NCBI RefSeq assembly: GCF_013299185.1
Contig: NZ_JAAFKG010000026.1
Span: forward strand, 1-64,000
Direction: 5' to 3'
Origin: Microcoleus sp. bin48.metabat.b7b8b9.023
Lineage (GTDB): Bacteria > Cyanobacteriota > Cyanobacteriia > Cyanobacteriales > Microcoleaceae
Length of the DNA stretch: 64,000 nucleotides
A model generated the notes under the pieces. The model did no database searches and was not told the DNA's origin. It saw only the letters and a list, made by a program, of their open reading frames with translations. Of the stretch, positions 1-64,000 are shown piece after piece (positions within the stretch are counted from its first letter, which is position 1; each line of letters begins with the position of its first letter). The position numbers and the translations under genes were made by a program.

Positions 1-1
1 A

Positions 2-178
2 TCAATCGGTCAATTAATTAATTCCGATGTTAATGGTTCTTATAACATCCTCAGAAAAGCAATCCCAAATGCTTTTAGCGATGGGATAGGGAGCTGTGTA
101 GTTCAGCCGAGGCGGGTTAATCCGCTCAAAGTAAAAGCGAAGGGGGAGGGACTCGAAGCCTCTCATGTCTATAAATGA
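2..178 (+). pseudogene. C-terminal end of a TnpB (IS891/IS1341-type) protein, cut by the window edge
   Basis: Frame 2 reads without a stop from the left edge to a TGA at 176-178. It encodes about 58 residues including SDVNGSYNILRKAIPNAF followed by VVQPRRVNPLKVK. This is the familiar C-terminus of IS200/IS605-family TnpB proteins, where the Asp of DVNGSYN is the third RuvC-like catalytic acidic residue. The rest lies outside the window, so I cannot say whether the gene is intact. It runs toward an opposite-strand N-terminal fragment of a different TnpB that begins 8 bases after its stop, a tail-to-tail arrangement of element remnants. Confidence 0.75.
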
Positions 179-186
179 CTATACTT

Positions 187-465
187 TTACCAGCTATGGG
201 GAAGCTTCAATTCAGGAATCGACTTCTTTGCCTCAGCCAACGTTTTACACTGACGAGCAAAAGTCGGTCTAGGCGCATCGGCGGGAATAATATATTCTTG
301 CCTGATGCTGCATGAGCTGATCTCACACTTACGAGAATTGACCCAATCCTTCCTTTCCCTCAACGCCAAATTGTAGACCTTGCGGCAAATCGTCAGCCAC
401 TGGTCGAAAGTTTCGCGTTGCGCGTCGGTAGGAATGAGCTTGTACTCGTAGGTTAGATTCAACAT
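187..465 (-). pseudogene. N-terminal fragment of TnpB (92 aa)
   Basis: The reading frame starts MLNLTYEYKLIPT and matches the first ~92 residues of the full-length TnpB at 26378-27592: YEYKL, the CRKV.N.ALRERKDW stretch, and EYIIPAD.PRP.FA are shared. The frame stops just after ELKLPHSW, where the complete copy continues for about 310 more residues including all three RuvC motifs and the zinc finger. It is therefore a non-functional remnant. No left-end hairpin like that at 26275-26310 is visible upstream of its start. Confidence 0.8.
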
Positions 466-720
466 TGCACCATTATAACTCTAGTCTGAATAAATAGGAT
501 TGCATTTATTCAGAATCATCAACGAAGATATCCGAACCAAAGCCGCCCTGGAAGTGCGGGGCTTGTATCCCATTTCTTCGGTCATGCGATCGCCAAAGTT
601 CCGCGAGCTGGCTTTTATGGACGCTCCGAAAACATCACCATCAACCAGGTTTTTGCGTGACGAGCGCCAATCTAATTTTATCAAACATCGATCGGAGGTG
701 ATCGGTCTGGTTCGCAGTCA

Positions 721-769
721 GGACTTTAGTCCTTCCAAAAGCGCGGACTGAAGTCCTCACTACCAACTA
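721..769. repeat. 49-bp dispersed repeat, first local copy
   Basis: Positions 721-769 and 885-933 are identical over 49 bases (GGACTTTAGTCC, then GCGGACTGAAGTCC, TCACTACCAACTA). Each copy carries a short inverted repeat GGACTTTAGTCC/GGACTGAAGTCC. The same family recurs as a six-copy tandem at 25301-25511, near 33493-33545 and as a long hairpin at 56517-56574. Confidence 0.85.
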
Positions 770-884
770 AGGAATGAAAAATAAATAAGGTGACTAATTT
801 GAGGAATACTCTACCTCGCATCAAGGCTTCTGGGCTGTAATTGTGCAAGTTATTGATTTTTCATTCCTAATCCGATCGCAGCGA

Positions 885-933
885 GGACTTTAGTCCTTCC
901 AAAAGCGCGGACTGAAGTCCTCACTACCAACTA
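885..933. repeat. 49-bp dispersed repeat, second local copy
   Basis: This copy is identical to 721-769. The interval between the TnpB fragment and the next gene (466-966) otherwise shows only short overlapping frames with no recognisable protein, and I call no gene there. Confidence 0.85.
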
Positions 934-966
934 ATCCGATCGCAGCCATCCCCTACAGACGCGAGC

Positions 967-2337
967 TTACAAATTGCTGGCAATTAACTCGCGATACTGG
1001 CTTTTCGGCTTAACTCCCTTGAGCTCAGTCACCAAACCTTTGTCTTTGAAATACTGAATTGTCGGCGTACCAATCACGCCAGCATTTTCAGCAATTTCGG
1101 GATCTTCTTCGATGTCGATTTCCACGTAGTGAATTTTGCCATCGAACTCATCTATTACTTTGCTCAAAATCGGTTTGAGACTGTGGCAAGGGCCGCAACT
1201 CGGAGCCGAGTATTTAACTACAATCAGTCGATCGCTATCGTGGAACAACTTCCGCAGAGCATAACCTCCTTCGTGGCGGGTGTCGTTAATATCAAAGTTC
1301 TCGCTAGTTTTGCGGACTTTTGGAGCTTCCGGTGTCGCTGGTGCTTGCTGCGATTCCTCGGTTTGATGGAATTCCTGAGTCAAGCCGTTCGATGACAGCC
1401 ACCTTTCTGCCAGCATCGCCCCCATGCAGCCGCTACCCGCCGCAGTGATGGCTTGACGAAACTCGTGGTCTTGCACGTCCCCGACAGCATACACTCCATC
1501 GACGCTGGTTTCCACCGAACCGTGTTTCGTGGCGATATAGTTTAGTTCGTCGAGTTCTAGCTGACCTTGGAAAAGCTGAGTGTTGGGAGTGTGACCGATC
1601 GCGTAAAACAAACCCTTCACCAACAAATCGCTCTCGGCGTCGGTCTCAATATTTCTAATTCTCAACCCATCCATCTTGCTCCCCGGCACTCCCAAAACAT
1701 CCACAGCTTCGGTGTTCCAGTGCACGGTAATTTTAGGATTGCTCAGCACTCGGTCTTGCATGGCTTTGCTAGCACGCATCTGATCGCGCCGCACCAACAT
1801 ATGGACGTGAGATCCGTATTTTGTCAGATAAATAGATTCTTCCGCTGCGGTGTCCCCCGCCCCGATGACAGCTAAATCTACTCCTTTAAAAATTGGGGTG
1901 GCGCCGTCGCAAATCGCACAGGCAGAAATCCCGTGACTCCAAAATATGTGTTCGCTCGGCAAACCCAATCTTTTAGCAGTCGCGCCTGTGGCAATTACTA
2001 TGGTGTGGGTTTTGATTTCCCTGTCTTCCGATCGCACTGTAAACGGCCGCTTGGTTAGATCGACATAAGTTACATCTTCTGTATATAACTCGGCACCCCA
2101 ACGAACTGCTTGAGCTTTCATCCGATCCATCAGTTGCGGCCCGGTGATGCCTTCGGGAAAGCCGGGGAAGTTTTCGACTTCTGTCGTGGTCATCAGTTGA
2201 CCGCCCGGGATGCCTCCGGCTTGGTAGCCTTCAAAAACGACTGGCTTCAGGTTGGCTCTCCCGGCGTAGATGGCTGCTGTGTAGCCTGCGGGGCCTGAGC
2301 CGATAATTACTAGGTTTTCTACGGCTTGTTCAGTCAT
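967..2337 (-). CDS. NADPH-thioredoxin reductase C (thioredoxin reductase-thioredoxin fusion)
   Basis: This 456-aa protein joins a flavin-dependent NADPH-thioredoxin reductase (residues ~1-320) to a C-terminal thioredoxin domain (~345-456). The layout is that of NTRC, which uses NADPH to reduce 2-Cys peroxiredoxins and other targets in cyanobacteria and chloroplasts. Visible motifs are the N-terminal FAD Rossmann GSGPAGY, the redox-active CAIC (Cys140, Cys143), the NADPH-binding GAGDTA, the second FAD signature VYAVGDVQD and the thioredoxin CGPC (Cys381, Cys384). Start is an ATG at 2337. It has no operon partner: the next gene upstream is divergent. Length and domain order are normal for NTRC, so I am confident. 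Confidence 0.95.
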
Positions 2338-2853
2338 AGCTGCTTACTTGAACTCATAACGACTTCGTTTAATTTCAATTATAACAGAGATGGGGAAAGT
2401 TCGATCGAGCTTATCTCTATTGTTGAGCGGTTGAGGGCGATCGGCACAACTGAGGCTATTTTTATAAGTAAAAACAATGGGAAAAGTAATTTTGTTTTAA
2501 ATGTTCAATCAATCTCCAAAAATCCCCAAAATTACTATCCTTCACTATTGATTCCATTCTCATTTGCTTGACGAATTTGCGCCGTTTGAGCTATTATAGA
2601 ATTTTAATACTCAAGGGGTGCTATGACTATTTTTGCTTTTATCGCCTGAAACTCTTTAAAATCGTCAAATAAACGAACTCTGCCAATATTAAAAATACAA
2701 GTTTTTGTGCAAAACAGGCATTTTATAGGTTAATAATTGTAACGGAAATTTTGGCAAATTTGACAAACTACCGCATCTATGATATGCAAGGTGGGTCGGA
2801 GCAATGGAATTGAGATTTTTAACCGCAGATGTACGCGGATTAACGCAGATAAA
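2338..2853. other. Intergenic region without a convincing gene
   Basis: This divergent intergenic stretch is AT-rich. Its right end (about 2820-2852) carries an AACCGCAGATG/ACGCGGATTAACGCAGATAA repeat of the AACCGCAGAG type, which recurs near 20640, 33570 and 44275. Promoters for the flanking divergent genes must lie here, but I see no consensus strong enough to place. Confidence 0.5.
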
Positions 2854-3870
2854 ATGGATCGAACAAAGATATTGTTTGTGTGCAGCCAGAATAAGTGGCG
2901 GAGTTTAACGGCCGAGAAGATCTGCGAGAAAATTAGCGGGTACAGCGCGCGATCGGCTGGAACGGAAAAAGGTGCGAGAATTAGAGTAACTGAAGGTTTG
3001 ATTGGCTGGGCAGATCTAATATTTGTGATGGAAAAGAAGCATGGCGATCGACTTCGCAGCAAATTTCCCGACAGTATTAAGGACAAGGAAGTTATCTGCC
3101 TCCAAATCCCCGATAATTACAGATATATGGAACCGGAGTTAGTAGAGCTTTTGCAGGCGAAACTCAGCCCCTATATAGAAATCCCAGATCGTGAGATACA
3201 TTTTATGCAGCGAGTTTTGGAACCGGAGGTGATGGATTCTTGGGAAGAGGCGATCGAATACGATTCGATGGACTTTACTGAGGTTAATGCTGCGTTTGCC
3301 AAGAGTGCGGCTGCTTTAGGGCCGGTTTTTGGAAACGTTTTGGACGCGGGGACGGGTACGGCGCGAATTCCGATCGCCCTCACTCAACTGCGGCCGGAAT
3401 GGAAATTGACCTGCATTGACTTGTCGGCAAATATGCTGAAAGTTGCAGCGCAGAATGTGGAAAAGGCCGGAGTGCGATCGCAAATCAGTCTCGAATTAAT
3501 CGATGCTAAAGCCATGCCCTATCCCGACAATAGTTTTGACATGGTGATTTCCAATAGCATTATCCACCATTTGCCCGATCCGCTGCCGTTTTTACAAGAA
3601 GTCCGCCGGGTGTTAAAACCGAACGGAGCAATATTTTTGCGGGATTTACTCCGGCCCGAAACAGTGGAAATTAGGGATAATTTAGTTCAGATGTATGCGG
3701 GAGATTGCAACTCGCATCAGAAACAATTGTTCAGCGATTCTCTACAAGCTGCTTTTACATTGGGTGAAGTTGAGGAGATGATCCGAAATGCTGGGTTGGA
3801 TGGGTTGAGAATTTACGAATCTTCGGACAGGCACTGGACGGCCGAACGTGCTTGGCGTGAGTCTGTTTAG
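2854..3870 (+). CDS. LMW tyrosine phosphatase-like domain fused to SAM methyltransferase
   Basis: The 338-aa protein begins MDRTKILFVCSQNKWRS. The CX5R P-loop (Cys10-Arg16) and the later IPDNYRYMEPEL segment match small cyanobacterial low-molecular-weight tyrosine phosphatase-like proteins of about 110 residues. From about residue 118 (MQRVLEPEVMDSWEEAIEYD) it continues in frame into a class I methyltransferase with motif I VLDAGTGTARIP near residue 161 and a post-I acidic CIDLS. Both parts resemble proteins normally encoded separately, so this is a gene fusion. An internal ATG at 3205 could start the methyltransferase alone. An in-frame ATG at 2779 exists, but the residues it adds come from a dispersed repeat, so I chose 2854. 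Substrates are unknown. Confidence 0.8.
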   Translation: MDRTKILFVCSQNKWRSLTAEKICEKISGYSARSAGTEKGARIRVTEGLIGWADLIFVMEKKHGDRLRSKFPDSIKDKEVICLQIPDNYRYMEPELVELLQAKLSPYIEIPDREIHFMQRVLEPEVMDSWEEAIEYDSMDFTEVNAAFAKSAAALGPVFGNVLDAGTGTARIPIALTQLRPEWKLTCIDLSANMLKVAAQNVEKAGVRSQISLELIDAKAMPYPDNSFDMVISNSIIHHLPDPLPFLQEVRRVLKPNGAIFLRDLLRPETVEIRDNLVQMYAGDCNSHQKQLFSDSLQAAFTLGEVEEMIRNAGLDGLRIYESSDRHWTAERAWRESV

Positions 3871-4032
3871 GCTGCAATACGGTTGACTTAAGATGCTCCG
3901 AAGAGAGGAACGTTAGCGAAAGCGATCTTTTATGAAAGCAATCTCCGTATCTATTTTTCATAGGGTTTTACCCCCAGGGTGAGCTTAAGTAAACGGTATT
4001 GGTTTAGTCTGGGGACGATCGAGTTAACGTAG

Positions 4033-4088
4033 GGTGCGTCGCTACCAAAGTTCTTGCCAACAAAGCTTTTATCCCCTAGCGACGCACC
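4033..4088. repeat. GGTGCGTCGCT inverted-repeat element
   Basis: Arms GGTGCGTCGCT (4033-4043) and AGCGACGCACC (4078-4088) are perfectly complementary around a 34-base centre. The same ~60-bp element, with GTAGGGTGCGTCG ends, recurs at 21558-21614, 25223-25288, 45034-45098 and 60122-60183 and inside the 207-bp tandem units. The remainder of 3871-4163 holds a run of the CGAAGACGCGAAG repeat family (about 4110-4140) and no gene. Confidence 0.8.
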
Positions 4089-4163
4089 AGACTGGGGTTC
4101 GATCGTCTAACCGCGAAGACGCGAAGAACGCGAAGGAAGAAGAGGGAAGAAGTAAATAGTCTT

Positions 4164-5090
4164 CTACTGGTATGGCAATGGAATTACTCGACGCATCAAA
4201 TGGCCGCTAATGTCTTCATCCAACCACTCAAGTGCATCGGGATCCCAGTAGGCAGTTGCTAGTGGCAACCAACCAAAAAAAGAGCCCAGCCCACCGCAAA
4301 TAGAGCATCCACCGTCTCCGCCTCTGACTGTATGTTTGTCGCTAATTATCTCGCAATCGTAAGGATTTTGAGCGATATGAAGTCCGAAAAAGTTGGGCTG
4401 CAAGTGGAGTTTCCAGTCGGCTGCCTTGTCAGTTGGGTAGCGATCGCTAGGATTTAAGTCTCCCCAGCGAAATAGAGTGGGACTTCCGCCACCGCAAGCA
4501 TACTCCCATTCGTCGAAAGTTAGCAAGCGCAGTCCTTCAGTCGCCAATTCAGTCGCGAGTTCTTCTTGCGTTTTGCTCGTAATTTCCCAAGCAGCAACCG
4601 CGCCATCCTCTGCGCGATCGAATCCGTATGTACTGTTACATATCATCCTCGCTCTGTCTGGAAACTCTTTTAATAAATTCTGAATTTTAAGTGACTCGGA
4701 ACTAATTGCCTCAAGACCGATTTTTGTGGGTTGAATTTCTACGAGCATGGGGGAAATTGTCACCTTTCTAGGAGGTGTAGTGACGCTTTGTAGGTAAGAG
4801 TAGATATCTCGATCGATCTCATACACCTCAGCACTACGCTGAAATGATTCAATTTGCTCGTCAGTCGGGCAAAAATTGTCGGCTTCGTATCCGAGTTGGA
4901 CTTCACCCCCTGGAATCAAAGAAAATAAAGCTCCTCCGTACTCAAAAATGGCAACAGAGAGTTGGCCGCCACCATAAGAGTAAAGTCGTAAACCTCTAAA
5001 AATTACTGACTGAGGTAGATGTGCTGCCAATTCCTCCGCGTAGCGATATCTTTGTTCGTCACTCAATTTTTGCCATTTTTGCAATTCCAT
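4164..5090 (-). CDS. FGE/sulfatase-modifying-factor-like protein of unknown function
   Basis: This 308-aa protein starts at an ATG at 5090. Its second half has signatures of the formylglycine-generating-enzyme (C-type lectin) fold: LLTFDEWEYACGGG, then LFRWGD, NFFGLHIAQNPYDCEI and a C-terminal TVRGGDGG. The first ~110 residues include PGGEVQLGYEADNF, also found in this superfamily. The region around residue 270 (CSICGG) contains two cysteines but does not reproduce the canonical FGE active-site segment, so enzymatic sulfatase activation should not be assumed. It may be a recognition or structural member. No signal peptide is seen. The downstream neighbour in the same direction starts a different function, so an operon is not indicated. 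Confidence 0.6.
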   Translation of the reverse strand: MELQKWQKLSDEQRYRYAEELAAHLPQSVIFRGLRLYSYGGGQLSVAIFEYGGALFSLIPGGEVQLGYEADNFCPTDEQIESFQRSAEVYEIDRDIYSYLQSVTTPPRKVTISPMLVEIQPTKIGLEAISSESLKIQNLLKEFPDRARMICNSTYGFDRAEDGAVAAWEITSKTQEELATELATEGLRLLTFDEWEYACGGGSPTLFRWGDLNPSDRYPTDKAADWKLHLQPNFFGLHIAQNPYDCEIISDKHTVRGGDGGCSICGGLGSFFGWLPLATAYWDPDALEWLDEDISGHLMRRVIPLPYQ

Positions 5091-5123
5091 AAGCTAAAAG
5101 TTCCTCACCTCAATCAAACTCTT

Positions 5124-6263
5124 CTACTTATTTAATTTGATAGAATCTAAAATTACCCGATCGCGCCCTGCGTCTTTAGCTTGATAAAGCGAACGATCGG
5201 CTGCTGCAATCAAATCTTTTTTTGAAGTTGTCGGTCGAGGAACCGTACTCGCTACCCCCAAACTTAGTGTAACACAAGGGGATACTGGCGAGTTAATATT
5301 TTCAATTGCCATTTTTTTCACCGAGACTCGAATGTGCTCTGCAATCGAGACAGCAATCTTTGGCGAAGTTCGAGGCAAAATTACCGCAAATTCTTCACCT
5401 CCGTAACGAGCCACCAGCATTTCCTCCGAAACTTCGCCTGCCGAGTCATTTACCGCCTCAACAATTGTTTGTGCTACCTGCTGCAAACAAGCATCTCCCG
5501 CCTGATGTCCGTAACTATCGTTGTATTTCTTAAAAAAGTCAATATCACATAATATCAAAGATATTTCTGCTGTTTCTTCTCCCAATTTCTGCCATGTTTT
5601 ATCTAAATATTCGTTAAAACAGCGGCGGTTTGCTACCAAAGTTAAGCCATCGGAGTTAGCAAGGCGATACAATTCGGAATTAGCTGTTTTTAATTGAGAA
5701 TTAGCTGCTTCTAGTTCAGATTGTATTACCGATAAATTGTAATAAAGCTCGCTAATATACCAAGTAGCTTGTTGGTGAATTTGAGCTAAAGCTACCAATA
5801 CTTGATGCACGTCTAACAGTCGGTAAACTTGAGGTGCTAACTGCACAACAATCGGCTCGTAAAGTAGTTCCGGCGGCCGCTGCACGGCTCGCTGAGCAGC
5901 CATGACAATTAAGGCTACTTCTGGTAAAATTAAAGTATCGGTTTGAGCTATTTGATACAAAGCCAGAATTGGTCTGCAAGCAAATATATCTACTCCGTAT
6001 GGGCGACTCATCCTTTCCATAAATCGCCTGCGCGATATCATTCCTAAAAATTCTCCATTTACGGTCAAGATAACTCCCGGAAGCAGGGGGTGAGATTGAA
6101 ACAACCGAGCTACGTCTTTGGCTAGGGATGAAGCTTCAATTTGAAAATTAAAGACAGCCAGATCCTTAAGAGTAGACTCTAAAGTTAAATTTTCAGGTGG
6201 TTTTTCAGGGAAGTTAGATGGCGCGATAAATTCCACAGACACAGCGCATATCCGAATGAACAA
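5124..6263 (-). CDS. Diguanylate cyclase with N-terminal CBS-like region
   Basis: The 379-aa protein carries a C-terminal GGDEF domain (about residues 205-370). It shows the active-site loop RYGGEEFAVILPR, the metal-binding DIDFFKKYNDSYGHQAGD and the final ADRSLYQAKDAGRD. This predicts synthesis of cyclic di-GMP. The N-terminal ~150 residues (LLPGVILTVNGEFLGMISRR onward) resemble a CBS-pair sensory module, followed by a short coiled coil rich in SELEAANSQLKTANSEL. No membrane segment is evident, so it is probably cytoplasmic. The RxxD inhibitory site before GGEEF is not obvious. The reading frame opens with TTG at 6263. In-frame GTG codons about 20-30 bases in are alternative starts. Confidence 0.88.
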   Translation of the reverse strand: MFIRICAVSVEFIAPSNFPEKPPENLTLESTLKDLAVFNFQIEASSLAKDVARLFQSHPLLPGVILTVNGEFLGMISRRRFMERMSRPYGVDIFACRPILALYQIAQTDTLILPEVALIVMAAQRAVQRPPELLYEPIVVQLAPQVYRLLDVHQVLVALAQIHQQATWYISELYYNLSVIQSELEAANSQLKTANSELYRLANSDGLTLVANRRCFNEYLDKTWQKLGEETAEISLILCDIDFFKKYNDSYGHQAGDACLQQVAQTIVEAVNDSAGEVSEEMLVARYGGEEFAVILPRTSPKIAVSIAEHIRVSVKKMAIENINSPVSPCVTLSLGVASTVPRPTTSKKDLIAAADRSLYQAKDAGRDRVILDSIKLNK

Positions 6264-6749
6264 TACAGCAGCAACAAATCTAGTGTCAGCTCTTGAATTA
6301 TTTTAACATTTATTTATTAGCATTGGCTGTATTCTTGACTACAGTGTTTGTTTGAGGAGGGGCTGATTCGTTAGCTTCGGCAGTGTGGATTGCATTGGTT
6401 CATCCTCGCTTAATAATAGACTTATAGTATTCTTGATTTTTTTCTTGTTGGCTTGTTGTCGCGCAAGAAAAGGTTTCTGCGCCCGCCCTTAACTCATGTA
6501 TGGCGCAGACTAACTCAACAAAATCAGTTTTTAAGCCGAGACGAACTCGTAACTAAGTTGTGCGTAAAAAACGCGGTTTCTTTGCCATTCCTCAAATCAA
6601 AACCCAAAACCGCGAAGGGTGGCGAGAAACCCAGCAATTTCACAATTACCAGAAAGAATTGGTTGAAAGCCGGAACGTTTTTCGGGAGAAATTAAAATCA
6701 GACTATTCATTACTCCAATCCTCGGACTTAAGGGTAGAGATCACTCTCA

Positions 6750-6882
6750 AACTCTCAACTGTCAACTCTCAACTGTCAACTCTCAAACTGTCAACTGTCA
6801 ACTGTCAACTGTCAACTCTCAAACTGTCAACTGTCAACTCTCAAACTGTCAACTGTCAACTGTCAACTGTCAACTGTCAAAC
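6750..6882. repeat. Heptameric TGTCAAC tandem repeat array
   Basis: Many copies of the heptamer TGTCAAC alternate with the octamer-like TCTCAAACTGTCAAC. This is the short tandemly repeated repetitive class known from filamentous cyanobacteria. Similar arrays lie at 17413-17441, 19768-19792, 49968-50256 and 56634-56727. The rest of 6264-6882 contains a GAAACCGCG palindrome-rich region near 6470-6620, and no gene is called. Confidence 0.85.
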
Positions 6883-7377
6883 TCACCAACCCCAAGTTCC
6901 GATTCCTCCCTTAAAAGGGCCGACAATATCTTTGGTAATCCAACCTCCGTAAAAATCTCCTGGTTGAGATTCCACTAATTCCCCGTCCACATAACAAGCA
7001 TCCATCTGGCTCGGATAAAAAGCCACATAATCTTTAATAGCTGCAAAAACCTGATTGGGATAAGGATAAAACCAAGCAGCATTTACAACTTCCTTCGACC
7101 CTACCGTCACAGTGTAATAACCCGCTTGTCCCTTCCACTCGCACCAAGATCCCCGTGAAGTTTTATGCAAATATTCCATTTGGATGTCCTCGGGAGAGAT
7201 ATAGTAGGCTGGAGGGTGACTTGTCTCCAATACCCGAAACGGGCGGCGCGTATCGGCGATCGTCATTCCGTTAAAAATAATCTGTACGTGTTTGGTCGAT
7301 TCCTCAAGACGAGGGGGGCGCGGGTAATCCCAAACCGACTCTTGACCGGGGCCTGGCTCTATGCGATCGAGGTTCAC
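6883..7377 (-). CDS. DUF427 domain protein
   Basis: The protein of about 164 aa has the features of DUF427: the opening PGPGQESVWDYPRPP, then FNGMTIADT, the HPPAYYISPEDI segment, a central CEWKGQAGYYTV and the C-terminal FYGGWIT. Biochemical function is unknown for the family. I place the start at GTG 7377 because AGGGGAG lies 9 bases upstream and family members begin at this point. A TTG at 7404 would extend it by nine residues. It is divergent from the lysozyme gene that begins about 110 bases away. Confidence 0.85.
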   Translation of the reverse strand: MNLDRIEPGPGQESVWDYPRPPRLEESTKHVQIIFNGMTIADTRRPFRVLETSHPPAYYISPEDIQMEYLHKTSRGSWCEWKGQAGYYTVTVGSKEVVNAAWFYPYPNQVFAAIKDYVAFYPSQMDACYVDGELVESQPGDFYGGWITKDIVGPFKGGIGTWGW

Positions 7378-7488
7378 TTGTACAATCTCCCCTACAAAAA
7401 ACAATTAGCAACTTAGCATTACAATTTAATGTAGCCTTAATCTAGTCGCTTCTTCACACAAATCCAGCTTTCTTCAGCTCTCCATCAT

Positions 7489-8757
7489 ATGAGCATTCGC
7501 GGTATAGATGTTTCCGACTACCAGCCCAACGTAAATTGGCAAGCCGTTGCCAAGGGAGGCATTCTGTTCGCATTTGTCAAATCGACGGAAGGTGCAACAT
7601 TAGTTTCCCAAACTTTCGCCCGGAATTGGGGGGGAATGAAAGCTGCGGGGATTCAACGCGGTGCATATCACTTTTTTCGACCGGAAAGCAGCGTTCAAGG
7701 ACAAATAGATTTGTTCTTGAAAACTGTCAAACTCGAAGCGGGGGATTTGCCACCAGTCTTGGATGTGGAAACTACAGGCGGTTTGAGTGGGGACGAATTG
7801 TGCGATCGCGCGACAACTTGGCTCGAAGCCGTGGAAAAAGCCACCTCAATGCGACCAATTATCTACACTTACCCCGGTTTCTGGGACAACCTCGGGACAC
7901 AGCGGTTGGCAGATTACCCGCTGTGGATTGCCCACTATACCAGTGCCGAGGAACCTTGGGTACCCGGTGGCTGGAAGACTTGGACTTTTTGGCAGTACAG
8001 CGACACTAGCACTGTGTCGGGTGTCTCGGGCAATGTAGATGCCAATATTTTTGAAAGCGTCCGAGAAGGCGCCCTAAATTATAAAGTTGCAGACATCCAG
8101 AAGCAATTAAGAAGTAAAGGTTTCTATCAAGGCGCGATGGATGGCAAATTTGGAACCTCTACCACAGCCGCCCTCATCTCGTTTCAAAAATCTCAAGGCC
8201 TCAATGCAGACGGCATGGCAGGCATCAAAACCTGGGCTGCGTTGATGAGAAAATCTCCCAAAGTAATTGTTCCCCCTCCAGCGCCGACACCCACTCCCAA
8301 ACCAACTCCGACACCAATTCCAGTACCAGCCGCGCGGCTGACTGAGTTATTCTCAGCTTACCAAGCTAGTGCTGCTCAAGATACTGCCTTGATTTGGCTG
8401 CAAAGTCAAGTTTCTACCTCTGTTTTAGGGGAATTTGGTCAAAAGTGGCGGACAACTGCCACACCGGGCGACACTAATTTGCGATTGATAGATGTCAGCA
8501 AATTTTATCGCGGTTTGGCAGAACAAGACCAAGCTTTAGATTGGCTGCAAAAACAAATTTCGCCGGCTGTTATTGCCGAGTTTGCACAAAAGTGGCGCGC
8601 TCAATCGACTGTCCCAAATTCTCCGATTCGGCTGATAGATGCCTGCAAATTTTATCGCGCTGCACCCAATCAAAACCAGGCTTTAGATTGGCTGGAAAAA
8701 CAAGTCTCGCCAGCAACTCTATCGGAGTTTCTGCGCCGATGGCAGAATGCCAAATGA
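7489..8757 (+). CDS. GH25 lysozyme with peptidoglycan-binding domain
   Basis: This 422-aa protein begins MSIRGIDVSDYQ, the signature of GH25 muramidases that cleave peptidoglycan. The catalytic DVE motif appears as PPVLDVETT (about residues 87-95), and the fold ends near residue 190. A PG_binding_1 domain follows (ADIQKQLRSKGFY, DGKFGTSTTAALISFQ; about 199-250). A proline-threonine linker (PTPTPKPTPTPIPVP) leads to three degenerate repeats of about 45 residues with the pattern FY...QDQALDWLQKQ(I/V)SP. No signal peptide is visible, so it may be released by another route or be of prophage origin. A role in wall remodelling or lysis is inferred from the family. Confidence 0.9.
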   Translation: MSIRGIDVSDYQPNVNWQAVAKGGILFAFVKSTEGATLVSQTFARNWGGMKAAGIQRGAYHFFRPESSVQGQIDLFLKTVKLEAGDLPPVLDVETTGGLSGDELCDRATTWLEAVEKATSMRPIIYTYPGFWDNLGTQRLADYPLWIAHYTSAEEPWVPGGWKTWTFWQYSDTSTVSGVSGNVDANIFESVREGALNYKVADIQKQLRSKGFYQGAMDGKFGTSTTAALISFQKSQGLNADGMAGIKTWAALMRKSPKVIVPPPAPTPTPKPTPTPIPVPAARLTELFSAYQASAAQDTALIWLQSQVSTSVLGEFGQKWRTTATPGDTNLRLIDVSKFYRGLAEQDQALDWLQKQISPAVIAEFAQKWRAQSTVPNSPIRLIDACKFYRAAPNQNQALDWLEKQVSPATLSEFLRRWQNAK

Positions 8758-8962
8758 TTTGAGATTAATTCCACAGATGAATCTGGTTTTATTGTTCTGA
8801 AATTTGGTCAATCGCAGATTTTAGGCAGATGCAATCGGATGAATCTCACTTTTGAAGAGGGCTCTCGCATGACCGCATATAAGTTATTAGTTATAATCCC
8901 ATATTCACGGAGCTCATGCTTCGCCCCTACGGATATATTTGCCTTGCGCCAGATGCACCCGA

Positions 8963-9080
8963 GGGAGCATCTCAGTTTTGCATTTATTATAGTGCTGTCC
9001 CCGCTCGCGAGTATTGTACAGCTCGCGAGCGGGGACAGCACTCAAAGAAAAAATGCTTTTTACAAAAATGAGATGCTCCC
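8963..9080. repeat. Nested long palindrome
   Basis: An inner perfect inverted repeat of 20 bases (8992-9011 GTGCTGTCCCCGCTCGCGAG against 9022-9041) surrounds a 10-base loop. An outer pair GGGAGCATCTCA (8963-8974) / TGAGATGCTCCC (9069-9080) encloses it. If transcribed the region would fold into a two-tier hairpin. It lies in the 8758-9468 interval, which has no gene and also contains a pyrimidine-rich CCCTTCTC tract around 9178-9234. Confidence 0.85.
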
Positions 9081-9468
9081 TGCACCCGATGCAACCGACG
9101 ATGTAACGCAGATGTATTTCAAGATAGTTTCCGAATGAGTGCAAGAAGTTTCTTTGAGAATTAACTCGACATCAAATCTCCCCTTCTCCCCTTCTCCCCT
9201 TCTCCCCCTCTCCCCCTCTCCCTCTCTCCCCCTCGAACATAACAGACAATCTAGGCGCTACAGCTTACTCTCATCTTTGACGGTAAGAGAATTATCTGAT
9301 AAAGTTATAGCCAATATCAACGTTTTTTAATTTTATTCACAAAAATCCAGGGCAGTGGCGAGTTTGTGCCAGCGTCAAGTATAGCGCCTGCAATCAAATC
9401 ACCCCCGATCGCACTTTTAAATCTTTTAAATTTTAAAACCGATCGGGCAGCCTGTAACAATCATATCT

Positions 9469-11427
9469 ATGGAAATCCCCTTTAACATCACCCTGTTGAT
9501 GGTCATGACCGTCACCTGTGGTATCAGCGCTCAAGTTCTGGCCGCTTATCTGAAAGTTCCGGCGATCGTATTTTTGCTGCTATTCGGTATTTTAGCAGGC
9601 CCGGATTGCCTCGGACTGTTGCACCCCAATCTGTTGGGCAGCGGTTTAGAAGTTATGGTGTCTCTTTCAGTAGCCTTAATTCTGTTTGAAGGCGGCTTGA
9701 ATTTGGAATTGCGAGATTTAGGCAAAGTTTCCGGCAGCATCCGCAATTTAGTTACTTTCGGCACTTTAATTACGCTCATTGGCGGCGGAATGGCAGCACA
9801 CTGGTTGGGGGAATTTCCCTGGCCGATCGCATTTCTGTATGCTTCCCTAGTAGTCGTCACAGGCCCGACAGTCATCGGCCCTTTGCTCAAACAAGTATCC
9901 GTTGACAAACAAGTCGCCGCTTTGCTAGAAGCAGAAGGTGTTTTAATCGATCCCGTCGGAGCAATTCTGGCGGTATTGGTACTGAATATTATCTTAAACG
10001 GTAATGCTGATTTATTGGTCTTGTTTCGAGATTTAATCGTGCGGCTTTTAGTTGGCGCAGTCGTCGGAGTTGCCGGAGGTTGGCTGCTGGGATTCATTCT
10101 CAAGCGATCGCAATTTCTCTCAGAAGACTTGAAAAACCTAGTAGTTTTAGCAGGTTTGTGGGGATTGTTCGGCTTATCAGAAGAACTCCGCAGCGAATCA
10201 GGACTGATGGCAACAGTCCTCTCCGGCATCGTCCTCAGAGCGGCTGCTGTGCCGGAAGAAAGGCTGCTGAGGAGGTTCAAAGGTCAACTCACAGTCCTTG
10301 CCATTTCCGTGCTGTTCGTGTTGCTGGCGGCTGATTTATCCCTCGCTAGTGTAGTCGCCCTCGGTTGGGGAAGTTTGTTTACAGTTTTAGCCTTAATGTG
10401 GGTAGTGCGGCCGATCAATGTGTGGCTGTGCACTTGGAACAGCGGGCTGAACTGGCGACAAAAATTATTTGCTTGCTGGGTAGCGCCGAGGGGAATTGTC
10501 TCAGCGTCGATCGCCTCTTTATTTGCAATTTTGCTCACCCAGCGCGGCATCAATGGTGGCGACTCAATTAAAGCCTTAGTTTTCCTGACAATTATCATGA
10601 CAGTTTTCGTGCAAGGGCTGACGGCGGGATGGATAGCTCAACTGTTAGGAGTCACATCAAAATCAGCAACAGGTGCAGCAATTGTCGGGTCAAATCCTTT
10701 AAGCAGATTAATTGCTCGCTTATTTCAAGAACGCGGAGAATCTGTGGCAATTATCGACACCAATCCGGAAGCTTGCGCGCAAGCAGAAAGAGAAGGTTTG
10801 CGAGTGTTTTTGAGCAGCGCTCTCGACCATAGCGTGTTAGAAGAAGCCGGACTCGATTCGATGGGAACATTTTTGGCAATGACTAACAACGGCGAGGTAA
10901 ACTTAGTGTTAGCTCAGCGAGCAGCCGAGGAGTTTTCACCGCCAAGGGTTTTGGCATTATTCCCCAAAGACCCGCAAGCAAATGCGCCTGCAAATAATAG
11001 TAAAATCAATCAAGCCTTTGTCTCGGATTTGTCGCTGAAGGATTGGAACGAATATTTGACCGACAGCGAAGTAAAATTAGGGGAAACCGAGTTAAACAGC
11101 GAGGGATTGCAATTTCAGATTGCTCACTTGCAAGCTTTGGTGCAAGCCGGGGAGTTGGCGCCGCTGCTGCTGGAAAGACAAGGATATTTACAAGTAGTAT
11201 CGGCGACAGAGATTTGGCAAGCGGGCGATCGCATTATTTATTTGCTCTACGATCCTACACCGAAATTGTTAAAAAGATTGTCCGGTTCGTCCAACTCTCG
11301 CTTGACTTTGGAAAAGCATCAGGTAGTTGAAGAAGTGCCGATTCCTGCTCCTGTTTTAGAGAATGTTTTGGAGGAAGTTATAATCGAGAAGGAGGCAGAA
11401 GTTTTGCAGCCGCCCGTTTCCCGGTAA
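9469..11427 (+). CDS. Cation/proton antiporter with C-terminal RCK_N domain
   Basis: The 652-aa protein has about 12 hydrophobic segments in residues 1-390 typical of the Na+(K+)/H+ exchanger superfamily. These include the FEGGLNLEL and VVTGPTVIGPLL segments and WVAPRGIVSASIASL. From about residue 395 a Rossmann-type RCK_N (TrkA-N) domain follows (AAIVGSNPLSRLIARLF, SVAIIDTNPEAC, MTNNGEVNLVLAQRAAEE), which in this family senses nucleotide or ligand state to gate transport. Ion selectivity cannot be read from sequence. The ATG start at 9469 is clear. The gene stands alone and is convergent with the downstream protease. Confidence 0.9.
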   Translation: MEIPFNITLLMVMTVTCGISAQVLAAYLKVPAIVFLLLFGILAGPDCLGLLHPNLLGSGLEVMVSLSVALILFEGGLNLELRDLGKVSGSIRNLVTFGTLITLIGGGMAAHWLGEFPWPIAFLYASLVVVTGPTVIGPLLKQVSVDKQVAALLEAEGVLIDPVGAILAVLVLNIILNGNADLLVLFRDLIVRLLVGAVVGVAGGWLLGFILKRSQFLSEDLKNLVVLAGLWGLFGLSEELRSESGLMATVLSGIVLRAAAVPEERLLRRFKGQLTVLAISVLFVLLAADLSLASVVALGWGSLFTVLALMWVVRPINVWLCTWNSGLNWRQKLFACWVAPRGIVSASIASLFAILLTQRGINGGDSIKALVFLTIIMTVFVQGLTAGWIAQLLGVTSKSATGAAIVGSNPLSRLIARLFQERGESVAIIDTNPEACAQAEREGLRVFLSSALDHSVLEEAGLDSMGTFLAMTNNGEVNLVLAQRAAEEFSPPRVLALFPKDPQANAPANNSKINQAFVSDLSLKDWNEYLTDSEVKLGETELNSEGLQFQIAHLQALVQAGELAPLLLERQGYLQVVSATEIWQAGDRIIYLLYDPTPKLLKRLSGSSNSRLTLEKHQVVEEVPIPAPVLENVLEEVIIEKEAEVLQPPVSR

Positions 11428-11596
11428 GGGGAAGAATTTTATGATAGTTGACAGTCGATCGTCCCATCACACTTCACGACTGAAAATTGAGTCTGAAGCC
11501 TCCCCGTTGAGGGGGAAATCCAACAAAATGATTCATTACTCCAATCCTATTCTATCGACGGCTATGGGTAGCTGTCAACTGTCAACTGATAAAATA

Positions 11597-13318
11597 CTAT
11601 CCGACCAACCCATTTCGATTAGCTGTTGTCGTCAAAATGTACTCAACTTGAGACGGAGTTAAAGTCGGATTCGCATTCAAAACTAAAGCCGCTACACCAG
11701 CTACCTGTGGCGCTGCAAAAGACGTGCCAGTTTGGAGTTCGTAATCGTTACCAGGAGTGGTAGAAACTATCTCTACTCCCGGAGCAACCAAGTAATCTAA
11801 AGGTGTGAAACCCGCGCGGTTCGAGGTGCTATCCATGATGCCCCTGATATCAATACTGCCCGCAGAAATTCCCCAGCGATTGGCATTACGAGCTGGATAA
11901 GCTGGTTGGATATCACCCAAGTTTCCGGCTGCCATAACCACAACAGAGCCTTTGTTATTTGCATATTGAATTGCGTCATTAACCGCGTCGGAAGGGTTAG
12001 AATTACTTCCCAAGCTGAGGTTAATGACATTTGCGCCATTATCAGCAGCATAACGGATTCCACTAGCAACATTATTCGGCGAGCCACCACCAAAGAAAGG
12101 TAACACTCTGACAGGCATAATCTTTGCATTGGGCGCAACTCCTGTGATGCCAAAGTTATTTCGTTCCGCCGCGATCGCACCTGCTATGTGAGTCCCGTGG
12201 CCGTTGAAATCCAGATCCATTGGGTTGTTGTCGCCAGACACAAAATCCCAACCCCGAATATCGTCAATAAATCCGTTGCGATCGTCATCGATGCCATTAC
12301 CGGCAATTTCACCGGGGTTCCGCCAAATATTGCCATCCAAGTCGGGATGGTTGTAGTCAACACCGCTATCCACGACAGCTACAACAATGCCATTTCCTGT
12401 AATGTTCTGATTCCAAACTTCCGGTGCATTTATGACATCTAGCGCCCAATTAGTCCCGCCCAAATCGGGAAGAGCAGGGAAAGGATTTGAGCGGTTCAAG
12501 GTGCGGGAAACTGCTGCGTTTGCATTCACCAAACCGTAGCCGTAGTCGGTACTATAAAAACCGCTAGGTGTTGCAAAAGGTTGCGGTACAGGCACAGATG
12601 TTGCAGAAAGAGTCAGGTTGTAATTGGTAGAGTCGCCTAAGAAGCTATAAACTTGGACATAGTATGTCCCAGGAGCCAAATTGGGTATATTGATCGCATC
12701 TGGGACGGTGCCACTCTCAATAGAGGAGCCAATTCTTTCACCAGAATCCAAAATACCGTTGCGGTTTCTATCTTGAATCAACCTTACGTCAGCATCCCTT
12801 GTCAAACCGTCGAGACGCAGGTTAAAATTGCTTTTAGTGTTGATATCAAATCGGTAGAAATCATTGGCATCGCCTGTGCCGACAAAATCAGTTAAGTTGA
12901 TGCTACCGTTCTCAACGCCAACAACATTACGAGCTGTCGAAATAGAGTTACCTGGATCGGCGAAATTCAACTGAGAAGCAGAGACTGTTCCTGTTAGCGG
13001 CTCTGTGTTTGGATTCGCCGATTGTGACAGCGGCTGGAGTTGAGTATCGGGGACATCGCCAGTAACTCGATCGCCCGCAGAGAAATTGAGTCCCTCGCCC
13101 GCACCAGCTAAAATAAAATCTGCGATCTGTGTCTGTGGGTAGATGCTGGATGCTGTGAGATTAGTCGAGTTAGATTCGGGACTGCAACCAGAAATATTTA
13201 ATGGATCGATCGCTCTGTTGAGCAAGTCGCTGTTAGCCGGAAATGCCGATCGGGCGATCGCATTTGGCTGTTGACTGAAATAAGGGCGATCGTTGGAATT
13301 GGCTGTGATGTCTAACAT
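11597..13318 (-). CDS. Subtilisin-like S8 serine protease with PPC domain
   Basis: This 573-aa protein has a complete S8 catalytic triad: Asp in VAVVDSGVDYNHPDL, His in NGHGTHIAGAIAA and Ser in GTSFAAPQVAGVAAL. Upstream (about residues 130-215) a beta-rich prepeptidase C-terminal-type (PPC) domain is recognisable from FYRFDINTKSNFNLRLDGL and APGTYYVQVYSF. The first ~120 residues are Ser/Asn/Pro-rich, and no classical signal peptide is evident. Such proteins are usually extracellular and calcium-dependent in cyanobacteria. The chain ends about 40 residues after the catalytic Ser, which is normal for the catalytic domain. It is transcribed toward the antiporter gene. Confidence 0.92.
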   Translation of the reverse strand: MLDITANSNDRPYFSQQPNAIARSAFPANSDLLNRAIDPLNISGCSPESNSTNLTASSIYPQTQIADFILAGAGEGLNFSAGDRVTGDVPDTQLQPLSQSANPNTEPLTGTVSASQLNFADPGNSISTARNVVGVENGSINLTDFVGTGDANDFYRFDINTKSNFNLRLDGLTRDADVRLIQDRNRNGILDSGERIGSSIESGTVPDAINIPNLAPGTYYVQVYSFLGDSTNYNLTLSATSVPVPQPFATPSGFYSTDYGYGLVNANAAVSRTLNRSNPFPALPDLGGTNWALDVINAPEVWNQNITGNGIVVAVVDSGVDYNHPDLDGNIWRNPGEIAGNGIDDDRNGFIDDIRGWDFVSGDNNPMDLDFNGHGTHIAGAIAAERNNFGITGVAPNAKIMPVRVLPFFGGGSPNNVASGIRYAADNGANVINLSLGSNSNPSDAVNDAIQYANNKGSVVVMAAGNLGDIQPAYPARNANRWGISAGSIDIRGIMDSTSNRAGFTPLDYLVAPGVEIVSTTPGNDYELQTGTSFAAPQVAGVAALVLNANPTLTPSQVEYILTTTANRNGLVG

Positions 13319-13556
13319 AATTTAAAACCTCAGATATTTAGATTGATTCGTTAGTTAAATCTTAAGCAACTCGGATGGAAAAAGGATTAGTTATACCCGC
13401 AGAGTTGATGAGGTATGAGGTGCAAGATTGATTGCGAGAAAGTGCAAAGAGATAAGTCGGCGGTTGAAACCGCGCCTACACAAACAAAGTCGGCCTGCGC
13501 CGACGGTCGAATAAAGATTGTTTCCGATTGCATCGGAATTATTAGTGGTCGAAATT

Positions 13557-13621
13557 AGGAGACGGCAGTGCCGTTTCCCTACCCAAAATAAGATTGTAGG
13601 GAAACGGCACTGCCGTCTCCT
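13557..13621. repeat. Perfect 25-bp inverted repeat hairpin
   Basis: AGGAGACGGCAGTGCCGTTT continuing to 13581 is exactly complementary to 13597-13621, with a 15-base loop. It sits between the CHAT-protein gene end and the protease start. Nearby, 13459-13510 carries a copy of the GGCGGTTGAAACCGCG repeat family and about 13640-13690 three tandem ATAATTTAGGATAT-type units. No gene is seen in 13319-13717. Confidence 0.85.
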
Positions 13622-13717
13622 CTATCATTCCGGTACAAACGGAATTGATATAATTTAGGATATATTTTAGGATATAATTTAGGATAAAAAATTGAGCCGA
13701 TCGCCCTTCATAAAAAC

Positions 13718-16552
13718 TCATTCCGCCTCCCCAATTAAAGTAAATGCCGCCCAATCTCGCGGATTAGAATGAGTTTTCATTGTGGTTAACATTGCCTGCC
13801 GCAATGCCTGCGCCTTATTTGGGTTTTGCTGAAGGTTTTGATAAAACGACTGCATCAATTCAGATGTAGAGGCATCAGAAACCCTCCACAAGGAGACGAT
13901 CACACTCGGCACTCCTGCCGAAATCAAAGCCCGCGACAAACCAATTACTCCATCCCCGGTAATTCTGCCTTCTGCTGTATTGCAGGCACTCAAAACAACT
14001 AAACTTGCTTGCAGTTTCATGTCGAAAATCTCTTCAGCCGTCAATAAGCCGTCATCAGTGCCAGAAGGAGCCAGGGCGATCGCACTTCCCAATCCGCGCA
14101 CATCATCCAGCAATCCATGCGTTGCTAGGTGAATGATTGATGCTTGGGGCATTTTTTGGACGATCGCAGCTTTTGTTCCTTGTGCGCCCGTGATGGCTTG
14201 GGTTTTGAGCAGAGGGGCGATCGCTCTAGCTTCAGCTTCGGCCCCAGGTAGAGGATCTAATTGCCGTTTGGGTTCTCCCGGAGAGGGAGAGACACTCGGC
14301 ATCGTGGGATTACCCAAGACTAGAGCGTTACGGGTGTTGACTGGCTTCTGTGCTAACTTCTGCCGTTGTTGTCGGGTTAATGCCAGAACTTGAATCGAGG
14401 GGGCGGTGAGAATAGTGTGTTTTTGGATTAAGTAAGTGCCGTTGGCATCTTTCAGGGCGGGGAAGGGAACCTGAAACAGGGAACCTTGGGGAATGAAGAT
14501 GACATGGGCATTGGGATCTTTGGGGAGGAGGCTGGCAATGGGATCGATCAGCAGTTGATGCAGTGTCGGTAAGTCGGGTTGGGGTTGGGTGGAGCCAAAA
14601 CTGCTGCGACTGCGGACGGCGAGGAATTCTTGATTGCCAATAATTAAGCTGGCTAGGGAGGCGTTGTGTTTTTGCCAGAGGGGTTTGAGGTCTACCTCGC
14701 GGAACTCGATCTCGCCCGTGGGTTGAATCACCCAGATGTAGAGCGCGGATTCTCGCGTTTCTCTTTTGCCCGGATTCTGAAAGTCCTCAAGGATGATCGA
14801 ATACTGCACCAAAGTGGCATTCTGTGATTTCGCGATTTGGCGGATTTGATCCTGGTTCGGAGCAGAGGCGATGACCGAATTGGCACTACCAGATGATAAG
14901 CGCTGTGTCAGTAGATCTACAAAGGCACGAGCACGTCCCCGTTCGGCAATTTCTAAAGCGGCGATCGGGTTATTCTGAGCCACCCGGACTCGTTGGAGAA
15001 GGCGATAGGTGGTGGCTTGTTCTTCAAAGATGGAGACTTTATTCGCGTCGTTGGAGCCGAGCATTTGACGCATCGATTCCCAAACTTGAATCGCATTAAC
15101 GAGTATTTTTTCCGCTTCTGTTGGGTTGCCAACTTTCAAGAACACCAATCCGAGGTTGTGGAGCGCCGTACCTTCCCCGTTACCGTCTTTAATTTCGCGT
15201 GCGATGACTAAATATTGCTGTGTATACTCAGTGGCTTTGGCATAGTTGCCCAGATAGACGTAAGCGATTCCCAAATTGCCCAGTGCTGCACCCTCCCCTT
15301 TGCGGTTTTTAATTTCGCGGGCGAGCGCTAAACTCTGCTGCTGATACTCAATGGCTTTAGCATAGTTGCCCAGATAGAAGTAAGCATTTCCCAAATTGCC
15401 CAGTGCTACACCCTCCCCTTGGCGGTTTTTAATTTCGCGGGCGATCTCTAAATGTTGCTGCCCATACTCAATGGCTTTGGCATGGTTGCCCAGAGAGAGG
15501 TAAGCGTTTCCCAAATTGCCCAGTGAGCTACCTTCCCCTTGGCGATCTTTCATTTCACGGGCGATGACTAACCGCTGCTGTGAATATTCGATGGCTTTGG
15601 CATAGTTGCCCAGAGAGTTGTAAGCACTTCCCAAATTGCCTAGTGCTACACCTTCTCCTAGGCGGTTTTTAATTTCGCGGGCGAGCGCTAAACTCTGATG
15701 TGCATACTCAATGGCTTTGGCATAGTTCCCCAGAGAGTCGTAAGCGACTGCCAAATAGCCCAGTGCCTTACCTTCCCCTTCGCGGTCTTTAATTTCGCGG
15801 GCGATCGCTAAACTCTGCTGTGCATACTCAATGGCTTTGGCCGAGTTGCTCAGATTGATGTAAGCGACTGCCAAATAGCTCAGTGCCAAACCTTCCCCTT
15901 CGCGGTCTTTAACTTCGCGAGCGATGGCTAAACTCTGCTGTGAATACTCAATGGCTTTGGCATAGTTGCTCAGCTTGAGGTAAGCGATTCCCAAATTGCC
16001 CAGTGCTACACCCTCCCCTTGGCGGTGTTTAATTTCGCGGACGACTGCTAAACTCTGCTCTGTATACTCAATGGCTTTGGCATAGTTCCCCAGAGAGTTG
16101 TAAGCGGCTTCCAAATTGCCCAGTGCCCTACCCTCCCCTGAGCGGTCTTTAATTTCACGGGCGATCGCTAAACTCTGCTGTGAATACTCAATAGCTTTGG
16201 CATAGTTCCCCAGAGAGTTGTAAGTATTTCCCAGAGAGTAGTAAACGGCTCCCAAATTCGTCAGTACCGCACGCTCCCCTTGGCGGTTTTTGAGGGCGCG
16301 ATAAATTTGCAGTGACTGTTGCCAGGAATTCACCGCTGCTGCGAATTGGCGAGTCTGCCACTGTTGGTTGCCCTGCTGAAACAGCCGATCGGCCTGGGTT
16401 TTAGAATCCATAGTTTGAGCAACAACCGGGAGTTGAGAGTGCCGAGGAATATAAAAAGCAACAGACAAAAAGCAAAAGGCGAGGGGAAACAGGAAGCCCG
16501 ATCGCACTTTACAATTACTGGATTTAAACAGTGTTAGCGAGAAAGGCTGCAT
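13718..16552 (-). CDS. TPR-CHAT caspase-like protein
   Basis: This 944-aa protein starts with a hydrophobic signal-like segment (FLFPLAFCFLSVAFYI). About eleven tetratricopeptide units of 40 residues follow, nine of them near-identical (for example GNYAKAIEYSQQSLAIAREI), visible as a 120-bp DNA periodicity. The C-terminal ~300 residues are a CHAT domain: His in HLATHGLLDD (about residue 809) and Cys in LSACNTAEG (about 854) form the expected caspase/separase-type dyad, and it ends DWAAFTLIG. It is a predicted cysteine protease or a scaffold regulated through TPR interactions. It lies 6 bases after a DUF928 gene and in the same direction as a CHASE2 kinase and a regulator. Substrate is unknown. 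Confidence 0.93.
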   Translation of the reverse strand: MQPFSLTLFKSSNCKVRSGFLFPLAFCFLSVAFYIPRHSQLPVVAQTMDSKTQADRLFQQGNQQWQTRQFAAAVNSWQQSLQIYRALKNRQGERAVLTNLGAVYYSLGNTYNSLGNYAKAIEYSQQSLAIAREIKDRSGEGRALGNLEAAYNSLGNYAKAIEYTEQSLAVVREIKHRQGEGVALGNLGIAYLKLSNYAKAIEYSQQSLAIAREVKDREGEGLALSYLAVAYINLSNSAKAIEYAQQSLAIAREIKDREGEGKALGYLAVAYDSLGNYAKAIEYAHQSLALAREIKNRLGEGVALGNLGSAYNSLGNYAKAIEYSQQRLVIAREMKDRQGEGSSLGNLGNAYLSLGNHAKAIEYGQQHLEIAREIKNRQGEGVALGNLGNAYFYLGNYAKAIEYQQQSLALAREIKNRKGEGAALGNLGIAYVYLGNYAKATEYTQQYLVIAREIKDGNGEGTALHNLGLVFLKVGNPTEAEKILVNAIQVWESMRQMLGSNDANKVSIFEEQATTYRLLQRVRVAQNNPIAALEIAERGRARAFVDLLTQRLSSGSANSVIASAPNQDQIRQIAKSQNATLVQYSIILEDFQNPGKRETRESALYIWVIQPTGEIEFREVDLKPLWQKHNASLASLIIGNQEFLAVRSRSSFGSTQPQPDLPTLHQLLIDPIASLLPKDPNAHVIFIPQGSLFQVPFPALKDANGTYLIQKHTILTAPSIQVLALTRQQRQKLAQKPVNTRNALVLGNPTMPSVSPSPGEPKRQLDPLPGAEAEARAIAPLLKTQAITGAQGTKAAIVQKMPQASIIHLATHGLLDDVRGLGSAIALAPSGTDDGLLTAEEIFDMKLQASLVVLSACNTAEGRITGDGVIGLSRALISAGVPSVIVSLWRVSDASTSELMQSFYQNLQQNPNKAQALRQAMLTTMKTHSNPRDWAAFTLIGEAE

Positions 16553-16558
16553 GGGATT

Positions 16559-17314
16559 TTACGGTTTGGGTTGCGGGAGTTGGCGTTGTTGTTCGATCGC
16601 CCTAATTTGTCGCAATCGATCGCTCCAGTCTTTCAAAGGTTCAGCTTCCGAACTAGCCAGAGAATCCAGCAATTCCAGAACAGCCGCTTGGTTTTGAGAA
16701 GTTCCAGAGGCTTTGCGCGCTTCCGCGATCGCGTCATACCACAGCCCCGCCGAAGCATACAGGTCGATCCGCTGTTGGGAAGTTTGGGCTGCGGCAAGTT
16801 GAGTCTGCAACGATTCAGCAGGCTGCACTACTTGGATTTCTGCCACCGCCACCACATTCCGCGAAGGAACATTCCGATCGCAGATCAACACCACTTGCCA
16901 CTGATAGGATTGCCCGATCGACATTTGGGGCCCATTTGCCGGCAAAGCAACGGACATGATTCCCGGCTGACTCTCCATCTCGGTTCTGTAGAGCAGTTGT
17001 CCCGATCGAGTAAACAGCCTCAATTGCAACGGACGAGAAGTGCGATCGGGTACAAACCAGGTAAAGGTGGGATGTCCAGAAATCGTCTGTCCCATATGGC
17101 TAAACGGCACCAAAGCAGTTAATACCGCCGATGAATCACCTTCGCAACTGCCGCCGCGAGTGGTATTCGTGCCCGTTTCTTTCGGTGCAGAAGGCTTTTT
17201 AGGGGGAGTGTATTGTGCCAGCGCTGCGATCGGAATCCAGAACGAAACACTCAGGATTAAACTCGCAATTCCGGCAGAATAAATGGTTCGACGCTTCAAT
17301 CCGTGAGTTATCAT
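16559..17314 (-). CDS. DUF928 domain protein, exported
   Basis: The 251-aa protein has a clear N-terminal signal peptide (SAGIASLILSVSFWIPIAALAQ). The DUF928 features are the glycine-rich start, LTALVP, the HPTFTWFVP motif and the YQWQVVLICD segment with its conserved cysteine. Function of DUF928 is unknown. The family is restricted largely to cyanobacteria and is often found beside CHAT and CHASE2 genes, as here. AGAGAGGA precedes the ATG. The gene directly precedes the CHAT gene with a 6-base gap, so the two are probably co-transcribed. Confidence 0.88.
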   Translation of the reverse strand: MITHGLKRRTIYSAGIASLILSVSFWIPIAALAQYTPPKKPSAPKETGTNTTRGGSCEGDSSAVLTALVPFSHMGQTISGHPTFTWFVPDRTSRPLQLRLFTRSGQLLYRTEMESQPGIMSVALPANGPQMSIGQSYQWQVVLICDRNVPSRNVVAVAEIQVVQPAESLQTQLAAAQTSQQRIDLYASAGLWYDAIAEARKASGTSQNQAAVLELLDSLASSEAEPLKDWSDRLRQIRAIEQQRQLPQPKP

Positions 17315-17430
17315 CTGAATCCTCTCTGTAACTATTTTCTACGGTAATCGACAATACACAAACATAATAGAGGACTGCCCGCAAACAAGACTTGCGGGAA
17401 GGTGCAAATAAACAGTTGACAGTTGACAGT

Positions 17431-17777
17431 TGACAGTTGACAGAATTCTTAGTCCGCGGAGGCGGACTTCGTATGTGTAGACGCGGTTTCAACCGCCGAG
17501 TCATAACACAGCATCAAGGTTGACAGTTGACAGAATTCTTAGTCCGCGGAGGCGGACTTCGTATGTGTAGACGCGGTTTCAACCGCCGAGTCATAACACA
17601 GCATCAAGGTTGACAGTTGACAGAATTCTTAGTCCGCGGAGGCGGACTTCGTATGTGTAGACGCGGTTTCAACCGCCGAGTCATAACACAGCATCAAGGT
17701 TGACAGTTGACAGAATTCTTAGTCCGCGGAGGCGGACTTCGTATGTGTAGACGCGGTTTCAACCGCCGAGTCATAAC
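17431..17777. repeat. Four-copy 90-bp tandem repeat
   Basis: Units begin at 17431, 17521, 17611 and 17701 and are identical over 90 bases, the last cut at about 17777. Each has TTGACAGTTGACAGAATTC, then GTCCGCGGAGGCGGAC (a perfect palindrome), then the GGCGGTTGAAACCGCG family in reverse and an AACACAGCATCAAGG joint. The whole block separates the DUF928 gene from the CHASE2 kinase. It contains no frame with protein character. Confidence 0.95.
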
Positions 17778-17802
17778 GGGGATATTTAACCCAGATTTGG
17801 TA

Positions 17803-19725
17803 TTACCAGAACCACCGCCGTTTCGCTGACCAACTTAATTCGCACACCGTCCCCCTCGGTTGATTTGGATAGCGCCGAAACGTTCCGCCTAATTGTTTGG
17901 CTAAATTGTTTGCTAATTGCGTTCCCAATCCTGAAGATTGAATGTTAGTGTTTGAATCTTGAATTGTCGCTTCTATTTCAGACAGTTTCCCCTTGCCATT
18001 ATCTGCCACCCGAATTACTTGTCGATCGCCCTCCTGAGTGCAAATTATAGTCAAACGAGTAGCGTCGATCGCGTGTCTTCCCACATTACAGAGCGCTTCT
18101 TCGAGAAAGCGGCAGAGTCCTCGCTTGTGTTCTAGCCGCAGATGCGATGCGTTCAAGGGATCGAACTGCACTATTTTGAATTTGATTGTTTGGAAGTAGG
18201 GCAATTCTTGTTCCAGCGCGTTGGAATAGACTTTGTAGAGCAATTCATGCAACGGGGCTTGCAGGGCCAATTCGATCGCACTTCCCATTCGCAAATGCGG
18301 TTCATCGGCGATCGCATCTCGTTGCACAGATCCGTAAACTTCCCGTAATTCTTGATTCAGGCGTTGCAAATCCGGTAAAAATGGCGGCGGTGGATCTTGC
18401 TCCTGAGCGGTTCTCAAAATCCCCACCAATGTTTGTAAAGGCCCGCTATGAATCGCGTTAAAGGTTTGTTCGATCGCAAATTGACGTTCCTCCAACCGCA
18501 GTCGCAATTCCTGCTGGTGACGATAGAAGAGTGCCGCCGTTGAGCCAGTTCCATTTAGCACCAGGATCAGGATCACAGGCACAATCGGTACCCACCATCC
18601 CATCAGAATCAGCCAGTAACAGATCGCGATCGAGGTGCTATTGGCGATTAAGAGCCCTAACAAAATTTTCCAGGGCGATCGCAGAAATCGTCCCAAACTC
18701 ATCCCCAAGAGTCCCCAGGCCGCAATCCAGAGCGTTTCCCAGCCGTCCCCCCAAACCTGAATCAACGGTCTGCGATCGAGCACCGCGCTCACAATCTGGC
18801 TGGTTTCGTGGGCTTGCATTTCCACTCCGTAAATCCGTCCCGGATTGATGCCCGCGATCGCACCTGAACTTGCCAAATCCTTCGCGCTAAAAGACATCAT
18901 CCCAATCAGCACAATCTTGCCTCGAATCCACTCCGGATCTACTTTTCCCGCCTTAATTTGTGCTAGAGAAAGCACGCGAAATGGCTTTTTCCCGCTGCGA
19001 ACATTCAGCAAAATCTGATTCCCGCCCGCATCCGCCTCCACATATCCGCCAGAGTTTGGCTGCACTCTGGTAAATTCAATACTGCCAAAGCGCATCGCCT
19101 CCCGATCGCGAATTCCAGTGCCTAACTTAATTCCTCGGGTTGCTAAATAGCGTTCTGCTAGACGGATTGCGAAGGAATAACGGTACTTCTGCTGAGGCTT
19201 TTGAGCGCCCAATAAACTGCGACGCTGGTAGCCATCCCCATCGAGGACAAAATCTGCAAAGCCAACTTGTTCGGGTGGTAGCGCGGGCGGAGGTGCGACG
19301 GTAAAGCCACTGCGATCGGGCAAAGCAATCTCCACTCCGATCGCATTTTTGCTGTTACGAAACACGGATGTTAGTTCGGCATTACCTGGTTCAACCGGAA
19401 TATCGCGGACAATATCCAAGCCGATCGCGATCGGTTGATAAGTCTGCAATTGTTTGAGTAAATCGGCAATTTCGCGATCGGGAATCGGATAAGTTTTGGC
19501 CCGTTGAATATCTTCTTCAGTAATGCCGACGATCGCGATCCGTTCATCCATTGGCTCAGGAGGACGTAGCAGCAAAAATCGATCGAACGCCACCAACTCC
19601 AAAAACTGAAGCGCACCCGTCAATCTAGCCATCACCACAGCGACAATCACCATCAACCCTGGAAGCGATCCGCGCCACCAAGTTGAGATATCTGCTTTCA
19701 CTGCTTGCGATCGATCGGGTTTCAT
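17803..19725 (-). CDS. CHASE2-domain histidine kinase
   Basis: The 640-aa protein has an N-terminal transmembrane helix and a large CHASE2 sensory domain (about residues 40-310), recognisable from the FLELVAFDRFLLLRPPEP and IAIVGITEEDI segments. Three closely spaced membrane helices follow (about 325-400). The cytoplasmic part has a NarL-class phosphoacceptor region (AIHSGPLQTLVGIL) and a GHKL ATPase with EEALCNVGRHA and VADNGKG motifs. CHASE2 is an extracytoplasmic sensor of unknown ligand. The LuxR-type response regulator encoded 63 bases upstream in the same direction is its likely partner. Confidence 0.9.
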   Translation of the reverse strand: MKPDRSQAVKADISTWWRGSLPGLMVIVAVVMARLTGALQFLELVAFDRFLLLRPPEPMDERIAIVGITEEDIQRAKTYPIPDREIADLLKQLQTYQPIAIGLDIVRDIPVEPGNAELTSVFRNSKNAIGVEIALPDRSGFTVAPPPALPPEQVGFADFVLDGDGYQRRSLLGAQKPQQKYRYSFAIRLAERYLATRGIKLGTGIRDREAMRFGSIEFTRVQPNSGGYVEADAGGNQILLNVRSGKKPFRVLSLAQIKAGKVDPEWIRGKIVLIGMMSFSAKDLASSGAIAGINPGRIYGVEMQAHETSQIVSAVLDRRPLIQVWGDGWETLWIAAWGLLGMSLGRFLRSPWKILLGLLIANSTSIAICYWLILMGWWVPIVPVILILVLNGTGSTAALFYRHQQELRLRLEERQFAIEQTFNAIHSGPLQTLVGILRTAQEQDPPPPFLPDLQRLNQELREVYGSVQRDAIADEPHLRMGSAIELALQAPLHELLYKVYSNALEQELPYFQTIKFKIVQFDPLNASHLRLEHKRGLCRFLEEALCNVGRHAIDATRLTIICTQEGDRQVIRVADNGKGKLSEIEATIQDSNTNIQSSGLGTQLANNLAKQLGGTFRRYPNQPRGTVCELSWSAKRRWFW

Positions 19726-19788
19726 CTAGTTTCCGGTTGCATCGATATTGTTCAAATGTCTAAACAGTCAACTGTCAACTGTCAACTG

Positions 19789-20460
19789 TCAATCAATCAA
19801 TCCTTCTTCCCTAGCCCGCACTTCCGTTTGAATCCGCAGATTTTTGTCTTCTTCGGAATGGACTTCTAACACATCTCGAATCTTTTCCCAGTAATATTGC
19901 ACAGTGCGTTCACCAACATTCATCCGTTTGGCGATCGCCTTATCCTGCAAGCTCTCTTGAAAAGCAAATTGCAACACCTGCATCCAGTCGGGTTTGAGTT
20001 GCAGCCCATTGCGAATCTCTCTGGGCGTATAAATCCGCTCGTGTAGCGCCCAATCGACCATGGTGAGCAAATCTCTAATCGGCTGGCTTTTATCAACAAC
20101 CGTGAACCCGCCCTCATGATTGTCGATCGACGGTTTCAGCCAAACCAATGTCCGAACATGAGCACTCTGCACCACAATATTTAGAGTCGGATAATGCTCC
20201 ATCAACGTTTTGAGGAGTTGAAGCCCTGAATTTGCCTGAGCCGTTTCGCCGATCGCCTCTGGCATCACCAGATCCACAATTACGAGATCGGGCGTCGTCT
20301 GTGCTACTTGCTGAAGTGCTTCATGAGCCGTTGAAGCCGTCAGAATATCTGTCTGTGGGTACTCCTTCCTCAGAATGTCAAGCGTGCCGCCTAACACCAT
20401 CGCATGGTCATCCACGACTAAAAAGGTTCGTTTTTCCGGTTGAGGTAAAGTCTGGAGCAT
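19789..20460 (-). CDS. LuxR/NarL-type response regulator
   Basis: This 223-aa regulator has a receiver domain with acidic pocket VVDDHAM and phosphoacceptor Asp in DLVIVDLVMPEA. Its C-terminal LuxR-like helix-turn-helix lies around KAIAKRMNVGERTVQYYW. It starts at ATG 20460 and directly precedes the CHASE2 kinase. The intervening 63 bases hold a TGTCAAC heptamer run. The pair probably controls expression of nearby or remote targets. Order in the operon direction is regulator, kinase, DUF928, CHAT. Confidence 0.92.
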   Translation of the reverse strand: MLQTLPQPEKRTFLVVDDHAMVLGGTLDILRKEYPQTDILTASTAHEALQQVAQTTPDLVIVDLVMPEAIGETAQANSGLQLLKTLMEHYPTLNIVVQSAHVRTLVWLKPSIDNHEGGFTVVDKSQPIRDLLTMVDWALHERIYTPREIRNGLQLKPDWMQVLQFAFQESLQDKAIAKRMNVGERTVQYYWEKIRDVLEVHSEEDKNLRIQTEVRAREEGLID

Positions 20461-20683
20461 AGTTCAATCGTTACCGCACAACATCGTCAGTTTAAGTGAT
20501 CTGTCCTCTTCTTACAATAGAGGCATTACCGGGATTCCGTCCTGCATCTGTCCACAAAATAGGACTGTGGAAGTCAGCAACGAGAATTGCGCTAAAGTGC
20601 AATTTTGTTCATCTCTCTCTTCTCTCCCTCTGTGTTCTCTGCGTCCTCTGTGGTTAAATCATTCCAAAAATAAGGATAATTTT

Positions 20684-21499
20684 ATGACAGAATCAGGTTC
20701 ATATAAAGCCAGCACGTACAATCTGGAACTTGAAGCCGAAATCCAGCGGCTAAAAAATCAAGTTTTCCTCAGTTGGGAAAAGGAAGCGCGCACTTTAAAG
20801 TGGTTTGGTTTAGCCGACGGGATGAATCTTTTAGAAGCGGGTAGCGGCCCGGGATTTTTCACCGAAAAACTGTTAGAATTGCTGCCAAACAGTTCGATAA
20901 CAGCCGTAGAAATCGACCCGGTACTGCACGAAAAAGCTGTAGGATATTTAGAGGACAAAGGAGGCGATCGCGTAAATCGCATTCAAGCATCGATCGCAGA
21001 TACTGGTTTAGAGGATAATACATTTGATTTTGCGATCGCCCGTTTGATTTTCGTCCACCTCCCCGATCCCGTCGCAGCAGCCAGAGAAATATTCCGCATC
21101 TTAAAACCGAGTGGTAAACTGGTGATTATCGATAGCGATGCGGATCTATTTTGGCTGACAAATCCACCTTGGTCAATTCAGATTGTCCGGGAGAAATTCA
21201 AACAGGTGATGGCCTCGCGGGGCGGCAATTTATGCGTAGGGCGAAATCTGTGTCGCATTCTCAAAGAAGCTGGGTTTGGTAGCATCGATCTAGAAGCCGT
21301 TGTCAGCCACAGCGATATCATCGGCATAGAAGCGTTTGAACCTTTGCTTGACTCCGGGCCGATTTTACAGTTGGTCAAACAAGGGCTGATTTCCGAGTCG
21401 GAAATAGAGAGTTATCTAATTTCCCGCGATGAGTTTGTCGCTGCGGGCGATCGATCGATGATGAGTTTTTGGTTGATGGCTTGCGGGGGAAAAAATTAA
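20684..21499 (+). CDS. Class I SAM-dependent methyltransferase
   Basis: The 271-aa protein begins MTESGSYKAS, preceded by AAGGA 8 bases upstream, which decides this start over an in-frame ATG at 20567 that reads through the TCTGTGGTTAAATCATTCC repeat. Motif I is MNLLEAGSGPGFF, the acidic post-I residue is in VEIDP, and FDFAIARLIFVHLPDP marks motif IV. The closest recognisable relatives are methyltransferases of the UbiE/Methyltransf_11 type. The substrate is not predictable. It stands alone. Confidence 0.85.
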   Translation: MTESGSYKASTYNLELEAEIQRLKNQVFLSWEKEARTLKWFGLADGMNLLEAGSGPGFFTEKLLELLPNSSITAVEIDPVLHEKAVGYLEDKGGDRVNRIQASIADTGLEDNTFDFAIARLIFVHLPDPVAAAREIFRILKPSGKLVIIDSDADLFWLTNPPWSIQIVREKFKQVMASRGGNLCVGRNLCRILKEAGFGSIDLEAVVSHSDIIGIEAFEPLLDSGPILQLVKQGLISESEIESYLISRDEFVAAGDRSMMSFWLMACGGKN

Positions 21500-21557
21500 T
21501 AGAAATCTGGAATAACTCTCAAGCTTCCTCCCAGCAATGACTAATGACTTTTGGTTT

Positions 21558-21614
21558 GGTGCGTCGCTCATCGATTGTCGATTTTTTTAGGGATTTAACA
21601 GTGCCGACGCACCC
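21558..21614. repeat. GGTGCGTCGCT inverted-repeat element
   Basis: A second copy of the element family seen at 4033-4088, with ends GGTGCGTCGCT and GCCGACGCACCCTA. The 21500-21760 interval also holds the CTTCGCGTCCTTCGCGTC repeat at about 21728-21752. No gene. Confidence 0.75.
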
Positions 21615-21760
21615 TACGACTCTCGAATAAGTCTCAACTCGGAGGCGGGTTTATCAGATTGTTAATTATGGGAAATTATTGTTTTTGATACTTTCCCCCT
21701 TGTATCTTGTATTTTCTTCTTCTTTCTTCCTTCGCGTCCTTCGCGTCTTCGCGGTTCGTT

Positions 21761-22462
21761 TCAATCCAAATACCCAATCCAAGCCGGCAAAACCTCCAGC
21801 GAACCATACCACTTTCCCGGAGAGCGAGGCGAATGCCAAACCCCATCCAACACCAAATTTTCGGCCCCGTCCAAATGAGCAGCTTCAATCGGCGTAATTC
21901 CATCGCCCCAAGTTTCGCCCTTCCCCACAGTCAACTCGTAACTCTTGTAAGCCAGCCAAGTCGCAAAACTGCGCTTACCAAAAACAGATTTCCCAGCCAC
22001 GCACACGTAGCGCACTTGCGGGTGAAACGCCCCCGGATAATGAATTTTGACAAAATCTAGATTTTTGCGCGTCCAGCGCTCTTGAGAGACGTGTGGCGTG
22101 CCTAAACTAATTAAAGTATTGACCCAAGGGTGAGCTTCCCACAAACCCGCATCCTCAAGCACGTCGCCGTGAATTGTATAAGGCTTTTCGCCTAAATAAA
22201 TCCGAGAAATCCAGCCGCCTGCGGAATGACCGATGAGATTTACTTGAGAGACGCCGTATTGCTGTAACATTTGTTTGACCGTGCGATCGAGCTTCCGCAA
22301 AATTGGCACCATCGATCGCCCGCCAAAAGTCGGCAACCAATCTGCCTTGCCCAGTGGTACTGTTACAGTTGGGAAACCGCGATCGACCAAAGATTTTTCT
22401 AATTCCCGATAGTCTGAAGCAGCAGCAAAATATCCTGGCAAAATCACGGTAGGTAATGGCAT
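21761..22462 (-). CDS. Alpha/beta hydrolase, lipase-like
   Basis: This 233-aa protein has the nucleophile elbow LIGHSAGGW, an oxyanion-type start PTVILPGYFAA and a late acid/histidine pair candidate (DGITPIEAAHLDGAENL and DGVWHS). It is a predicted serine esterase or lipase resembling cyanobacterial and plastid lipase-class-3-like proteins, substrate unknown. No signal peptide is seen, so it is probably cytoplasmic or membrane associated. Start is ATG 22462. A TTG six bases upstream is also in frame. Confidence 0.82.
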   Translation of the reverse strand: MPLPTVILPGYFAAASDYRELEKSLVDRGFPTVTVPLGKADWLPTFGGRSMVPILRKLDRTVKQMLQQYGVSQVNLIGHSAGGWISRIYLGEKPYTIHGDVLEDAGLWEAHPWVNTLISLGTPHVSQERWTRKNLDFVKIHYPGAFHPQVRYVCVAGKSVFGKRSFATWLAYKSYELTVGKGETWGDGITPIEAAHLDGAENLVLDGVWHSPRSPGKWYGSLEVLPAWIGYLD

Positions 22463-22607
22463 TATCAATTTTAGATTTTAGATTTTAGATTTTGCGGCCG
22501 GGGTGCTAGGATCTATTTTTCAAGTTCCAAGACGCTTGCCGAAGCATCTTTTGGATGGCTAACATCTCTCGCTCGTTAAACTTTTTGCTTGGGGAATATC
22601 TACTTCT

Positions 22608-23087
22608 ATGGCTCGCGAGCCGATTCCAACATTGTATTTTACCCTAGTTGTCGTTCACTTAGAAGACCGTTTTCTACTGGTACAAGAGCGCAAGTACGAG
22701 CAGCAGTGGTATCTGCCAGCAGGGCGAGTAGAAAAAGGCGAGACTTTGCTTGAAGCTGCTCAGCGCAATACTGTCCAGGAAGCGGGCATTCCTGTGATCG
22801 TGGAGGGAATTCTCAGGGTAGAGCATACGGTGATGCCTAGGGGCAACGTGCGCCTGAGGGTGATTTTTGTGGCTCGTCCTGAAGATAAGACGCCACCCAA
22901 GAGCAAGCCGGACGAGTTTACTTTGTGTGCTGGTTGGTATTCTCTCAAAGAGTTAGACCAGTTGTCGCTGCGCGGAGAGGAAGTTCGGGAAATGTTTCAA
23001 TATATGGCAAGCGGCGCTCCAATTTATCCTATCGACTTGCTGAGCGTTGAGGGAGCTCCTTTTAAAACTTACCGCTATCGGTGGTAA
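22608..23087 (+). CDS. Nudix-fold protein with a degenerate Nudix box
   Basis: The 159-aa protein has the Nudix fold features, with the box at about residues 39-61 (GRVEKGETLLEAAQRNTVQE). The conserved GX5E and the R are kept, but the canonical REUXEEXGU reads RNTVQEAGI. Two of the three acidic metal ligands of the helix are Asn and Gln, and only the last Glu remains. Canonical Nudix hydrolysis may therefore be weak or lost. The rest of the domain is well conserved, including WYLPAGR. Whether it hydrolyses, binds or regulates is unknown. ATG at 22608 is a clear start. Confidence 0.85.
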   Translation: MAREPIPTLYFTLVVVHLEDRFLLVQERKYEQQWYLPAGRVEKGETLLEAAQRNTVQEAGIPVIVEGILRVEHTVMPRGNVRLRVIFVARPEDKTPPKSKPDEFTLCAGWYSLKELDQLSLRGEEVREMFQYMASGAPIYPIDLLSVEGAPFKTYRYRW

Positions 23088-23489
23088 AAAGAAGGAAGTT
23101 CGACAACGGATATTATGTAGCGGATGTAACGGATGTAGCGGATGTAGCGGATGGGGAAGAGGAAAAAAGACTTATGCAGTCAGCTTTTTAGCGATCCGTC
23201 CAAATTCCTTTCTGTAACCGAATTGGAAACAGGGGTCGATCGCGCCGATCGTCGGTGTTTAATCAATTAAGACAGTGCATCGGTCAGGAAAAGACGGTAT
23301 TGCAGTGGCTCCTTGGTGAGAAGGCGGCTGGCTGCGCTCCTTAATTTTGAGCGCGATCGTGCTATACTTATACCTTTGAATTGCTAAATTTTTAATTTTC
23401 ACCGCTTCCCCATAAAAAAATCTCGGTCATCAATAACCAATAACGAATAACAAATAACTAATAACCAATAACCAATTCCTAATTCCTGA
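23088..23489. other. Intergenic, repeat-bearing
   Basis: Contains GCGGATGTAACGGATGTAGC-type short tandem repeats (about 23117-23152) and an AATAACCAATAAC/AATAACAAATAAC array (about 23432-23480). I see no gene and no recognisable RNA. Confidence 0.6.
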
Positions 23490-23495
23490 TTGCCA

Positions 23496-25184
23496 ATGGT
23501 CATGACTGATTCATCCTCCCTAGCCAACGCCCTTTCCGAACCGCTGCGCCAGCCTTTTTGGTGGGCAGCCCTAGCTTCTGTCGGAATTCACGGAGTGCTC
23601 GGAGTAAGCGCCCCGACAATCTCAAACATCATCTATGGTGGTGGCAATTCCTCAAAAAACATCCCCGGTTCCGTCGGATTCGTGCAACTAACTCCCGCAG
23701 AAGCCGGCCGCCTGCCACAAACCATACCACCGCGATCGTCCAATAAGCCGTTTTCGATCGCACCAGTTCCCGTTCCCACCTCGCCCAAGTTAGCTCCCCC
23801 TTTGCCCCCTCCACCGGTTAACTTGCCCGCCCTGCCACCGGGAATGCCACCTCCTGGATTCTTTGCGCCTCTCGATCCCCCTCTCCCGCCATTAACTGCC
23901 CCAGCCGCCCCGCAGTCACAAACTTCAGTTCCAACGGTCAAACCCCCCTCTCTCAAAACACCTACTTTCATCCCCCAAGGGCCTCCCAGCGGTTTGATTT
24001 TCCCGCCATTACCCGGTAATTTCGATCGTAATATCCCCCCACCGCCACCAGGAGTAACAGGATTGCCCCAGCTTCCTGGCGGCACCTCCGAAGATGAGGC
24101 AGAGACTCTCAAAAAGGTCATAGCCAGTAGAGGCGGACTCCCCCTATTCCCAGACGGAGCTCCTGTCTTTACCCCGGAATTCCCCATTGGTGGCAGGAAT
24201 TCTGGGCCCGATGGAGTACCGAAATTGACTCAAAAAGATCCCAATAAACGCAATCTCATCGCAGAAACTCCCGAAGAAAGAATCAGGAGGCAACAATTTG
24301 ACCAGGGACAGCAACAACTAGAACAGCAGGGAGTGCCCGGTTCCAACTTACCCAGCGACAGAGAGACACTGCTTGCTGCTGCTAATACCTATGTTGCTTT
24401 GTTTAATGACTTCAAAAAAGCTTACCCCGACTTGGAAATGACGGGCCCGACTCCTGTGAATGTAGCTTATCCCAAAGAAGCTTGCTCGCAAAAACTTGAA
24501 GGAACGGCAGTTTTCGGAGCAGTTGTCAGTCCTCAGGGCTTGCTCAAGGCCGAGCCTAAGCCGATCGTCCCTACAGGTTACGGTATTCTCGATACTGCGG
24601 CTAAAACTGCAATTATTAACCCCAATCAAATATTTCCAGCAGCCAGCACGCACAAGCTTTACCAGTTGGCTGTCGCGTTTAAATACGACGAAAAAGTTTG
24701 CAGCGGCATTCCTGTCGCCCCATCCACCGGCCCCACCAGGCCCACAGCCCCGCAGCCGCTAGCGCCAGCCCCGACAGCACCCAAGCCAACAGGCGAACAG
24801 TCCCCAGCCCCTGCGGAAGTGAAACCCCAGTTTGAGAAGCCACCGGCGCCCTCTAACAAGCCGCAACCAGGGGCCCAACAGTCGCCACAGCCCTCACCAA
24901 AACCCGCAACCAAACCGTCGCCCTCACCTCAACCGAAACCAGCCGCCGAACAATCTCCTTCTCCCCAACCGAAGCCAGCCCCCGAACAGTCCCCGCAGCC
25001 AGAAGCTGTACCTTCTCCCGCCAGCGAAGTGTCCCCGCAGCCAGAAGCTGCACCTTCTCCCGCCGGCGAAAAGTCCCCGCAGCCAGAAGCTGCGCCTTCT
25101 CCCGCTGCCGAAGTATCGCCCTCGCCAGAAGCTGCGCCTTCTCCCGCTGCCGAAGTTGGGCCTTCTCCTGCTACGGCTAATTAA
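23496..25184 (+). CDS. TonB-like proline-rich protein
   Basis: The protein of about 562 aa has a single N-terminal membrane anchor (WWAALASVGIHGVLGV). It then has an extremely proline-rich spacer (about residues 80-190) and a domain around 290-410 that looks like a TonB C-terminal domain (AYPKEACSQKLEGTAVFGAV, then GYGILDTAAKTAI). This suggests energy transduction to outer-membrane transporters or a structural relative. Unusually for TonB, a further ~150-residue tail of PQPEAAPSPA repeats follows the folded domain. ATG 23496 and ATG 23502 are both possible starts. A TTG at 23490 is unlikely. Function as a true TonB is inference. Confidence 0.65.
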   Translation: MVMTDSSSLANALSEPLRQPFWWAALASVGIHGVLGVSAPTISNIIYGGGNSSKNIPGSVGFVQLTPAEAGRLPQTIPPRSSNKPFSIAPVPVPTSPKLAPPLPPPPVNLPALPPGMPPPGFFAPLDPPLPPLTAPAAPQSQTSVPTVKPPSLKTPTFIPQGPPSGLIFPPLPGNFDRNIPPPPPGVTGLPQLPGGTSEDEAETLKKVIASRGGLPLFPDGAPVFTPEFPIGGRNSGPDGVPKLTQKDPNKRNLIAETPEERIRRQQFDQGQQQLEQQGVPGSNLPSDRETLLAAANTYVALFNDFKKAYPDLEMTGPTPVNVAYPKEACSQKLEGTAVFGAVVSPQGLLKAEPKPIVPTGYGILDTAAKTAIINPNQIFPAASTHKLYQLAVAFKYDEKVCSGIPVAPSTGPTRPTAPQPLAPAPTAPKPTGEQSPAPAEVKPQFEKPPAPSNKPQPGAQQSPQPSPKPATKPSPSPQPKPAAEQSPSPQPKPAPEQSPQPEAVPSPASEVSPQPEAAPSPAGEKSPQPEAAPSPAAEVSPSPEAAPSPAAEVGPSPATAN

Positions 25185-25222
25185 TTGTTAACTAGACAAG
25201 ATTGCATCAGAAACCGCAGTCT

Positions 25223-25288
25223 GTAGGGTGTGTCAGTTGCCATATTTGTTGCTTGTTAAACCAATTTATACTTGCTGACGCACCCTAC
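25223..25288. repeat. GTAGGGTGTGTCAG inverted-repeat element
   Basis: Left arm GTAGGGTGTGTCAG (25223-25236) and right arm CTGACGCACCCTAC (25275-25288) form an almost perfect inverted repeat, one of the GGTGCGTCG family copies. A six-copy tandem follows immediately at 25301. Confidence 0.8.
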
Positions 25289-25300
25289 TTTTTTGACTGT

Positions 25301-25511
25301 TTTTTTGCGGACTGAAGTCCTCACTACGAACCTGTTTTTTTGCGGACTGAAGTCCTCACTACGAACCTGGTTTTTTGCGGACTGAAGTCCTCACTACGAA
25401 CCTGGTTTTTTGCGGACTGAAGTCCTCACTACGAACCTGGTTTTTTGCGGACTGAAGTCCTCACTGCGAACCTGGTTTTTTGCGGACTGAAGTCCTCACT
25501 ACGAACCTGGT
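25301..25511. repeat. Six-copy 35-bp tandem repeat
   Basis: The core TGCGGACTGAAGTCCTCACT recurs at 25306, 25341, 25376, 25411, 25446 and 25481, an exact 35-bp period. Units share TTTTTTGCGG and ACGAACCTGG, with single-base variation (for example GCGAACC in the fifth). It lies between the TonB-like gene and the next methyltransferase and contains no coding frame. Confidence 0.9.
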
Positions 25512-25517
25512 TGCCTC

Positions 25518-26255
25518 TCAATTGAATAGGACTTTATACATTTGAAATAAGTCACCACTTTGCTTTTTTACTACTTTAGCGCCTGCCGCTTTAATCATTT
25601 TTTCCCAGTCTTCGATTGTCTCTAAAAATACATCTCCAGCTCGATAAGTTTCCAGAATTGCCCAATCTTCTGCTAGAGGTGCATTGGGGTTGAGGACATC
25701 AAACACAAAATGACCGCCCGGTTTTAGTACCCGCTTTACTTCTCCCATGACAGTGTTCCAATACTCTATGGGATAGTAACAACTAAATCCTGTAGCGAGG
25801 CATAGGTCGAACTGATCCTCTTCGTAATTTAACTTGTGAGCGGGGGCCCATTCTACACCTTTGAACAGCTTAGAATTGAGCTGAGGGCCGCGAGCATTTA
25901 ATGCGTCTCTGGCTGCGCTGCTGATTTCTTGACCGTAAAAATATGCTTCCCATTCCCGCCAAGGGTATATCAAAAAGCTGACTCCGCAACCAATGTCTAA
26001 ACAGCGCTGGTTTTTTTGGGGTTTGGCAATTTTCCAGAAGGGAGATACTGTTTTTTCTTGCAGGGTTCCGGCGACTGATTCGAGGAAAATTGGCATTGCT
26101 TCGACTTCTTCGGGTAAGGCGAATGCTTCTCCTCGATATTCGCGATCGAACCGAGATGCAACCTGCGATAGTAAAGCTTGCCAGCTATCTGATTTGTCTT
26201 TGGCAAACCAAGTCTGCTCTTGACCTGCTGCTGGGCGTTCCGACTTTTTAGACAT
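25518..26255 (-). CDS. Class I SAM-dependent methyltransferase
   Basis: This 245-aa protein has motif I CLDIGCGVSFLIYPW, the motif IV-like FDLCLATGFSCYYP and RVLKPGGHFVFDVLNPN. This places it in the Methyltransf_11/25 type. The N-terminal ~60 residues are hydrophilic. Substrate is unknown. It is divergent from the transposon TnpB that begins after a hairpin element end. Confidence 0.85.
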   Translation of the reverse strand: MSKKSERPAAGQEQTWFAKDKSDSWQALLSQVASRFDREYRGEAFALPEEVEAMPIFLESVAGTLQEKTVSPFWKIAKPQKNQRCLDIGCGVSFLIYPWREWEAYFYGQEISSAARDALNARGPQLNSKLFKGVEWAPAHKLNYEEDQFDLCLATGFSCYYPIEYWNTVMGEVKRVLKPGGHFVFDVLNPNAPLAEDWAILETYRAGDVFLETIEDWEKMIKAAGAKVVKKQSGDLFQMYKVLFN

Positions 26256-26274
26256 TCTTTAATTACCAAGAAAT

Positions 26275-27608
26275 TGGGTCTAAAGCCCCGTCCTTCTAGG
26301 ACGGCTTTAATTTTTTAATTATTGCACTATTCCATTTCTATCTACCATCTTAGCCATAGATAAGCTATCATAGAGATATGCTAAACATGACCTACGAGTA
26401 CAAACTAGAACCCACTTCATCCCAATCTCAGACCTTTGACCACTGGTTAGAAGTCTGTCGCAAGGTGTGGAATTATGCTCTTAGAGAGCGGAAAGACTGG
26501 TACAACTCAAGGTCATGTGGAATCAACGCCTGTAGCCTAAAATCCGAATACATTATTCCCGCTGATAGCCCTAGACCAAACTTTGCCGTGCAGTGCAAAT
26601 CTTTGACCACCGCTAGACAAAGTAATTCAGAGCTAAAAACTGTCCACTCCCAAGTATTGCAGCAAGTTCTCAAGCAATTAGAGAAAGCCTTTACTTCTAT
26701 GTGGGAATCAGGTTTTGGCTTTCCGAGGTTTAAGAAGAAAGGCAGAATGAGAAGTTTCCTGTTCCCTACTCCTAATAAAACTGTAGTAATCGGGAATAGG
26801 ATTAACCTACCCAGTATTGGCTTAGTTAAGTTCAGAGATTCTAGACCTATCCCTGATGGTTTTGTAGTCAAGCAAATCAGAATAGTTAAAAGAGCCTCTG
26901 GATACTTTGCCATGTTAGCTTTAGCTCTAGATGTAAGTATCCCTACTACCATGCCTCATGGCTATGCCCTAGGAATCGATCTAGGTTTAGAGAAATTTCT
27001 CGCTACCTCCGATAATGAACTAGTTGCCAGACCTAAATTCTTTGTGGATGCTCAACGCAAGCTGAAATCGCTGCAAAAAGTAGTCAGTCGCAAAAGAATC
27101 GGGTCAAAAAACTGGCAAAAAGCTCAAAAAAAAGTAGCAAGATACCATCAACATATCAGTGACAGTAGGAAGGATTTCCATTTCAAAACCGCCCATCATC
27201 TCTGTAATCAAGCAGGAATGATATTTGCTGAAGATTTGAATGTCAAAGCAATGGCAAAAGGGATGCTCTGCAAGCACACTCTAGATGGGGGATTTGGACA
27301 ATTTCTATCTATTCTGGAATATGTTTGTTTCAAGAAAGATGTATTTTTCTTAAAGGTAGATAAAAATGGTACATCTCAAACCTGCCCTCAGTGCCAGACT
27401 CATACAGGAAAGAAGCCTTTGAGCTTAAGAATTCATCAATGTCCTGAGTGTGGATATGAAGCAGATAGAGATGTAGCAGCAGCGCAGGTAGTAGTCCAGC
27501 GTGGGCTTGCAGCGGTAGGGCATACCGTCAAGATGCTTTCAGAGGGTAAAGCTACTAGGCTCCCTGTGATGAAAGAATCCCCGTCTCTTTAGAGCGGAGA
27601 GTGTCAAC
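26275..27608 (+). mobile_element. IS200/IS605-group element carrying only TnpB
   Basis: A left end TTGGGTCTAAAGCCCCGTCC with hairpin to AGGACGGCTTT (26275-26305) precedes TnpB. A right end CCCCGTCTCTTTAGAGCGG then AGAGTGTCAA (to about 27608) follows its stop. No TnpA (Y1 transposase) gene is present, so the element is non-autonomous or IS1341-like. The same two ends, inverted, bracket the 62390-62769 element. Confidence 0.75.
26378..27592 (+). CDS. tnpB: TnpB RNA-guided nuclease-like protein, full length
   Basis: The 404-aa protein has RuvC-I in YALGIDLGLEKFLATSD, RuvC-II in FAEDLNV and RuvC-III in DRDVAAAQ. All three catalytic acidic residues are present. A CxxC...CxxC zinc ribbon (CPQC, CPEC) lies before the last motif. 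TnpB proteins of this family are RNA-guided DNA nucleases using a noncoding RNA from the 3' end of the element. This copy appears intact. The N-terminal remnant at 187-465 is a close paralogue. Confidence 0.93.
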   Translation: MLNMTYEYKLEPTSSQSQTFDHWLEVCRKVWNYALRERKDWYNSRSCGINACSLKSEYIIPADSPRPNFAVQCKSLTTARQSNSELKTVHSQVLQQVLKQLEKAFTSMWESGFGFPRFKKKGRMRSFLFPTPNKTVVIGNRINLPSIGLVKFRDSRPIPDGFVVKQIRIVKRASGYFAMLALALDVSIPTTMPHGYALGIDLGLEKFLATSDNELVARPKFFVDAQRKLKSLQKVVSRKRIGSKNWQKAQKKVARYHQHISDSRKDFHFKTAHHLCNQAGMIFAEDLNVKAMAKGMLCKHTLDGGFGQFLSILEYVCFKKDVFFLKVDKNGTSQTCPQCQTHTGKKPLSLRIHQCPECGYEADRDVAAAQVVVQRGLAAVGHTVKMLSEGKATRLPVMKESPSL

Positions 27609-27801
27609 TTCTAGAGCCTTTGAGTGCTTTTGTAAAGTTTTGACGGTAAGGCTTATTAAAAATTAACGCGGGCCACAGCAGCGACAGTTTCAGCTTATTT
27701 GCAAAACTTCTGTCGAAATTAGTGCGATCGAAACCATTCCAAAATTTCCAAATACCGCCGCCGTAAGCGACTAGCAACACTAATCCAATTAACGGTTCCA
27801 T
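27604..27801 (-). CDS. Small conserved membrane-anchored protein
   Basis: A 65-aa frame begins MEPLIGLVLLVAYGGGIWKFW, one hydrophobic segment followed by a basic tail with NKLKLSLLWPALIFNKPYRQNF. Cyanobacteria have small conserved hypothetical proteins of this shape, but I assign it from general resemblance only. The start is an ATG at 27801. Its end abuts the transposon right end. Confidence 0.5.
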   Translation of the reverse strand: MEPLIGLVLLVAYGGGIWKFWNGFDRTNFDRSFANKLKLSLLWPALIFNKPYRQNFTKALKGSRS

Positions 27802-27964
27802 TAAATAACCCCCTAAGCGAGTGATTGGATTTTTCGTCAGCGAGCCTGTATCGCTATTCTTAATCTATCATTTTTCAACTGCTCTGGTGCAGAGATACGC
27901 CCTTGTAATTCTACCTTCAGCTAGAGACTTGAAAATCCCCGATCGCCACAGACTGAAAAATATA

Positions 27965-28065
27965 GCAGAAGGAAGAAGGAAGAAGGAAGAAGGCAGAAGG
28001 CAGAAGGCAGAAGGCAGAAGGCAGAAGGCAGAAGGCAGAAGGCAGAAGGCAGAAGGAGGAAGGAA
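27965..28065. repeat. GGCAGAA heptamer tandem array
   Basis: About ten copies of GGCAGAA/GAAGGCA follow a GGAAGAA start. It lies in the 27802-28407 intergenic gap, which otherwise shows no gene. Confidence 0.85.
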
Positions 28066-28407
28066 AAAACAAGAAGCAATATTCAGCAAGGGTTTTAGCA
28101 ATTAAGAACGCTTCAGTCGTCGGGTGCGGTTGCTATAAAAGCCAAGAAGATACCTTTCAGGGTGCAAGATGGAGGATTTACGCAACATTCCCTACAAATC
28201 GGAGTTCGATCGCGCTATTTCTCAGATCCCGCCCAAAAGTTGAAATCGCTGGCTGTTGGGGGACGGCTTCCCTTTCTTGGATTTCTGAGACGTGGGATAA
28301 CTCAAAGATAATTAACACTGATAGTTAGTACCCCACAGGTTACAGCAGGCAAGCTTTTTCTAGCGGACAATAACGGTAGAGAGGTTTCTAAGTAAGGAGG
28401 ATTGTTT

Positions 28408-30951
28408 ATGCGTGCTGTGCTGATGGCTGGGGGGTCGGGAACGAGGCTCAGACCCCTGACGTGCGATTTACCCAAACCGATGGTGCCGATTCTGAATCGC
28501 CCGATCGCAGAACACATTATCAATTTGCTAAAAAGGCATAATATTACGGAAATTATTGCGACGCTGCACTACCTTCCCGATGTCATGCGCGAATATTTTA
28601 CCGACGGGACAGACTTTGGCGTTCAAATGACCTACGCTGTGGAGGAAGACCAACCGCTGGGTACGGCTGGTTGTGTCAAAAATATTGCGGAATTGCTCGA
28701 TCGAACTTTTCTGGTCATCAGCGGCGATAGCATCACAGACTTCGACTTGACAGAAGCTATCAAATTTCACCGCAGCAATAAATCTAAAGCTACGTTAATT
28801 TTAACTCGCGTTCCCAACCCAATGGAATTCGGGGTAGTAATTACGGAAGAAAATCACCGGATCAGTCGCTTTCTGGAAAAGCCTTCTAGCAGCGAAATTT
28901 TCTCCGATACCGTCAATACCGGCACTTACATTTTAGAACCGGAAGTATTGGACTACCTGCCCGCAAATCAAGAGTGCGACTTCTCGAAAGACTTGTTTCC
29001 GCTGCTGTTGGAAAAAAACGAGCCGATGTACGGTTACATCGCGGAGGGTTACTGGTGCGATGTGGGCCAGTTGGATGTTTACCGGGAAGCTCAGTACGAC
29101 GCGCTGCGGGGAAAGGTCAATCTGGATCTGAGTTACTACGACGAAGTTCGATCGGGACTTTGGGTAGGTCAAAATACTTTTATTGACGATAGCGCGATCG
29201 TCGAAGTACCTGCCATGATCGGCAACAATTGCCGAATTGGAGCCCGAGTCAAAATTAACGCGGGTTCAGTCATCGGAGATAATGTGACCGTCGGAGCTGA
29301 TGCTAACATCAAACGTCCGATCGTCTGGAATGGAGCAATTATCGGCGAAGATGCTCATCTCAGGGCCTGCGTGATTTGCCGCAGTACCCGCGTAGACAGG
29401 CGCGCCCACGTCCTCGAAGGTGCTGTAGTCGGTTCAATGTCCATTGTCGGAGAAGAGGCGCAAATCGGCCCTTCCGTGCGAGTCTGGCCGAGCAAAAATA
29501 TTGAATCCGGCGCTCTGTTGAATCAAAATTTAATTTGGGGAGAACAAGCTAAACGGAATTTGTTCGGCCAGCGGGGCGTTCAAGGACTGGCCAATGTGGA
29601 TATTACCCCGGAATTTGCCGTGAAATTGGGCGCGGCTTACGGCTCAACATTGAAACCAGGGGCTTCGGTATCGGTTTCTCGGGATCAGCGCAGTATTTCG
29701 CGGATGGTTTCGAGATCTTTGATTGCGGGTTTGATGTCGGTAGGAATTAATGTGGTCAATTTGGAATCGACGGCAATTCCGATCGCGCGCACGGTTTCGT
29801 CTACGATCTCAATTGCTGGTGGCATTCACGTTCGGATTTCGCCCGATCGCTCCGACCACATTTTAATTGAATTCTTCGATATCAAAGGCATCAATATCAC
29901 TAAAGCTGCGGAGAAAAAAATCGAGGGCGCTTATTTTAAGGAAGATTTGCGTAGGGCTCTGATTCCTGAAATTGGAGATATGTCGTACTTTAACCAAGCA
30001 CTCGACGTTTACAACCGGATGTTTGAGCGGCAGATGAATGTTGAGGCAATTCGCTACAGCAATTCTAAGGTAGTGATCGATTACGTTTATGCGGTTTCCG
30101 GAGCAATTCTGCCGCAAATGCTCGCCAAATTCGGCTGTGATGCGGTGGTACTCAATGCCAGTCTCAAGCAGACTTCTCTGAGCAACGGAGAACGGGAATA
30201 TTTGCTCGACCAACTCGGCCGGGTGGTAAAAGCACTCAGCGCTAATTTTGGCGTGCAGGTGTCGGCGAACGGCGAACAGCTCATTTTGGTAGACGAGTCG
30301 GGAATAGCGATTCGTGGGGAAATGCTGACGGCGCTGATGGTAAATTTGATGCTGACTTCCCATCCCAGAGGTACAGTAGTAGTACCGGTGAATGCGTCTT
30401 CTGCGGTGGAGGCGATCGCCCGTCGCTATCAAAGCAAGGTAATCCGCACTAAGGCAAACCCAACTGCATTGATGGAAGCCTCTAACAGGAACCCGAATGT
30501 GGTTTTGGGCGGTAGTGGCAATATGGGTTTTATTTTCCCGCAATTGCATCCGGGGTTTGACGGAATGTTCTGCATTGCTAAAGTGATAGAAATGATGACG
30601 ATTCAGGAGCGATCGCTCGGACAGATCAAAGCGGAACTTCCCCGCGTCACCCACCGCAGTTACAGCGTCCGCTGTCCTTGGACGGTAAAAGGTTCGCTCA
30701 TGCGGCATTTGGTAGAAACTCATTCGCCCGATCGTTTAGAATTAATAGATGGAGTGAAGATTTTTAACTACAGCGACGACAATTGGGTATTAGTTTTGCC
30801 CGATGCTAGCGAACCCACCGTTCATATCTTCGCCAACAGCGAGGACAGAGATTGGGTATCCGAAACTTTGAAAGAGTACCGCGCCCTCGTTCACGATTTT
30901 GTGACCCAAAGCGAGGCGGCGGTTCGACAAGATAAATTTGGGAATAGTTAA
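28408..30951 (+). CDS. Mannose-1-phosphate guanylyltransferase fused to phosphomannomutase-like domain
   Basis: The 847-aa protein begins MRAVLMAGGSGTRLRPLT, the nucleotidyltransferase signature for GDP-mannose or related sugar-nucleotide synthesis (residues ~1-230). A left-handed beta-helix hexapeptide region follows (about 250-370). The remainder (about 380-840) has the phosphohexomutase fold, but the phosphoserine motif TASHNP is replaced by GIHVRISPDR and the metal loop DGDxDR by SANGEQ. Catalysis by the mutase half therefore looks lost. AAGGAGG lies 8 bases before the ATG at 28408, which decides the start. The preceding TTG is not the start. A role in polysaccharide precursor supply is inferred from the N-terminal domain. 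Confidence 0.88.
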   Translation: MRAVLMAGGSGTRLRPLTCDLPKPMVPILNRPIAEHIINLLKRHNITEIIATLHYLPDVMREYFTDGTDFGVQMTYAVEEDQPLGTAGCVKNIAELLDRTFLVISGDSITDFDLTEAIKFHRSNKSKATLILTRVPNPMEFGVVITEENHRISRFLEKPSSSEIFSDTVNTGTYILEPEVLDYLPANQECDFSKDLFPLLLEKNEPMYGYIAEGYWCDVGQLDVYREAQYDALRGKVNLDLSYYDEVRSGLWVGQNTFIDDSAIVEVPAMIGNNCRIGARVKINAGSVIGDNVTVGADANIKRPIVWNGAIIGEDAHLRACVICRSTRVDRRAHVLEGAVVGSMSIVGEEAQIGPSVRVWPSKNIESGALLNQNLIWGEQAKRNLFGQRGVQGLANVDITPEFAVKLGAAYGSTLKPGASVSVSRDQRSISRMVSRSLIAGLMSVGINVVNLESTAIPIARTVSSTISIAGGIHVRISPDRSDHILIEFFDIKGINITKAAEKKIEGAYFKEDLRRALIPEIGDMSYFNQALDVYNRMFERQMNVEAIRYSNSKVVIDYVYAVSGAILPQMLAKFGCDAVVLNASLKQTSLSNGEREYLLDQLGRVVKALSANFGVQVSANGEQLILVDESGIAIRGEMLTALMVNLMLTSHPRGTVVVPVNASSAVEAIARRYQSKVIRTKANPTALMEASNRNPNVVLGGSGNMGFIFPQLHPGFDGMFCIAKVIEMMTIQERSLGQIKAELPRVTHRSYSVRCPWTVKGSLMRHLVETHSPDRLELIDGVKIFNYSDDNWVLVLPDASEPTVHIFANSEDRDWVSETLKEYRALVHDFVTQSEAAVRQDKFGNS

Positions 30952-31178
30952 TTGGTTATTTGTTGGTTGTTATTGGTTACTGGTTATTGGTTATTGGTTA
31001 TGGAATTGGTTATTACTAATCGGTGATTGATTATTATAATCAATAACCAAAAACTAACAACTAACAACTAATAACTAACAACTAACAACTAACAACTAAT
31101 AACCAATGCCCGATGCCCGATGCCCGATGCCCTGTTTGGCCAATGCCCAATTCCAAATGCCCAATTCCCATTTAAGTT

Positions 31179-31730
31179 ATGAATAGCTGCATTTTAATGG
31201 CGGAAATAATTCAACCACCGCAACTCCGTTATACTCCAGACAATCAAGTTCCAATTGCTGAGATGCTGGTGCAGTTTCCAGGGTCGAGACCTGAAGATCC
31301 GCCAGAACATTTGAAAGTGATAGGATGGGGCAATTTAGCTCAAGAAATTCACGAAAAATATCGCGAGGGCGATCGCGTGATTATTGAAGGGCGGCTGGGT
31401 ATGAATACGATCGACAGAGATGGTATGAAAGAAAAGCGCGCTGAACTGACAGCCCAAAGAATTTACACTCTCGGCGCCGATGCGATGAGCGCTGCACCCG
31501 CAGCTAGAACCGCCCCCGAACCCGCTCAAATTCGCGATACCGCCCCGGCTAATGTGCCGAGCAATGTGGTTCCCATGAGTTCCCGAGGTCGCAGTTCTAA
31601 CAACGCTCCAGCCCCTGCTAACCGCCCGTCTAGTTCTGATTGGAACTCGCATCAGTCTTCTGAGTCCGATCGCAAGCCTGGTTCCTCAAACGAAGCTGAC
31701 AATCCAGATTACGATCCGATTCCGTTTTAA
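31179..31730 (+). CDS. ssb: Single-stranded DNA-binding protein
   Basis: This 183-aa protein has an OB fold over residues ~5-105 (IAEMLVQFPG, VIGWGNLAQEI, DRVIIEGRL), then a flexible Ala/Pro/Ser-rich linker, and ends YDPIPF, close to the DDIPF tip that recruits partners in bacterial SSBs. Its opening MNSCILMAEI fits a cyanobacterial SSB-like family distinct from the housekeeping form. It binds ssDNA in replication, repair or recombination. Which of the genome's SSBs it is cannot be told here. Confidence 0.85.
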   Translation: MNSCILMAEIIQPPQLRYTPDNQVPIAEMLVQFPGSRPEDPPEHLKVIGWGNLAQEIHEKYREGDRVIIEGRLGMNTIDRDGMKEKRAELTAQRIYTLGADAMSAAPAARTAPEPAQIRDTAPANVPSNVVPMSSRGRSSNNAPAPANRPSSSDWNSHQSSESDRKPGSSNEADNPDYDPIPF

Positions 31731-31966
31731 GAGCCGACGGCGAATAGAGCCGATTCCGTTTTAAGAGCCGACGGCGAATAGAGCCGACGGCGAATAGAGC
31801 CGACGGCGGTTGAAACCGCGTCTACACAGGCAAAACCCGCCTCCGCGGGTTGAAAAACGGGTGGTTAAATTTACGTTCTTTTCTTCAGTCTGCGGAGGCA
31901 GACTTCGTTTTTGTAGACGCGGTTTCAACCGCCGTCCTCGTTTTTGTAGACGCGGTTTCAACCGCC
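31731..31966. repeat. GGCGGTTGAAACCGCG repeat cluster overlapping lipB
   Basis: A series of GAGCCGACGGCGAATA units (31731-31805) and three copies of the family with GCGGTTGAAACCGCGTCTAC or its complement (about 31805-31966) lie here. The copies from 31885 on are translated as the C-terminal tail of the lipB reading frame. Confidence 0.85.
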
Positions 31967-32667
31967 GTTTGATCCGATCGCACAATTTCCCGATCCGATC
32001 GCACAATTTCCACCCCAAAAACGCGAGCAAACTCAGCAACAACGATCGCCCTAACTCGATCGAGTTCAATTCCCGGTATAAATTGCTCTAAACTGCCAAC
32101 CGGTCGATCGGGAATCCCGCAAGGTACAATTTGCCCAAAACCTGACAGATCCGGGCAAACATTCAAAGCAAAACCGTGCATAGTAATCCAGCGACTGACT
32201 TTAATCCCGATCGCACCCACCTTGCACCCATCCACCCAAACCCCAGTCATTCCCGGAACCCGCGAACCCTTCAGCCCGAAAACTTCCAGCACACTCAACA
32301 GCACTTCCTCCAACTGTCGCAAATACCAGTGCAAATCCTGCTGGTGGCGGCGCAAATTTAAAATCGGATAGCCCACCAACTGGCCCGGACAATGGTAAGT
32401 CACCTCGCCGCCCCGCTCAACTCGGTGCAACTCCGCATGAGTTTGGCTTGGATCGAACTTCAGAAATTCCAACTTCGATCCCAGCCCCAAAGTGTAAACA
32501 GGCGGATGTTCCAGCAAAATCAGCACATCAGGCAAATCAGGATTGTCCCGGCGTTCTTGCACCAGTTTTTGCTGGACTTCCCAAGCTTGGGAGTAGGGTA
32601 CTTGTCCCCAATCGAAGAGCAAGCACGGTTCAGGGATCAGAGGTTTATGGCTGAGAGGGGAAAGCAT
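31885..32667 (-). CDS. lipB: Octanoyltransferase LipB with repeat-derived tail
   Basis: LipB transfers octanoyl from acyl carrier protein to target proteins in lipoate synthesis. The ~260-aa protein has [17 protein letters not shown], the catalytic Lys in KVGAIGIKV and the catalytic Cys in [12 protein letters not shown]. Start is ATG 32667. The frame opens with TTG at 32679, which is less likely. The final ~35 residues (two runs of [10 protein letters not shown], then KSASAD) are encoded by dispersed repeat copies and are absent from the usual family length. So repeats have extended the gene without breaking it. Confidence 0.92.
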
Positions 32668-32818
32668 GAAAAAAATCAAGAGTGTTTTTACGGAATATTT
32701 ACGCAGTTAAAATCAAGAATTGTCAACAGATAAAAAAAGATTTGTAAGATGAGTGTTTTCTAGAATACATAGTGCTATTGTATAAACTATACCCACGTTA
32801 GAGAAGGGAGGGAGCTCT

Positions 32819-33472
32819 ATGAAGCTTGTTATCCAGGGTAAAAATATAGAAATCACCGATGCGATTCGCGAGTACGTAAATCAAAAGGTTGAAAAGGCAG
32901 TCAGCCATTTTCAAACTTTGACGACGGAAGTGGATATCCATCTATCGGTGGCTCGTAACCCCAGGATCAATCCTAAGCAGACTGCTGAGGTGACTATTTA
33001 TGCTAACGGCAGCGTGATTCGGGCTGAGGAAAGCACGGAAAGCCTGTATGCTAGCATCGATTTGGTAGCAGACAAGATAGCTCGTCAACTGCGGAAATTT
33101 AAGGAAAAACGCCACGACAACAAGACCCAGAGTAGTGTCAAAACAGTTACGGCAGTTGAAGAACATCCTGTAGTAGCAGATTTGATTGGCGATCGAACTC
33201 CCGAACTTCCAGCCGAGGTAGTCAGGACAAAGTATTTTGCCATGCCTCCGATGACTGTGCAAGAAGCCTTGGAACAATTAGAGATTATCGATCACGATTT
33301 CTATATGTTCCGTAATGCGGAAACAGGCGAAATTAACGTACTCTACCAACGCAAGACTCACGGCGGCTATGGAGTTATCCAACCACGAAATGCCAACGGT
33401 AACGGGCATAGCAAAAATGGCAAAACTGCCGAAAGCGCAGCACCTGAAAAATCAGTTGCTGCAAAAGGTTAG
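32819..33472 (+). CDS. hpf: Long-form ribosome hibernation promoting factor (LrtA-type)
   Basis: The 217-aa protein has an N-terminal S30AE domain ([20 protein letters not shown], residues 1-100) and the C-terminal dimerisation domain containing [20 protein letters not shown] (about 145-180). This is the long hibernation factor that pairs 70S ribosomes into 100S dimers. The cyanobacterial gene is known as lrtA, a light-repressed transcript. GAAGGGAGGGAG precedes the ATG. A stretch from 32700 to 32818 upstream is AT-rich and probably holds its leader and promoter, but I cannot place a promoter with confidence. Confidence 0.93.
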
Positions 33473-33621
33473 ATAATTGCTATCAGCAAAGCAAGGACTA
33501 AAGTCCTTACTACAAACCAAAGGTTCGTAGTGAGGACTTCAGTTTTTGTTTTGTCTCTGTCTCACTCTTCCTCTGTGTTCTCTGCGCTCTCTGTGGTTAA
33601 ATCATTCCGATCCAATCATAT
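33473..33621. repeat. Dispersed-repeat interval
   Basis: Contains GGACTAAAGTCCTTACTAC, the GTTCGTAGTGAGGACTTCAG copy and a TCTCTGTGGTTAAATCATTCC copy of families found elsewhere in the window. No gene. Confidence 0.75.
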
Positions 33622-34080
33622 CTAACTTTTAATACTTTCCAAAGTTTTGAGAGATTCCGAAACGTGCGCCTTAAAATCCAACATCGAGTCAAAAATATGC
33701 TTGACAATGCCTTGTTTGTCAATCACATAAGTGACTCTACCGGGCATAATCCACATAGTAGCTGGAACGCCGTATAATTGCCGAACTTTATTGCCTGTAT
33801 CGCTCAACAATGTGAAAGGTAATTGATATTTGGTGGCGAATTTCTCATGAGACTGCTGAGAATCATCGCTAATCCCAATTACTTCTGCACCTGCATCTTT
33901 GAAAACTTCATAACTATCACGAAAAGCGCAAGCTTCCGCAGTACATCCGGGCGTGTCATCTTTGGGGTAAAAGTAGACGATGACATTTTTTTTGCCTTTA
34001 AAATCCTTGAGACTGACTGATGAGCCAGTTTGAGATGATAAGCTAAAATCCGGTGCGATGTCTCCTACTTTGACAGTCAT
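33622..34080 (-). CDS. Peroxiredoxin Q/BCP
   Basis: This 152-aa protein has the PrxQ signature DDTPGCTAEAC with peroxidatic Cys46 and resolving Cys51 four residues apart, a PrxQ/BCP-type spacing. It reduces hydroperoxides using thioredoxin. It is the same strand as, and 33 bases beyond, the A2 gene end, but a functional link to that operon is not implied. Confidence 0.93.
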   Translation of the reverse strand: MTVKVGDIAPDFSLSSQTGSSVSLKDFKGKKNVIVYFYPKDDTPGCTAEACAFRDSYEVFKDAGAEVIGISDDSQQSHEKFATKYQLPFTLLSDTGNKVRQLYGVPATMWIMPGRVTYVIDKQGIVKHIFDSMLDFKAHVSESLKTLESIKS

Positions 34081-34113
34081 ATTTATTTAACTGAGTGTTT
34101 TGTTTATTGATTA

Positions 34114-37100
34114 TTATACAGTCTCAGTTACGCTTAATACTTCTCTTACCTTATTCAAAAAAGCCAGCGAATTAAAAGTAGCACTACCACCAGCGTGAGT
34201 GAATTCAGATAAAGCACCAACTGAATTATCGCCAATAATGCGATCGAACGGATCTAACTTGAGACTGATTTTTTGACGAGCTTCGTACCTAGAAAAGTGA
34301 AATATCGTCAAATAGTGTAGCAAAGTATCTTTAATTATACCATCATAAATCAAACCTTGACGAATATCTTCATCGTCTAGGATACCTTCATAAATATTCA
34401 ATAGCGTCGAATAGGAAATCACTCCATTATAAAAGTTCTTATCCCCTTGTTCAACTTTAATCCCATTAAATAAATTAAAAAACACAGCAGCTTGTTTCCT
34501 CCTATCCACAAACAACTCGGAAAGCTCCGCTGTATCTTGAATATAAAAAGATTCTCCTCGATGCTGTTTCGGACTATGTACATAATATTTATCAAAAAAT
34601 ACTGGATAAATCCTAACATCTTCCCGCTCTCCTTTCAAAACTCGGATGATATCTTTCGACATAAAAAATAACTTATCATCTCCATCATTTTGAGTAATAT
34701 GCAGCGTATTCGTATAAGGTGCTTGAGACATATATAGAAAATTTCGATAGCCTCGATTATATAACTGACTGACAATATCTGCCAGAATTAACGGCTGAGT
34801 ATAAAGACGCTGAAGGCTATAGTTTTCCGAGAAAGTTTTCAGCATTCCCACCTGAATAGTCTCATCTTCATAGCATCTAATTCCGGTGACTTCGCCAAAT
34901 AAACAGGCTTTTCTGCGATCGCGCCTACCGCCATTTTTCCCATCGCAATCCCTAGTGGATACTGTAATAATCGCTAAATTATCCAATTCTGGAGATAACT
35001 GTACATTGTTAAATCGAAACTTTTTAGGTAGGATTGAATACAGGGAGCTTAAGCCATTTTTAGCTGTCAAATGATACTTATCACCCAGAATGCGAAATCC
35101 TTGGGAATTGGCTCGATGTTTTTCGCTCAAAATGTGACATAATACTTTAGAAAAATGTCCGATAAACTTTTCCGAAGGGGAAGGATTTTCGTGGTAGCCT
35201 TCGTGAAGTCTTACCATCGGCACAAATAAATTATTGGGTAATTTTTGTAACAAGATTTTGAGAGCAATATATGACAGCAGTGAAATAGCAAATTTGTAAA
35301 CAAACGTTGCTTGTCTTTGCAAGCCTCCATTGCTGTCTAAACGTCGGTTATTGTAGGGAAAAACGACGGATTTATGCGGAAAGCTTTTATAAAAAACATC
35401 TCTAGAGCGATCGGCTTTAGGAACCCAAAACACTGGTAAAGCCTGGATACCTTTGATATTGTATTCCATGCTGAAACTTTGGGATTCATCATTTGGAAAA
35501 TAGCGAACATCTTCAATCTGAATATTGACTGGTAATTGACAAATTGCTCTCCGATCAATATTCGGTTTTTCCACAGAAATATACTGAAGTGTTTCCTTGG
35601 GATTGCGCCCCACAACCTCCTTGAAAAATTTTCCGGTTGTCAAGGTACGATCTATATTTTCAACTAGACCTTTTTTAATCAGAATCTGCCGCGATTCTGT
35701 GCGAGGTGATACAACAGTTTTATCTAAGATTGATTTTTGCAGCAATTGCTTGAGACAGTTGATTTTATAAGCGATGTTAAACTTCTCAAATCCTTGGATA
35801 AAATTCCGAAAAAGCTCTTTTTTGGCATCCTCATCAGAACCTTGCAATATGGAAACTACATTTTGCTCAAAGCCAGCGATCGGGTTATAATTAAGTTCAG
35901 AGTCAGTGTCGTAATTTGGCGCTAGTGGATTGCTGCGAGAGGCAAACACAAAATAGTACAAAAATGCTATTTTTAGTACCTTGCGGAAGAAGGTTTCATG
36001 ATTGGCTGGTTCCTCCAAGGCGGCGAGATGTTCCTGGCTGTTGGGATTTAACAAATTAAGATAGTAGTCGAATACGCGATCGCCTCCCCGCGATTGCACA
36101 GGATTCCCAAACTTGAGTTTAAGGCCAAAAATAAATTGCCGATCGCCCCCAGCATCATCCGTAGTTTCTCCCAGACTACCTGCTATAATCGGAACGATTG
36201 GTAAATAATCGAAAGCTTCCGATCGCGAAAACATATCTTTGTAATTAACCGGAGTTTTCTGATAGCTAACCAAGTAATCGCCATCAGCTTTATTGGTATC
36301 ACTGATATATCCTTCTATTAACCTCAAACGCCGAATTAAATCTTGGAGATAAATCAAACCGCGCCTATTTTCTGTAGTTGAATCAATATTTTCTAAAAGA
36401 TACTCCAAGTAAGTAATTTTCGCTTCTTTTTTCAGTTGTCCCAGAGTTTCCCGATCCACAACTCGCACCAGTCGGTGAAAATCAGAAGTTTCATTTTGCA
36501 CCATTTCATCAAGCAATAAATTAAGTTCTTCATTCTTATCTTTATTCTGAGTGTTTTCAGCAATATAACTCTTTAAACCTGCTTTCAACTCTTCTTGAAA
36601 AATATCTACATTTCGGATAGAAATAGTTACTTTATGAAACTTCAGCAGCGAATCAGAAGTAGAATCTAAGCATTCCAAACTCAATTTCTGTTTCTGCAAA
36701 TCTTTATACAAATTATCAAAGTCATACCTTAAACCTAACTGAGTCCCTTTACCTTTAAAAGACTCTAGCGGACTAATTAAACTAACTACAAATTGGTCAA
36801 TTGTAACACTATCTCCCAAAACAGATTGTAATTTTTGGCGCAAACAAGCCTCAATTTCCCTAACTTGACTCCGAAAGCGCACCTCAACTTCTGGTAAGAA
36901 ATTCACCGTAGCAGAATCTGCTTGATGTTCGCAATTACCCAAAGGATTTTGTACTTCTTTGCAAGTAGCGACTTGATTAGCAACTGTGTCAATATCTATT
37001 AGCAAACGTTGGCGATCGCCCGAAATGCTAAACGGGTTATTTCCCTGCAAAACTTCTAAAATTTTGTCCAGCAAATCGCCATAATCTACCGTGACTAAAT

Positions 37101-37128
37101 CGCTATCATCTAATCTTAAAACGTTCAC
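34114..37128 (-). CDS. Large protein A2 of a three-gene system, unknown function
   Basis: The 1004-aa protein starts at a GTG (MNVLRLDDSDLVTVDYGDLL) 17 bases after the helicase-like gene. It is a clear paralogue of the A1 product, sharing motifs along the whole length: SFSMEY, ALPV, the HRANSQG/HRSNSQG site, LD.LAI..VS.R, GE(V/I).G, LLKTFSE.Y, APY..TLH.TQ, LFFMSKD, YP.FFDKYY, YIQDT.EL and VFFNLFNG. No signal peptide or membrane segment is seen. I recognise no enzyme family. The C-terminal order of motifs invites comparison with a PIWI/RNase H-like layout, but this is a weak inference. Confidence 0.7.
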   Translation of the reverse strand: MNVLRLDDSDLVTVDYGDLLDKILEVLQGNNPFSISGDRQRLLIDIDTVANQVATCKEVQNPLGNCEHQADSATVNFLPEVEVRFRSQVREIEACLRQKLQSVLGDSVTIDQFVVSLISPLESFKGKGTQLGLRYDFDNLYKDLQKQKLSLECLDSTSDSLLKFHKVTISIRNVDIFQEELKAGLKSYIAENTQNKDKNEELNLLLDEMVQNETSDFHRLVRVVDRETLGQLKKEAKITYLEYLLENIDSTTENRRGLIYLQDLIRRLRLIEGYISDTNKADGDYLVSYQKTPVNYKDMFSRSEAFDYLPIVPIIAGSLGETTDDAGGDRQFIFGLKLKFGNPVQSRGGDRVFDYYLNLLNPNSQEHLAALEEPANHETFFRKVLKIAFLYYFVFASRSNPLAPNYDTDSELNYNPIAGFEQNVVSILQGSDEDAKKELFRNFIQGFEKFNIAYKINCLKQLLQKSILDKTVVSPRTESRQILIKKGLVENIDRTLTTGKFFKEVVGRNPKETLQYISVEKPNIDRRAICQLPVNIQIEDVRYFPNDESQSFSMEYNIKGIQALPVFWVPKADRSRDVFYKSFPHKSVVFPYNNRRLDSNGGLQRQATFVYKFAISLLSYIALKILLQKLPNNLFVPMVRLHEGYHENPSPSEKFIGHFSKVLCHILSEKHRANSQGFRILGDKYHLTAKNGLSSLYSILPKKFRFNNVQLSPELDNLAIITVSTRDCDGKNGGRRDRRKACLFGEVTGIRCYEDETIQVGMLKTFSENYSLQRLYTQPLILADIVSQLYNRGYRNFLYMSQAPYTNTLHITQNDGDDKLFFMSKDIIRVLKGEREDVRIYPVFFDKYYVHSPKQHRGESFYIQDTAELSELFVDRRKQAAVFFNLFNGIKVEQGDKNFYNGVISYSTLLNIYEGILDDEDIRQGLIYDGIIKDTLLHYLTIFHFSRYEARQKISLKLDPFDRIIGDNSVGALSEFTHAGGSATFNSLAFLNKVREVLSVTETV

Positions 37129-37145
37129 CCTGTCAACCCCCGATG

Positions 37146-40100
37146 TCAGATTTCCTTAGACAAAACCAAATTGAGTACATTCAACTCATTGGAACTCAAA
37201 AGATACTTATCAGTAAATATCTTTTCCCTAATCTGTTCTAAACTGTAGCTTCTAAACACAACAAACGGGAAATCTTGATATTTATCTCCGATCGGCAAAA
37301 CATTACCAACAGGATACAGCGCCTTAATATATTGAGTCAAGATATTTCTAAAATCTTGATATTTCTGTTCTTGGGGGTTGCTAGCAAAGTATTCCCTGAA
37401 TACTTCACCAGCAATAAATGCAAACAATGGCAACGCATAATACCGATCCTTGCGCTGGCTGCTTTGCTCAAATCGTTGTGTTTTCTCAACAGAGTTTGTC
37501 AATTCTTTTACTAACTCCATCGCATCTTTAATCGCAAATTGCAAACTCTCTGAATAAGCACTAGCATAACTAATTATCTGCATATTATGCCAAAGTTCAC
37601 TATTAGCATTTTTGGCTATTGTTGCCAGAGGCATAATGTAGGTTTCTTCCAAAGTTTGCGATGCGATCGGTACAACCAACAAACCGCCACTCATGTAGCC
37701 GAGTTCAAGGTTATCAAGGTTCAATAAATTCTCGAAACCTTCACTTACTAACTGGGAAAATCCATTGTTGAAAAAATCACGCTGCGAAAGGTATGAAGTA
37801 TGGGATTTACCACTAGACTCAACATTCTCTCTCAATGCAAAATCAGCTTGACCGAGTAAATCTTCTAGACTATTATAGACCTGTGGTAAACGCCGATCGC
37901 TCCTATTTTTCCTATGTTCGCTCTTCAACTTATCGATTAAGCTTTTCATTTGGGATGAGAATGTTTCACCAGCAGCAAACACAGACTTACCGCCGATGGG
38001 TATGATGATAAACTTATCTGAACCAATTTGCCCACAACCATAAATTCGCGTCATTATAGATGCTTTCAAAACCAACAGGATATTTAAAATACTCAGTTTA
38101 CTTTCCTGTATCGATATCTCTTTATTATCTTCAAAATACACTACCCGATCGCCTAAATAGAAAATCAGTTCTTTATCTTGATTATCAATCTCATCCTTTC
38201 CGCGCCCCCGATAAATTACCTGAATCAATTCCATCAGGTTTTTCTCTATTTCAAACCTCGGAATCTCAACCAAAATATGTTTAGCCTTGGGAAAAGATAG
38301 CCCCCGACTACCTGAAGCAGTCATAAATACTACTTTCGCATCTTCTTTGCATTTTTGAACTAACTCTTTTTCCTCCTCACCAATATTAGCGTGTATTTCT
38401 ATATAATCTGTCCCTTTTTCAAACTTACCCCGATGTTCTCTAATCTTGTCTATCAAATTACCCAGTTTTTGTTTATCTTGAATATAAACTATCACTTGTT
38501 CAACATCAGAGCGTTGTAACAGGGCTTCTATATCTTGTAAAATTTCGCTCTTGGTTAAATCAGTCTCTCGCCCTAGGAAATCATTTTCATCGAATTTACA
38601 AGATTCAATGAAAACCTTATATGTTATGCTTAAGCTTTTAGCAGGATAGGAGTTAGTATTGATAACAGTCGCGTCAGTTTCCTTAAACTTAAAATCCTCG
38701 ACTGACAGAGGTAAACCTGGATTTTTAGCTTTCCGAAAATAGATTTTATCCGGTTCAGCAGAGGTATCGCTTAAGTGTTGGCTAATTACAGCTTTATCAA
38801 CGATAGAAGCATCTGCAACAATTACCTTTGTATTAAACCCGTAAGCATTATTTTTCAATCCATAGGTGTTTAGGATGTCATTGATGCCGTTTAAGAATTC
38901 TACGCCTCCCTCGTCTCCCGTAATCTCATCGATCATGATAAATAAATGCTTGATGCGACTGGAGATGTCTTTCATGCGATCGGGAAAAACTTCACCATTC
39001 TTTGTGTTGTAAGCATTCCTGAAAATTTTCTCAAAATGTTTTAATGTATCGCCCGCATCAGTTTTCTTCAAAGATTGGATGGAAACAGTCGCAACAATGT
39101 TATTATAATCTTTAGTATCAATCAGGGTATAAATGGCTTCGCAAATGCTGTTTAGTACGCCCTTAGTATTCCGTCCACCATCTTGAATTACATTTTCTGT
39201 TTGCCTCTTGAGTCGGTCCGATCGCCTATTTTGACCCTTAGTTTCTCTGCTATCTTGAAAGTTAACAGTCTTTAATGAAAACTTTCCCTGCTTCTGATTC
39301 GAGAGATACTGGACAGTACATTTATGGCCGCTATCTTTAATTAAGTCACTATAGGTATTAATTGCGAATATTTTATTCTTGCATAAATTGTCAGTACCAG
39401 GTTTTTTGAACTTGTCGATAATATCTAGATTTACCTGTTTTCTGGGACTGACATAAAAGAATAGAAATCCATCGTTTACATGATCTGTCAGAAATTTGGC
39501 GATCGCAGTCGTTTTCCCAATACCAGGATTTCCCGTCAAAAAGATATAATTAGCAGCAGATTCTAGAGCTTTTTCAATCAGTTGAGCATGAGCATCCCGC
39601 AAACTAAAACTTCCGCTCAATCCCAACTGCTGCATCAATTCATCCGGCACAATTCCCACCGAGTTGACAAACCCCTCAAGTCGCTCTTTGTGAGGTACAA
39701 CATTGATTTTATCTGGCGACATTGCTAATATATCGTCAACAAATTTTTTGCCACGATCAAAGCTGTGGTAAGCACTCCGCTTGATTTTATTTAAAACTAA
39801 CTTGCGAGCATCCGCGATTTCTTTAGGACTCGAATCATACTTATAAATCGAGTAGCAAGTTTTCAAAACATCTAAATTTTCGGGACGGATAGACATAGTG
39901 CTAATTCCGCGATCGCTATATCCCACCGCATTAAATATTAATCGCGAATCCTCAGCAAGTATCTCCGTTTCTCGGAGAAATTCATAAAAACTATAAGCAT
40001 AACCGCCAGCTTGAATTAATTTAGCACTCTCCTTATCATCATACTTAAAAGCAGTAAAATAGCTCTTCAAACCTTCCGAAAATTCAACATCACAACTTTC

Positions 40101-40769
40101 CGTATCTATGCGAAGTTTAGAAAACACACTTTTTGAGCGCAAATAGTTAATATCTCGTCTCAACAAACGCCGAATAATCTCTAAATAATTCAGATTTGTC
40201 ACATCCTCAGATGTCCTAATCGAAAACACCGACAAATCTACAGACAGAATCCTAAATTGCTTACCACCATATCGCAGTAATATTAGAGTATCTGCTTTCA
40301 GAAACTCGCCTTTCTGTGTGTAACTTCCAATATACTGAGAAATATTTTTAATCTGGTCAAATTGAGATAAGACTTGTCTACACCACTGTGCTTCACCTTT
40401 AACGTAAGTACCAATACTACTCTCATCGCAAAAACAGGATTGGTAATACAAGATTTCCAAACGTCGTAGTTTACTTGTCTCATTCCAACCTGTAGATTCA
40501 AGGTATTCTCGAAAAAAGTTTAAGCCTGATAAAAAGCCTTTTTGTAGGAAAAATATACTCCACTTTTCAGCCATCTTTCTTTCCAGAGGACTGGTTATTT
40601 TATCAGTGATTTTTCTCAGCATCTTCGGAAACTCTAGCTGCTGCAATTCCTGGAGGTACAAGTTTCCAAACTTATGCTTAATTTGCTTCTCTTTGATACA
40701 AGCAAGAATGCCAATATTAAACCCAACTTCAAACAAACGCCCCAAATCTTCTGCTATTTTAGATTTCAT
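37146..40769 (-). CDS. Large SF2 helicase-like/ATPase protein of the three-gene system
   Basis: The 1207-aa protein begins with ~400 residues of unknown type. A P-loop IFLTGNPGIGKTTAIAKF follows at about 410-424, then a motif Ia-like YVSPRKQVN, a Walker B MIDEITGDEGG at about 612-622, and a region with VIVYIQDKQKL, FMTASGSRGLSFPKAKHI (motif V-like) and QVIYRGRGK (motif VI-like) up to about 858. The last 350 residues are again unknown. This is an SF2-like helicase or AAA-like motor. Its ATG overlaps the upstream A1 stop as ATGA. A stretch near residues 159-180 (KADTLILLRYGGKQ, ILSVDLS) is nuclease-fold reminiscent but lacks the usual final Lys. Confidence 0.75.
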   Translation of the reverse strand: MKSKIAEDLGRLFEVGFNIGILACIKEKQIKHKFGNLYLQELQQLEFPKMLRKITDKITSPLERKMAEKWSIFFLQKGFLSGLNFFREYLESTGWNETSKLRRLEILYYQSCFCDESSIGTYVKGEAQWCRQVLSQFDQIKNISQYIGSYTQKGEFLKADTLILLRYGGKQFRILSVDLSVFSIRTSEDVTNLNYLEIIRRLLRRDINYLRSKSVFSKLRIDTESCDVEFSEGLKSYFTAFKYDDKESAKLIQAGGYAYSFYEFLRETEILAEDSRLIFNAVGYSDRGISTMSIRPENLDVLKTCYSIYKYDSSPKEIADARKLVLNKIKRSAYHSFDRGKKFVDDILAMSPDKINVVPHKERLEGFVNSVGIVPDELMQQLGLSGSFSLRDAHAQLIEKALESAANYIFLTGNPGIGKTTAIAKFLTDHVNDGFLFFYVSPRKQVNLDIIDKFKKPGTDNLCKNKIFAINTYSDLIKDSGHKCTVQYLSNQKQGKFSLKTVNFQDSRETKGQNRRSDRLKRQTENVIQDGGRNTKGVLNSICEAIYTLIDTKDYNNIVATVSIQSLKKTDAGDTLKHFEKIFRNAYNTKNGEVFPDRMKDISSRIKHLFIMIDEITGDEGGVEFLNGINDILNTYGLKNNAYGFNTKVIVADASIVDKAVISQHLSDTSAEPDKIYFRKAKNPGLPLSVEDFKFKETDATVINTNSYPAKSLSITYKVFIESCKFDENDFLGRETDLTKSEILQDIEALLQRSDVEQVIVYIQDKQKLGNLIDKIREHRGKFEKGTDYIEIHANIGEEEKELVQKCKEDAKVVFMTASGSRGLSFPKAKHILVEIPRFEIEKNLMELIQVIYRGRGKDEIDNQDKELIFYLGDRVVYFEDNKEISIQESKLSILNILLVLKASIMTRIYGCGQIGSDKFIIIPIGGKSVFAAGETFSSQMKSLIDKLKSEHRKNRSDRRLPQVYNSLEDLLGQADFALRENVESSGKSHTSYLSQRDFFNNGFSQLVSEGFENLLNLDNLELGYMSGGLLVVPIASQTLEETYIMPLATIAKNANSELWHNMQIISYASAYSESLQFAIKDAMELVKELTNSVEKTQRFEQSSQRKDRYYALPLFAFIAGEVFREYFASNPQEQKYQDFRNILTQYIKALYPVGNVLPIGDKYQDFPFVVFRSYSLEQIREKIFTDKYLLSSNELNVLNLVLSKEI

Positions 40770-43700
40770 GACTGCGCGCCTCCTGTTGGTGCATTTAAAA
40801 CTTCTTTAACTTTAGTCAAAAACGCCAAGGCATTAAACTCTGCAACTCCTCCCATATGCTTATACAGAGATAGTTTTCCGACAGATTGATCTCCTATAAG
40901 GTTTTCGTAGGGGTCTAATTTAAAACTAATTTGAGTATTTTTACCAGTTGCTTTTTCGTAGCGAGAAAAGTGGAACAAGGTCAAATACTGCAAAATGTCA
41001 TTTTTTAATTGAGTATTAGAAATCAATCCTTGATGGATATGTTCATCATCCAGTATATCTTGATAAATATTTAACAAGGTGGCATAGGAAATTACACCCC
41101 TATAATTACGTTCTGCTTCTGAGCCGACTACCAAACCATTAAACAAATTAAAAAATACCACAGAGCGTTTGCTGGGGTCTTTGACTAAAGCGGTTAACTC
41201 CAATGTATCCTGAATGTATAAAGAATTTACTCCCAATCTTTCTGACAGTTTAACGGCATAGTATTTGTCAAAAAACATCGGGTAAATTTTGATGTCATTG
41301 TAGTTTTCTTTAAAATATTTAATCACATCTTTCGACATGAAAAATAAAGCATCTTCTTTTTGTGTCATGTGCAAGGTACTAGAATAGGGAGCTTTGGCAA
41401 TGTAGAGAAAGTGCCTGAATCCCAATTTGTAAACGTTCCCTATTTCATCTCGCACCACAGTCGGTTCTTTAAACATCTGTTCGTGTTCGTAGGTTTCCGA
41501 GAATGTTTTGAGCAATTGTAGCCTGACAGAGCCATCTTTTTGACGAATTGCACCGACAATTTCTCCTTGCAAATTCGATAGCTTTTGGTTGCTATTCCAC
41601 CTAGCATCACTCTCGCGACTGGAAACTATAACTATAGCGAGTTTGTCCAGTTCTTTTGGAGAATCTGACTGGTTGGAAAAAGTAAACTTTTTGGGTAGCA
41701 CAGAATACAGAGAACTCATTACATTGGGAGCTTTGTATTCTGTGTTTCTGATATCTATACCCTGAGAATTAGAGCGATGTTCTTCATTTAGTAAATGCGA
41801 TAACCTTTTAGATAAAGAACGCATGAACTCTTCTACGGGTGAATCTGACTGTTGATTGCTCAGTTGCAGCCGCAGGATGGGAATGAATAATCTACTCTGT
41901 TTTTCCAATAACAGTTTGAGGCAAGTATAGGCAAGTAAATCGAATGTAAACCGATACACAAAACTTTTTTTATTATCCCATTTGTTGCTAGCAAGACTGT
42001 AGGTGAATTCGACTAGCTTACGCTGTTGATAAAACCGATTATATATAGTTGTACACTGTTGCTCATTTGGTCTCAGCAACACTGGCAGAGCTTTTACACC
42101 TGTGACATCATACTCCATACTGAAGCTTTGCAGGTCGTCAGTGGCAAAATAATGAACATCACTAATTGCGATTTTAGCTGTGAGAGTACATAGGGAATTT
42201 TCAGTAGCCTTTGCTGGACTAATAGCTATATATTTTAATACTTCTTTGGGCTTGGTTCGTAGCTCAGTCTTAAAAAATGTAGAGGTTGTAGAAATATTAT
42301 TGATACTATTATCTAAAATGCTTTTTCTGACCGAAATGTGAAGCGGAAATTCTTTCAGTGAATGCTTGTGTTTCAGAATTTTTTGCAGAAGATTCTTGAG
42401 ACTGTCTATTTTAGAGGCAATATTATATTGTTCAAAACCTTTTTTGATTCCTCGCAAAAGTTTTTGCTTTGCTGCTTGATCAGAACCTTTGAATATTTTT
42501 AATACTTTTTCCTCAAAAACTGGAATTGGATCGTATTCTAAGTCTGAGTTAACTGTGTAACCATCTGACAAGGGATCTTTTGCGGCAAAAACGAAGTAGT
42601 ACAAAAAGACTAACTTCAATAACTTTCTAGCAAAAATTTCTTTTCTAGCAGGGTTATTAAGTTCGGCTTGATGTTCTTCATTTTCTGGATCGAGCAGATT
42701 GAGGTAATACTCAAAGACTGTTTTGCCACCATAGGCTTGCACTGGGTTATTAAACTTAAGCTTGAGTCCAAAAACAAACTGGATATCTCCTTTGTTTTCG
42801 TCTTTTGTTTCTCCTAAATATCCTTCTATTTTGGGAATAATTGGCAACATATCAAAGGCTTCAGCACGAGCAAAAGCATCTGCATAGTTCAAGTCAGTGT
42901 CGGCATAGTTGACTAAGTAATCGCCGTCGGTATTTTTGACTATATATTCATCAATCTGTTTGAGGCGCCGGATTAAGACTTTTAAATAAATTAGACCCTC
43001 GGCATTTGATGGGTTATTGCTGGTGCTAATGTTGTCTTCCAGAAATTCTAGATAACATATCTGTGCTTGTTTTTTGAGTTTGCCGATAGTTTCGGTATCT
43101 ACAAATTCTTTGAGTCTGTAGAAATCTGATTTAGGATCTTCTTCTAAATCTTGAAGAATGAAATCTAATTCGTCGCGATCGCTCTCACTAGCGCCAGCAA
43201 ACTGAGATTTGATATAATTTCCTAAGCCTTGTTTTAGCTCGGTGTTGAATGTCTTGGTATTTCCAACGGTGATAATTAGTTTGTGAAATTTTAGCAGTTC
43301 TTTGCTGCTAATATTTTTTGTGATACTCAAGCGCTGCTTTTGTAACCCTGAATAGTTACCAAAGGGATAGCTAAAGTCTAGCTTGGCATAGGTACTTTTA
43401 AAATCTTGTAAATCTGTAATTAAGTTATCAACAAATTGTTCGATCGCAATCTGTGGATTTTGTTGCTTAATTACGGATTCCAGTCGAGCTTTTAAACTAT
43501 TTTTGACTTTAGTAATTTGACTGGGAAAACGTTCTTTGAAGCCGGGAGTAAAGTTGACTGTAGCACGAACACCTGGTTCGGAAGAAGCACCTAAAGGATT
43601 TTCTACTCCCAAACCTGTGACTGCTTCGGCTATGCTGTCAATATCGATGATTAGCCGATCGCAATTACCGTGTATCTTAAAAGGATTCTGAGTCTGTGGC

Positions 43701-43786
43701 TTCTCTAAAACTTCGAGAATCTTGTCCAATAAGTCACTACAGTCAACCGCAACTAAATCCCCATCTGCCGTTCTTAGGGTATTCAT
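40766..43786 (-). CDS. Large protein A1 of a three-gene system, unknown function
   Basis: About 1006 aa from an ATG at 43786 that is preceded by GAGGAGG with good spacing. An in-frame GTG 18 bases upstream is less likely. It aligns with the A2 product from the first residues (MNTLRTADGDLVAVDCSDLLD against MNVLRLDDSDLV.VDYGDLLD) to the end. I see no known domain with confidence. The stop overlaps the helicase-like gene's ATG as ATGA, so the two are translationally coupled. The three genes together form a unit in the order A1, helicase-like, A2. Confidence 0.7.
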   Translation of the reverse strand: MNTLRTADGDLVAVDCSDLLDKILEVLEKPQTQNPFKIHGNCDRLIIDIDSIAEAVTGLGVENPLGASSEPGVRATVNFTPGFKERFPSQITKVKNSLKARLESVIKQQNPQIAIEQFVDNLITDLQDFKSTYAKLDFSYPFGNYSGLQKQRLSITKNISSKELLKFHKLIITVGNTKTFNTELKQGLGNYIKSQFAGASESDRDELDFILQDLEEDPKSDFYRLKEFVDTETIGKLKKQAQICYLEFLEDNISTSNNPSNAEGLIYLKVLIRRLKQIDEYIVKNTDGDYLVNYADTDLNYADAFARAEAFDMLPIIPKIEGYLGETKDENKGDIQFVFGLKLKFNNPVQAYGGKTVFEYYLNLLDPENEEHQAELNNPARKEIFARKLLKLVFLYYFVFAAKDPLSDGYTVNSDLEYDPIPVFEEKVLKIFKGSDQAAKQKLLRGIKKGFEQYNIASKIDSLKNLLQKILKHKHSLKEFPLHISVRKSILDNSINNISTTSTFFKTELRTKPKEVLKYIAISPAKATENSLCTLTAKIAISDVHYFATDDLQSFSMEYDVTGVKALPVLLRPNEQQCTTIYNRFYQQRKLVEFTYSLASNKWDNKKSFVYRFTFDLLAYTCLKLLLEKQSRLFIPILRLQLSNQQSDSPVEEFMRSLSKRLSHLLNEEHRSNSQGIDIRNTEYKAPNVMSSLYSVLPKKFTFSNQSDSPKELDKLAIVIVSSRESDARWNSNQKLSNLQGEIVGAIRQKDGSVRLQLLKTFSETYEHEQMFKEPTVVRDEIGNVYKLGFRHFLYIAKAPYSSTLHMTQKEDALFFMSKDVIKYFKENYNDIKIYPMFFDKYYAVKLSERLGVNSLYIQDTLELTALVKDPSKRSVVFFNLFNGLVVGSEAERNYRGVISYATLLNIYQDILDDEHIHQGLISNTQLKNDILQYLTLFHFSRYEKATGKNTQISFKLDPYENLIGDQSVGKLSLYKHMGGVAEFNALAFLTKVKEVLNAPTGGAQS

Positions 43787-43830
43787 TCTGCAACCTCCTC
43801 GCACCGCTTGACAACTTATGCAATTTGACC

Positions 43831-43859
43831 ATGGTAGCCGATATTGATTTATTAGTCAA
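43831..43859 (-). promoter_or_regulatory. Possible sigma70-type promoter for the three-gene operon
   Basis: Read on the minus strand, TTGACT (43859-43854) is followed 17 bases later by TACCAT (43836-43831). The -35 matches 5 of 6 and the -10 about 4 of 6. It lies about 45 bases upstream of the A1 ATG. A single such match is suggestive only. Confidence 0.35.
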
Positions 43860-43912
43860 GCGATTTGATTTCTATATTTACTTCCGAAATAATTCTTAAG
43901 TTTTATATCGGT

Positions 43913-44182
43913 TCAAAAAGCTTGAATCCACTCTTTAATATCGTATTCAGTCCAAACCCCATTTACCCAATAGGGATCGGTTTCCACCAATTGTCTCACA
44001 GTCGCCTCACTTTCTGCTTCGTAAATTGCAAAAACTTTGGTTAAATCTGTCGTTGGCCCGATCGCACTTAACACTCCCGATTCCTTCTGCTTAGCTAATC
44101 CGGCTAAATGAGCATCTCGAAATGGAGCACGTTTTTCGAGGACGTTTTCGCAGTAGCTTCCCCACATTACATATTTGGTCAC
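43913..44182 (-). CDS. YciI-family protein
   Basis: The 89-aa protein (GTG start) has YVMWGSYCENVLEKRAPFR, HLAGLAKQKESG and DPYWVNGVW, the dimeric alpha-beta-barrel YciI layout with an internal histidine. Family function is uncertain. It lies just upstream of A1 and in the same direction, but is separated by about 130 bases and is probably an independent gene. Confidence 0.85.
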   Translation of the reverse strand: MTKYVMWGSYCENVLEKRAPFRDAHLAGLAKQKESGVLSAIGPTTDLTKVFAIYEAESEATVRQLVETDPYWVNGVWTEYDIKEWIQAF

Positions 44183-44380
44183 GGTTTTGAGCCTTGGATG
44201 AATTTGTTTAAAATTTATTGTACAATAAGTGTAGCAGGATTTGATGATTTTTTTTAGGATAAGATTTTTTAACCGCAGAGACCGCAGAGGGCGCAGAGGA
44301 AGAGGGGAAAGAGAGGGGTTTGTTGGCTTGTCTGTAGGTTATAATACTAGGATATTACTAAATTCATAGAGGAGCAAGCT

Positions 44381-44955
44381 ATGACTTTATTAGACATTCG
44401 CCTGTTGACGGTTCAAGAATATCACCTAATGGCGGAAATTCGGATTCTTGATGAAGATGAACGAGTAGAATTGTTAGGAGGACAGATAGTTAATAAGGCT
44501 GTCAAAAGTCCACCACATTGTGCAGTATTGAAACGAACAGTAGAACTAATAAAAAAAAAATTTTGGGTTCTTTGGTATTAATCTGCCTCAATAATCCTGT
44601 TCGGTTAAATGATAACTCGGAACCGGAACCAGATCTTGCTCTGGTTGTACCAGATCCACTTTATTATGAAGAGTGTCATCCAACTCCGTCTGAAGTTTAT
44701 CTGATTATTGAGGTTGCGGATACTACGCTAAGAACTGATTTGGGGATAAAAGCGACAATTTACGCTCTGTCAGGAATTGCTGATTATTGGGTTTTGGATG
44801 TTCATAATCGCCAACTTCATGTATTTCGAGAACCGAGTCAAGATGGTTACCAAAGTATAGCAGTTCTTGGGGATGATGCGAGTATTTCTCCTTTGCAATT
44901 TCCTGATGTTTCATTTATGGTTCGGGATATGTTGCGGCCTTTAGTGACGAATTGA
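44381..44955 (+). pseudogene. Uma2-family endonuclease-like gene, frameshifted at an A10 run
   Basis: The first frame encodes MTLLDIRLLTVQEYHLMAE...ELIKKKFWVLWY, then stops. The second frame resumes just before and carries the rest: EPEPDLALVVPD, the LIIEVADTTLRTDLGIKA segment and DYWVLDV. Joined by a -1 shift inside the ten-A run at 44551-44560, the two give a full-length Uma2 (DUF820) PD-(D/E)XK protein. Asp, Glu and Lys are all present. It could be a pseudogene, a sequencing error in the homopolymer, or a slippage-expressed gene. Uma2 function is unknown. GAGGAG precedes the ATG. Confidence 0.8.
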
Positions 44956-44966
44956 GTTTCCCGGCG

Positions 44967-45098
44967 GTTGGAAACCGCGTCTACACAAACAAAACCCACC
45001 TTCGTGGGTTGAAGAAAGTTCCCAGGTATAGCCGTAGGGTGCGTCGCCATCAAAAATCCCTCACTAAATATCGAAAATCTCATGGCTACGCACCCTAC
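44967..45098. repeat. GGTTGGAAACCGCG and GTAGGGTGCGTCG repeat cluster
   Basis: The GGCGGTTGGAAACCGCGTC family copy (about 44962-45012) is followed by a GTAGGGTGCGTCG/CTACGCACCCTAC inverted element (45034-45098), abutting the pheT stop. Confidence 0.8.
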
Positions 45099-45100
45099 AA

Positions 45101-47572
45101 TTAGCTTCTCAAACTAACGCCGAATTTCTCGACTAAAACATCGCGCACTTTTTGTTGTGCTGGTTCGACATCGGTTTCGCTCAAAGTTCGATCGCCCGAT
45201 CGATAAATCAACCGAAATGCTAAACTACGTTGTCCCGCCGGTACGTTTTCGCCGCGATACTCGTCGAAGAGTTCCACCGAATCGAGCAAACTACCCGCCG
45301 CCTGCTTCATCGCGCCCTGCATCTCAACCACCGGAACTTCCACGGGTGCGAAAAATGCGATGTCTCTGTCAGAAGCCGGGAAACTCGAATAACCTGCGAA
45401 TTTGCGAGTCGAGTTGTTCGATCGACCTAATTCATCCAACAACACTGCTAAATCTAATTGAAACACGTAAACCTGTTCCGGCAAATCCTTTTCTTGCTGC
45501 AATTGCGGGTGTAACTGTCCGAAAACTCCCAACCGCTTTTTTTCCCCCTTTTCTAAGGGGGGGTAGGGGGGGATCGATAGCGCGGCGGTGCGGCCCGGAT
45601 GCAGGCGCGGATTAGATGAATCGCTTGCATATTCTACAGCCAAACCCAACTGCTGAAATACACTTTCTAGGACACCTTTCGCTTCAAACCAAGTCAAAGG
45701 TCGATCGCGCCCACCTTGCTGCCATTTCCACACTGTCGGGTCGCCGCCAATAATCCCGGCTACGGCATCTGATTCTTTCTTGGCATCCCCTTCTTTCCAA
45801 AAAATGCGTCCGACTTCAAAACCGTTGAGCGCGCCGTTTCCTTGCTCCAAATTGTACTGGAAAGCATCGATCAAACCTGACAGCATTTCTGTCCGCAATG
45901 CCGAATACTCGACAAACAGCGGATTTGCTAGCACAACTTGATTATCTCCCTCGGTTTTTACTAAGGAATAGTGCATTAACTCTGTCAAGCCTGCTGCCCG
46001 AAAAGCCGATCGCACATTCCGCAATTGCGCGTATTCTGGAGATAGATAGCCTGGTTCTGTTTCGCTAGGCAAAGTATCGCAGAAATTGTCGTAACCGTGG
46101 AGTCTCGCGACTTCTTCGATTAAATCGATTTCCCTTTCTAAATCCCGGTAGCGGTAAGGCGGAACAGTTATCGCAAATACTCGTTCTTTTGCTGTCGCAG
46201 CCACTTCGCAGCCCAGGGCTGTGAGGATATTTTTTACTTCCTCCGGTTCCAGATAGGGAGAACCGCCGGTTGCTCCTCTTTTTAACTGTCCTAACACCAA
46301 GTTTATGCGATCGAGACGCAATTCGAGCGATCGCGAAAAACTCAAATCTCCCCCCGAACTCGCCGTTTTCTGCACCGTCGCATTCCCGCCAGCCAACTCC
46401 AAAATTAGGGCAATAGCGCGATCGCACGCCGTCGTTAAAGCTGCCTGATTCACACCCCGTTCGTAGCGGATCGATGCCTCGCTCCGCAGGCCTTGAGCGC
46501 GGGCAGAACGGCGAATTGTTGCTTGGTCAAAAATCGCTGCTTCTAAGACTAGATTTTCCGTGCCTTCGTGAACTTCCGTTGATTCGCCACCCATTACCCC
46601 AGCTAAGGCTACGGGTTTGTCGCTAGCAGTAATCAATAGATTTTGTGCTTGCAAATTGCGGTTTTGTCCGTCCAAGGTTTTGAAGGATTCGCCTGGTTTG
46701 GCAAAGCGCACGCCGATGCTGATGTCAGAAGTGCCGGTGAAAGATTGCAGGCGATCGCGATCGAAAGCGTGCAGCGGTTGTCCCCACTCCAGTAAAATGT
46801 AATTGGTTACATCAACCACATTACTAATCGGTCGCACTCCCGCCGCCTGCAATCGCTGCTGCAACCAAGCCGGAGACGGTGCAATTTTCACTCCTGAGAT
46901 TTCCGTGCCAATGTAAATCGGGCATCCTTGCGGTTCCGATATTTCTACTGCTAAATTGGGACTTTCTTCGCCATGAATCGCCACATCATTAGTTGTCGGA
47001 ATTCTCAAACTTGCGCCAGTTAATGCCGCCACTTCCCGGGCTACACCCACCATGCTTAAAGCATCTGCACGGTTCGCAGTTGCTGTCAAGTCTAGAATCA
47101 CATCATCTAAACCTAAAAGCGGGCGAATATCGCGACCCAATTCGGGATTTTCAAGTTCAAAAATATGAATTCCTGCTGATTCCTTCGACAATCCCAATTC
47201 GGCGAGAGAGCAAATCATTCCTTCCGAAGGAACGCCGCGCAATTTAGCAGGTTTAATTTTCAGATCTATCGTCGATAAAAAAGTACCGACAACGGCTACA
47301 GGTACATAAATATCTGCCCTCGCATTGGGTGCGCCGCACACAATATTTAAGGCTTCTGGTTTGCCGACATCAACTTGACAAACTCTCAATTTGTCAGCGT
47401 TGGGATGTTGTTCGCAGGCGACTATTTTGCCCAATACTACGCCGTCAGCCCATGCACGCCTGTCTTCGATTTCTTCGACTTCAAATCCTGCCATTGTCAG
47501 GGTTTCGGCTAATTCTTCCGGGGAACTCGTCACATCGACCAATTCCCGCAGCCAGTTTAGAGAAATACGCAT
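45101..47572 (-). CDS. pheT: Phenylalanyl-tRNA synthetase beta subunit with repeat-derived insert
   Basis: This 823-aa protein has the N-terminal tRNA-binding domain ([20 protein letters not shown]), the B3/B4 editing region, the B5 domain, the core region with [14 protein letters not shown], and the C-terminal FDX-ACB anticodon-binding domain ([17 protein letters not shown] to the end). It pairs with PheS to charge tRNA-Phe; PheS is not in the window. A tract [15 protein letters not shown] (about residue 675) is not part of the family and comes from a CCCCCTTTTCTAAGGGGG-type repeat that kept the frame. Confidence 0.95.
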
Positions 47573-48202
47573 AATTTTGTCAGTAGTTAGTTGTCCGTGC
47601 TCGGTAGTTAGTTGTCAGTGCTCGATAAGCTGTACTGCATTTAAATTGTATATTTCAATGCCGTAGGAAAACTCATCAAAACCTCTCCCTCTCTCGCTCT
47701 CTGCCTTTGATTAGTCTACGCCGGCGGGCTTCGACTGTGCAGTCCGAGAATTTATTCGAGAAAACTGTTCATACCATACAAATTAAAATTTGTCAAGACG
47801 ATTGTGGTAGATATCAGCAAAAACGAGCGATCGCGCACTCATGTCCGTGACTGCGGTCGGATGAGTAACATTCTCAATCAGAGAATGAGGTATGCTAGAA
47901 ACATCTAACAGCGCAAAAAGCACTTAAGTTTAGAAAGACTTTACACAAAAAAGGACAACTTTAGCAAGTCTTTAAACTATCTTCAAGGATAATCTACCGC
48001 AAAAACTCACAGCAACGAGATAATTAAAATAGGGAAAAGATATCGGCCTAAAAGACTTAGGTGCAATTCCAATTCGCAACCGGATGCACGACCCGCCGGC
48101 AACTGATAGAGCTGTATTTCTAGCAGATGCGGTTTAAGGGAATTTGTGCAGTCGAGCGATCGCCAGAGCAAAATCAGAAAAATATAGGCAAACTCAATCA
48201 AC
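47573..48202. other. Intergenic region upstream of kinase
   Basis: 630 bases with no gene. It holds a TTAGTTGTC-type short repeat near 47585-47620 and a small hairpin CATTCTC-AATCA-GAGAATG at 47869-47887. I cannot attach a function to it. Confidence 0.5.
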
Positions 48203-49834
48203 ATGAGCTACTGCGTAAATCCGGGCTGTCCACATCCTCAAAACCCTCCTGACTCTATTCTCCAGTGTCAGACCTGTGGTGCGCGGTTATTGCTGCGCGC
48301 TCGCTACCAAGTCATTGAACCTTTAGGACAAGGAGGTTTTGGAGCTACATTTCTGGCAAAAGACATCTCTTTGCCTGGTCAACCGAGTTGCGTGGTCAAG
48401 CAACTCCGACCCAGTAGTTCGTCGCCGCGAGTTTTAGAAATGGCGCGGGAATTATTCAAGCGAGAAGCGAAAACTCTCGGTCAACTCGGCGACCACCCGC
48501 AAGTGCCGAGGCTGTTAGATTATTTTGAAACCGAACAGCAATTTTACTTAGTTCAAGAGTATGTTAAAGGCTCGACTTTGAAACAAGAAGTCAAACAATC
48601 AGGGCGTTTCAATGAATCAGATGTTAAAAATTTTCTATTAGAAATTCTCTCGGTAGTGCAATACGTCCACAGCCAAGGAGTAATTCACAGAGACATTAAA
48701 CCCGCAAATATTATTCGCCGCGCTCAAGACAATCACTTGGTTCTGATTGATTTCGGAGCGGTTAAAGACCAAGTTAGCCAAACAATATTATTAGACCCCG
48801 CCGACCAAAGCGCCAACACGAAATTTTCAGTTGGTACGTTTAGTTTTGCTCCCCCCGAACAAATGGCGCTGCGGCCGATATTTGCCAGCGACATCTACGC
48901 CTTGGGCATGACTTGTTTGTATTTGCTGACAGCAAAGTCTCCCAAAGATTTAGATTTTGATGCGGTAACTGGCGAAATTGTTTGGCAGCCCCACGTTCAG
49001 GTGAGCCCAAATTTTGCGCGGATTCTTGAGAAAATGCTCAAGCCCATGGTCGGCCATCGCTTTCAATCGACAGGAGATGTCGTCAAAGCTCTGAATGGCG
49101 AATTTGAAGACGCAGATCTTTGCAACGGCTTGACAACTCAATTCAACGCAGGTGGCCGCACGGTTGAAGAACCAACGATATTTAATAGTGATGCTACTTC
49201 GTTGCCTTCGCCCCAGATGAAAAACGATCGAGATTTGCGATCGAAGCAAAGCATCCGCACTAGAACTTCCTTCAGTCAATCGGGAAATACAGGGATGCAG
49301 CCGAGAGTTTCCCGGACTTTGGCTGAGTCTGGCAGAACTTTCGGAACTGCGGCCTTGTCCAATGGCAATTTAGCAGGACAAAAGGTAACGAAAGCGGTTG
49401 TAAAGTGGGAAAGTAACAGCTTGCGAGCGGCATATTTTAAAGGTAAACGCGATTTTGCTGACTGCGAACTGTCGGGTTTGCAATTGCCAAAAGCGCAGTT
49501 GGCGGGGGGAAATTTTTATCAGGCTAGGTTGGTGAAGGCAAATTTGCAAGCAGCGGATTTGTCGGGGGCGAATTTGGGCCACGCGAGGTTGGTGAAGGCA
49601 AATTTGCGATCGGCAAATTTGACTGAAGCTTATTGCAGCACTGCTAATTTTGAAGGTGCGGATTTTCGAGGTGCTGATTTGACGGGCGCTTATTTGAGTA
49701 AGGCGAATTTGCGGGGTGCGAATTTGTGCGGCGCGAATCTAACTGACGCTACAGTTACTGAGGAACAACTCGCAAGTGCAAAGACAAATTGGTTGACTAC
49801 TAAGCCCGATGGTAAGCGGGGTTTTGGATTTTAA
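48203..49834 (+). CDS. spkB: Serine/threonine kinase with N-terminal zinc ribbon and pentapeptide repeats
   Basis: The 543-aa protein has four Cys (4, 9, 22, 25) at the start (CVNPGC, CQTCG). A complete Hanks kinase (about residues 35-300) follows with GQGGFGATF, catalytic VVKQL, HRDIKPANI, LIDFGAVKD and FAPPEQMA. A C-terminal pentapeptide-repeat region (about 420-520) has A(N/D)LXX units such as KANLQAADLSGANLGHA. This architecture is like SpkB of Synechocystis, a redox- or stress-related kinase. The symbol is by architecture, not orthology. Substrate is unknown. Confidence 0.88.
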   Translation: MSYCVNPGCPHPQNPPDSILQCQTCGARLLLRARYQVIEPLGQGGFGATFLAKDISLPGQPSCVVKQLRPSSSSPRVLEMARELFKREAKTLGQLGDHPQVPRLLDYFETEQQFYLVQEYVKGSTLKQEVKQSGRFNESDVKNFLLEILSVVQYVHSQGVIHRDIKPANIIRRAQDNHLVLIDFGAVKDQVSQTILLDPADQSANTKFSVGTFSFAPPEQMALRPIFASDIYALGMTCLYLLTAKSPKDLDFDAVTGEIVWQPHVQVSPNFARILEKMLKPMVGHRFQSTGDVVKALNGEFEDADLCNGLTTQFNAGGRTVEEPTIFNSDATSLPSPQMKNDRDLRSKQSIRTRTSFSQSGNTGMQPRVSRTLAESGRTFGTAALSNGNLAGQKVTKAVVKWESNSLRAAYFKGKRDFADCELSGLQLPKAQLAGGNFYQARLVKANLQAADLSGANLGHARLVKANLRSANLTEAYCSTANFEGADFRGADLTGAYLSKANLRGANLCGANLTDATVTEEQLASAKTNWLTTKPDGKRGFGF

Positions 49835-49967
49835 GAAGTCATTAGTCATTAGTCATTAGTCATTAGTTATTAGTCAAGAGTGCGAGCTTAAGAGCTCGCG
49901 AACAGCAGTCATTAGTCATTGGGCAATTCTCCCAATCTCCCCCTCCCCCAATCTCCCCCTCCCCCCC

Positions 49968-50256
49968 AACTGTCAACTGTCAACTGTCAACATCTCCCCC
50001 TCCCCCCCAACTGTCAACTGTCAACTGTCAACTGTCAACTGTCAACATCTCCCCCTCCCCCCCAACTGTCAACTGTCAACTGTCAACTGTCAACTGTCAA
50101 CATCTCCCAATCTCCCCCAACTGTCAACTGTCAACTGTCAACTGTCAACTGTTGAACCTCTCCCCCAACTGTCAACTGTCAACTGTCAACTGTCAACTGT
50201 TGAACCTCTCCCCCAACTGTCAACTGTCAACTGTCAACTGTCAACTGTTGAACCCT
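49968..50256. repeat. TGTCAAC heptamer mega-array with CTCCCCC spacers
   Basis: Six blocks of tandem TGTCAAC copies are separated by CATCTCCCCC or CTGTTGAACC(T)CTCCCCC spacers, over about 290 bases. Upstream 49838-49920 has ATTAGTCATTAGTC repeats and a GCGAGCTTAAGAGCTCGC hairpin. This is the longest array in the window and lies just upstream of the first sensor kinase. Confidence 0.9.
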
Positions 50257-50347
50257 TCCCCCAGTCAGGTGATTCCTCTGGAGGAAGCTCGATCGCCCAA
50301 ATTCGCCTAAATTAAAAAATAGCAATGGAGGATTCGATCGCACAAAA

Positions 50348-53300
50348 ATGAAACTGCTCAACCGCCGGACTCGACCCCTTCTGCACGCCAGCATCCTGGC
50401 CCTGGCCTACTTTGTCACCGGAAAACTCGCAGCGTCCGTACTGGGACTGGTGAAAGCCGAAGCCTCCCCCGTGTGGCCACCCGCAGGCATTGCGCTGGCG
50501 GCAGTGTTGCTACAAGGGCGACGGATGTGGCCGGGAATTGCCCTCGGTTCGGTACTGTTAAACTCTACCTTCGCCGCAGGTATACCCTCCGCCGTGATTG
50601 TCACATCGGCTTTTAGCGTCACCCTGCAAGCACTGGCTGGGGAGGCTGTGCTCGCGCGGATCGGATTTTGTACTAAGCTCGATCGACTGCGAGATGTTCT
50701 GGGTTTGGTGGCGGGCGCTGTCATCGGGTCTACTTTGCTCGGTTCTGCACTCGGCAACTTGGGTACGTGCTTTTTTGGTTGGGCTCAGTGGAGCAATTTC
50801 TCTCGCAACTGGTGGACTACGTGGCTCGGAGACGGCATGGGAATTTTAATTGTCACGCCAGTGTTGCTGACTTTACACCACGCTATTAAAAGTTTTAAAT
50901 CTCCCATAAATCCTCCGATTATTACTGACTTTTTATCATTGTTTAACTGGCTAAAGTGCCAATTGCCAGTTGCCAATTATGAATCATCAATTGCTAATTA
51001 TCAATCGTTAACTGCTCATTATTTAACCGTATCAAATAAACCCCAAACTCGCCATAAAATTATATTTTTAATTGCTGATTATTTAGAAGCACTCATTCTA
51101 TTTACTCTGCTTTTGAGCGTGAGTTGGTTGGTTTTTTGTTGTAAAACAAAGGGGGCGAGTGCTCTTTATCCGCTGGAATATTTGCCTTTTCCTCTCATAG
51201 TTTGGGCTGCCCTGCGGTTTCAACAGCAGGGAGCAATTTTTGCTTATTCGATCGTCTCTTGCATCGCAATTTTGGGAGCTGTGCAGGGAGCCGGCCCGTT
51301 TCTGGTCAAAAGCGAAAATTTGCAACAGGCGGTTTTATTTTTACAAGCTTTTACTGCTACGATCGCCATTGTCGCCCTGATGTTGGCTGCTGCTGTCGCT
51401 GAACGCCAGCAAGCTCTGGTTGAGGTACACCGAACCGCGGCCATGTTGCGCGACGCTCACGCTAGTTTAGCTAACGCTCAGTGCATCGCTCAATTGGGTA
51501 ATTGGGATTTAAATTTAAATTGCGCCGCCGTCACCACAACTACCAACTGTGCAGAAGCCGCAGCACATCATATATCCAATATCGAATTGCGGTGGTCGGA
51601 TGAACTTTATCGCCTCTTGGGTTTGGCTCCGGGAACTGTGAAACCAACACCAGAAGTTTTTTTGCAGGCGGTACATCCAGATGATAGAGAATTGGTGGCG
51701 CGATCGCAATGTCAAGCGATATTTGAGCGCAAATCCTATTGCATTAACTACCGAATTTTACTAGCCGACGGCTCTGAGCGCACTGTCTGCGAACAGTCGG
51801 CAATTAATTCTAATGTCATCGCCGCCACAGTCCAAGACGTTACGGATCGCCACCGCACAGAAGCTGCTTTGCGAACATCCTCGGAGCGCGATCGGTTGCT
51901 CTCAGAAATGGCCCTGAGAATTCGCCACTCCCTCGATCTCGAAGCAATTCTCAACACTACTGTTGCCGAAGTCCGGCAATTTTTCAAGGCAGACCGGGTG
52001 TTCATCGGTATTATGGACGGAGGCGGGGCAAATTTGGCCAGCCCGTTGCGCGGTAAAGTTGTTGCTGAGTCTGTCGCTGTGGAATGTCCTTCTCTTCTCG
52101 GATGGGTGCTCGCTGACGAAAGTTTTATCGAAAAGCAGAAAGCTTTTTATGCTAACAACCTCATTCGAGTTGTCTCCGATACTGCTACGGTGCAAGTCAG
52201 CAACATCATTGCCAAATTGTACAGCGACTATCAAATTCGGGCGACCTTAAGTGTGCCGATCTTTCTGGGGGAACAATTGTTCGGGATTTTGGCCGTCAAC
52301 CAGTGTTCTGGGCCCCGCCAGTGGCAAGAATTTGAAATTGATTTATTAGAAAAACTGGCTACCCAAGTCGCGATCGCCCTCCAGCAAGCCAAACTTTTGC
52401 AGCAAGTAAAAGATCTCAATGCCAACTTGGAATCTCAAGTGGAGGAACGCACCCGCCAATTGCAGCAAAAAATGCACGAACTGCAAGAAAGCAATCGCCT
52501 GAAAGATTTATTTTTGCACGCAGTTTCTCACAATCTCCGCACTCCAGTTATGGGAATGTTAATCCTGCTGAAAAATTTGCTCAACAAATCGGCCTCTGAC
52601 TCTCTAGAGCATATTGCGGTTTCGCGATCGATCTTGAAGCGGATCGTTGAAGCTAGCGAACACCAGTTGAGAATGGTTAATGCCTTACTCGACGCTCACG
52701 CTAGCGAAGTTCAAGGTATTGTCCTAAATACAGTACCGCTGCATTTGCAGTCTTTAACTTCCGCAATTGTTGCTGATTTAGAACCAATGCTGGCAAAAAA
52801 TCAAGCAACTTTTACTTTGGAAATACCCGCAGATTTGCCACAAGTCAATGCCGACAGCAAACACTTGCAGCGAGTTCTAGAAAATCTCCTAACCAATGCT
52901 ATCAAGCACAATCATCCGGGAGTCAATATAACTTTTAAAGCCGAGGTAATTGAAGTAGAAAAAGCACTAATTTTTGCAGAAAATACACAGGTTTTCACCT
53001 CCCGAAATAATTTCGTCGCCCGCTGTATCCCTAACCTGTCATCTGCTGCGGGCGATCGCACGGGGATGTTCGACACCCCAAAAAATCAAGAAACCCGGGC
53101 CAAATTTCACCTCGATGGCAGTTGCCAACTGCCCCGCTATCAGGGTCAACTTGGCAATAACAGCAGCAAATTGCCGGATGTTACCGTAAAAATGGTTCGC
53201 TGCACTGTAACAGACAATGGAGTGGGAATCAGCGCTAGACAGCGGGAATCTCTGTTTGAACTTTACGTTCAAGACCCCAATAGCCGACAATTAACAGGGC

Positions 53301-53431
53301 TGGGTTTGGGGCTTTACCTCTCCAAGCAAATTATCAAAGCTCACGGCGGCTTCATCGGCGTCGAAAGCACTCCCGGAGGTGGCTCGACTTTCTGGTTTTC
53401 GCTACCGACTGTCAGTCGATTTGAGATTTGA
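50348..53431 (+). CDS. MASE1-PAS-GAF histidine kinase
   Basis: The 1027-aa protein has an N-terminal MASE1 multi-helix membrane sensor (about residues 10-360, with PVWPPAGIALAAVLL). A PAS-like fold (SDELYRLLGLAPGTVKP, about 415-500), a GAF domain (about 515-680), a coiled coil and a HisKA domain with FLHAVSHNLRTPVMGM come next. The GHKL ATPase has NLLTNAIKHN, DNGVGIS and GLGLGLYLSKQI. A long insert (about 870-940) between the N and G1 boxes is not typical. No response regulator is adjacent. It is paralogous to the next kinase in the histidine-kinase core. Ligand is unknown. Confidence 0.92.
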   Translation: MKLLNRRTRPLLHASILALAYFVTGKLAASVLGLVKAEASPVWPPAGIALAAVLLQGRRMWPGIALGSVLLNSTFAAGIPSAVIVTSAFSVTLQALAGEAVLARIGFCTKLDRLRDVLGLVAGAVIGSTLLGSALGNLGTCFFGWAQWSNFSRNWWTTWLGDGMGILIVTPVLLTLHHAIKSFKSPINPPIITDFLSLFNWLKCQLPVANYESSIANYQSLTAHYLTVSNKPQTRHKIIFLIADYLEALILFTLLLSVSWLVFCCKTKGASALYPLEYLPFPLIVWAALRFQQQGAIFAYSIVSCIAILGAVQGAGPFLVKSENLQQAVLFLQAFTATIAIVALMLAAAVAERQQALVEVHRTAAMLRDAHASLANAQCIAQLGNWDLNLNCAAVTTTTNCAEAAAHHISNIELRWSDELYRLLGLAPGTVKPTPEVFLQAVHPDDRELVARSQCQAIFERKSYCINYRILLADGSERTVCEQSAINSNVIAATVQDVTDRHRTEAALRTSSERDRLLSEMALRIRHSLDLEAILNTTVAEVRQFFKADRVFIGIMDGGGANLASPLRGKVVAESVAVECPSLLGWVLADESFIEKQKAFYANNLIRVVSDTATVQVSNIIAKLYSDYQIRATLSVPIFLGEQLFGILAVNQCSGPRQWQEFEIDLLEKLATQVAIALQQAKLLQQVKDLNANLESQVEERTRQLQQKMHELQESNRLKDLFLHAVSHNLRTPVMGMLILLKNLLNKSASDSLEHIAVSRSILKRIVEASEHQLRMVNALLDAHASEVQGIVLNTVPLHLQSLTSAIVADLEPMLAKNQATFTLEIPADLPQVNADSKHLQRVLENLLTNAIKHNHPGVNITFKAEVIEVEKALIFAENTQVFTSRNNFVARCIPNLSSAAGDRTGMFDTPKNQETRAKFHLDGSCQLPRYQGQLGNNSSKLPDVTVKMVRCTVTDNGVGISARQRESLFELYVQDPNSRQLTGLGLGLYLSKQIIKAHGGFIGVESTPGGGSTFWFSLPTVSRFEI

Positions 53432-53558
53432 GATTTGAGATTTTTAATTTACTTGACAGATGAATGTGGTACCAATTTTTGATGAGGCTGCACATATCTC
53501 GATCGCCCTGGCACCCCCCCTTGATAAGCAGGGCGGTTTTATTGTCGTCAGACAAATT

Positions 53559-53628
53559 AGGTACGTAGTTGCGCTTCAGCGCTCTTTCCCAATATTTGTA
53601 AAGAGCGCTGAAGCGCAACTACGTACCT
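53559..53628. repeat. Perfect 29-bp inverted repeat
   Basis: Arms AGGTACGTAGTTGCGCTTCA continuing to 53587 and 53600-53628 are perfectly complementary around a 12-base loop. Related hairpins occur at 58542-58597 and within the 207-bp units at 60274-60880. The 53432-53949 interval otherwise contains GCCCTATGCCCTAT-type repeats, and no gene is called. Confidence 0.9.
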
Positions 53629-53949
53629 TAGCCCAAGTGCGAGCCCTTAAATTGGTATGGGAGGTTTAACTCTGAGTCTAAAATTTTGACACGACAACAG
53701 TCGGGCGCTTGTATCCATTTGAGGGCAAATTCAACTCAGACAATCGCTATTAACCCAATTATTCAATCTTCAATTATTTAGTCTTCAATCTTCAAATCTT
53801 CAATCCAAAATCCAAAATCCAAAATCCTACAGCGGTTCTCAAAAAAAGTGAGGTATGCGGGCAATACCCATGCCCCATGCCCTATGCCCTATGCCCTATG
53901 CCCTATGCCCCATGCCCTATTCGTACCTCATGTTAGTGAGAAAGGCTAT

Positions 53950-55737
53950 ATGTTCTATCCTGGCCATGAAAAATCAGCTCAGGCGTTAACAGTTTACGAG
54001 GTGTGGCGCGATCGCTTCCTGCGCGATCGACTGAGCCCTGCTGTCCGAATTGCCATCTTTTTTGCCTTCACAATAATTGTCTATCTTCTGGGCGAAGCAA
54101 TCTTCGCTCCCCGGGAATTTAAAATTGTTTATTTGTACACTAGCGCTGCTGTACAACTTGGCTTGCTGACTTGTTTGGTGTTGCAAAAAACCTCGATCGG
54201 ACAACGCTATCCCGGTTTACTATTTTTAGGTTTTTCCTGGTCGTTAACAGTCGTTGTACAGCTTGGATTAGCCGCAGCAAAAATCGGAGACTTACCACTT
54301 TTAACTTGGAGTTTAGCGTTTCTCACCCAAGCGACACTGATGCCCGTCCGCTGGCGCCTTCACCTGATTTCTCAGCTCGGCGTTTTGTTCTGCCACGTTG
54401 GCATAAATTTAATTTTAAATCTAAGTTTTGCGAAGTATACTACTTTTCGGCTGAGCGGGTTTTACTTATATTTGTTTTGGTTTTGTTTGATCTGCGATTT
54501 GTCGGTTTATTGGTACGAATGCCTGCAACGGAAAGAGTTTAGTACCAGGCGCGAGTTGGAATCTGCTTACCAGCAGTTGGAAGTGGCTGAGGCGAAGTAC
54601 CGCAGCATTTTTGAGAATGCGGGCGAGGGAATTTTTCAAAGCACTCCCGAGGGGCGCTACATTACGGCTAATCCAGCTTTGGCGCGGATTTACGGCTGCG
54701 ATTCCCCGGAAGAAGTGACGGCAAAGTTTACTGATATTGAGCGACAGTTGTATGTCGATCCGGCACGCAGAAATCAGTTTTTGCGATCGATCGAGGAAAG
54801 CAACACAGTATCGGATTTTGAGTCGCAAATTTATCGCTCAGACGGCAGTATTGTCTGGATCTCCGAAAAAGCGCGGGTGGTACGGGATAGCAGCGGCTCC
54901 GTGCTTTATTATGAGGGTTTAATTGAGGATATCACGCAGCGCAAACAGGCCCAAGAATCGCAGCGGCTGTTTATTCATGCTCTTTCACACGACTTGCGAA
55001 ATCCGGTAGCGGGAATGTTAATGGTGCTGAAAAATTGGCAGACAAAAACGGGGAATTCGATCGCAATTCCCCGTTCTGTTTTGGAGCGGATGATTCAAGG
55101 TAGCGAGCAGCAATTGCGGTTAATAAATTCGCTCTTGGAAGTTCATGCTGGGGAATTGCGCGGTTTAGTTATCCACTGCAATGCGGTAGATTTGAGAGCG
55201 CTAGTCAAAGCTGCGGCGGCAGATTTGGAGCCTTTAATCAATGATGCTCAAGCTACTTTTACAAATTTAGTGCCAGATAATTTGCCCGCAGTCAATGCTG
55301 ACTATACTCAGTTGTGGCGCGTTTTTTCTAATTTAATTTCCAATGCTTTGAAACACAATCTGCCCGGACTAAAATTAAAAATCTCAGCTCAACTAATTAG
55401 TCCAGAAGAAAATACAATAAATTTAATTTCAACTAAACAAACAAGAGGAAAATTACCAACTACCAATTCCCAATTCCCAATTCCCAATTACCCAAATAGT
55501 ATGATTTACTGTAGCGTTGAAGATGACGGAGTGGGAATATTGCCGGAACAGTGCGAACATCTTTTTGACCTTTACGTTAGGGGCAATCAATCCAGACACT
55601 CCGTCGGTTTGGGTTTGGGCTTATACCTGTGCAGGCAAATTATTGGCGCTCACGGCGGGCAAATTGGGGTAATTAGCAGTCACGGTACAGGGGCAATTTT
55701 TTGGTTTACTTTGCCCCTAGCTGAAAATAGCCGATAA
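53950..55737 (+). CDS. PAS-domain membrane histidine kinase
   Basis: The 595-aa protein starts at ATG 53950, because residues from an upstream ATG (53848) come from a CCTATGCCCTATGCC repeat. It has about six membrane helices (residues ~25-195), a PAS domain (SIFENAGEGIFQSTPEG, about 220-330), HisKA FIHALSHDLRNPVAGM and a GHKL ATPase with NLISNALKHN, DDGVGIL and GLGLGLYL. The ATPase carries a 20-30 residue insert around GKLPTTNSQFPIPNYP encoded by a dispersed CCAATTCCCAATTCCCAATT repeat. Core similarity to the preceding kinase suggests duplication. Confidence 0.92.
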   Translation: MFYPGHEKSAQALTVYEVWRDRFLRDRLSPAVRIAIFFAFTIIVYLLGEAIFAPREFKIVYLYTSAAVQLGLLTCLVLQKTSIGQRYPGLLFLGFSWSLTVVVQLGLAAAKIGDLPLLTWSLAFLTQATLMPVRWRLHLISQLGVLFCHVGINLILNLSFAKYTTFRLSGFYLYLFWFCLICDLSVYWYECLQRKEFSTRRELESAYQQLEVAEAKYRSIFENAGEGIFQSTPEGRYITANPALARIYGCDSPEEVTAKFTDIERQLYVDPARRNQFLRSIEESNTVSDFESQIYRSDGSIVWISEKARVVRDSSGSVLYYEGLIEDITQRKQAQESQRLFIHALSHDLRNPVAGMLMVLKNWQTKTGNSIAIPRSVLERMIQGSEQQLRLINSLLEVHAGELRGLVIHCNAVDLRALVKAAAADLEPLINDAQATFTNLVPDNLPAVNADYTQLWRVFSNLISNALKHNLPGLKLKISAQLISPEENTINLISTKQTRGKLPTTNSQFPIPNYPNSMIYCSVEDDGVGILPEQCEHLFDLYVRGNQSRHSVGLGLGLYLCRQIIGAHGGQIGVISSHGTGAIFWFTLPLAENSR

Positions 55738-55997
55738 TTTTTTTGTATTCTTAACTACATTGGAGCGCGGATAATCTTTTTGTATTCTTAACTACATTTC
55801 ATTGCTGGGTTTGATTGTATTATATCCGTTTAGCTCGGGTGCAGAAAAATCTGTCGATCGCACTATTGATGTTAATTTCAAACAGTGGTACAATCGCCGG
55901 CATATTTTCCAATTTTTTTTGATCGATCTTCATATTTTATTTATAAACATCATTTAATATAGAAAATCCCTAAAACTAGAGAACAGAACTGCTATTT
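55738..55997. repeat. Direct repeat of TTTTTGTATTCTTAACTACATT
   Basis: The 22-base sequence occurs at about 55740-55761 and 55778-55799, separated by GGAGCGCGGATAATC. The rest of the interval is AT-rich without a gene. Confidence 0.7.
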
Positions 55998-56486
55998 ATG
56001 TTTGCCGAGAACAGCTCAGAAAATACAGATCAAAACGATCCAGCGAGGTACGACTCAGCCAAATATAACGAGCGGTCGTTCTCAACTTTAGTTCGGGCTA
56101 TCCGTCTTTCTCAAGGTTACTTTTCTTTCGTTTTAGTCCACTGCAACTCCCTGGCTTTGCGGCAGCAAATAGTAGATCGCCTCCAAGCAACTTGCACCCA
56201 GAAACCGCAGCAACTGTTTGTGCCAAAATCGGCGACATCTCTCTACGCGACAATCGCAGCAGAAGTAGACGGTGCAAAGCCTCCAGCTTTAATGATCCTC
56301 GGTTTGGAGTCAGTGGAGCCGATCGATCGATTGCTAAGTTCTACCAACCTAGTATGCAGCGAGTTCAGTAAAAAATTTTCCTTTCCCATCATCTTTTGGG
56401 TAACAGATGAACTTCTCAGAAAAATCATTCGCACCGCCCCAGATTTATACAATCGGATGACAACAATTAGATTTATTAGTCATTAG
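55998..56486 (+). pseudogene. Truncated N-terminus of an ATPase-type repeat protein
   Basis: The 162-aa frame has LSQGYFSFVLVHCNSLALR, ATIAAEVDG, LMILGLESVEPIDRLLSSTN and FPIIFWVTDELLRKIIRTAP. These occur at the start of large cyanobacterial NTPase/TPR proteins (they fold like an ATPase-associated region). The frame stops as the ATTAGTCATTAGTC repeat begins. The larger C-terminal part is absent, so this is a remnant or a truncated stand-alone protein. ATG 55998. Confidence 0.55.
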
Positions 56487-56516
56487 TCATTAGTCAGCAG
56501 TCGGCAATAAGTAAGG

Positions 56517-56574
56517 TTCGTAGTGTGGACTTTAGTCCGCAACATACTGCGGACTAAAGTCCACACTACGAACG
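56517..56574. repeat. Perfect 26-bp inverted repeat
   Basis: Arms GTTCGTAGTGTGGACTTTAG extended to 56542 match 56549-56574, with a 6-base loop. It is a hairpin copy of the GGACTTTAGTCC family. Heptamer runs of TGTCAAC follow at 56634-56727. Confidence 0.9.
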
Positions 56575-56722
56575 GTTTTTGTTATGGTAATCGACCGGAC
56601 GTGATATCATTAGTCATTTGTTCGCCAACTATCAACTGTCAACTGTCAACTGTCAACTGTCAACTAAGAGGGCAGGCACGGGGGCACTGCCCCTACAACT
56701 GTCAACTGTCAACTGTCAACTG

Positions 56723-57217
56723 TCAACTTTTAAATTCCGCTTCCCAAATCCCGACTAATTCCCGCGCCGCCTCAGTACCCTCAGCCGGAAAATCGGGCAA
56801 AAAGTCTTTATCCGCCGCCACCTCATAGGGCCCTTCCTTGAACTCCAAAATCACAGTATCCGCAGCCAAAGCTACCAACGTGTGAATAGTACCCTCTGGA
56901 AGTTCCACGGCGCGAGTGGGCCCGATCGCGCTAACTCGGAACGATCGCAAAATTTGACCGTTTTCGTTCAAAATCAGAATACCCACTTCTCCTTGAATCA
57001 CCACAAAAAACTCAAAACCGTTAACTTCCGGGGCGCGCAGGTGCCGGTGAGGGCGCACGTAAGTACCCATTTGCACCACGTTGACAAACCGCTGCACCTT
57101 TTCTGACAAATCGTCGTGGAAATTGTAGTTTTGTCGCCCGCGGGGATTGCTGCGAGACGAAGCTGCAACTTCGTCTAGCAATTCTTGCGTCAAACACTTA
57201 ATCGGAGAAGGCTGCAC
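56723..57217 (-). CDS. WbuC-family cupin metalloprotein
   Basis: This 164-aa protein has the cupin metal-site elements (YVRPHRHL, GEVGILILNENG, GTIHTLVAL) and the long WbuC-like N-terminus (QNYNFHDDLSEKVQRF). WbuC proteins occur near polysaccharide genes, but function is uncertain. The final codons overlap a TGTCAAC array at 56723-56730. Start is ATG 57217. Confidence 0.85.
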   Translation of the reverse strand: MQPSPIKCLTQELLDEVAASSRSNPRGRQNYNFHDDLSEKVQRFVNVVQMGTYVRPHRHLRAPEVNGFEFFVVIQGEVGILILNENGQILRSFRVSAIGPTRAVELPEGTIHTLVALAADTVILEFKEGPYEVAADKDFLPDFPAEGTEAARELVGIWEAEFKS

Positions 57218-57293
57218 AACAGATATCCTGTATTTAATAGTTTTTGAACAAATCGGCTAGGCTGAGATCATCTTTACCAGCATTTCTTGACAT

Positions 57294-58520
57294 ATGAAAA
57301 TCGCAAATCAGGTGCGTATCACTAAGGCAATGCGTTTGTCAAGTATTTTTAGAACAACTCTTAGCCCGATCGCCCTTTTGACTATTTTACTCTGCGCCAG
57401 TACCGTTTCTGCATCCCAAGTGAGGGCTGGGGGACTTTTAATTCAGCAGGAATTGCCCCAGCAGCAACTCAAAGACGAAATTCGCGATCGAGTTCAAGAA
57501 GAAGTGGACATTGCTTTTGGGCGCACGGCAGTAATGCTGAATGGGTTGGTAATTGCCTTAACTTTGTTTCCGACAGCAGCCGGAGTCATTGTTTGGTTTT
57601 TGTTGGGCAAATTGTCCAAGCAGACAACAATTGCTCGCCAAGAAATCGAAAGTCTCCACTACGATACCATCTCTCAATTAAAACTATTAATTTCCGATGC
57701 TGAAAGTATCTTAGGTGAAATTCAACACCAAAGTCACCCAGCCGATGCAGACACAGATTTGTTATTCCCGGATGCTCAACTTCAAGAATTTGCTCCGGTT
57801 AACTACGGCAATTATCAACAGTTATTGACGGCGGCCGACTATTCAAAACAGGGAGATGCTTGTTTCTTTGAAAACCGCTATGAAGATGCGATCGCAGCTT
57901 ACAATCAAGCACTGCAAATTCAGCCGGATTTAGCGGATACTTGGAACAATCGGGGAGTTGTGCTGACTCGAATGCAGCGGTATCCAGAGGCGATCGCCTC
58001 CTACGAACAAGCTACCACACTTCGCCCGACCTATCCCGATGCTTGGAACAACCGAGGTGTGGTATTGTTGGAGTTGCAGAAGTACCCGGAGGCGATCGGC
58101 TGTTACGAACAAGCCATCCAAGCTAAACCCGATTACGCCGACGCTTGGAACAACCGAGGCGTTGCCTTTTCCAAAATGCAGGAGTACGAACAAGCAGTAA
58201 TTTCGTACAATCAAGCTCTACAAGTCAAAAAAGATTATACTGACGCTTGGAACAATCGAGGCGTGGCACTGTCCAAATTGCAAAAGTACGAAGCGGCGAT
58301 CGAGTCCTACGACAATGCTGCTAAAATTCGACCTGACTTTTACAGAATATGGTACAATAAATCCCGATGTTATGCGCTCCAAGGTAAAATAGATTTAGCA
58401 ATTGAAAATTTAAAGCGCGCCCTGAATCTCAATCCGAATTTGTGTAAAGAGTTGGCAAAAACTGAAGCTGATTTAGAGAATATTCGCGAACACGATACCT
58501 TTAAGCAGTTGATCGGTTAA
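57294..58520 (+). CDS. Membrane-anchored TPR protein
   Basis: The 408-aa protein has a signal-type N-terminus (LLTILLCASTVSASQVRAGG) and a second membrane helix (ALTLFPTAAGVIVWFLLG, about residues 88-105). From about residue 180 five to six TPR units follow, such as AWNNRGVVLTRMQRYPEAIA. It probably scaffolds periplasmic or cytoplasmic interactions depending on the topology. No partner is apparent. Confidence 0.85.
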   Translation: MKIANQVRITKAMRLSSIFRTTLSPIALLTILLCASTVSASQVRAGGLLIQQELPQQQLKDEIRDRVQEEVDIAFGRTAVMLNGLVIALTLFPTAAGVIVWFLLGKLSKQTTIARQEIESLHYDTISQLKLLISDAESILGEIQHQSHPADADTDLLFPDAQLQEFAPVNYGNYQQLLTAADYSKQGDACFFENRYEDAIAAYNQALQIQPDLADTWNNRGVVLTRMQRYPEAIASYEQATTLRPTYPDAWNNRGVVLLELQKYPEAIGCYEQAIQAKPDYADAWNNRGVAFSKMQEYEQAVISYNQALQVKKDYTDAWNNRGVALSKLQKYEAAIESYDNAAKIRPDFYRIWYNKSRCYALQGKIDLAIENLKRALNLNPNLCKELAKTEADLENIREHDTFKQLIG

Positions 58521-58541
58521 TAATTGTAATTGTCTAAAAAA

Positions 58542-58597
58542 AGGTACGTTGTTGCGCTTGGGCGCTAAATCCGGCGCCCAAGCGCAACAACGTACCT
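58542..58597. repeat. Perfect 24-bp inverted repeat
   Basis: AGGTACGTTGTTGCGCTTGG to 58565 pairs with 58574-58597 around an 8-base loop, between the TPR gene and mtnP, both of which end toward it. It could act as a bidirectional terminator, though no T-tract follows the stem. Confidence 0.85.
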
Positions 58598-58609
58598 AAA
58601 CTATTGCAA

Positions 58610-59482
58610 CTACAAATATTTCTGCAATAGCAAACCCATTTTCTCCTTAGTTGCAGGAGGTACTTTGTCCAGTGGAGTCAGAATTGCATATTTCAAAGCG
58701 GAATGTGCGTCAGAAACGGGGGGATTTTCTGTTAGTCTGCGGACTGTTTCTTGAATTACTTTTTGGGCATTTTCGGCATTGCGGTGCAAGTTAGCGATTA
58801 CCATTTCTACAGTTACGCTATCGTGTTCTTCATGCCAGCAGTCATAATCGGTAACTAATGCTAAAGTTGCGTAGGCAATCTCTGCTTCTCTGGCTAATTT
58901 TGCTTCCGGCAAATTTGTCATCCCGATGACTGTCGCATCCCAACTGCGGTAAAGATTTGATTCTGCTTTGGTGGAAAATGCGGGGCCTTCCATGCAGACG
59001 TAGGTGCCGCCGCGATGCAGGGAAACGTCTGCGAGGTTCAAGGATTCGATCGCACTTACCAACACTTTAGCCAATTCGCCGCAAATCGGATCGCCGAAGG
59101 TGATGTGACCGACTATTCCTTCTCCGAAAAATGTAGAAGCTCGATTTTTTGTGCGATCGATAAACTGATCTGGCACTACCATATCTAAAGGTTTGGCCTC
59201 TGTTTTCAGGGAACCAACCGCCGACGCTGAGATTAAATACTCAACTCCCAAACTCTTCATGGCATAAATATTTGCCCGATACGGCACTTCCGAGGGCAAA
59301 AAACTGTGATTGCGGCCGTGTCTGGCCATAAATGCAACGGGCGTACCGTCTAAGGTTCCCACAATGGCTGCATCAGATGGCGCGCCAAAAGGTGTATCAA
59401 TTTTTACCTCTTCAACATCCTTGAGGGCCTCCATTTTATACAAACCGCTGCCGCCGATAATGCCGATTTTTGCCTGTGCCAT
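58610..59482 (-). CDS. mtnP: S-methyl-5'-thioadenosine phosphorylase
   Basis: The 290-aa protein has [42 protein letters not shown] and [16 protein letters not shown], the full MTAP signature. It converts methylthioadenosine and phosphate to adenine and methylthioribose-1-phosphate in the methionine salvage pathway. Start is ATG 59482. No other salvage gene is adjacent. Confidence 0.95.
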
Positions 59483-59689
59483 TTTACCCTCTGCCTCAGT
59501 TTTACAACATTGATTCTATCGAGCTATTGTTAAGTTTGCGTTAAAATAATTTAATTTTTATAGCGATTGCAATCGTTTATACACTGTTTTGTCACAAGAT
59601 ATGTATGATCTTAATCACAATGTATCTTTACAAAATCTTTAAAAATAAAGGTACAGGGTTCTGTTATCTATTTTCAGGGTGTTAAAAAA

Positions 59690-59896
59690 ATGACAGTCAG
59701 TTCTGCTAGCGTACCTAAAATCGCGATCGAGGCGATCGTCCAACGAATCTTTGCTTTCCGCCAAATTACGCCTCTCGACAGGCGGCTGCTGAAGTCTGCA
59801 ATGCTTTCGACAAACCGTCTCAACGAAAAGGATCGGTGTCAGATTAACCGAGTGCATCAGGGCATCCAAGATGGATTGATTCTGGTTGTGGAATAG
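59690..59896 (+). CDS. Small conserved cyanobacterial protein
   Basis: A 68-aa protein (MTVSSASVPKIAIEAIVQRI) with ITPLDRRLLKSAMLST and INRVHQGIQDGLILVV. The pattern resembles small conserved hypothetical proteins found in many cyanobacteria. Function is unknown. ATG at 59690 follows AGGGTG at a suitable distance. Confidence 0.6.
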   Translation: MTVSSASVPKIAIEAIVQRIFAFRQITPLDRRLLKSAMLSTNRLNEKDRCQINRVHQGIQDGLILVVE

Positions 59897-60121
59897 ATAG
59901 ATCCCTTAAAAGGATGCTTCAGTCTGTATCTGCTGGCTCTTGTTGCGGGTGATAATCTGATTTTGGCGATCGAATTTTGAAACAAAAAATAAGATAATCT
60001 CGGATAGTTTCATTTGTCCGCAGCTAGAAAGGGCGATCGTTTTTTTTACAGTCTGACTGGCTGCGGATGTCCAGGATTCGGCATTAACTATTACAAGTTA
60101 AAATTCAGCAGCCAAAAGTGT

Positions 60122-60183
60122 TTGTAGGGTGTGTCGCCATGAATAATCCCTAAAAAAGATTCAAAATCTCGTAGCGACGCACC
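60122..60183. repeat. GTAGGGTGTGTCGCC inverted element
   Basis: Left GTAGGGTGTGTCG and right TAGCGACGCACC arms, one of the GGTGCGTCG family copies, sit about 90 bases before a triple tandem repeat. Confidence 0.75.
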
Positions 60184-60273
60184 GACAAGATTTGAGGAAA
60201 CAACCTCGGTTTTGCTCGGCACCACAAAATTTGTGCTTAGCAAATTTTTTTCATGCTTGTAAGCTCTACTTCA

Positions 60274-60900
60274 CAAAGGTACGTTGTTGCGCTTCAGCGC
60301 TATACGCGAATATTAGGAAAGAGCGCAAAAATTGCAACAACGTACCTAGCAACACAATAAATGTTTGGTTTGTCGATCGTACCATTGCGATCGGGTGCGT
60401 CGCTCCCTTGATTGTCGGTAGGTAGCTAGAGATTGTGTGCGGCGACACACCCTACGATTACTACCGAAAGGACAAATGCACAAAGGTACGTTGTTGCGCT
60501 TCAGCGCTATACGCGAATATTAGGAAAGAGCGCAAAAATTGCAACAACGTACCTAGCAACACAATAAATGTTTGGTTTGTCGATCGTACCATTGCGATCG
60601 GGTGCGTCGCTCCCTTGATTGTCGGTAGGTAGCTAGAGATTGTGTGCGGCGACACACCCTACGATTACTACCGAAAGGACAAATGCACAAAGGTACGTTG
60701 TTGCGCTTCAGCGCTATACGCGAATATTAGGAAAGAGCGCAAAAATTGCAACAACGTACCTAGCAACACAATAAATGTTTGGTTTGTCGATCGTACCATT
60801 GCGATCGGGTGCGTCGCTCCCTTGATTGTCGGTAGGTAGCTAGAGATTGTGCGCGGCGACACACCCAAAGAGGGCTGAAGCCCAACAACGTACCTTAAAG
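60274..60900. repeat. Three-copy 207-bp tandem repeat
   Basis: Units start at 60274, 60481 and 60688 and are near-identical for 207 bases. The third diverges after ACACACCC near 60870 and ends in a GCAACAACGTACCT-like arm. Each unit has an outer AGGTACGTTGTTGCG / CAACAACGTACCT pair and a GGTGCGTCGCTCCC / GGCGACACACCC pair, so it is a composite of two hairpin families. No gene lies in 59897-60917. Confidence 0.92.
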
Positions 60901-60917
60901 ATTTAGGATTACTATTA

Positions 60918-61751
60918 TTAATTAAAATTCAGCAGCCAAAACCCTGTATAAGTCATGCCGCTATCATCGGGCTGGACTAAGAGGAAATGCAATCCTTTAC
61001 TCGATTGTTTGCGCTGTTGGTAAGTTTCGGCGGCGGCTTTTACTTCGCTATCTTCAAAGGTGGCGACAACCCATCTATCGGCTAATCCAGCTTCCAAAAT
61101 CAATCCGTCGGGAGCTCCGGCGATATAGTTCAAGGCGAAGGGTTTGGCTTCCTGAAGCCATCTAGCTAAGCGCATTGACTGTCGCCCGCCGTCAATTACT
61201 ACTCCGGGGACGGGTACTGTTGAGGCTAAACCCAAGTTCAGGGGTAATAGCAATTCGGGCATTTCTAAGATGGGGATGGGACGCCCTTGGAAGGCTTCTA
61301 GGATGTCGCCGGCGGGTAGGGATGCAAAACGCCAGCCATCGCCCCAGAGATTTTCGGGTAGGGGGATGGGTGGTGGTGTCTCAAGGTCGATCGCCCGATA
61401 AGCTTCATTAGTATAATTAGGCAGACTGGAATATTCTTGGGCGCGTTGTTGCAGCAGGGTTTTCAGGGCGGCGGTGCGCCGAGTTGCTTCTACTTTGACG
61501 CCCAAAACTTTGCCCGCAGCTTCGATTAAGCTGAGAGACTGAGGTCTAAATACTTGGATTGTGTCGGGCAATTTCTGGGTTTGAGCTTGTTGGAATTGGG
61601 CGGCTAGCCAATGGGAGTTGGCTTCCGACTGGCGACAAAGGGCGCTAAATTGAAATGTTTGTGTCGAGTCACAGATGAGGAGTTCCCACAATGGTTTGCC
61701 GGTTTCGTCTCGGAGAGGGCGGCGGTAGAAATCGGCTTGCCAAATACGCAT
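60918..61751 (-). CDS. Tab2/Atab2 family RNA-binding protein
   Basis: The ~277-aa protein begins MRIWQADFYRRPLRDETGKP (ATG 61751; an in-frame TTG at 61769 would add six residues). It has ICDSTQTFQFSALCRQSEAN, the NLWGDGWRFASLPAG block and VVIDGGRQSMRLARWL, all typical of Tab2/Atab2 (DUF1092). In plastids the family acts in translation and assembly of photosystem cores. The cyanobacterial role is less defined. It lies next to a CRISPR array but is not a Cas protein. Confidence 0.9.
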   Translation of the reverse strand: MRIWQADFYRRPLRDETGKPLWELLICDSTQTFQFSALCRQSEANSHWLAAQFQQAQTQKLPDTIQVFRPQSLSLIEAAGKVLGVKVEATRRTAALKTLLQQRAQEYSSLPNYTNEAYRAIDLETPPPIPLPENLWGDGWRFASLPAGDILEAFQGRPIPILEMPELLLPLNLGLASTVPVPGVVIDGGRQSMRLARWLQEAKPFALNYIAGAPDGLILEAGLADRWVVATFEDSEVKAAAETYQQRKQSSKGLHFLLVQPDDSGMTYTGFWLLNFN

Positions 61752-61797
61752 GGGAGTTATAAAAATCAAGTCAAGTTGACTCGATTATTTTAATCTG

Positions 61798-62341
61798 GTT
61801 TGGATTGGCGATCGGGATTTTGCGGTTTTCTCGCCGGGGCTTACGTTTTACCGTCGTTTCAATCCCCGATCGGGATTTATTGGTTTTCCCGCTTGCCCCG
61901 AAATTCCTAGAGAATGGCTACCATCTTCCGTTTCAATCCCTGATAGGGATTTATGGGTTTTCCGGTTTTTGGTGTCGGCGGTGTGGTACGAAAGGCGGAG
62001 TTTCAATCCCTAATAGGGATTTATGGGTTTTCCCGCGAGTAAGGAGCTGGCATCACTTAAGTGGAAGCCTGTGTTTCAATCCCTGATAGGGATTTATGGG
62101 TTTTCCCGCCATTCGAGAACCGTGGCATGGCCTACATGTATGTGTTTCAATCCCTGATAGGGATTTATTGGTTTCCCCGCGCTTACGAGCCGGAAGGTGT
62201 CATTGCGTGGCAAGTGTTTCAATCCCCGATCGGAATTTATTGGTTTCCCCGCTGTGGGCTGGGAATTAAAGCCCCTATGATCCGCCGCCGTTTCAATCCC
62301 CGAGCGGGATTTATGGGTTTCCCCGCAGCGGGTGTTTCAAA
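61798..62341. CRISPR. Short CRISPR array with variable repeats, no adjacent cas genes
   Basis: Seven 37-bp repeats start at 61856, 61930, 62000, 62073, 62144, 62216 and 62290 (spacing 70-74). They are flanked by a degenerate unit at 61798-61834 and a fragment near 62334. Repeats begin GTTTCAATCCC, carry ATCCCTGATAGGGAT, then TTTATGGGTTTTCCCGC, with substitutions in both halves between copies. Spacers between them are 33-37 bases. The first spacer after the degenerate copy is only 21. No cas gene lies within 20 kb on either side in this window. Confidence 0.85.
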
Positions 62342-62389
62342 CGCTTACAGCATCAATCCTATCCTGAGACCGATCGCACAAAAGCTATC

Positions 62390-62769
62390 TTGACACTCCC
62401 CGATCTTAAGGTACGGAGATTCTTAAGACATTTCGATCTTAATATCCCGCACAAGCGTGCGGGTTCTTGGGCGCAATCCTTTTGCCTTAAAAGGTGGGCT
62501 GCTATCCTTGTCTTACAACAAGCTCCTCAAGCGTTTAGGGATTTAAAAAAATCCCTGGTTTCGCGGAGTCCCCGCGTACCATGAACAAAGCTCTATCTTT
62601 ATGTTGTTTGTAATTGACTTTAATTACGATTTTTCTTCGCTTTGCAGCAAGATACTTAATCCTTAAAATCTACTTTAAGAGTAGAATTGATTGGCACCAA
62701 AGTCAAGACTATGTTACATTAGTTAATGACGGGAAAAGCCGTCCTATAAGGACGGGGTTTTAGACCCAA
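62390..62769 (-). mobile_element. TnpB-less IS200/IS605-type derivative
   Basis: The left edge TTGACACTCCCC and right edge GCCGTCCTATAAGGACGG with TTTTAGACCCAA are the inverted forms of the ends at 27601-27608 and 26275-26305. So this is a ~380-bp non-autonomous element, oriented minus. It has lost the TnpB gene but keeps a run of self-complementary segments (CCCGCACAAGCGTGCGGG, GGGATTTAAAAAAATCCC, CGCGGAGTCCCCGCG, CTTAAGGTACGGAGATTCTT) at the RE side. Confidence 0.7.
62395..62580 (-). ncRNA. Possible omega-RNA-like structured RNA of the remnant element
   Basis: Read on the minus strand, the region 62580 to 62395 has at least three stem-loops (CGCGGGGACTCCGCG, AGGGATTTTTTTAAATCCCT, CCCGCACGCTTGTGCGGG) followed by the terminal stem and the element end. 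TnpB guide RNAs are made from this end. Position and stem number fit, but no expression evidence exists. Confidence 0.4.
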
Positions 62770-62810
62770 GTTTTTGATAAACCATCAACCTCTATCATCC
62801 TCGCCGCATC

Positions 62811-64000
62811 ATGAACCCTGCCCTCACACAATTTGGCACTCAAATGTCCCAACTCACAGGAGTTCGGGCAATTATGAAAGATATTATTGAAACACTCAGG
62901 GCCGGCCACGGGCAGGAATTTATCAACTTAAGCGCCGGAAACCCCGTGATATTGCCGCAAGTCGAGCAGTTGTGGCGCGATTGCACAGCGGAACTTTTAT
63001 CGAGCCCCGAATACGGCGAAGTTGTTTGTCGCTACGGTTCCAGCCAAGGTTATCAGCCGTTTATCGATGCAGTTTTGGCCGATTTTAACCAGCGTTACAA
63101 TCTCAATTTGACCGATCGCAACATCTTAATTACTCCGGGAAGTCAATCAATTTACTTCTACGCAGCCAACGCTTTCGGAGGCTACACCGCACCACTCGCC
63201 GACACTTCCGATCCGAAATCTCAAATCCGCAACCTAAAGTCGATCGTCCTTCCGTTAAGTCCAGACTACACCGGTTACGGCGGCGTGAGCCTAATTCCCG
63301 AAGCAGTCATCGCCTGCAAACCCACCCTAGATATTGATGCAGCCGCCCACAGATTCAAATATCGCCCGGATTTCAGTCAACTTTCGATCGATGAAACCAG
63401 CGGTTGCGTCATCTTTTCCCGTCCCTGCAACCCCACGGGAAACGTCCTCACCGACGACGAAGTGCAGAAAATAGCAGATTTAGCAGCCGCTTTCGACGTG
63501 CCGGTGTTAGTCGATTCCGCCTACGGGCCTCCTTTCCCCGCCTTGAACTTTACTGAAATGAAGCCGATTTTCGGCGGCAATATCGTCCACTGCATGAGTT
63601 TGTCGAAGGCCGGATTGCCGGGTGAAAGAATCGGAATTGCGATCGGCGATGAAGGAATCATTAAAACCTTAGAATCTTTTCAGACCAATATGTGCATTCA
63701 CTCGCCGAGATACGGACAGGCGATCGCAACTAGGGCCATTAAGTCCGGCGCCCTAGCTGACATTTCTCTCAACGTAATTCGCCCGTACTATCAAAGCAAA
63801 TTTGCAGTTGTTGAAAGCACTTTAGAACACGCAATGCCGAAGGATTTGCCCTGGTTCTTGCATCGAGGCGAAGGAGCAATCTTTGCGTGGTTGTGGCTCA
63901 AAGATTTGCCAATGACTGATTGGGAAATGTATCAAGAATTGAAAAAAGTCGGGGTAATAGTTGTGCCGGGAAGTTCTTTTTTCCCCGGTTTGCGGGAAGA
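62811..64000 (+). CDS. avtA: Valine-pyruvate-type aminotransferase, partial
   Basis: The frame from ATG 62811 runs off the window end after about 396 codons. It has INLSAGNPVILPQVEQLW, the LITPGSQS loop, PCNPTGNVLTDDE, and the PLP lysine in SLSKAGLPGERIG. This is the AvtA-like branch of fold-type I aminotransferases. A short insert (LADTSDPKSQIRNLK, near residue 140) resembles a dispersed AAATCTCAAATCC repeat. Substrate assignment is by family similarity. The C-terminus is missing from the window. Confidence 0.85.
   Translation, partial: MNPALTQFGTQMSQLTGVRAIMKDIIETLRAGHGQEFINLSAGNPVILPQVEQLWRDCTAELLSSPEYGEVVCRYGSSQGYQPFIDAVLADFNQRYNLNLTDRNILITPGSQSIYFYAANAFGGYTAPLADTSDPKSQIRNLKSIVLPLSPDYTGYGGVSLIPEAVIACKPTLDIDAAAHRFKYRPDFSQLSIDETSGCVIFSRPCNPTGNVLTDDEVQKIADLAAAFDVPVLVDSAYGPPFPALNFTEMKPIFGGNIVHCMSLSKAGLPGERIGIAIGDEGIIKTLESFQTNMCIHSPRYGQAIATRAIKSGALADISLNVIRPYYQSKFAVVESTLEHAMPKDLPWFLHRGEGAIFAWLWLKDLPMTDWEMYQELKKVGVIVVPGSSFFPGLRE

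Follow-up and report, generated by a model that had tools for sequence, protein, structure and literature searches.

A conserved pair of a predicted Argonaute-like protein and an SF2 helicase in cyanobacteria, with a possible role in interference

Proteins of the Argonaute type are coupled to helicases and nucleases in several described systems. The DdmDE system of V. cholerae, which functions in plasmid elimination, consists of the pAgo DdmE and the helicase-nuclease DdmD, in which the helicase is N-terminal and a PD-(D/E)XK nuclease is C-terminal (PMC12409362). In the antiplasmid system ApsAB of E. coli, ApsB carries the MID motif Y[X]3K[X]nQG[X]nK and is reported to lack a conserved PIWI RNase H fold, and ApsA has a C-terminal nuclease (D...DVK) as well as the motifs DELH, SAT and QAVGRVER; ApsAB-like systems are reported from some cyanobacteria (PMC11096173). 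The pPIWI-RE systems are triads of a REase, a DinG helicase and the pPIWI-RE protein. Proteins with helicase and PD-(D/E)XK motifs (og_6, og_34 and og_37) have also been reported to be linked to pAgos (PMC6299218).

The pair described here, consisting of protein A (~1000 aa) and protein H (~1200 aa), was found in a window of 64,000 nucleotides, this being the whole stretch of Microcoleus sp. DNA analysed (contig NZ_JAAFKG010000026.1). ORF calling gives three consecutive genes on its minus strand, in the order A1, H, A2:

40766..43786, minus strand: A1, Argonaute-like protein of 1006 aa, ORF from ATG; its lineage lies upstream of its own H
37146..40769, minus strand: H, 1207 aa, SF2 helicase whose N-terminal domain is PD-(D/E)XK-like (ORF, sequence and fold searches)
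34114..37128, minus strand: A2, second Argonaute-like protein, of another A lineage, 1004 aa, GTG start (ORF, alignment, tree)
43794..43799, minus strand: AGGAGG, Shine-Dalgarno-like stretch of A1
40779..40784, minus strand: AGGAGG, Shine-Dalgarno-like stretch of H, within A1
33622..34080, minus strand: presumably a bcp-like peroxiredoxin gene, from its sequence; it borders the genus's module site on the left
45101..47572, minus strand: taken to be pheT, likewise from its sequence; it borders that site on the right

A1 and H overlap by ATGA (40766-40769) and 17 bases separate H from A2; these junctions, the three lengths and the gene order all agree with an earlier, sequence-only reading of the locus. 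The ATG start of A1 at 43786 is supported by the AGGAGG stretch upstream of it; an in-frame GTG further upstream would extend the protein to 1012 aa. The start of A2 is preceded by a GGGGG stretch.

The conserved unit is A followed by H, an arrangement seen in 26 of the 32 loci that were fetched with A1. Only three of these (L002, L004 and L011) have the order A1-H-A2, and no conserved third gene was seen beside A-H. The survey of homologous neighbourhoods bears out the linkage of A with H, not that of all three genes. A1 and A2 are paralogous from end to end, as had been noticed earlier (47% identity over 1018 alignment columns), but the picture of a large subunit duplicated around a motor had to be abandoned, because the unit is A-H and A2 comes from another lineage. 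At the starred forks of a tree of the last 490 residues (63 rows), A2 falls in another clade than A1, and its origin as a recent duplicate of A1 in place is rejected. In sister species, members of the A2 lineage either form part of a separate A-H operon or stand without H, and the nearest relatives of A2 have no H of their own adjoining.

Tandem joining of two modules can be seen in L004, because there A1-H1-A2 is followed by the start of a second H, 64-86% identical to H of A2-type modules. The A2 of L004 belongs to a different subclade from the A2 of the window, and a search behind the latter gave no trace of a further H. At a single site in the genus there is turnover between two versions of the module. 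Allelic exchange at this pheT-bcp site is not proven, since the tandem of L004 permits differential loss instead.

A named system for A-H was not recognised in Pfam and NCBIfam (A1, A2, H and distant A) or in PADLOC (A1, A2, H and distant H), which confirms the earlier impression. A literature search of titles and abstract openings, weak in that it covered few subscription papers or preprints, did not find the pair described. A1 and A2 match no family in Pfam, NCBIfam or PADLOC at E ≤ 0.001. At the same limit there is no Pfam match for the A family (34 core and 13 distant members), no NCBIfam match for the 13 distant members and no match of A among PDB sequences. Three weak matches were set aside: Pfam Penicillinase_R in five of the 13 distant members (best E 0.005), NCBIfam ZorA2 in one of them (E 0.0018), and Pfam POL3_N in four of the 34 core members (E 0.012).

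The predicted structure of A, a model of the kind that the sequence-only reading had proposed, resembles Argonautes: 46 of the best 50 PDB rows are Argonaute, PIWI, SPARDA or SPARTA entries, and MID-PIWI chains align over residues ~551-996. The C-terminal half of the protein is thus predicted to have a MID-PIWI fold, and the N-terminal half, ~550 residues long, has no assigned fold.

40802..42130, minus strand: A1 MID-PIWI-like half, residues ~553-995, with QG at 675-676 (predicted fold and structure matches; QG counts)
34150..35481, minus strand: A2 MID-PIWI-like half, placed by alignment to A1

The structural match might instead reflect the RNase H fold alone, or chance, in which case A would not be PIWI-like and the pair would be some other helicase-adaptor system. 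We consider this improbable, by a narrow margin the least likely of the readings weighed here. Sequence support for a PIWI relationship is absent, and hhalign gave no link of A to pPIWI-RE proteins (n=5), cyanobacterial pAgos (n=8) or DinG-sized pPIWI-RE neighbours (n=5), with probabilities of 0.0-5.9% compared to 99.8% between core and distant A. pPIWI-RE and pAgos are held to be related; they too scored just 0.1% against each other, so that the negative result for A carries no weight. The structure lists argue against this reading, as they consist almost wholly of Argonautes and include MID-PIWI chains over the stretch given above, with foamy-virus reverse transcriptases only at ranks 43 and 49.

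The QG pair is kept in 55 of 56 A sequences (Q675 in 42/43 core and 13/13 distant members, G676 in 56/56), and by eye Q675 looks like the guide-anchoring glutamine of MID domains. Of the other residues in the ApsB-type MID motif, the core family has Y620 (41/43), K or R at 624 (24/43), G676 (43/43) and K699 (41/43). The distant family keeps the tyrosine in 11/13 and QG in 13/13, has K or R in 3/13 and K699 in 0/13; its MID pocket is non-canonical. The places where the catalytic aspartates of PIWI are expected hold S, A or T and K or H, the placement being by eye and not by residue-level superposition, and the PIWI domain of A has probably lost its catalytic residues. Other acidic residues are nearly invariant in the core family (D727 43/43, E742 43/43, D840 42/43, D860 43/43), but the distant one does not retain E742 or D860.

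A PIWI-like scaffold could also serve without a guide. A would then sense DNA or RNA ends, hybrids or branched DNA, with H as the effector; Med13, for instance, keeps a PIWI module in another role. The non-canonical MID pocket of the distant family, the large N-terminal half and the presence of the Mediator kinase-module entry 7kpv among the structure matches are all consistent with such a sensor. The near-invariance of QG, at what appears to be the guide-anchoring position, points the other way, and we regard this alternative as improbable.

The sequence-only reading had placed a dedicated SF2 motor beside the large unassigned proteins, and the analysis supports this. The helicase motifs of H read DEITG, MTASGSRG and QVIYRGRG.

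37998..39626, minus strand: H SF2 helicase core, residues ~382-924, with GxGKT 416-420, DE 614-615, T817 and QxxYRGR 850-856 (sequence and fold searches, motif counts)
39870..40601, minus strand: H N-terminal PD-(D/E)XK-like domain, residues ~57-300, with G154, D160, D/E178-x-S/T180, K246, K250 and Q253xxxY257 (motif invariance in 48 sequences; predicted topology)

Pfam and PADLOC searches on H gave Helicase_C and P-loop models. The PADLOC matches to Avs1b (9e-4) and MkoA (0.009) lie over P-loop or helicase motifs, and a match to type IV DinG (E 0.002) is weak and lies over helicase motifs; the distant H proteins (n=13) gave nothing in PADLOC at E ≤ 0.1. PDB sequence searches at limits of 0.1-10 returned just RNA-helicase motifs and chance-like matches. 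Between Walker A and Walker B no cysteine column exceeds 30/48, and six of the 48 sequences have no cysteine there. H is an SF2 helicase and is not DinG-like.

The predicted topology of the N-terminus of H, alpha-beta-beta-beta-alpha-beta, is that expected for PD-(D/E)XK. D160, D/E178 and Q253xxxY257 are present in 48/48 sequences. Position 180 is occupied by serine in 45 and threonine in three, instead of the usual lysine, and two invariant lysines (K246 and K250) are situated on the helix preceding the glutamine. A RecB-like nuclease domain of the PD-(D/E)XK type is a probable part of H. A model of low confidence shows mostly helices in the last 250 residues of the protein.

Like DdmDE, A-H is a two-gene unit of an Argonaute-like protein (by predicted fold) and an SF2 helicase with a nuclease-type domain, and a WYL-domain gene is found both near ddmDE (PMC12409362) and near one distant A-H locus (A. 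piscicola). Unlike those of DdmD, the nuclease-like motifs of H are N-terminal and contain D/E-x-S. Searches of PDB, NCBIfam and PADLOC, which need not include DdmD or DdmE, gave no match to either protein, and the absence of DdmD from the best 50 structure rows for H excludes nothing. ApsAB shares with A-H the combination of an Argonaute-like partner and a helicase-nuclease, and QG is conserved in A as in the MID motif of ApsB. However, by comparison with the published motifs of ApsA, H has its nuclease-like motifs at the N-terminus, with D/E-x-S (T in 3/48), and different helicase motifs, and the predicted structure of A includes the PIWI RNase H fold that ApsB is reported to lack.

The pPIWI-RE triad also combines a ~1000-aa PIWI-superfamily protein with a helicase of its own, and both systems occur in cyanobacteria. 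In A-H the order is A then H, there is no conserved separate nuclease gene, and H lacks the conserved four-cysteine (iron-sulphur) set of DinG. For the 34 core and 13 distant A proteins, the families listed to a limit of E 1 include no pPIWI-RE Pfam model. Among 194 genomes from the phylum, six contain PF13032, which was not found in the window's own genome; four control loci (L093, L094, L095 and L097) have the triad layout, as judged by ORF size and order only. The MID-PIWI fold predicted for A is shared with long and short pAgos (PF02171 and relatives; SPARTA and SPARDA). Unlike pAgos, A has no match to the Piwi Pfam model (34 core and 13 distant members), by eye it has no catalytic aspartates at the expected places, and its constant partner is a large helicase.

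The best reading, by analogy, is that A-H works like DdmDE or ApsAB with a different architecture and may remove foreign DNA. A, as a divergent member of the PIWI/Argonaute superfamily, would carry a short guide, recognise foreign DNA or RNA by pairing, and then recruit H, which would unwind and cut the target by means of its SF2 helicase and N-terminal RecB-like nuclease domain. The target would most likely be a plasmid or other invading DNA. A2, encoded after A1-H in the operon, may make use of the same H, either as an alternative subunit for guide binding or in regulation. We put an interference module of this kind, in which an inactive Argonaute-like protein acts as the guide-binding sensor and recruits a helicase-nuclease against invaders, at slightly less than an even chance. 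More doubtful, and proposed tentatively, is the narrower claim that A-H represents an unnamed class of Argonaute-like immune modules, combining a catalytically dead PIWI sensor and a helicase with a lysine-shifted RecB-type nuclease at its N-terminus, to which some species would add a second A, of a lineage seen without its own helicase, giving two sensors of different specificity for one effector.

A survey of 291 genomes from the order detected H in 122 and A in 109; A was not found in 182, and at least nine carry a broken copy. In the genus, every genome in which a single contig carries both flanks (21/21) has the module between pheT and bcp, in two versions. At a second site, neighbours are common to five genomes of one family (L136, L137, L138, L144 and L150), and shared neighbours occur in three further locus pairs, of which L145/L149 is weak (36-42% identity). 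Plasmid copies of A-H exist in Proteobacteria and cyanobacteria, including distant pairs on four proteobacterial plasmids and a copy on plasmid C of Trichormus variabilis. A two-pattern scan per protein of viral contigs found no relative of A or H, and phage records gave no match of H (core and distant); carriage as phage or prophage cargo is not supported.

These sites bear on the possibility that A-H has a housekeeping function and no anti-invader role, aiding chromosome replication or decatenation, the removal of R-loops, or repair in cyanobacteria that are filamentous and polyploid. The fixed chromosomal site in the genus, the second site with its shared neighbours and the housekeeping-type flanks described below would fit such a function. 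Furthermore, A1, H and A2 are under purifying selection (dN/dS 0.13-0.21 per gene, measured against the close relatives L002 and L011). There are also reported precedents: TtAgo contributes to the completion of replication, and two pAgos from cyanobacteria help E. coli cells to divide when topoisomerases are inhibited (PMC10269773). Against a housekeeping function speak the many genomes of the order in which A was not found, its broken copies, the plasmid copies and the turnover of two versions at one site; we rate it as less likely than interference but as the strongest of the rivals.

The defence or conflict function suggested by the sequence-only reading remains plausible in view of the fold, which suggests an Argonaute-plus-helicase type, the plasmid copies, the turnover of versions at one site and the broken copies. 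Two of the arguments first given for it do not stand. The A1-H-A2 block is AT-richer than its surroundings, as had been observed (37.2% GC, compared to 47.4% in the window outside 33501-44500), but this is no sign of import, because A-H is AT-richer than its flanks in 10/10 other loci measured. Nor do the neighbourhoods have the look of defence regions. The flanks of 16 chromosomal copies appear housekeeping-like: 112 PADLOC families were matched at E ≤ 1e-10 by 148 of 160 flank ORFs, compared to 188 by 138 of 164 control ORFs from stretches 0.5-1 Mb away, the figures being matched families and not ORFs with a match, and ORFs beyond a size cap having been dropped at random. On this sample, picked for long contigs and not at random, a defence island around the chromosomal copies is not supported. 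SspA/DndA head the flank families among the matches listed; Pfam Aminotran_5 was found in three members, and they are read as cysteine desulphurases.

If the interference reading is correct, this large pair, present in more than a third of the sampled genomes of an ecologically important cyanobacterial order, adds a further coupling of Argonaute and helicase-nuclease to DdmDE, ApsAB and pPIWI-RE. It could then be part of the reason why filamentous cyanobacteria pose barriers to transformation and to plasmid upkeep, and A1-H-A2 operons would offer a naturally occurring example of one effector served by two sensors. In public records the pair is annotated as a hypothetical protein and a helicase-related protein.

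Three consecutive minus-strand genes make up the operon, as the sequence-only reading described: A1 and A2, two related genes for predicted Argonaute-like proteins, on either side of H, the gene for an SF2 helicase.

40766-43786, minus strand: ORF, A1
37146-40769, minus strand: ORF, H
34114-37128, minus strand: ORF, A2

A1 and H overlap in ATGA, 17 bases separate H from A2, and a purine-rich stretch precedes each start. A1 and A2 are 47% identical over their full length. The dN/dS values, 0.13-0.21 against loci L002 and L011, make all three genes look maintained. The operon block is AT-rich (37.2% versus 47.4% GC). This had been counted towards the look of a defence or mobile-element conflict system, but A-H is AT-richer than its own flanks in 10/10 other loci measured, so the composition is a trait of the genes and not of a recent arrival. 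A short plus-strand ORF between A1 and pheT (44518-44955) resembles, by eye, a fragment of a Uma2-type protein.

The two-gene module A-H is the recurrent unit. In 26 of the 32 loci that A1 retrieved from named cyanobacterial genomes (L002-L033), H comes directly behind A in the same orientation, as a fragment in two of them and split into two pieces in one. The contig ends within 600 bases behind A in three others (L006, L013 and L019), and three deviate: H is upstream of A in L003, an H fragment lies 9 kb off in L026, and L027 is without H. Only L002, L004 and L011 have the A1-H-A2 layout. Among 291 genomes of the window's order, with at most two candidates scored per genome and fragments counted, the searches detected H in 122 genomes and A in 109. 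Neighbour clustering found no third gene common to A-H loci. The genes and their linkage are almost certainly real, and the linkage is not absolute, A and H being ~360 kb apart in genome G170 and ~7 kb apart in G117.

In a tree of the last 490 residues of A (63 rows), window A1 clusters with A1-type proteins, and A2 falls in a separate 22-row clade that holds A of single A-H operons from sister species. The nearest members of its sublineage have no H of their own: L002 and L011 repeat the arrangement of the window, and L027 (genome G425) is without any H. No H was found in G425, G426 and G430 (estimated completeness 86%, 84% and 99%), which carry A2-type genes, assigned by clade in G425 and by best match in the other two. 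G425 has a second A fragment. The gene is open in G430 (1039 aa) and G426 (1023 aa), with a dN/dS of 0.26 between them; both copies adjoin bcp (L117:7839-10958 and L121:10084-13155, respectively).

Within the genus, 29 genomes were searched, and the flanks pheT and bcp lie on one contig in 21 and on different contigs in 8. The module occupies all 21 contiguous sites: 17 contain an A with the other type of H (H2, 54-57% identical to window H), three contain A1-H1-A2, H1 being the window type (window, G219 = L002 and G434 = L011), and one contains A1-H1 (G033). H1-type copies are 81-90% identical to that of the window and full-length pheT 87-96%, but one identity does not follow the other: for pheT and H respectively, the values are 96% and 57% in G001, 87% and 90% in G219. 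Two module versions thus turn over at a fixed site. The turnover may proceed through exchange or through differential loss from a tandem, the latter considered because in L004 (G424) the beginning of an H2 comes behind A1-H1-A2. Two cassettes, named by eye, lie before bcp: trypsin-like, Hsp90-like ATPase and linked ORFs behind A2 in G219 (L127:12646-18130), which look like a further conflict-type cassette at the module site, and a metal ABC transporter permease, ATPase and substrate-binding protein behind H2 in G260 (L124:923-4293).

Distant H proteins, ~25-32% identical, occur in cyanobacteria and on four proteobacterial plasmids, two from Acinetobacter and one each from Cupriavidus and Acetobacter, with an A homologue directly upstream in cyanobacterial and plasmid copies alike. 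With iterated profiles, A and H adjoin in 22 of 24 loci (L063-L086); L078 begins at the edge of its contig, and the L082 copy has decayed. Counts over the 48 H and 56 A sequences include near-copies: L083 and L086 repeat L024 and L007, and L069 and L070 share 98% identity. In Acetobacter, an ORF of its own encodes the C-terminal part of H, suggesting a separable domain; on the A. persici plasmid (L066:6066-10174) this part lies in the second of two overlapping ORFs. A pattern scan of viral contigs found no A/H relatives, and H had no match among 50,697 phage records. On Trichormus variabilis plasmid C (L068:15680-26455), A-H adjoins large ORFs of 831, 1853 and 905 aa, of which the third carries a DEAD/DEAH helicase annotation; these three precede a DNA cytosine methyltransferase and are possibly a further defence set. 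Related large ATPase-like ORFs, the only neighbour family that the clustering gave for both L072 and L077, adjoin two distant pairs (L072:13540-15969 and L077:6755-8998).

The context evidence for a conflict role is mixed. In its favour, PLSDB types all 6 of the plasmid records that contain A as conjugative (some are near-copies), an E2-type gene and a cGAS-like nucleotidyltransferase are encoded ~10 kb away from the copy on Nostoc pNPM2, HNH and WYL genes come after the A. piscicola copy, and at least 9 genomes have a broken or truncated H. Against it, 16 chromosomal neighbourhoods look housekeeping; five have common neighbours, which we take to be Band_7, Fur or NfeD-type. The defence look proposed earlier found no support there, the PADLOC families matched being no more numerous near A-H (112) than in controls 0.5-1 Mb away (188). 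Fixed-site residence fits a resident immune gene and also a housekeeping one.

DdmDE, ApsAB and pPIWI-RE, named Argonaute/PIWI and helicase systems, serve as working analogies. The comparisons draw on portions of PMC12409362 (DdmDE; also covered in part of PMC12904381, which swaps the two protein names), PMC11096173 (ApsAB) and PMC3702460 (pPIWI-RE). By the features tested, and for ApsAB by its published description, A-H belongs to none of them, because the position of the nuclease-like domain, gene order, helicase features and pPIWI-RE models all differ. In DdmDE and ApsAB the nuclease-like domain is at the opposite end of the helicase from that in H. Unlike in pPIWI-RE systems, H lacks DinG features, the gene order is different, and A matches no pPIWI-RE model. 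If the family is already known, it is likeliest to be a cyanobacterial ApsAB-like system; such systems are reported from some cyanobacteria in the relevant portion of PMC11096173. A is very probably a PIWI-superfamily protein, and a PD-(D/E)XK-like N-terminus of H is reasonably likely. Guide-dependent interference with foreign DNA is a tentative reading, given slightly less than an even chance. PF13032 occurs in 6/194 genomes of the phylum. Four cyanobacterial loci (L093, L094, L095 and L097) match pPIWI-RE and show the published REase-DinG-pPIWI-RE layout, as judged from the size and order of their ORFs.
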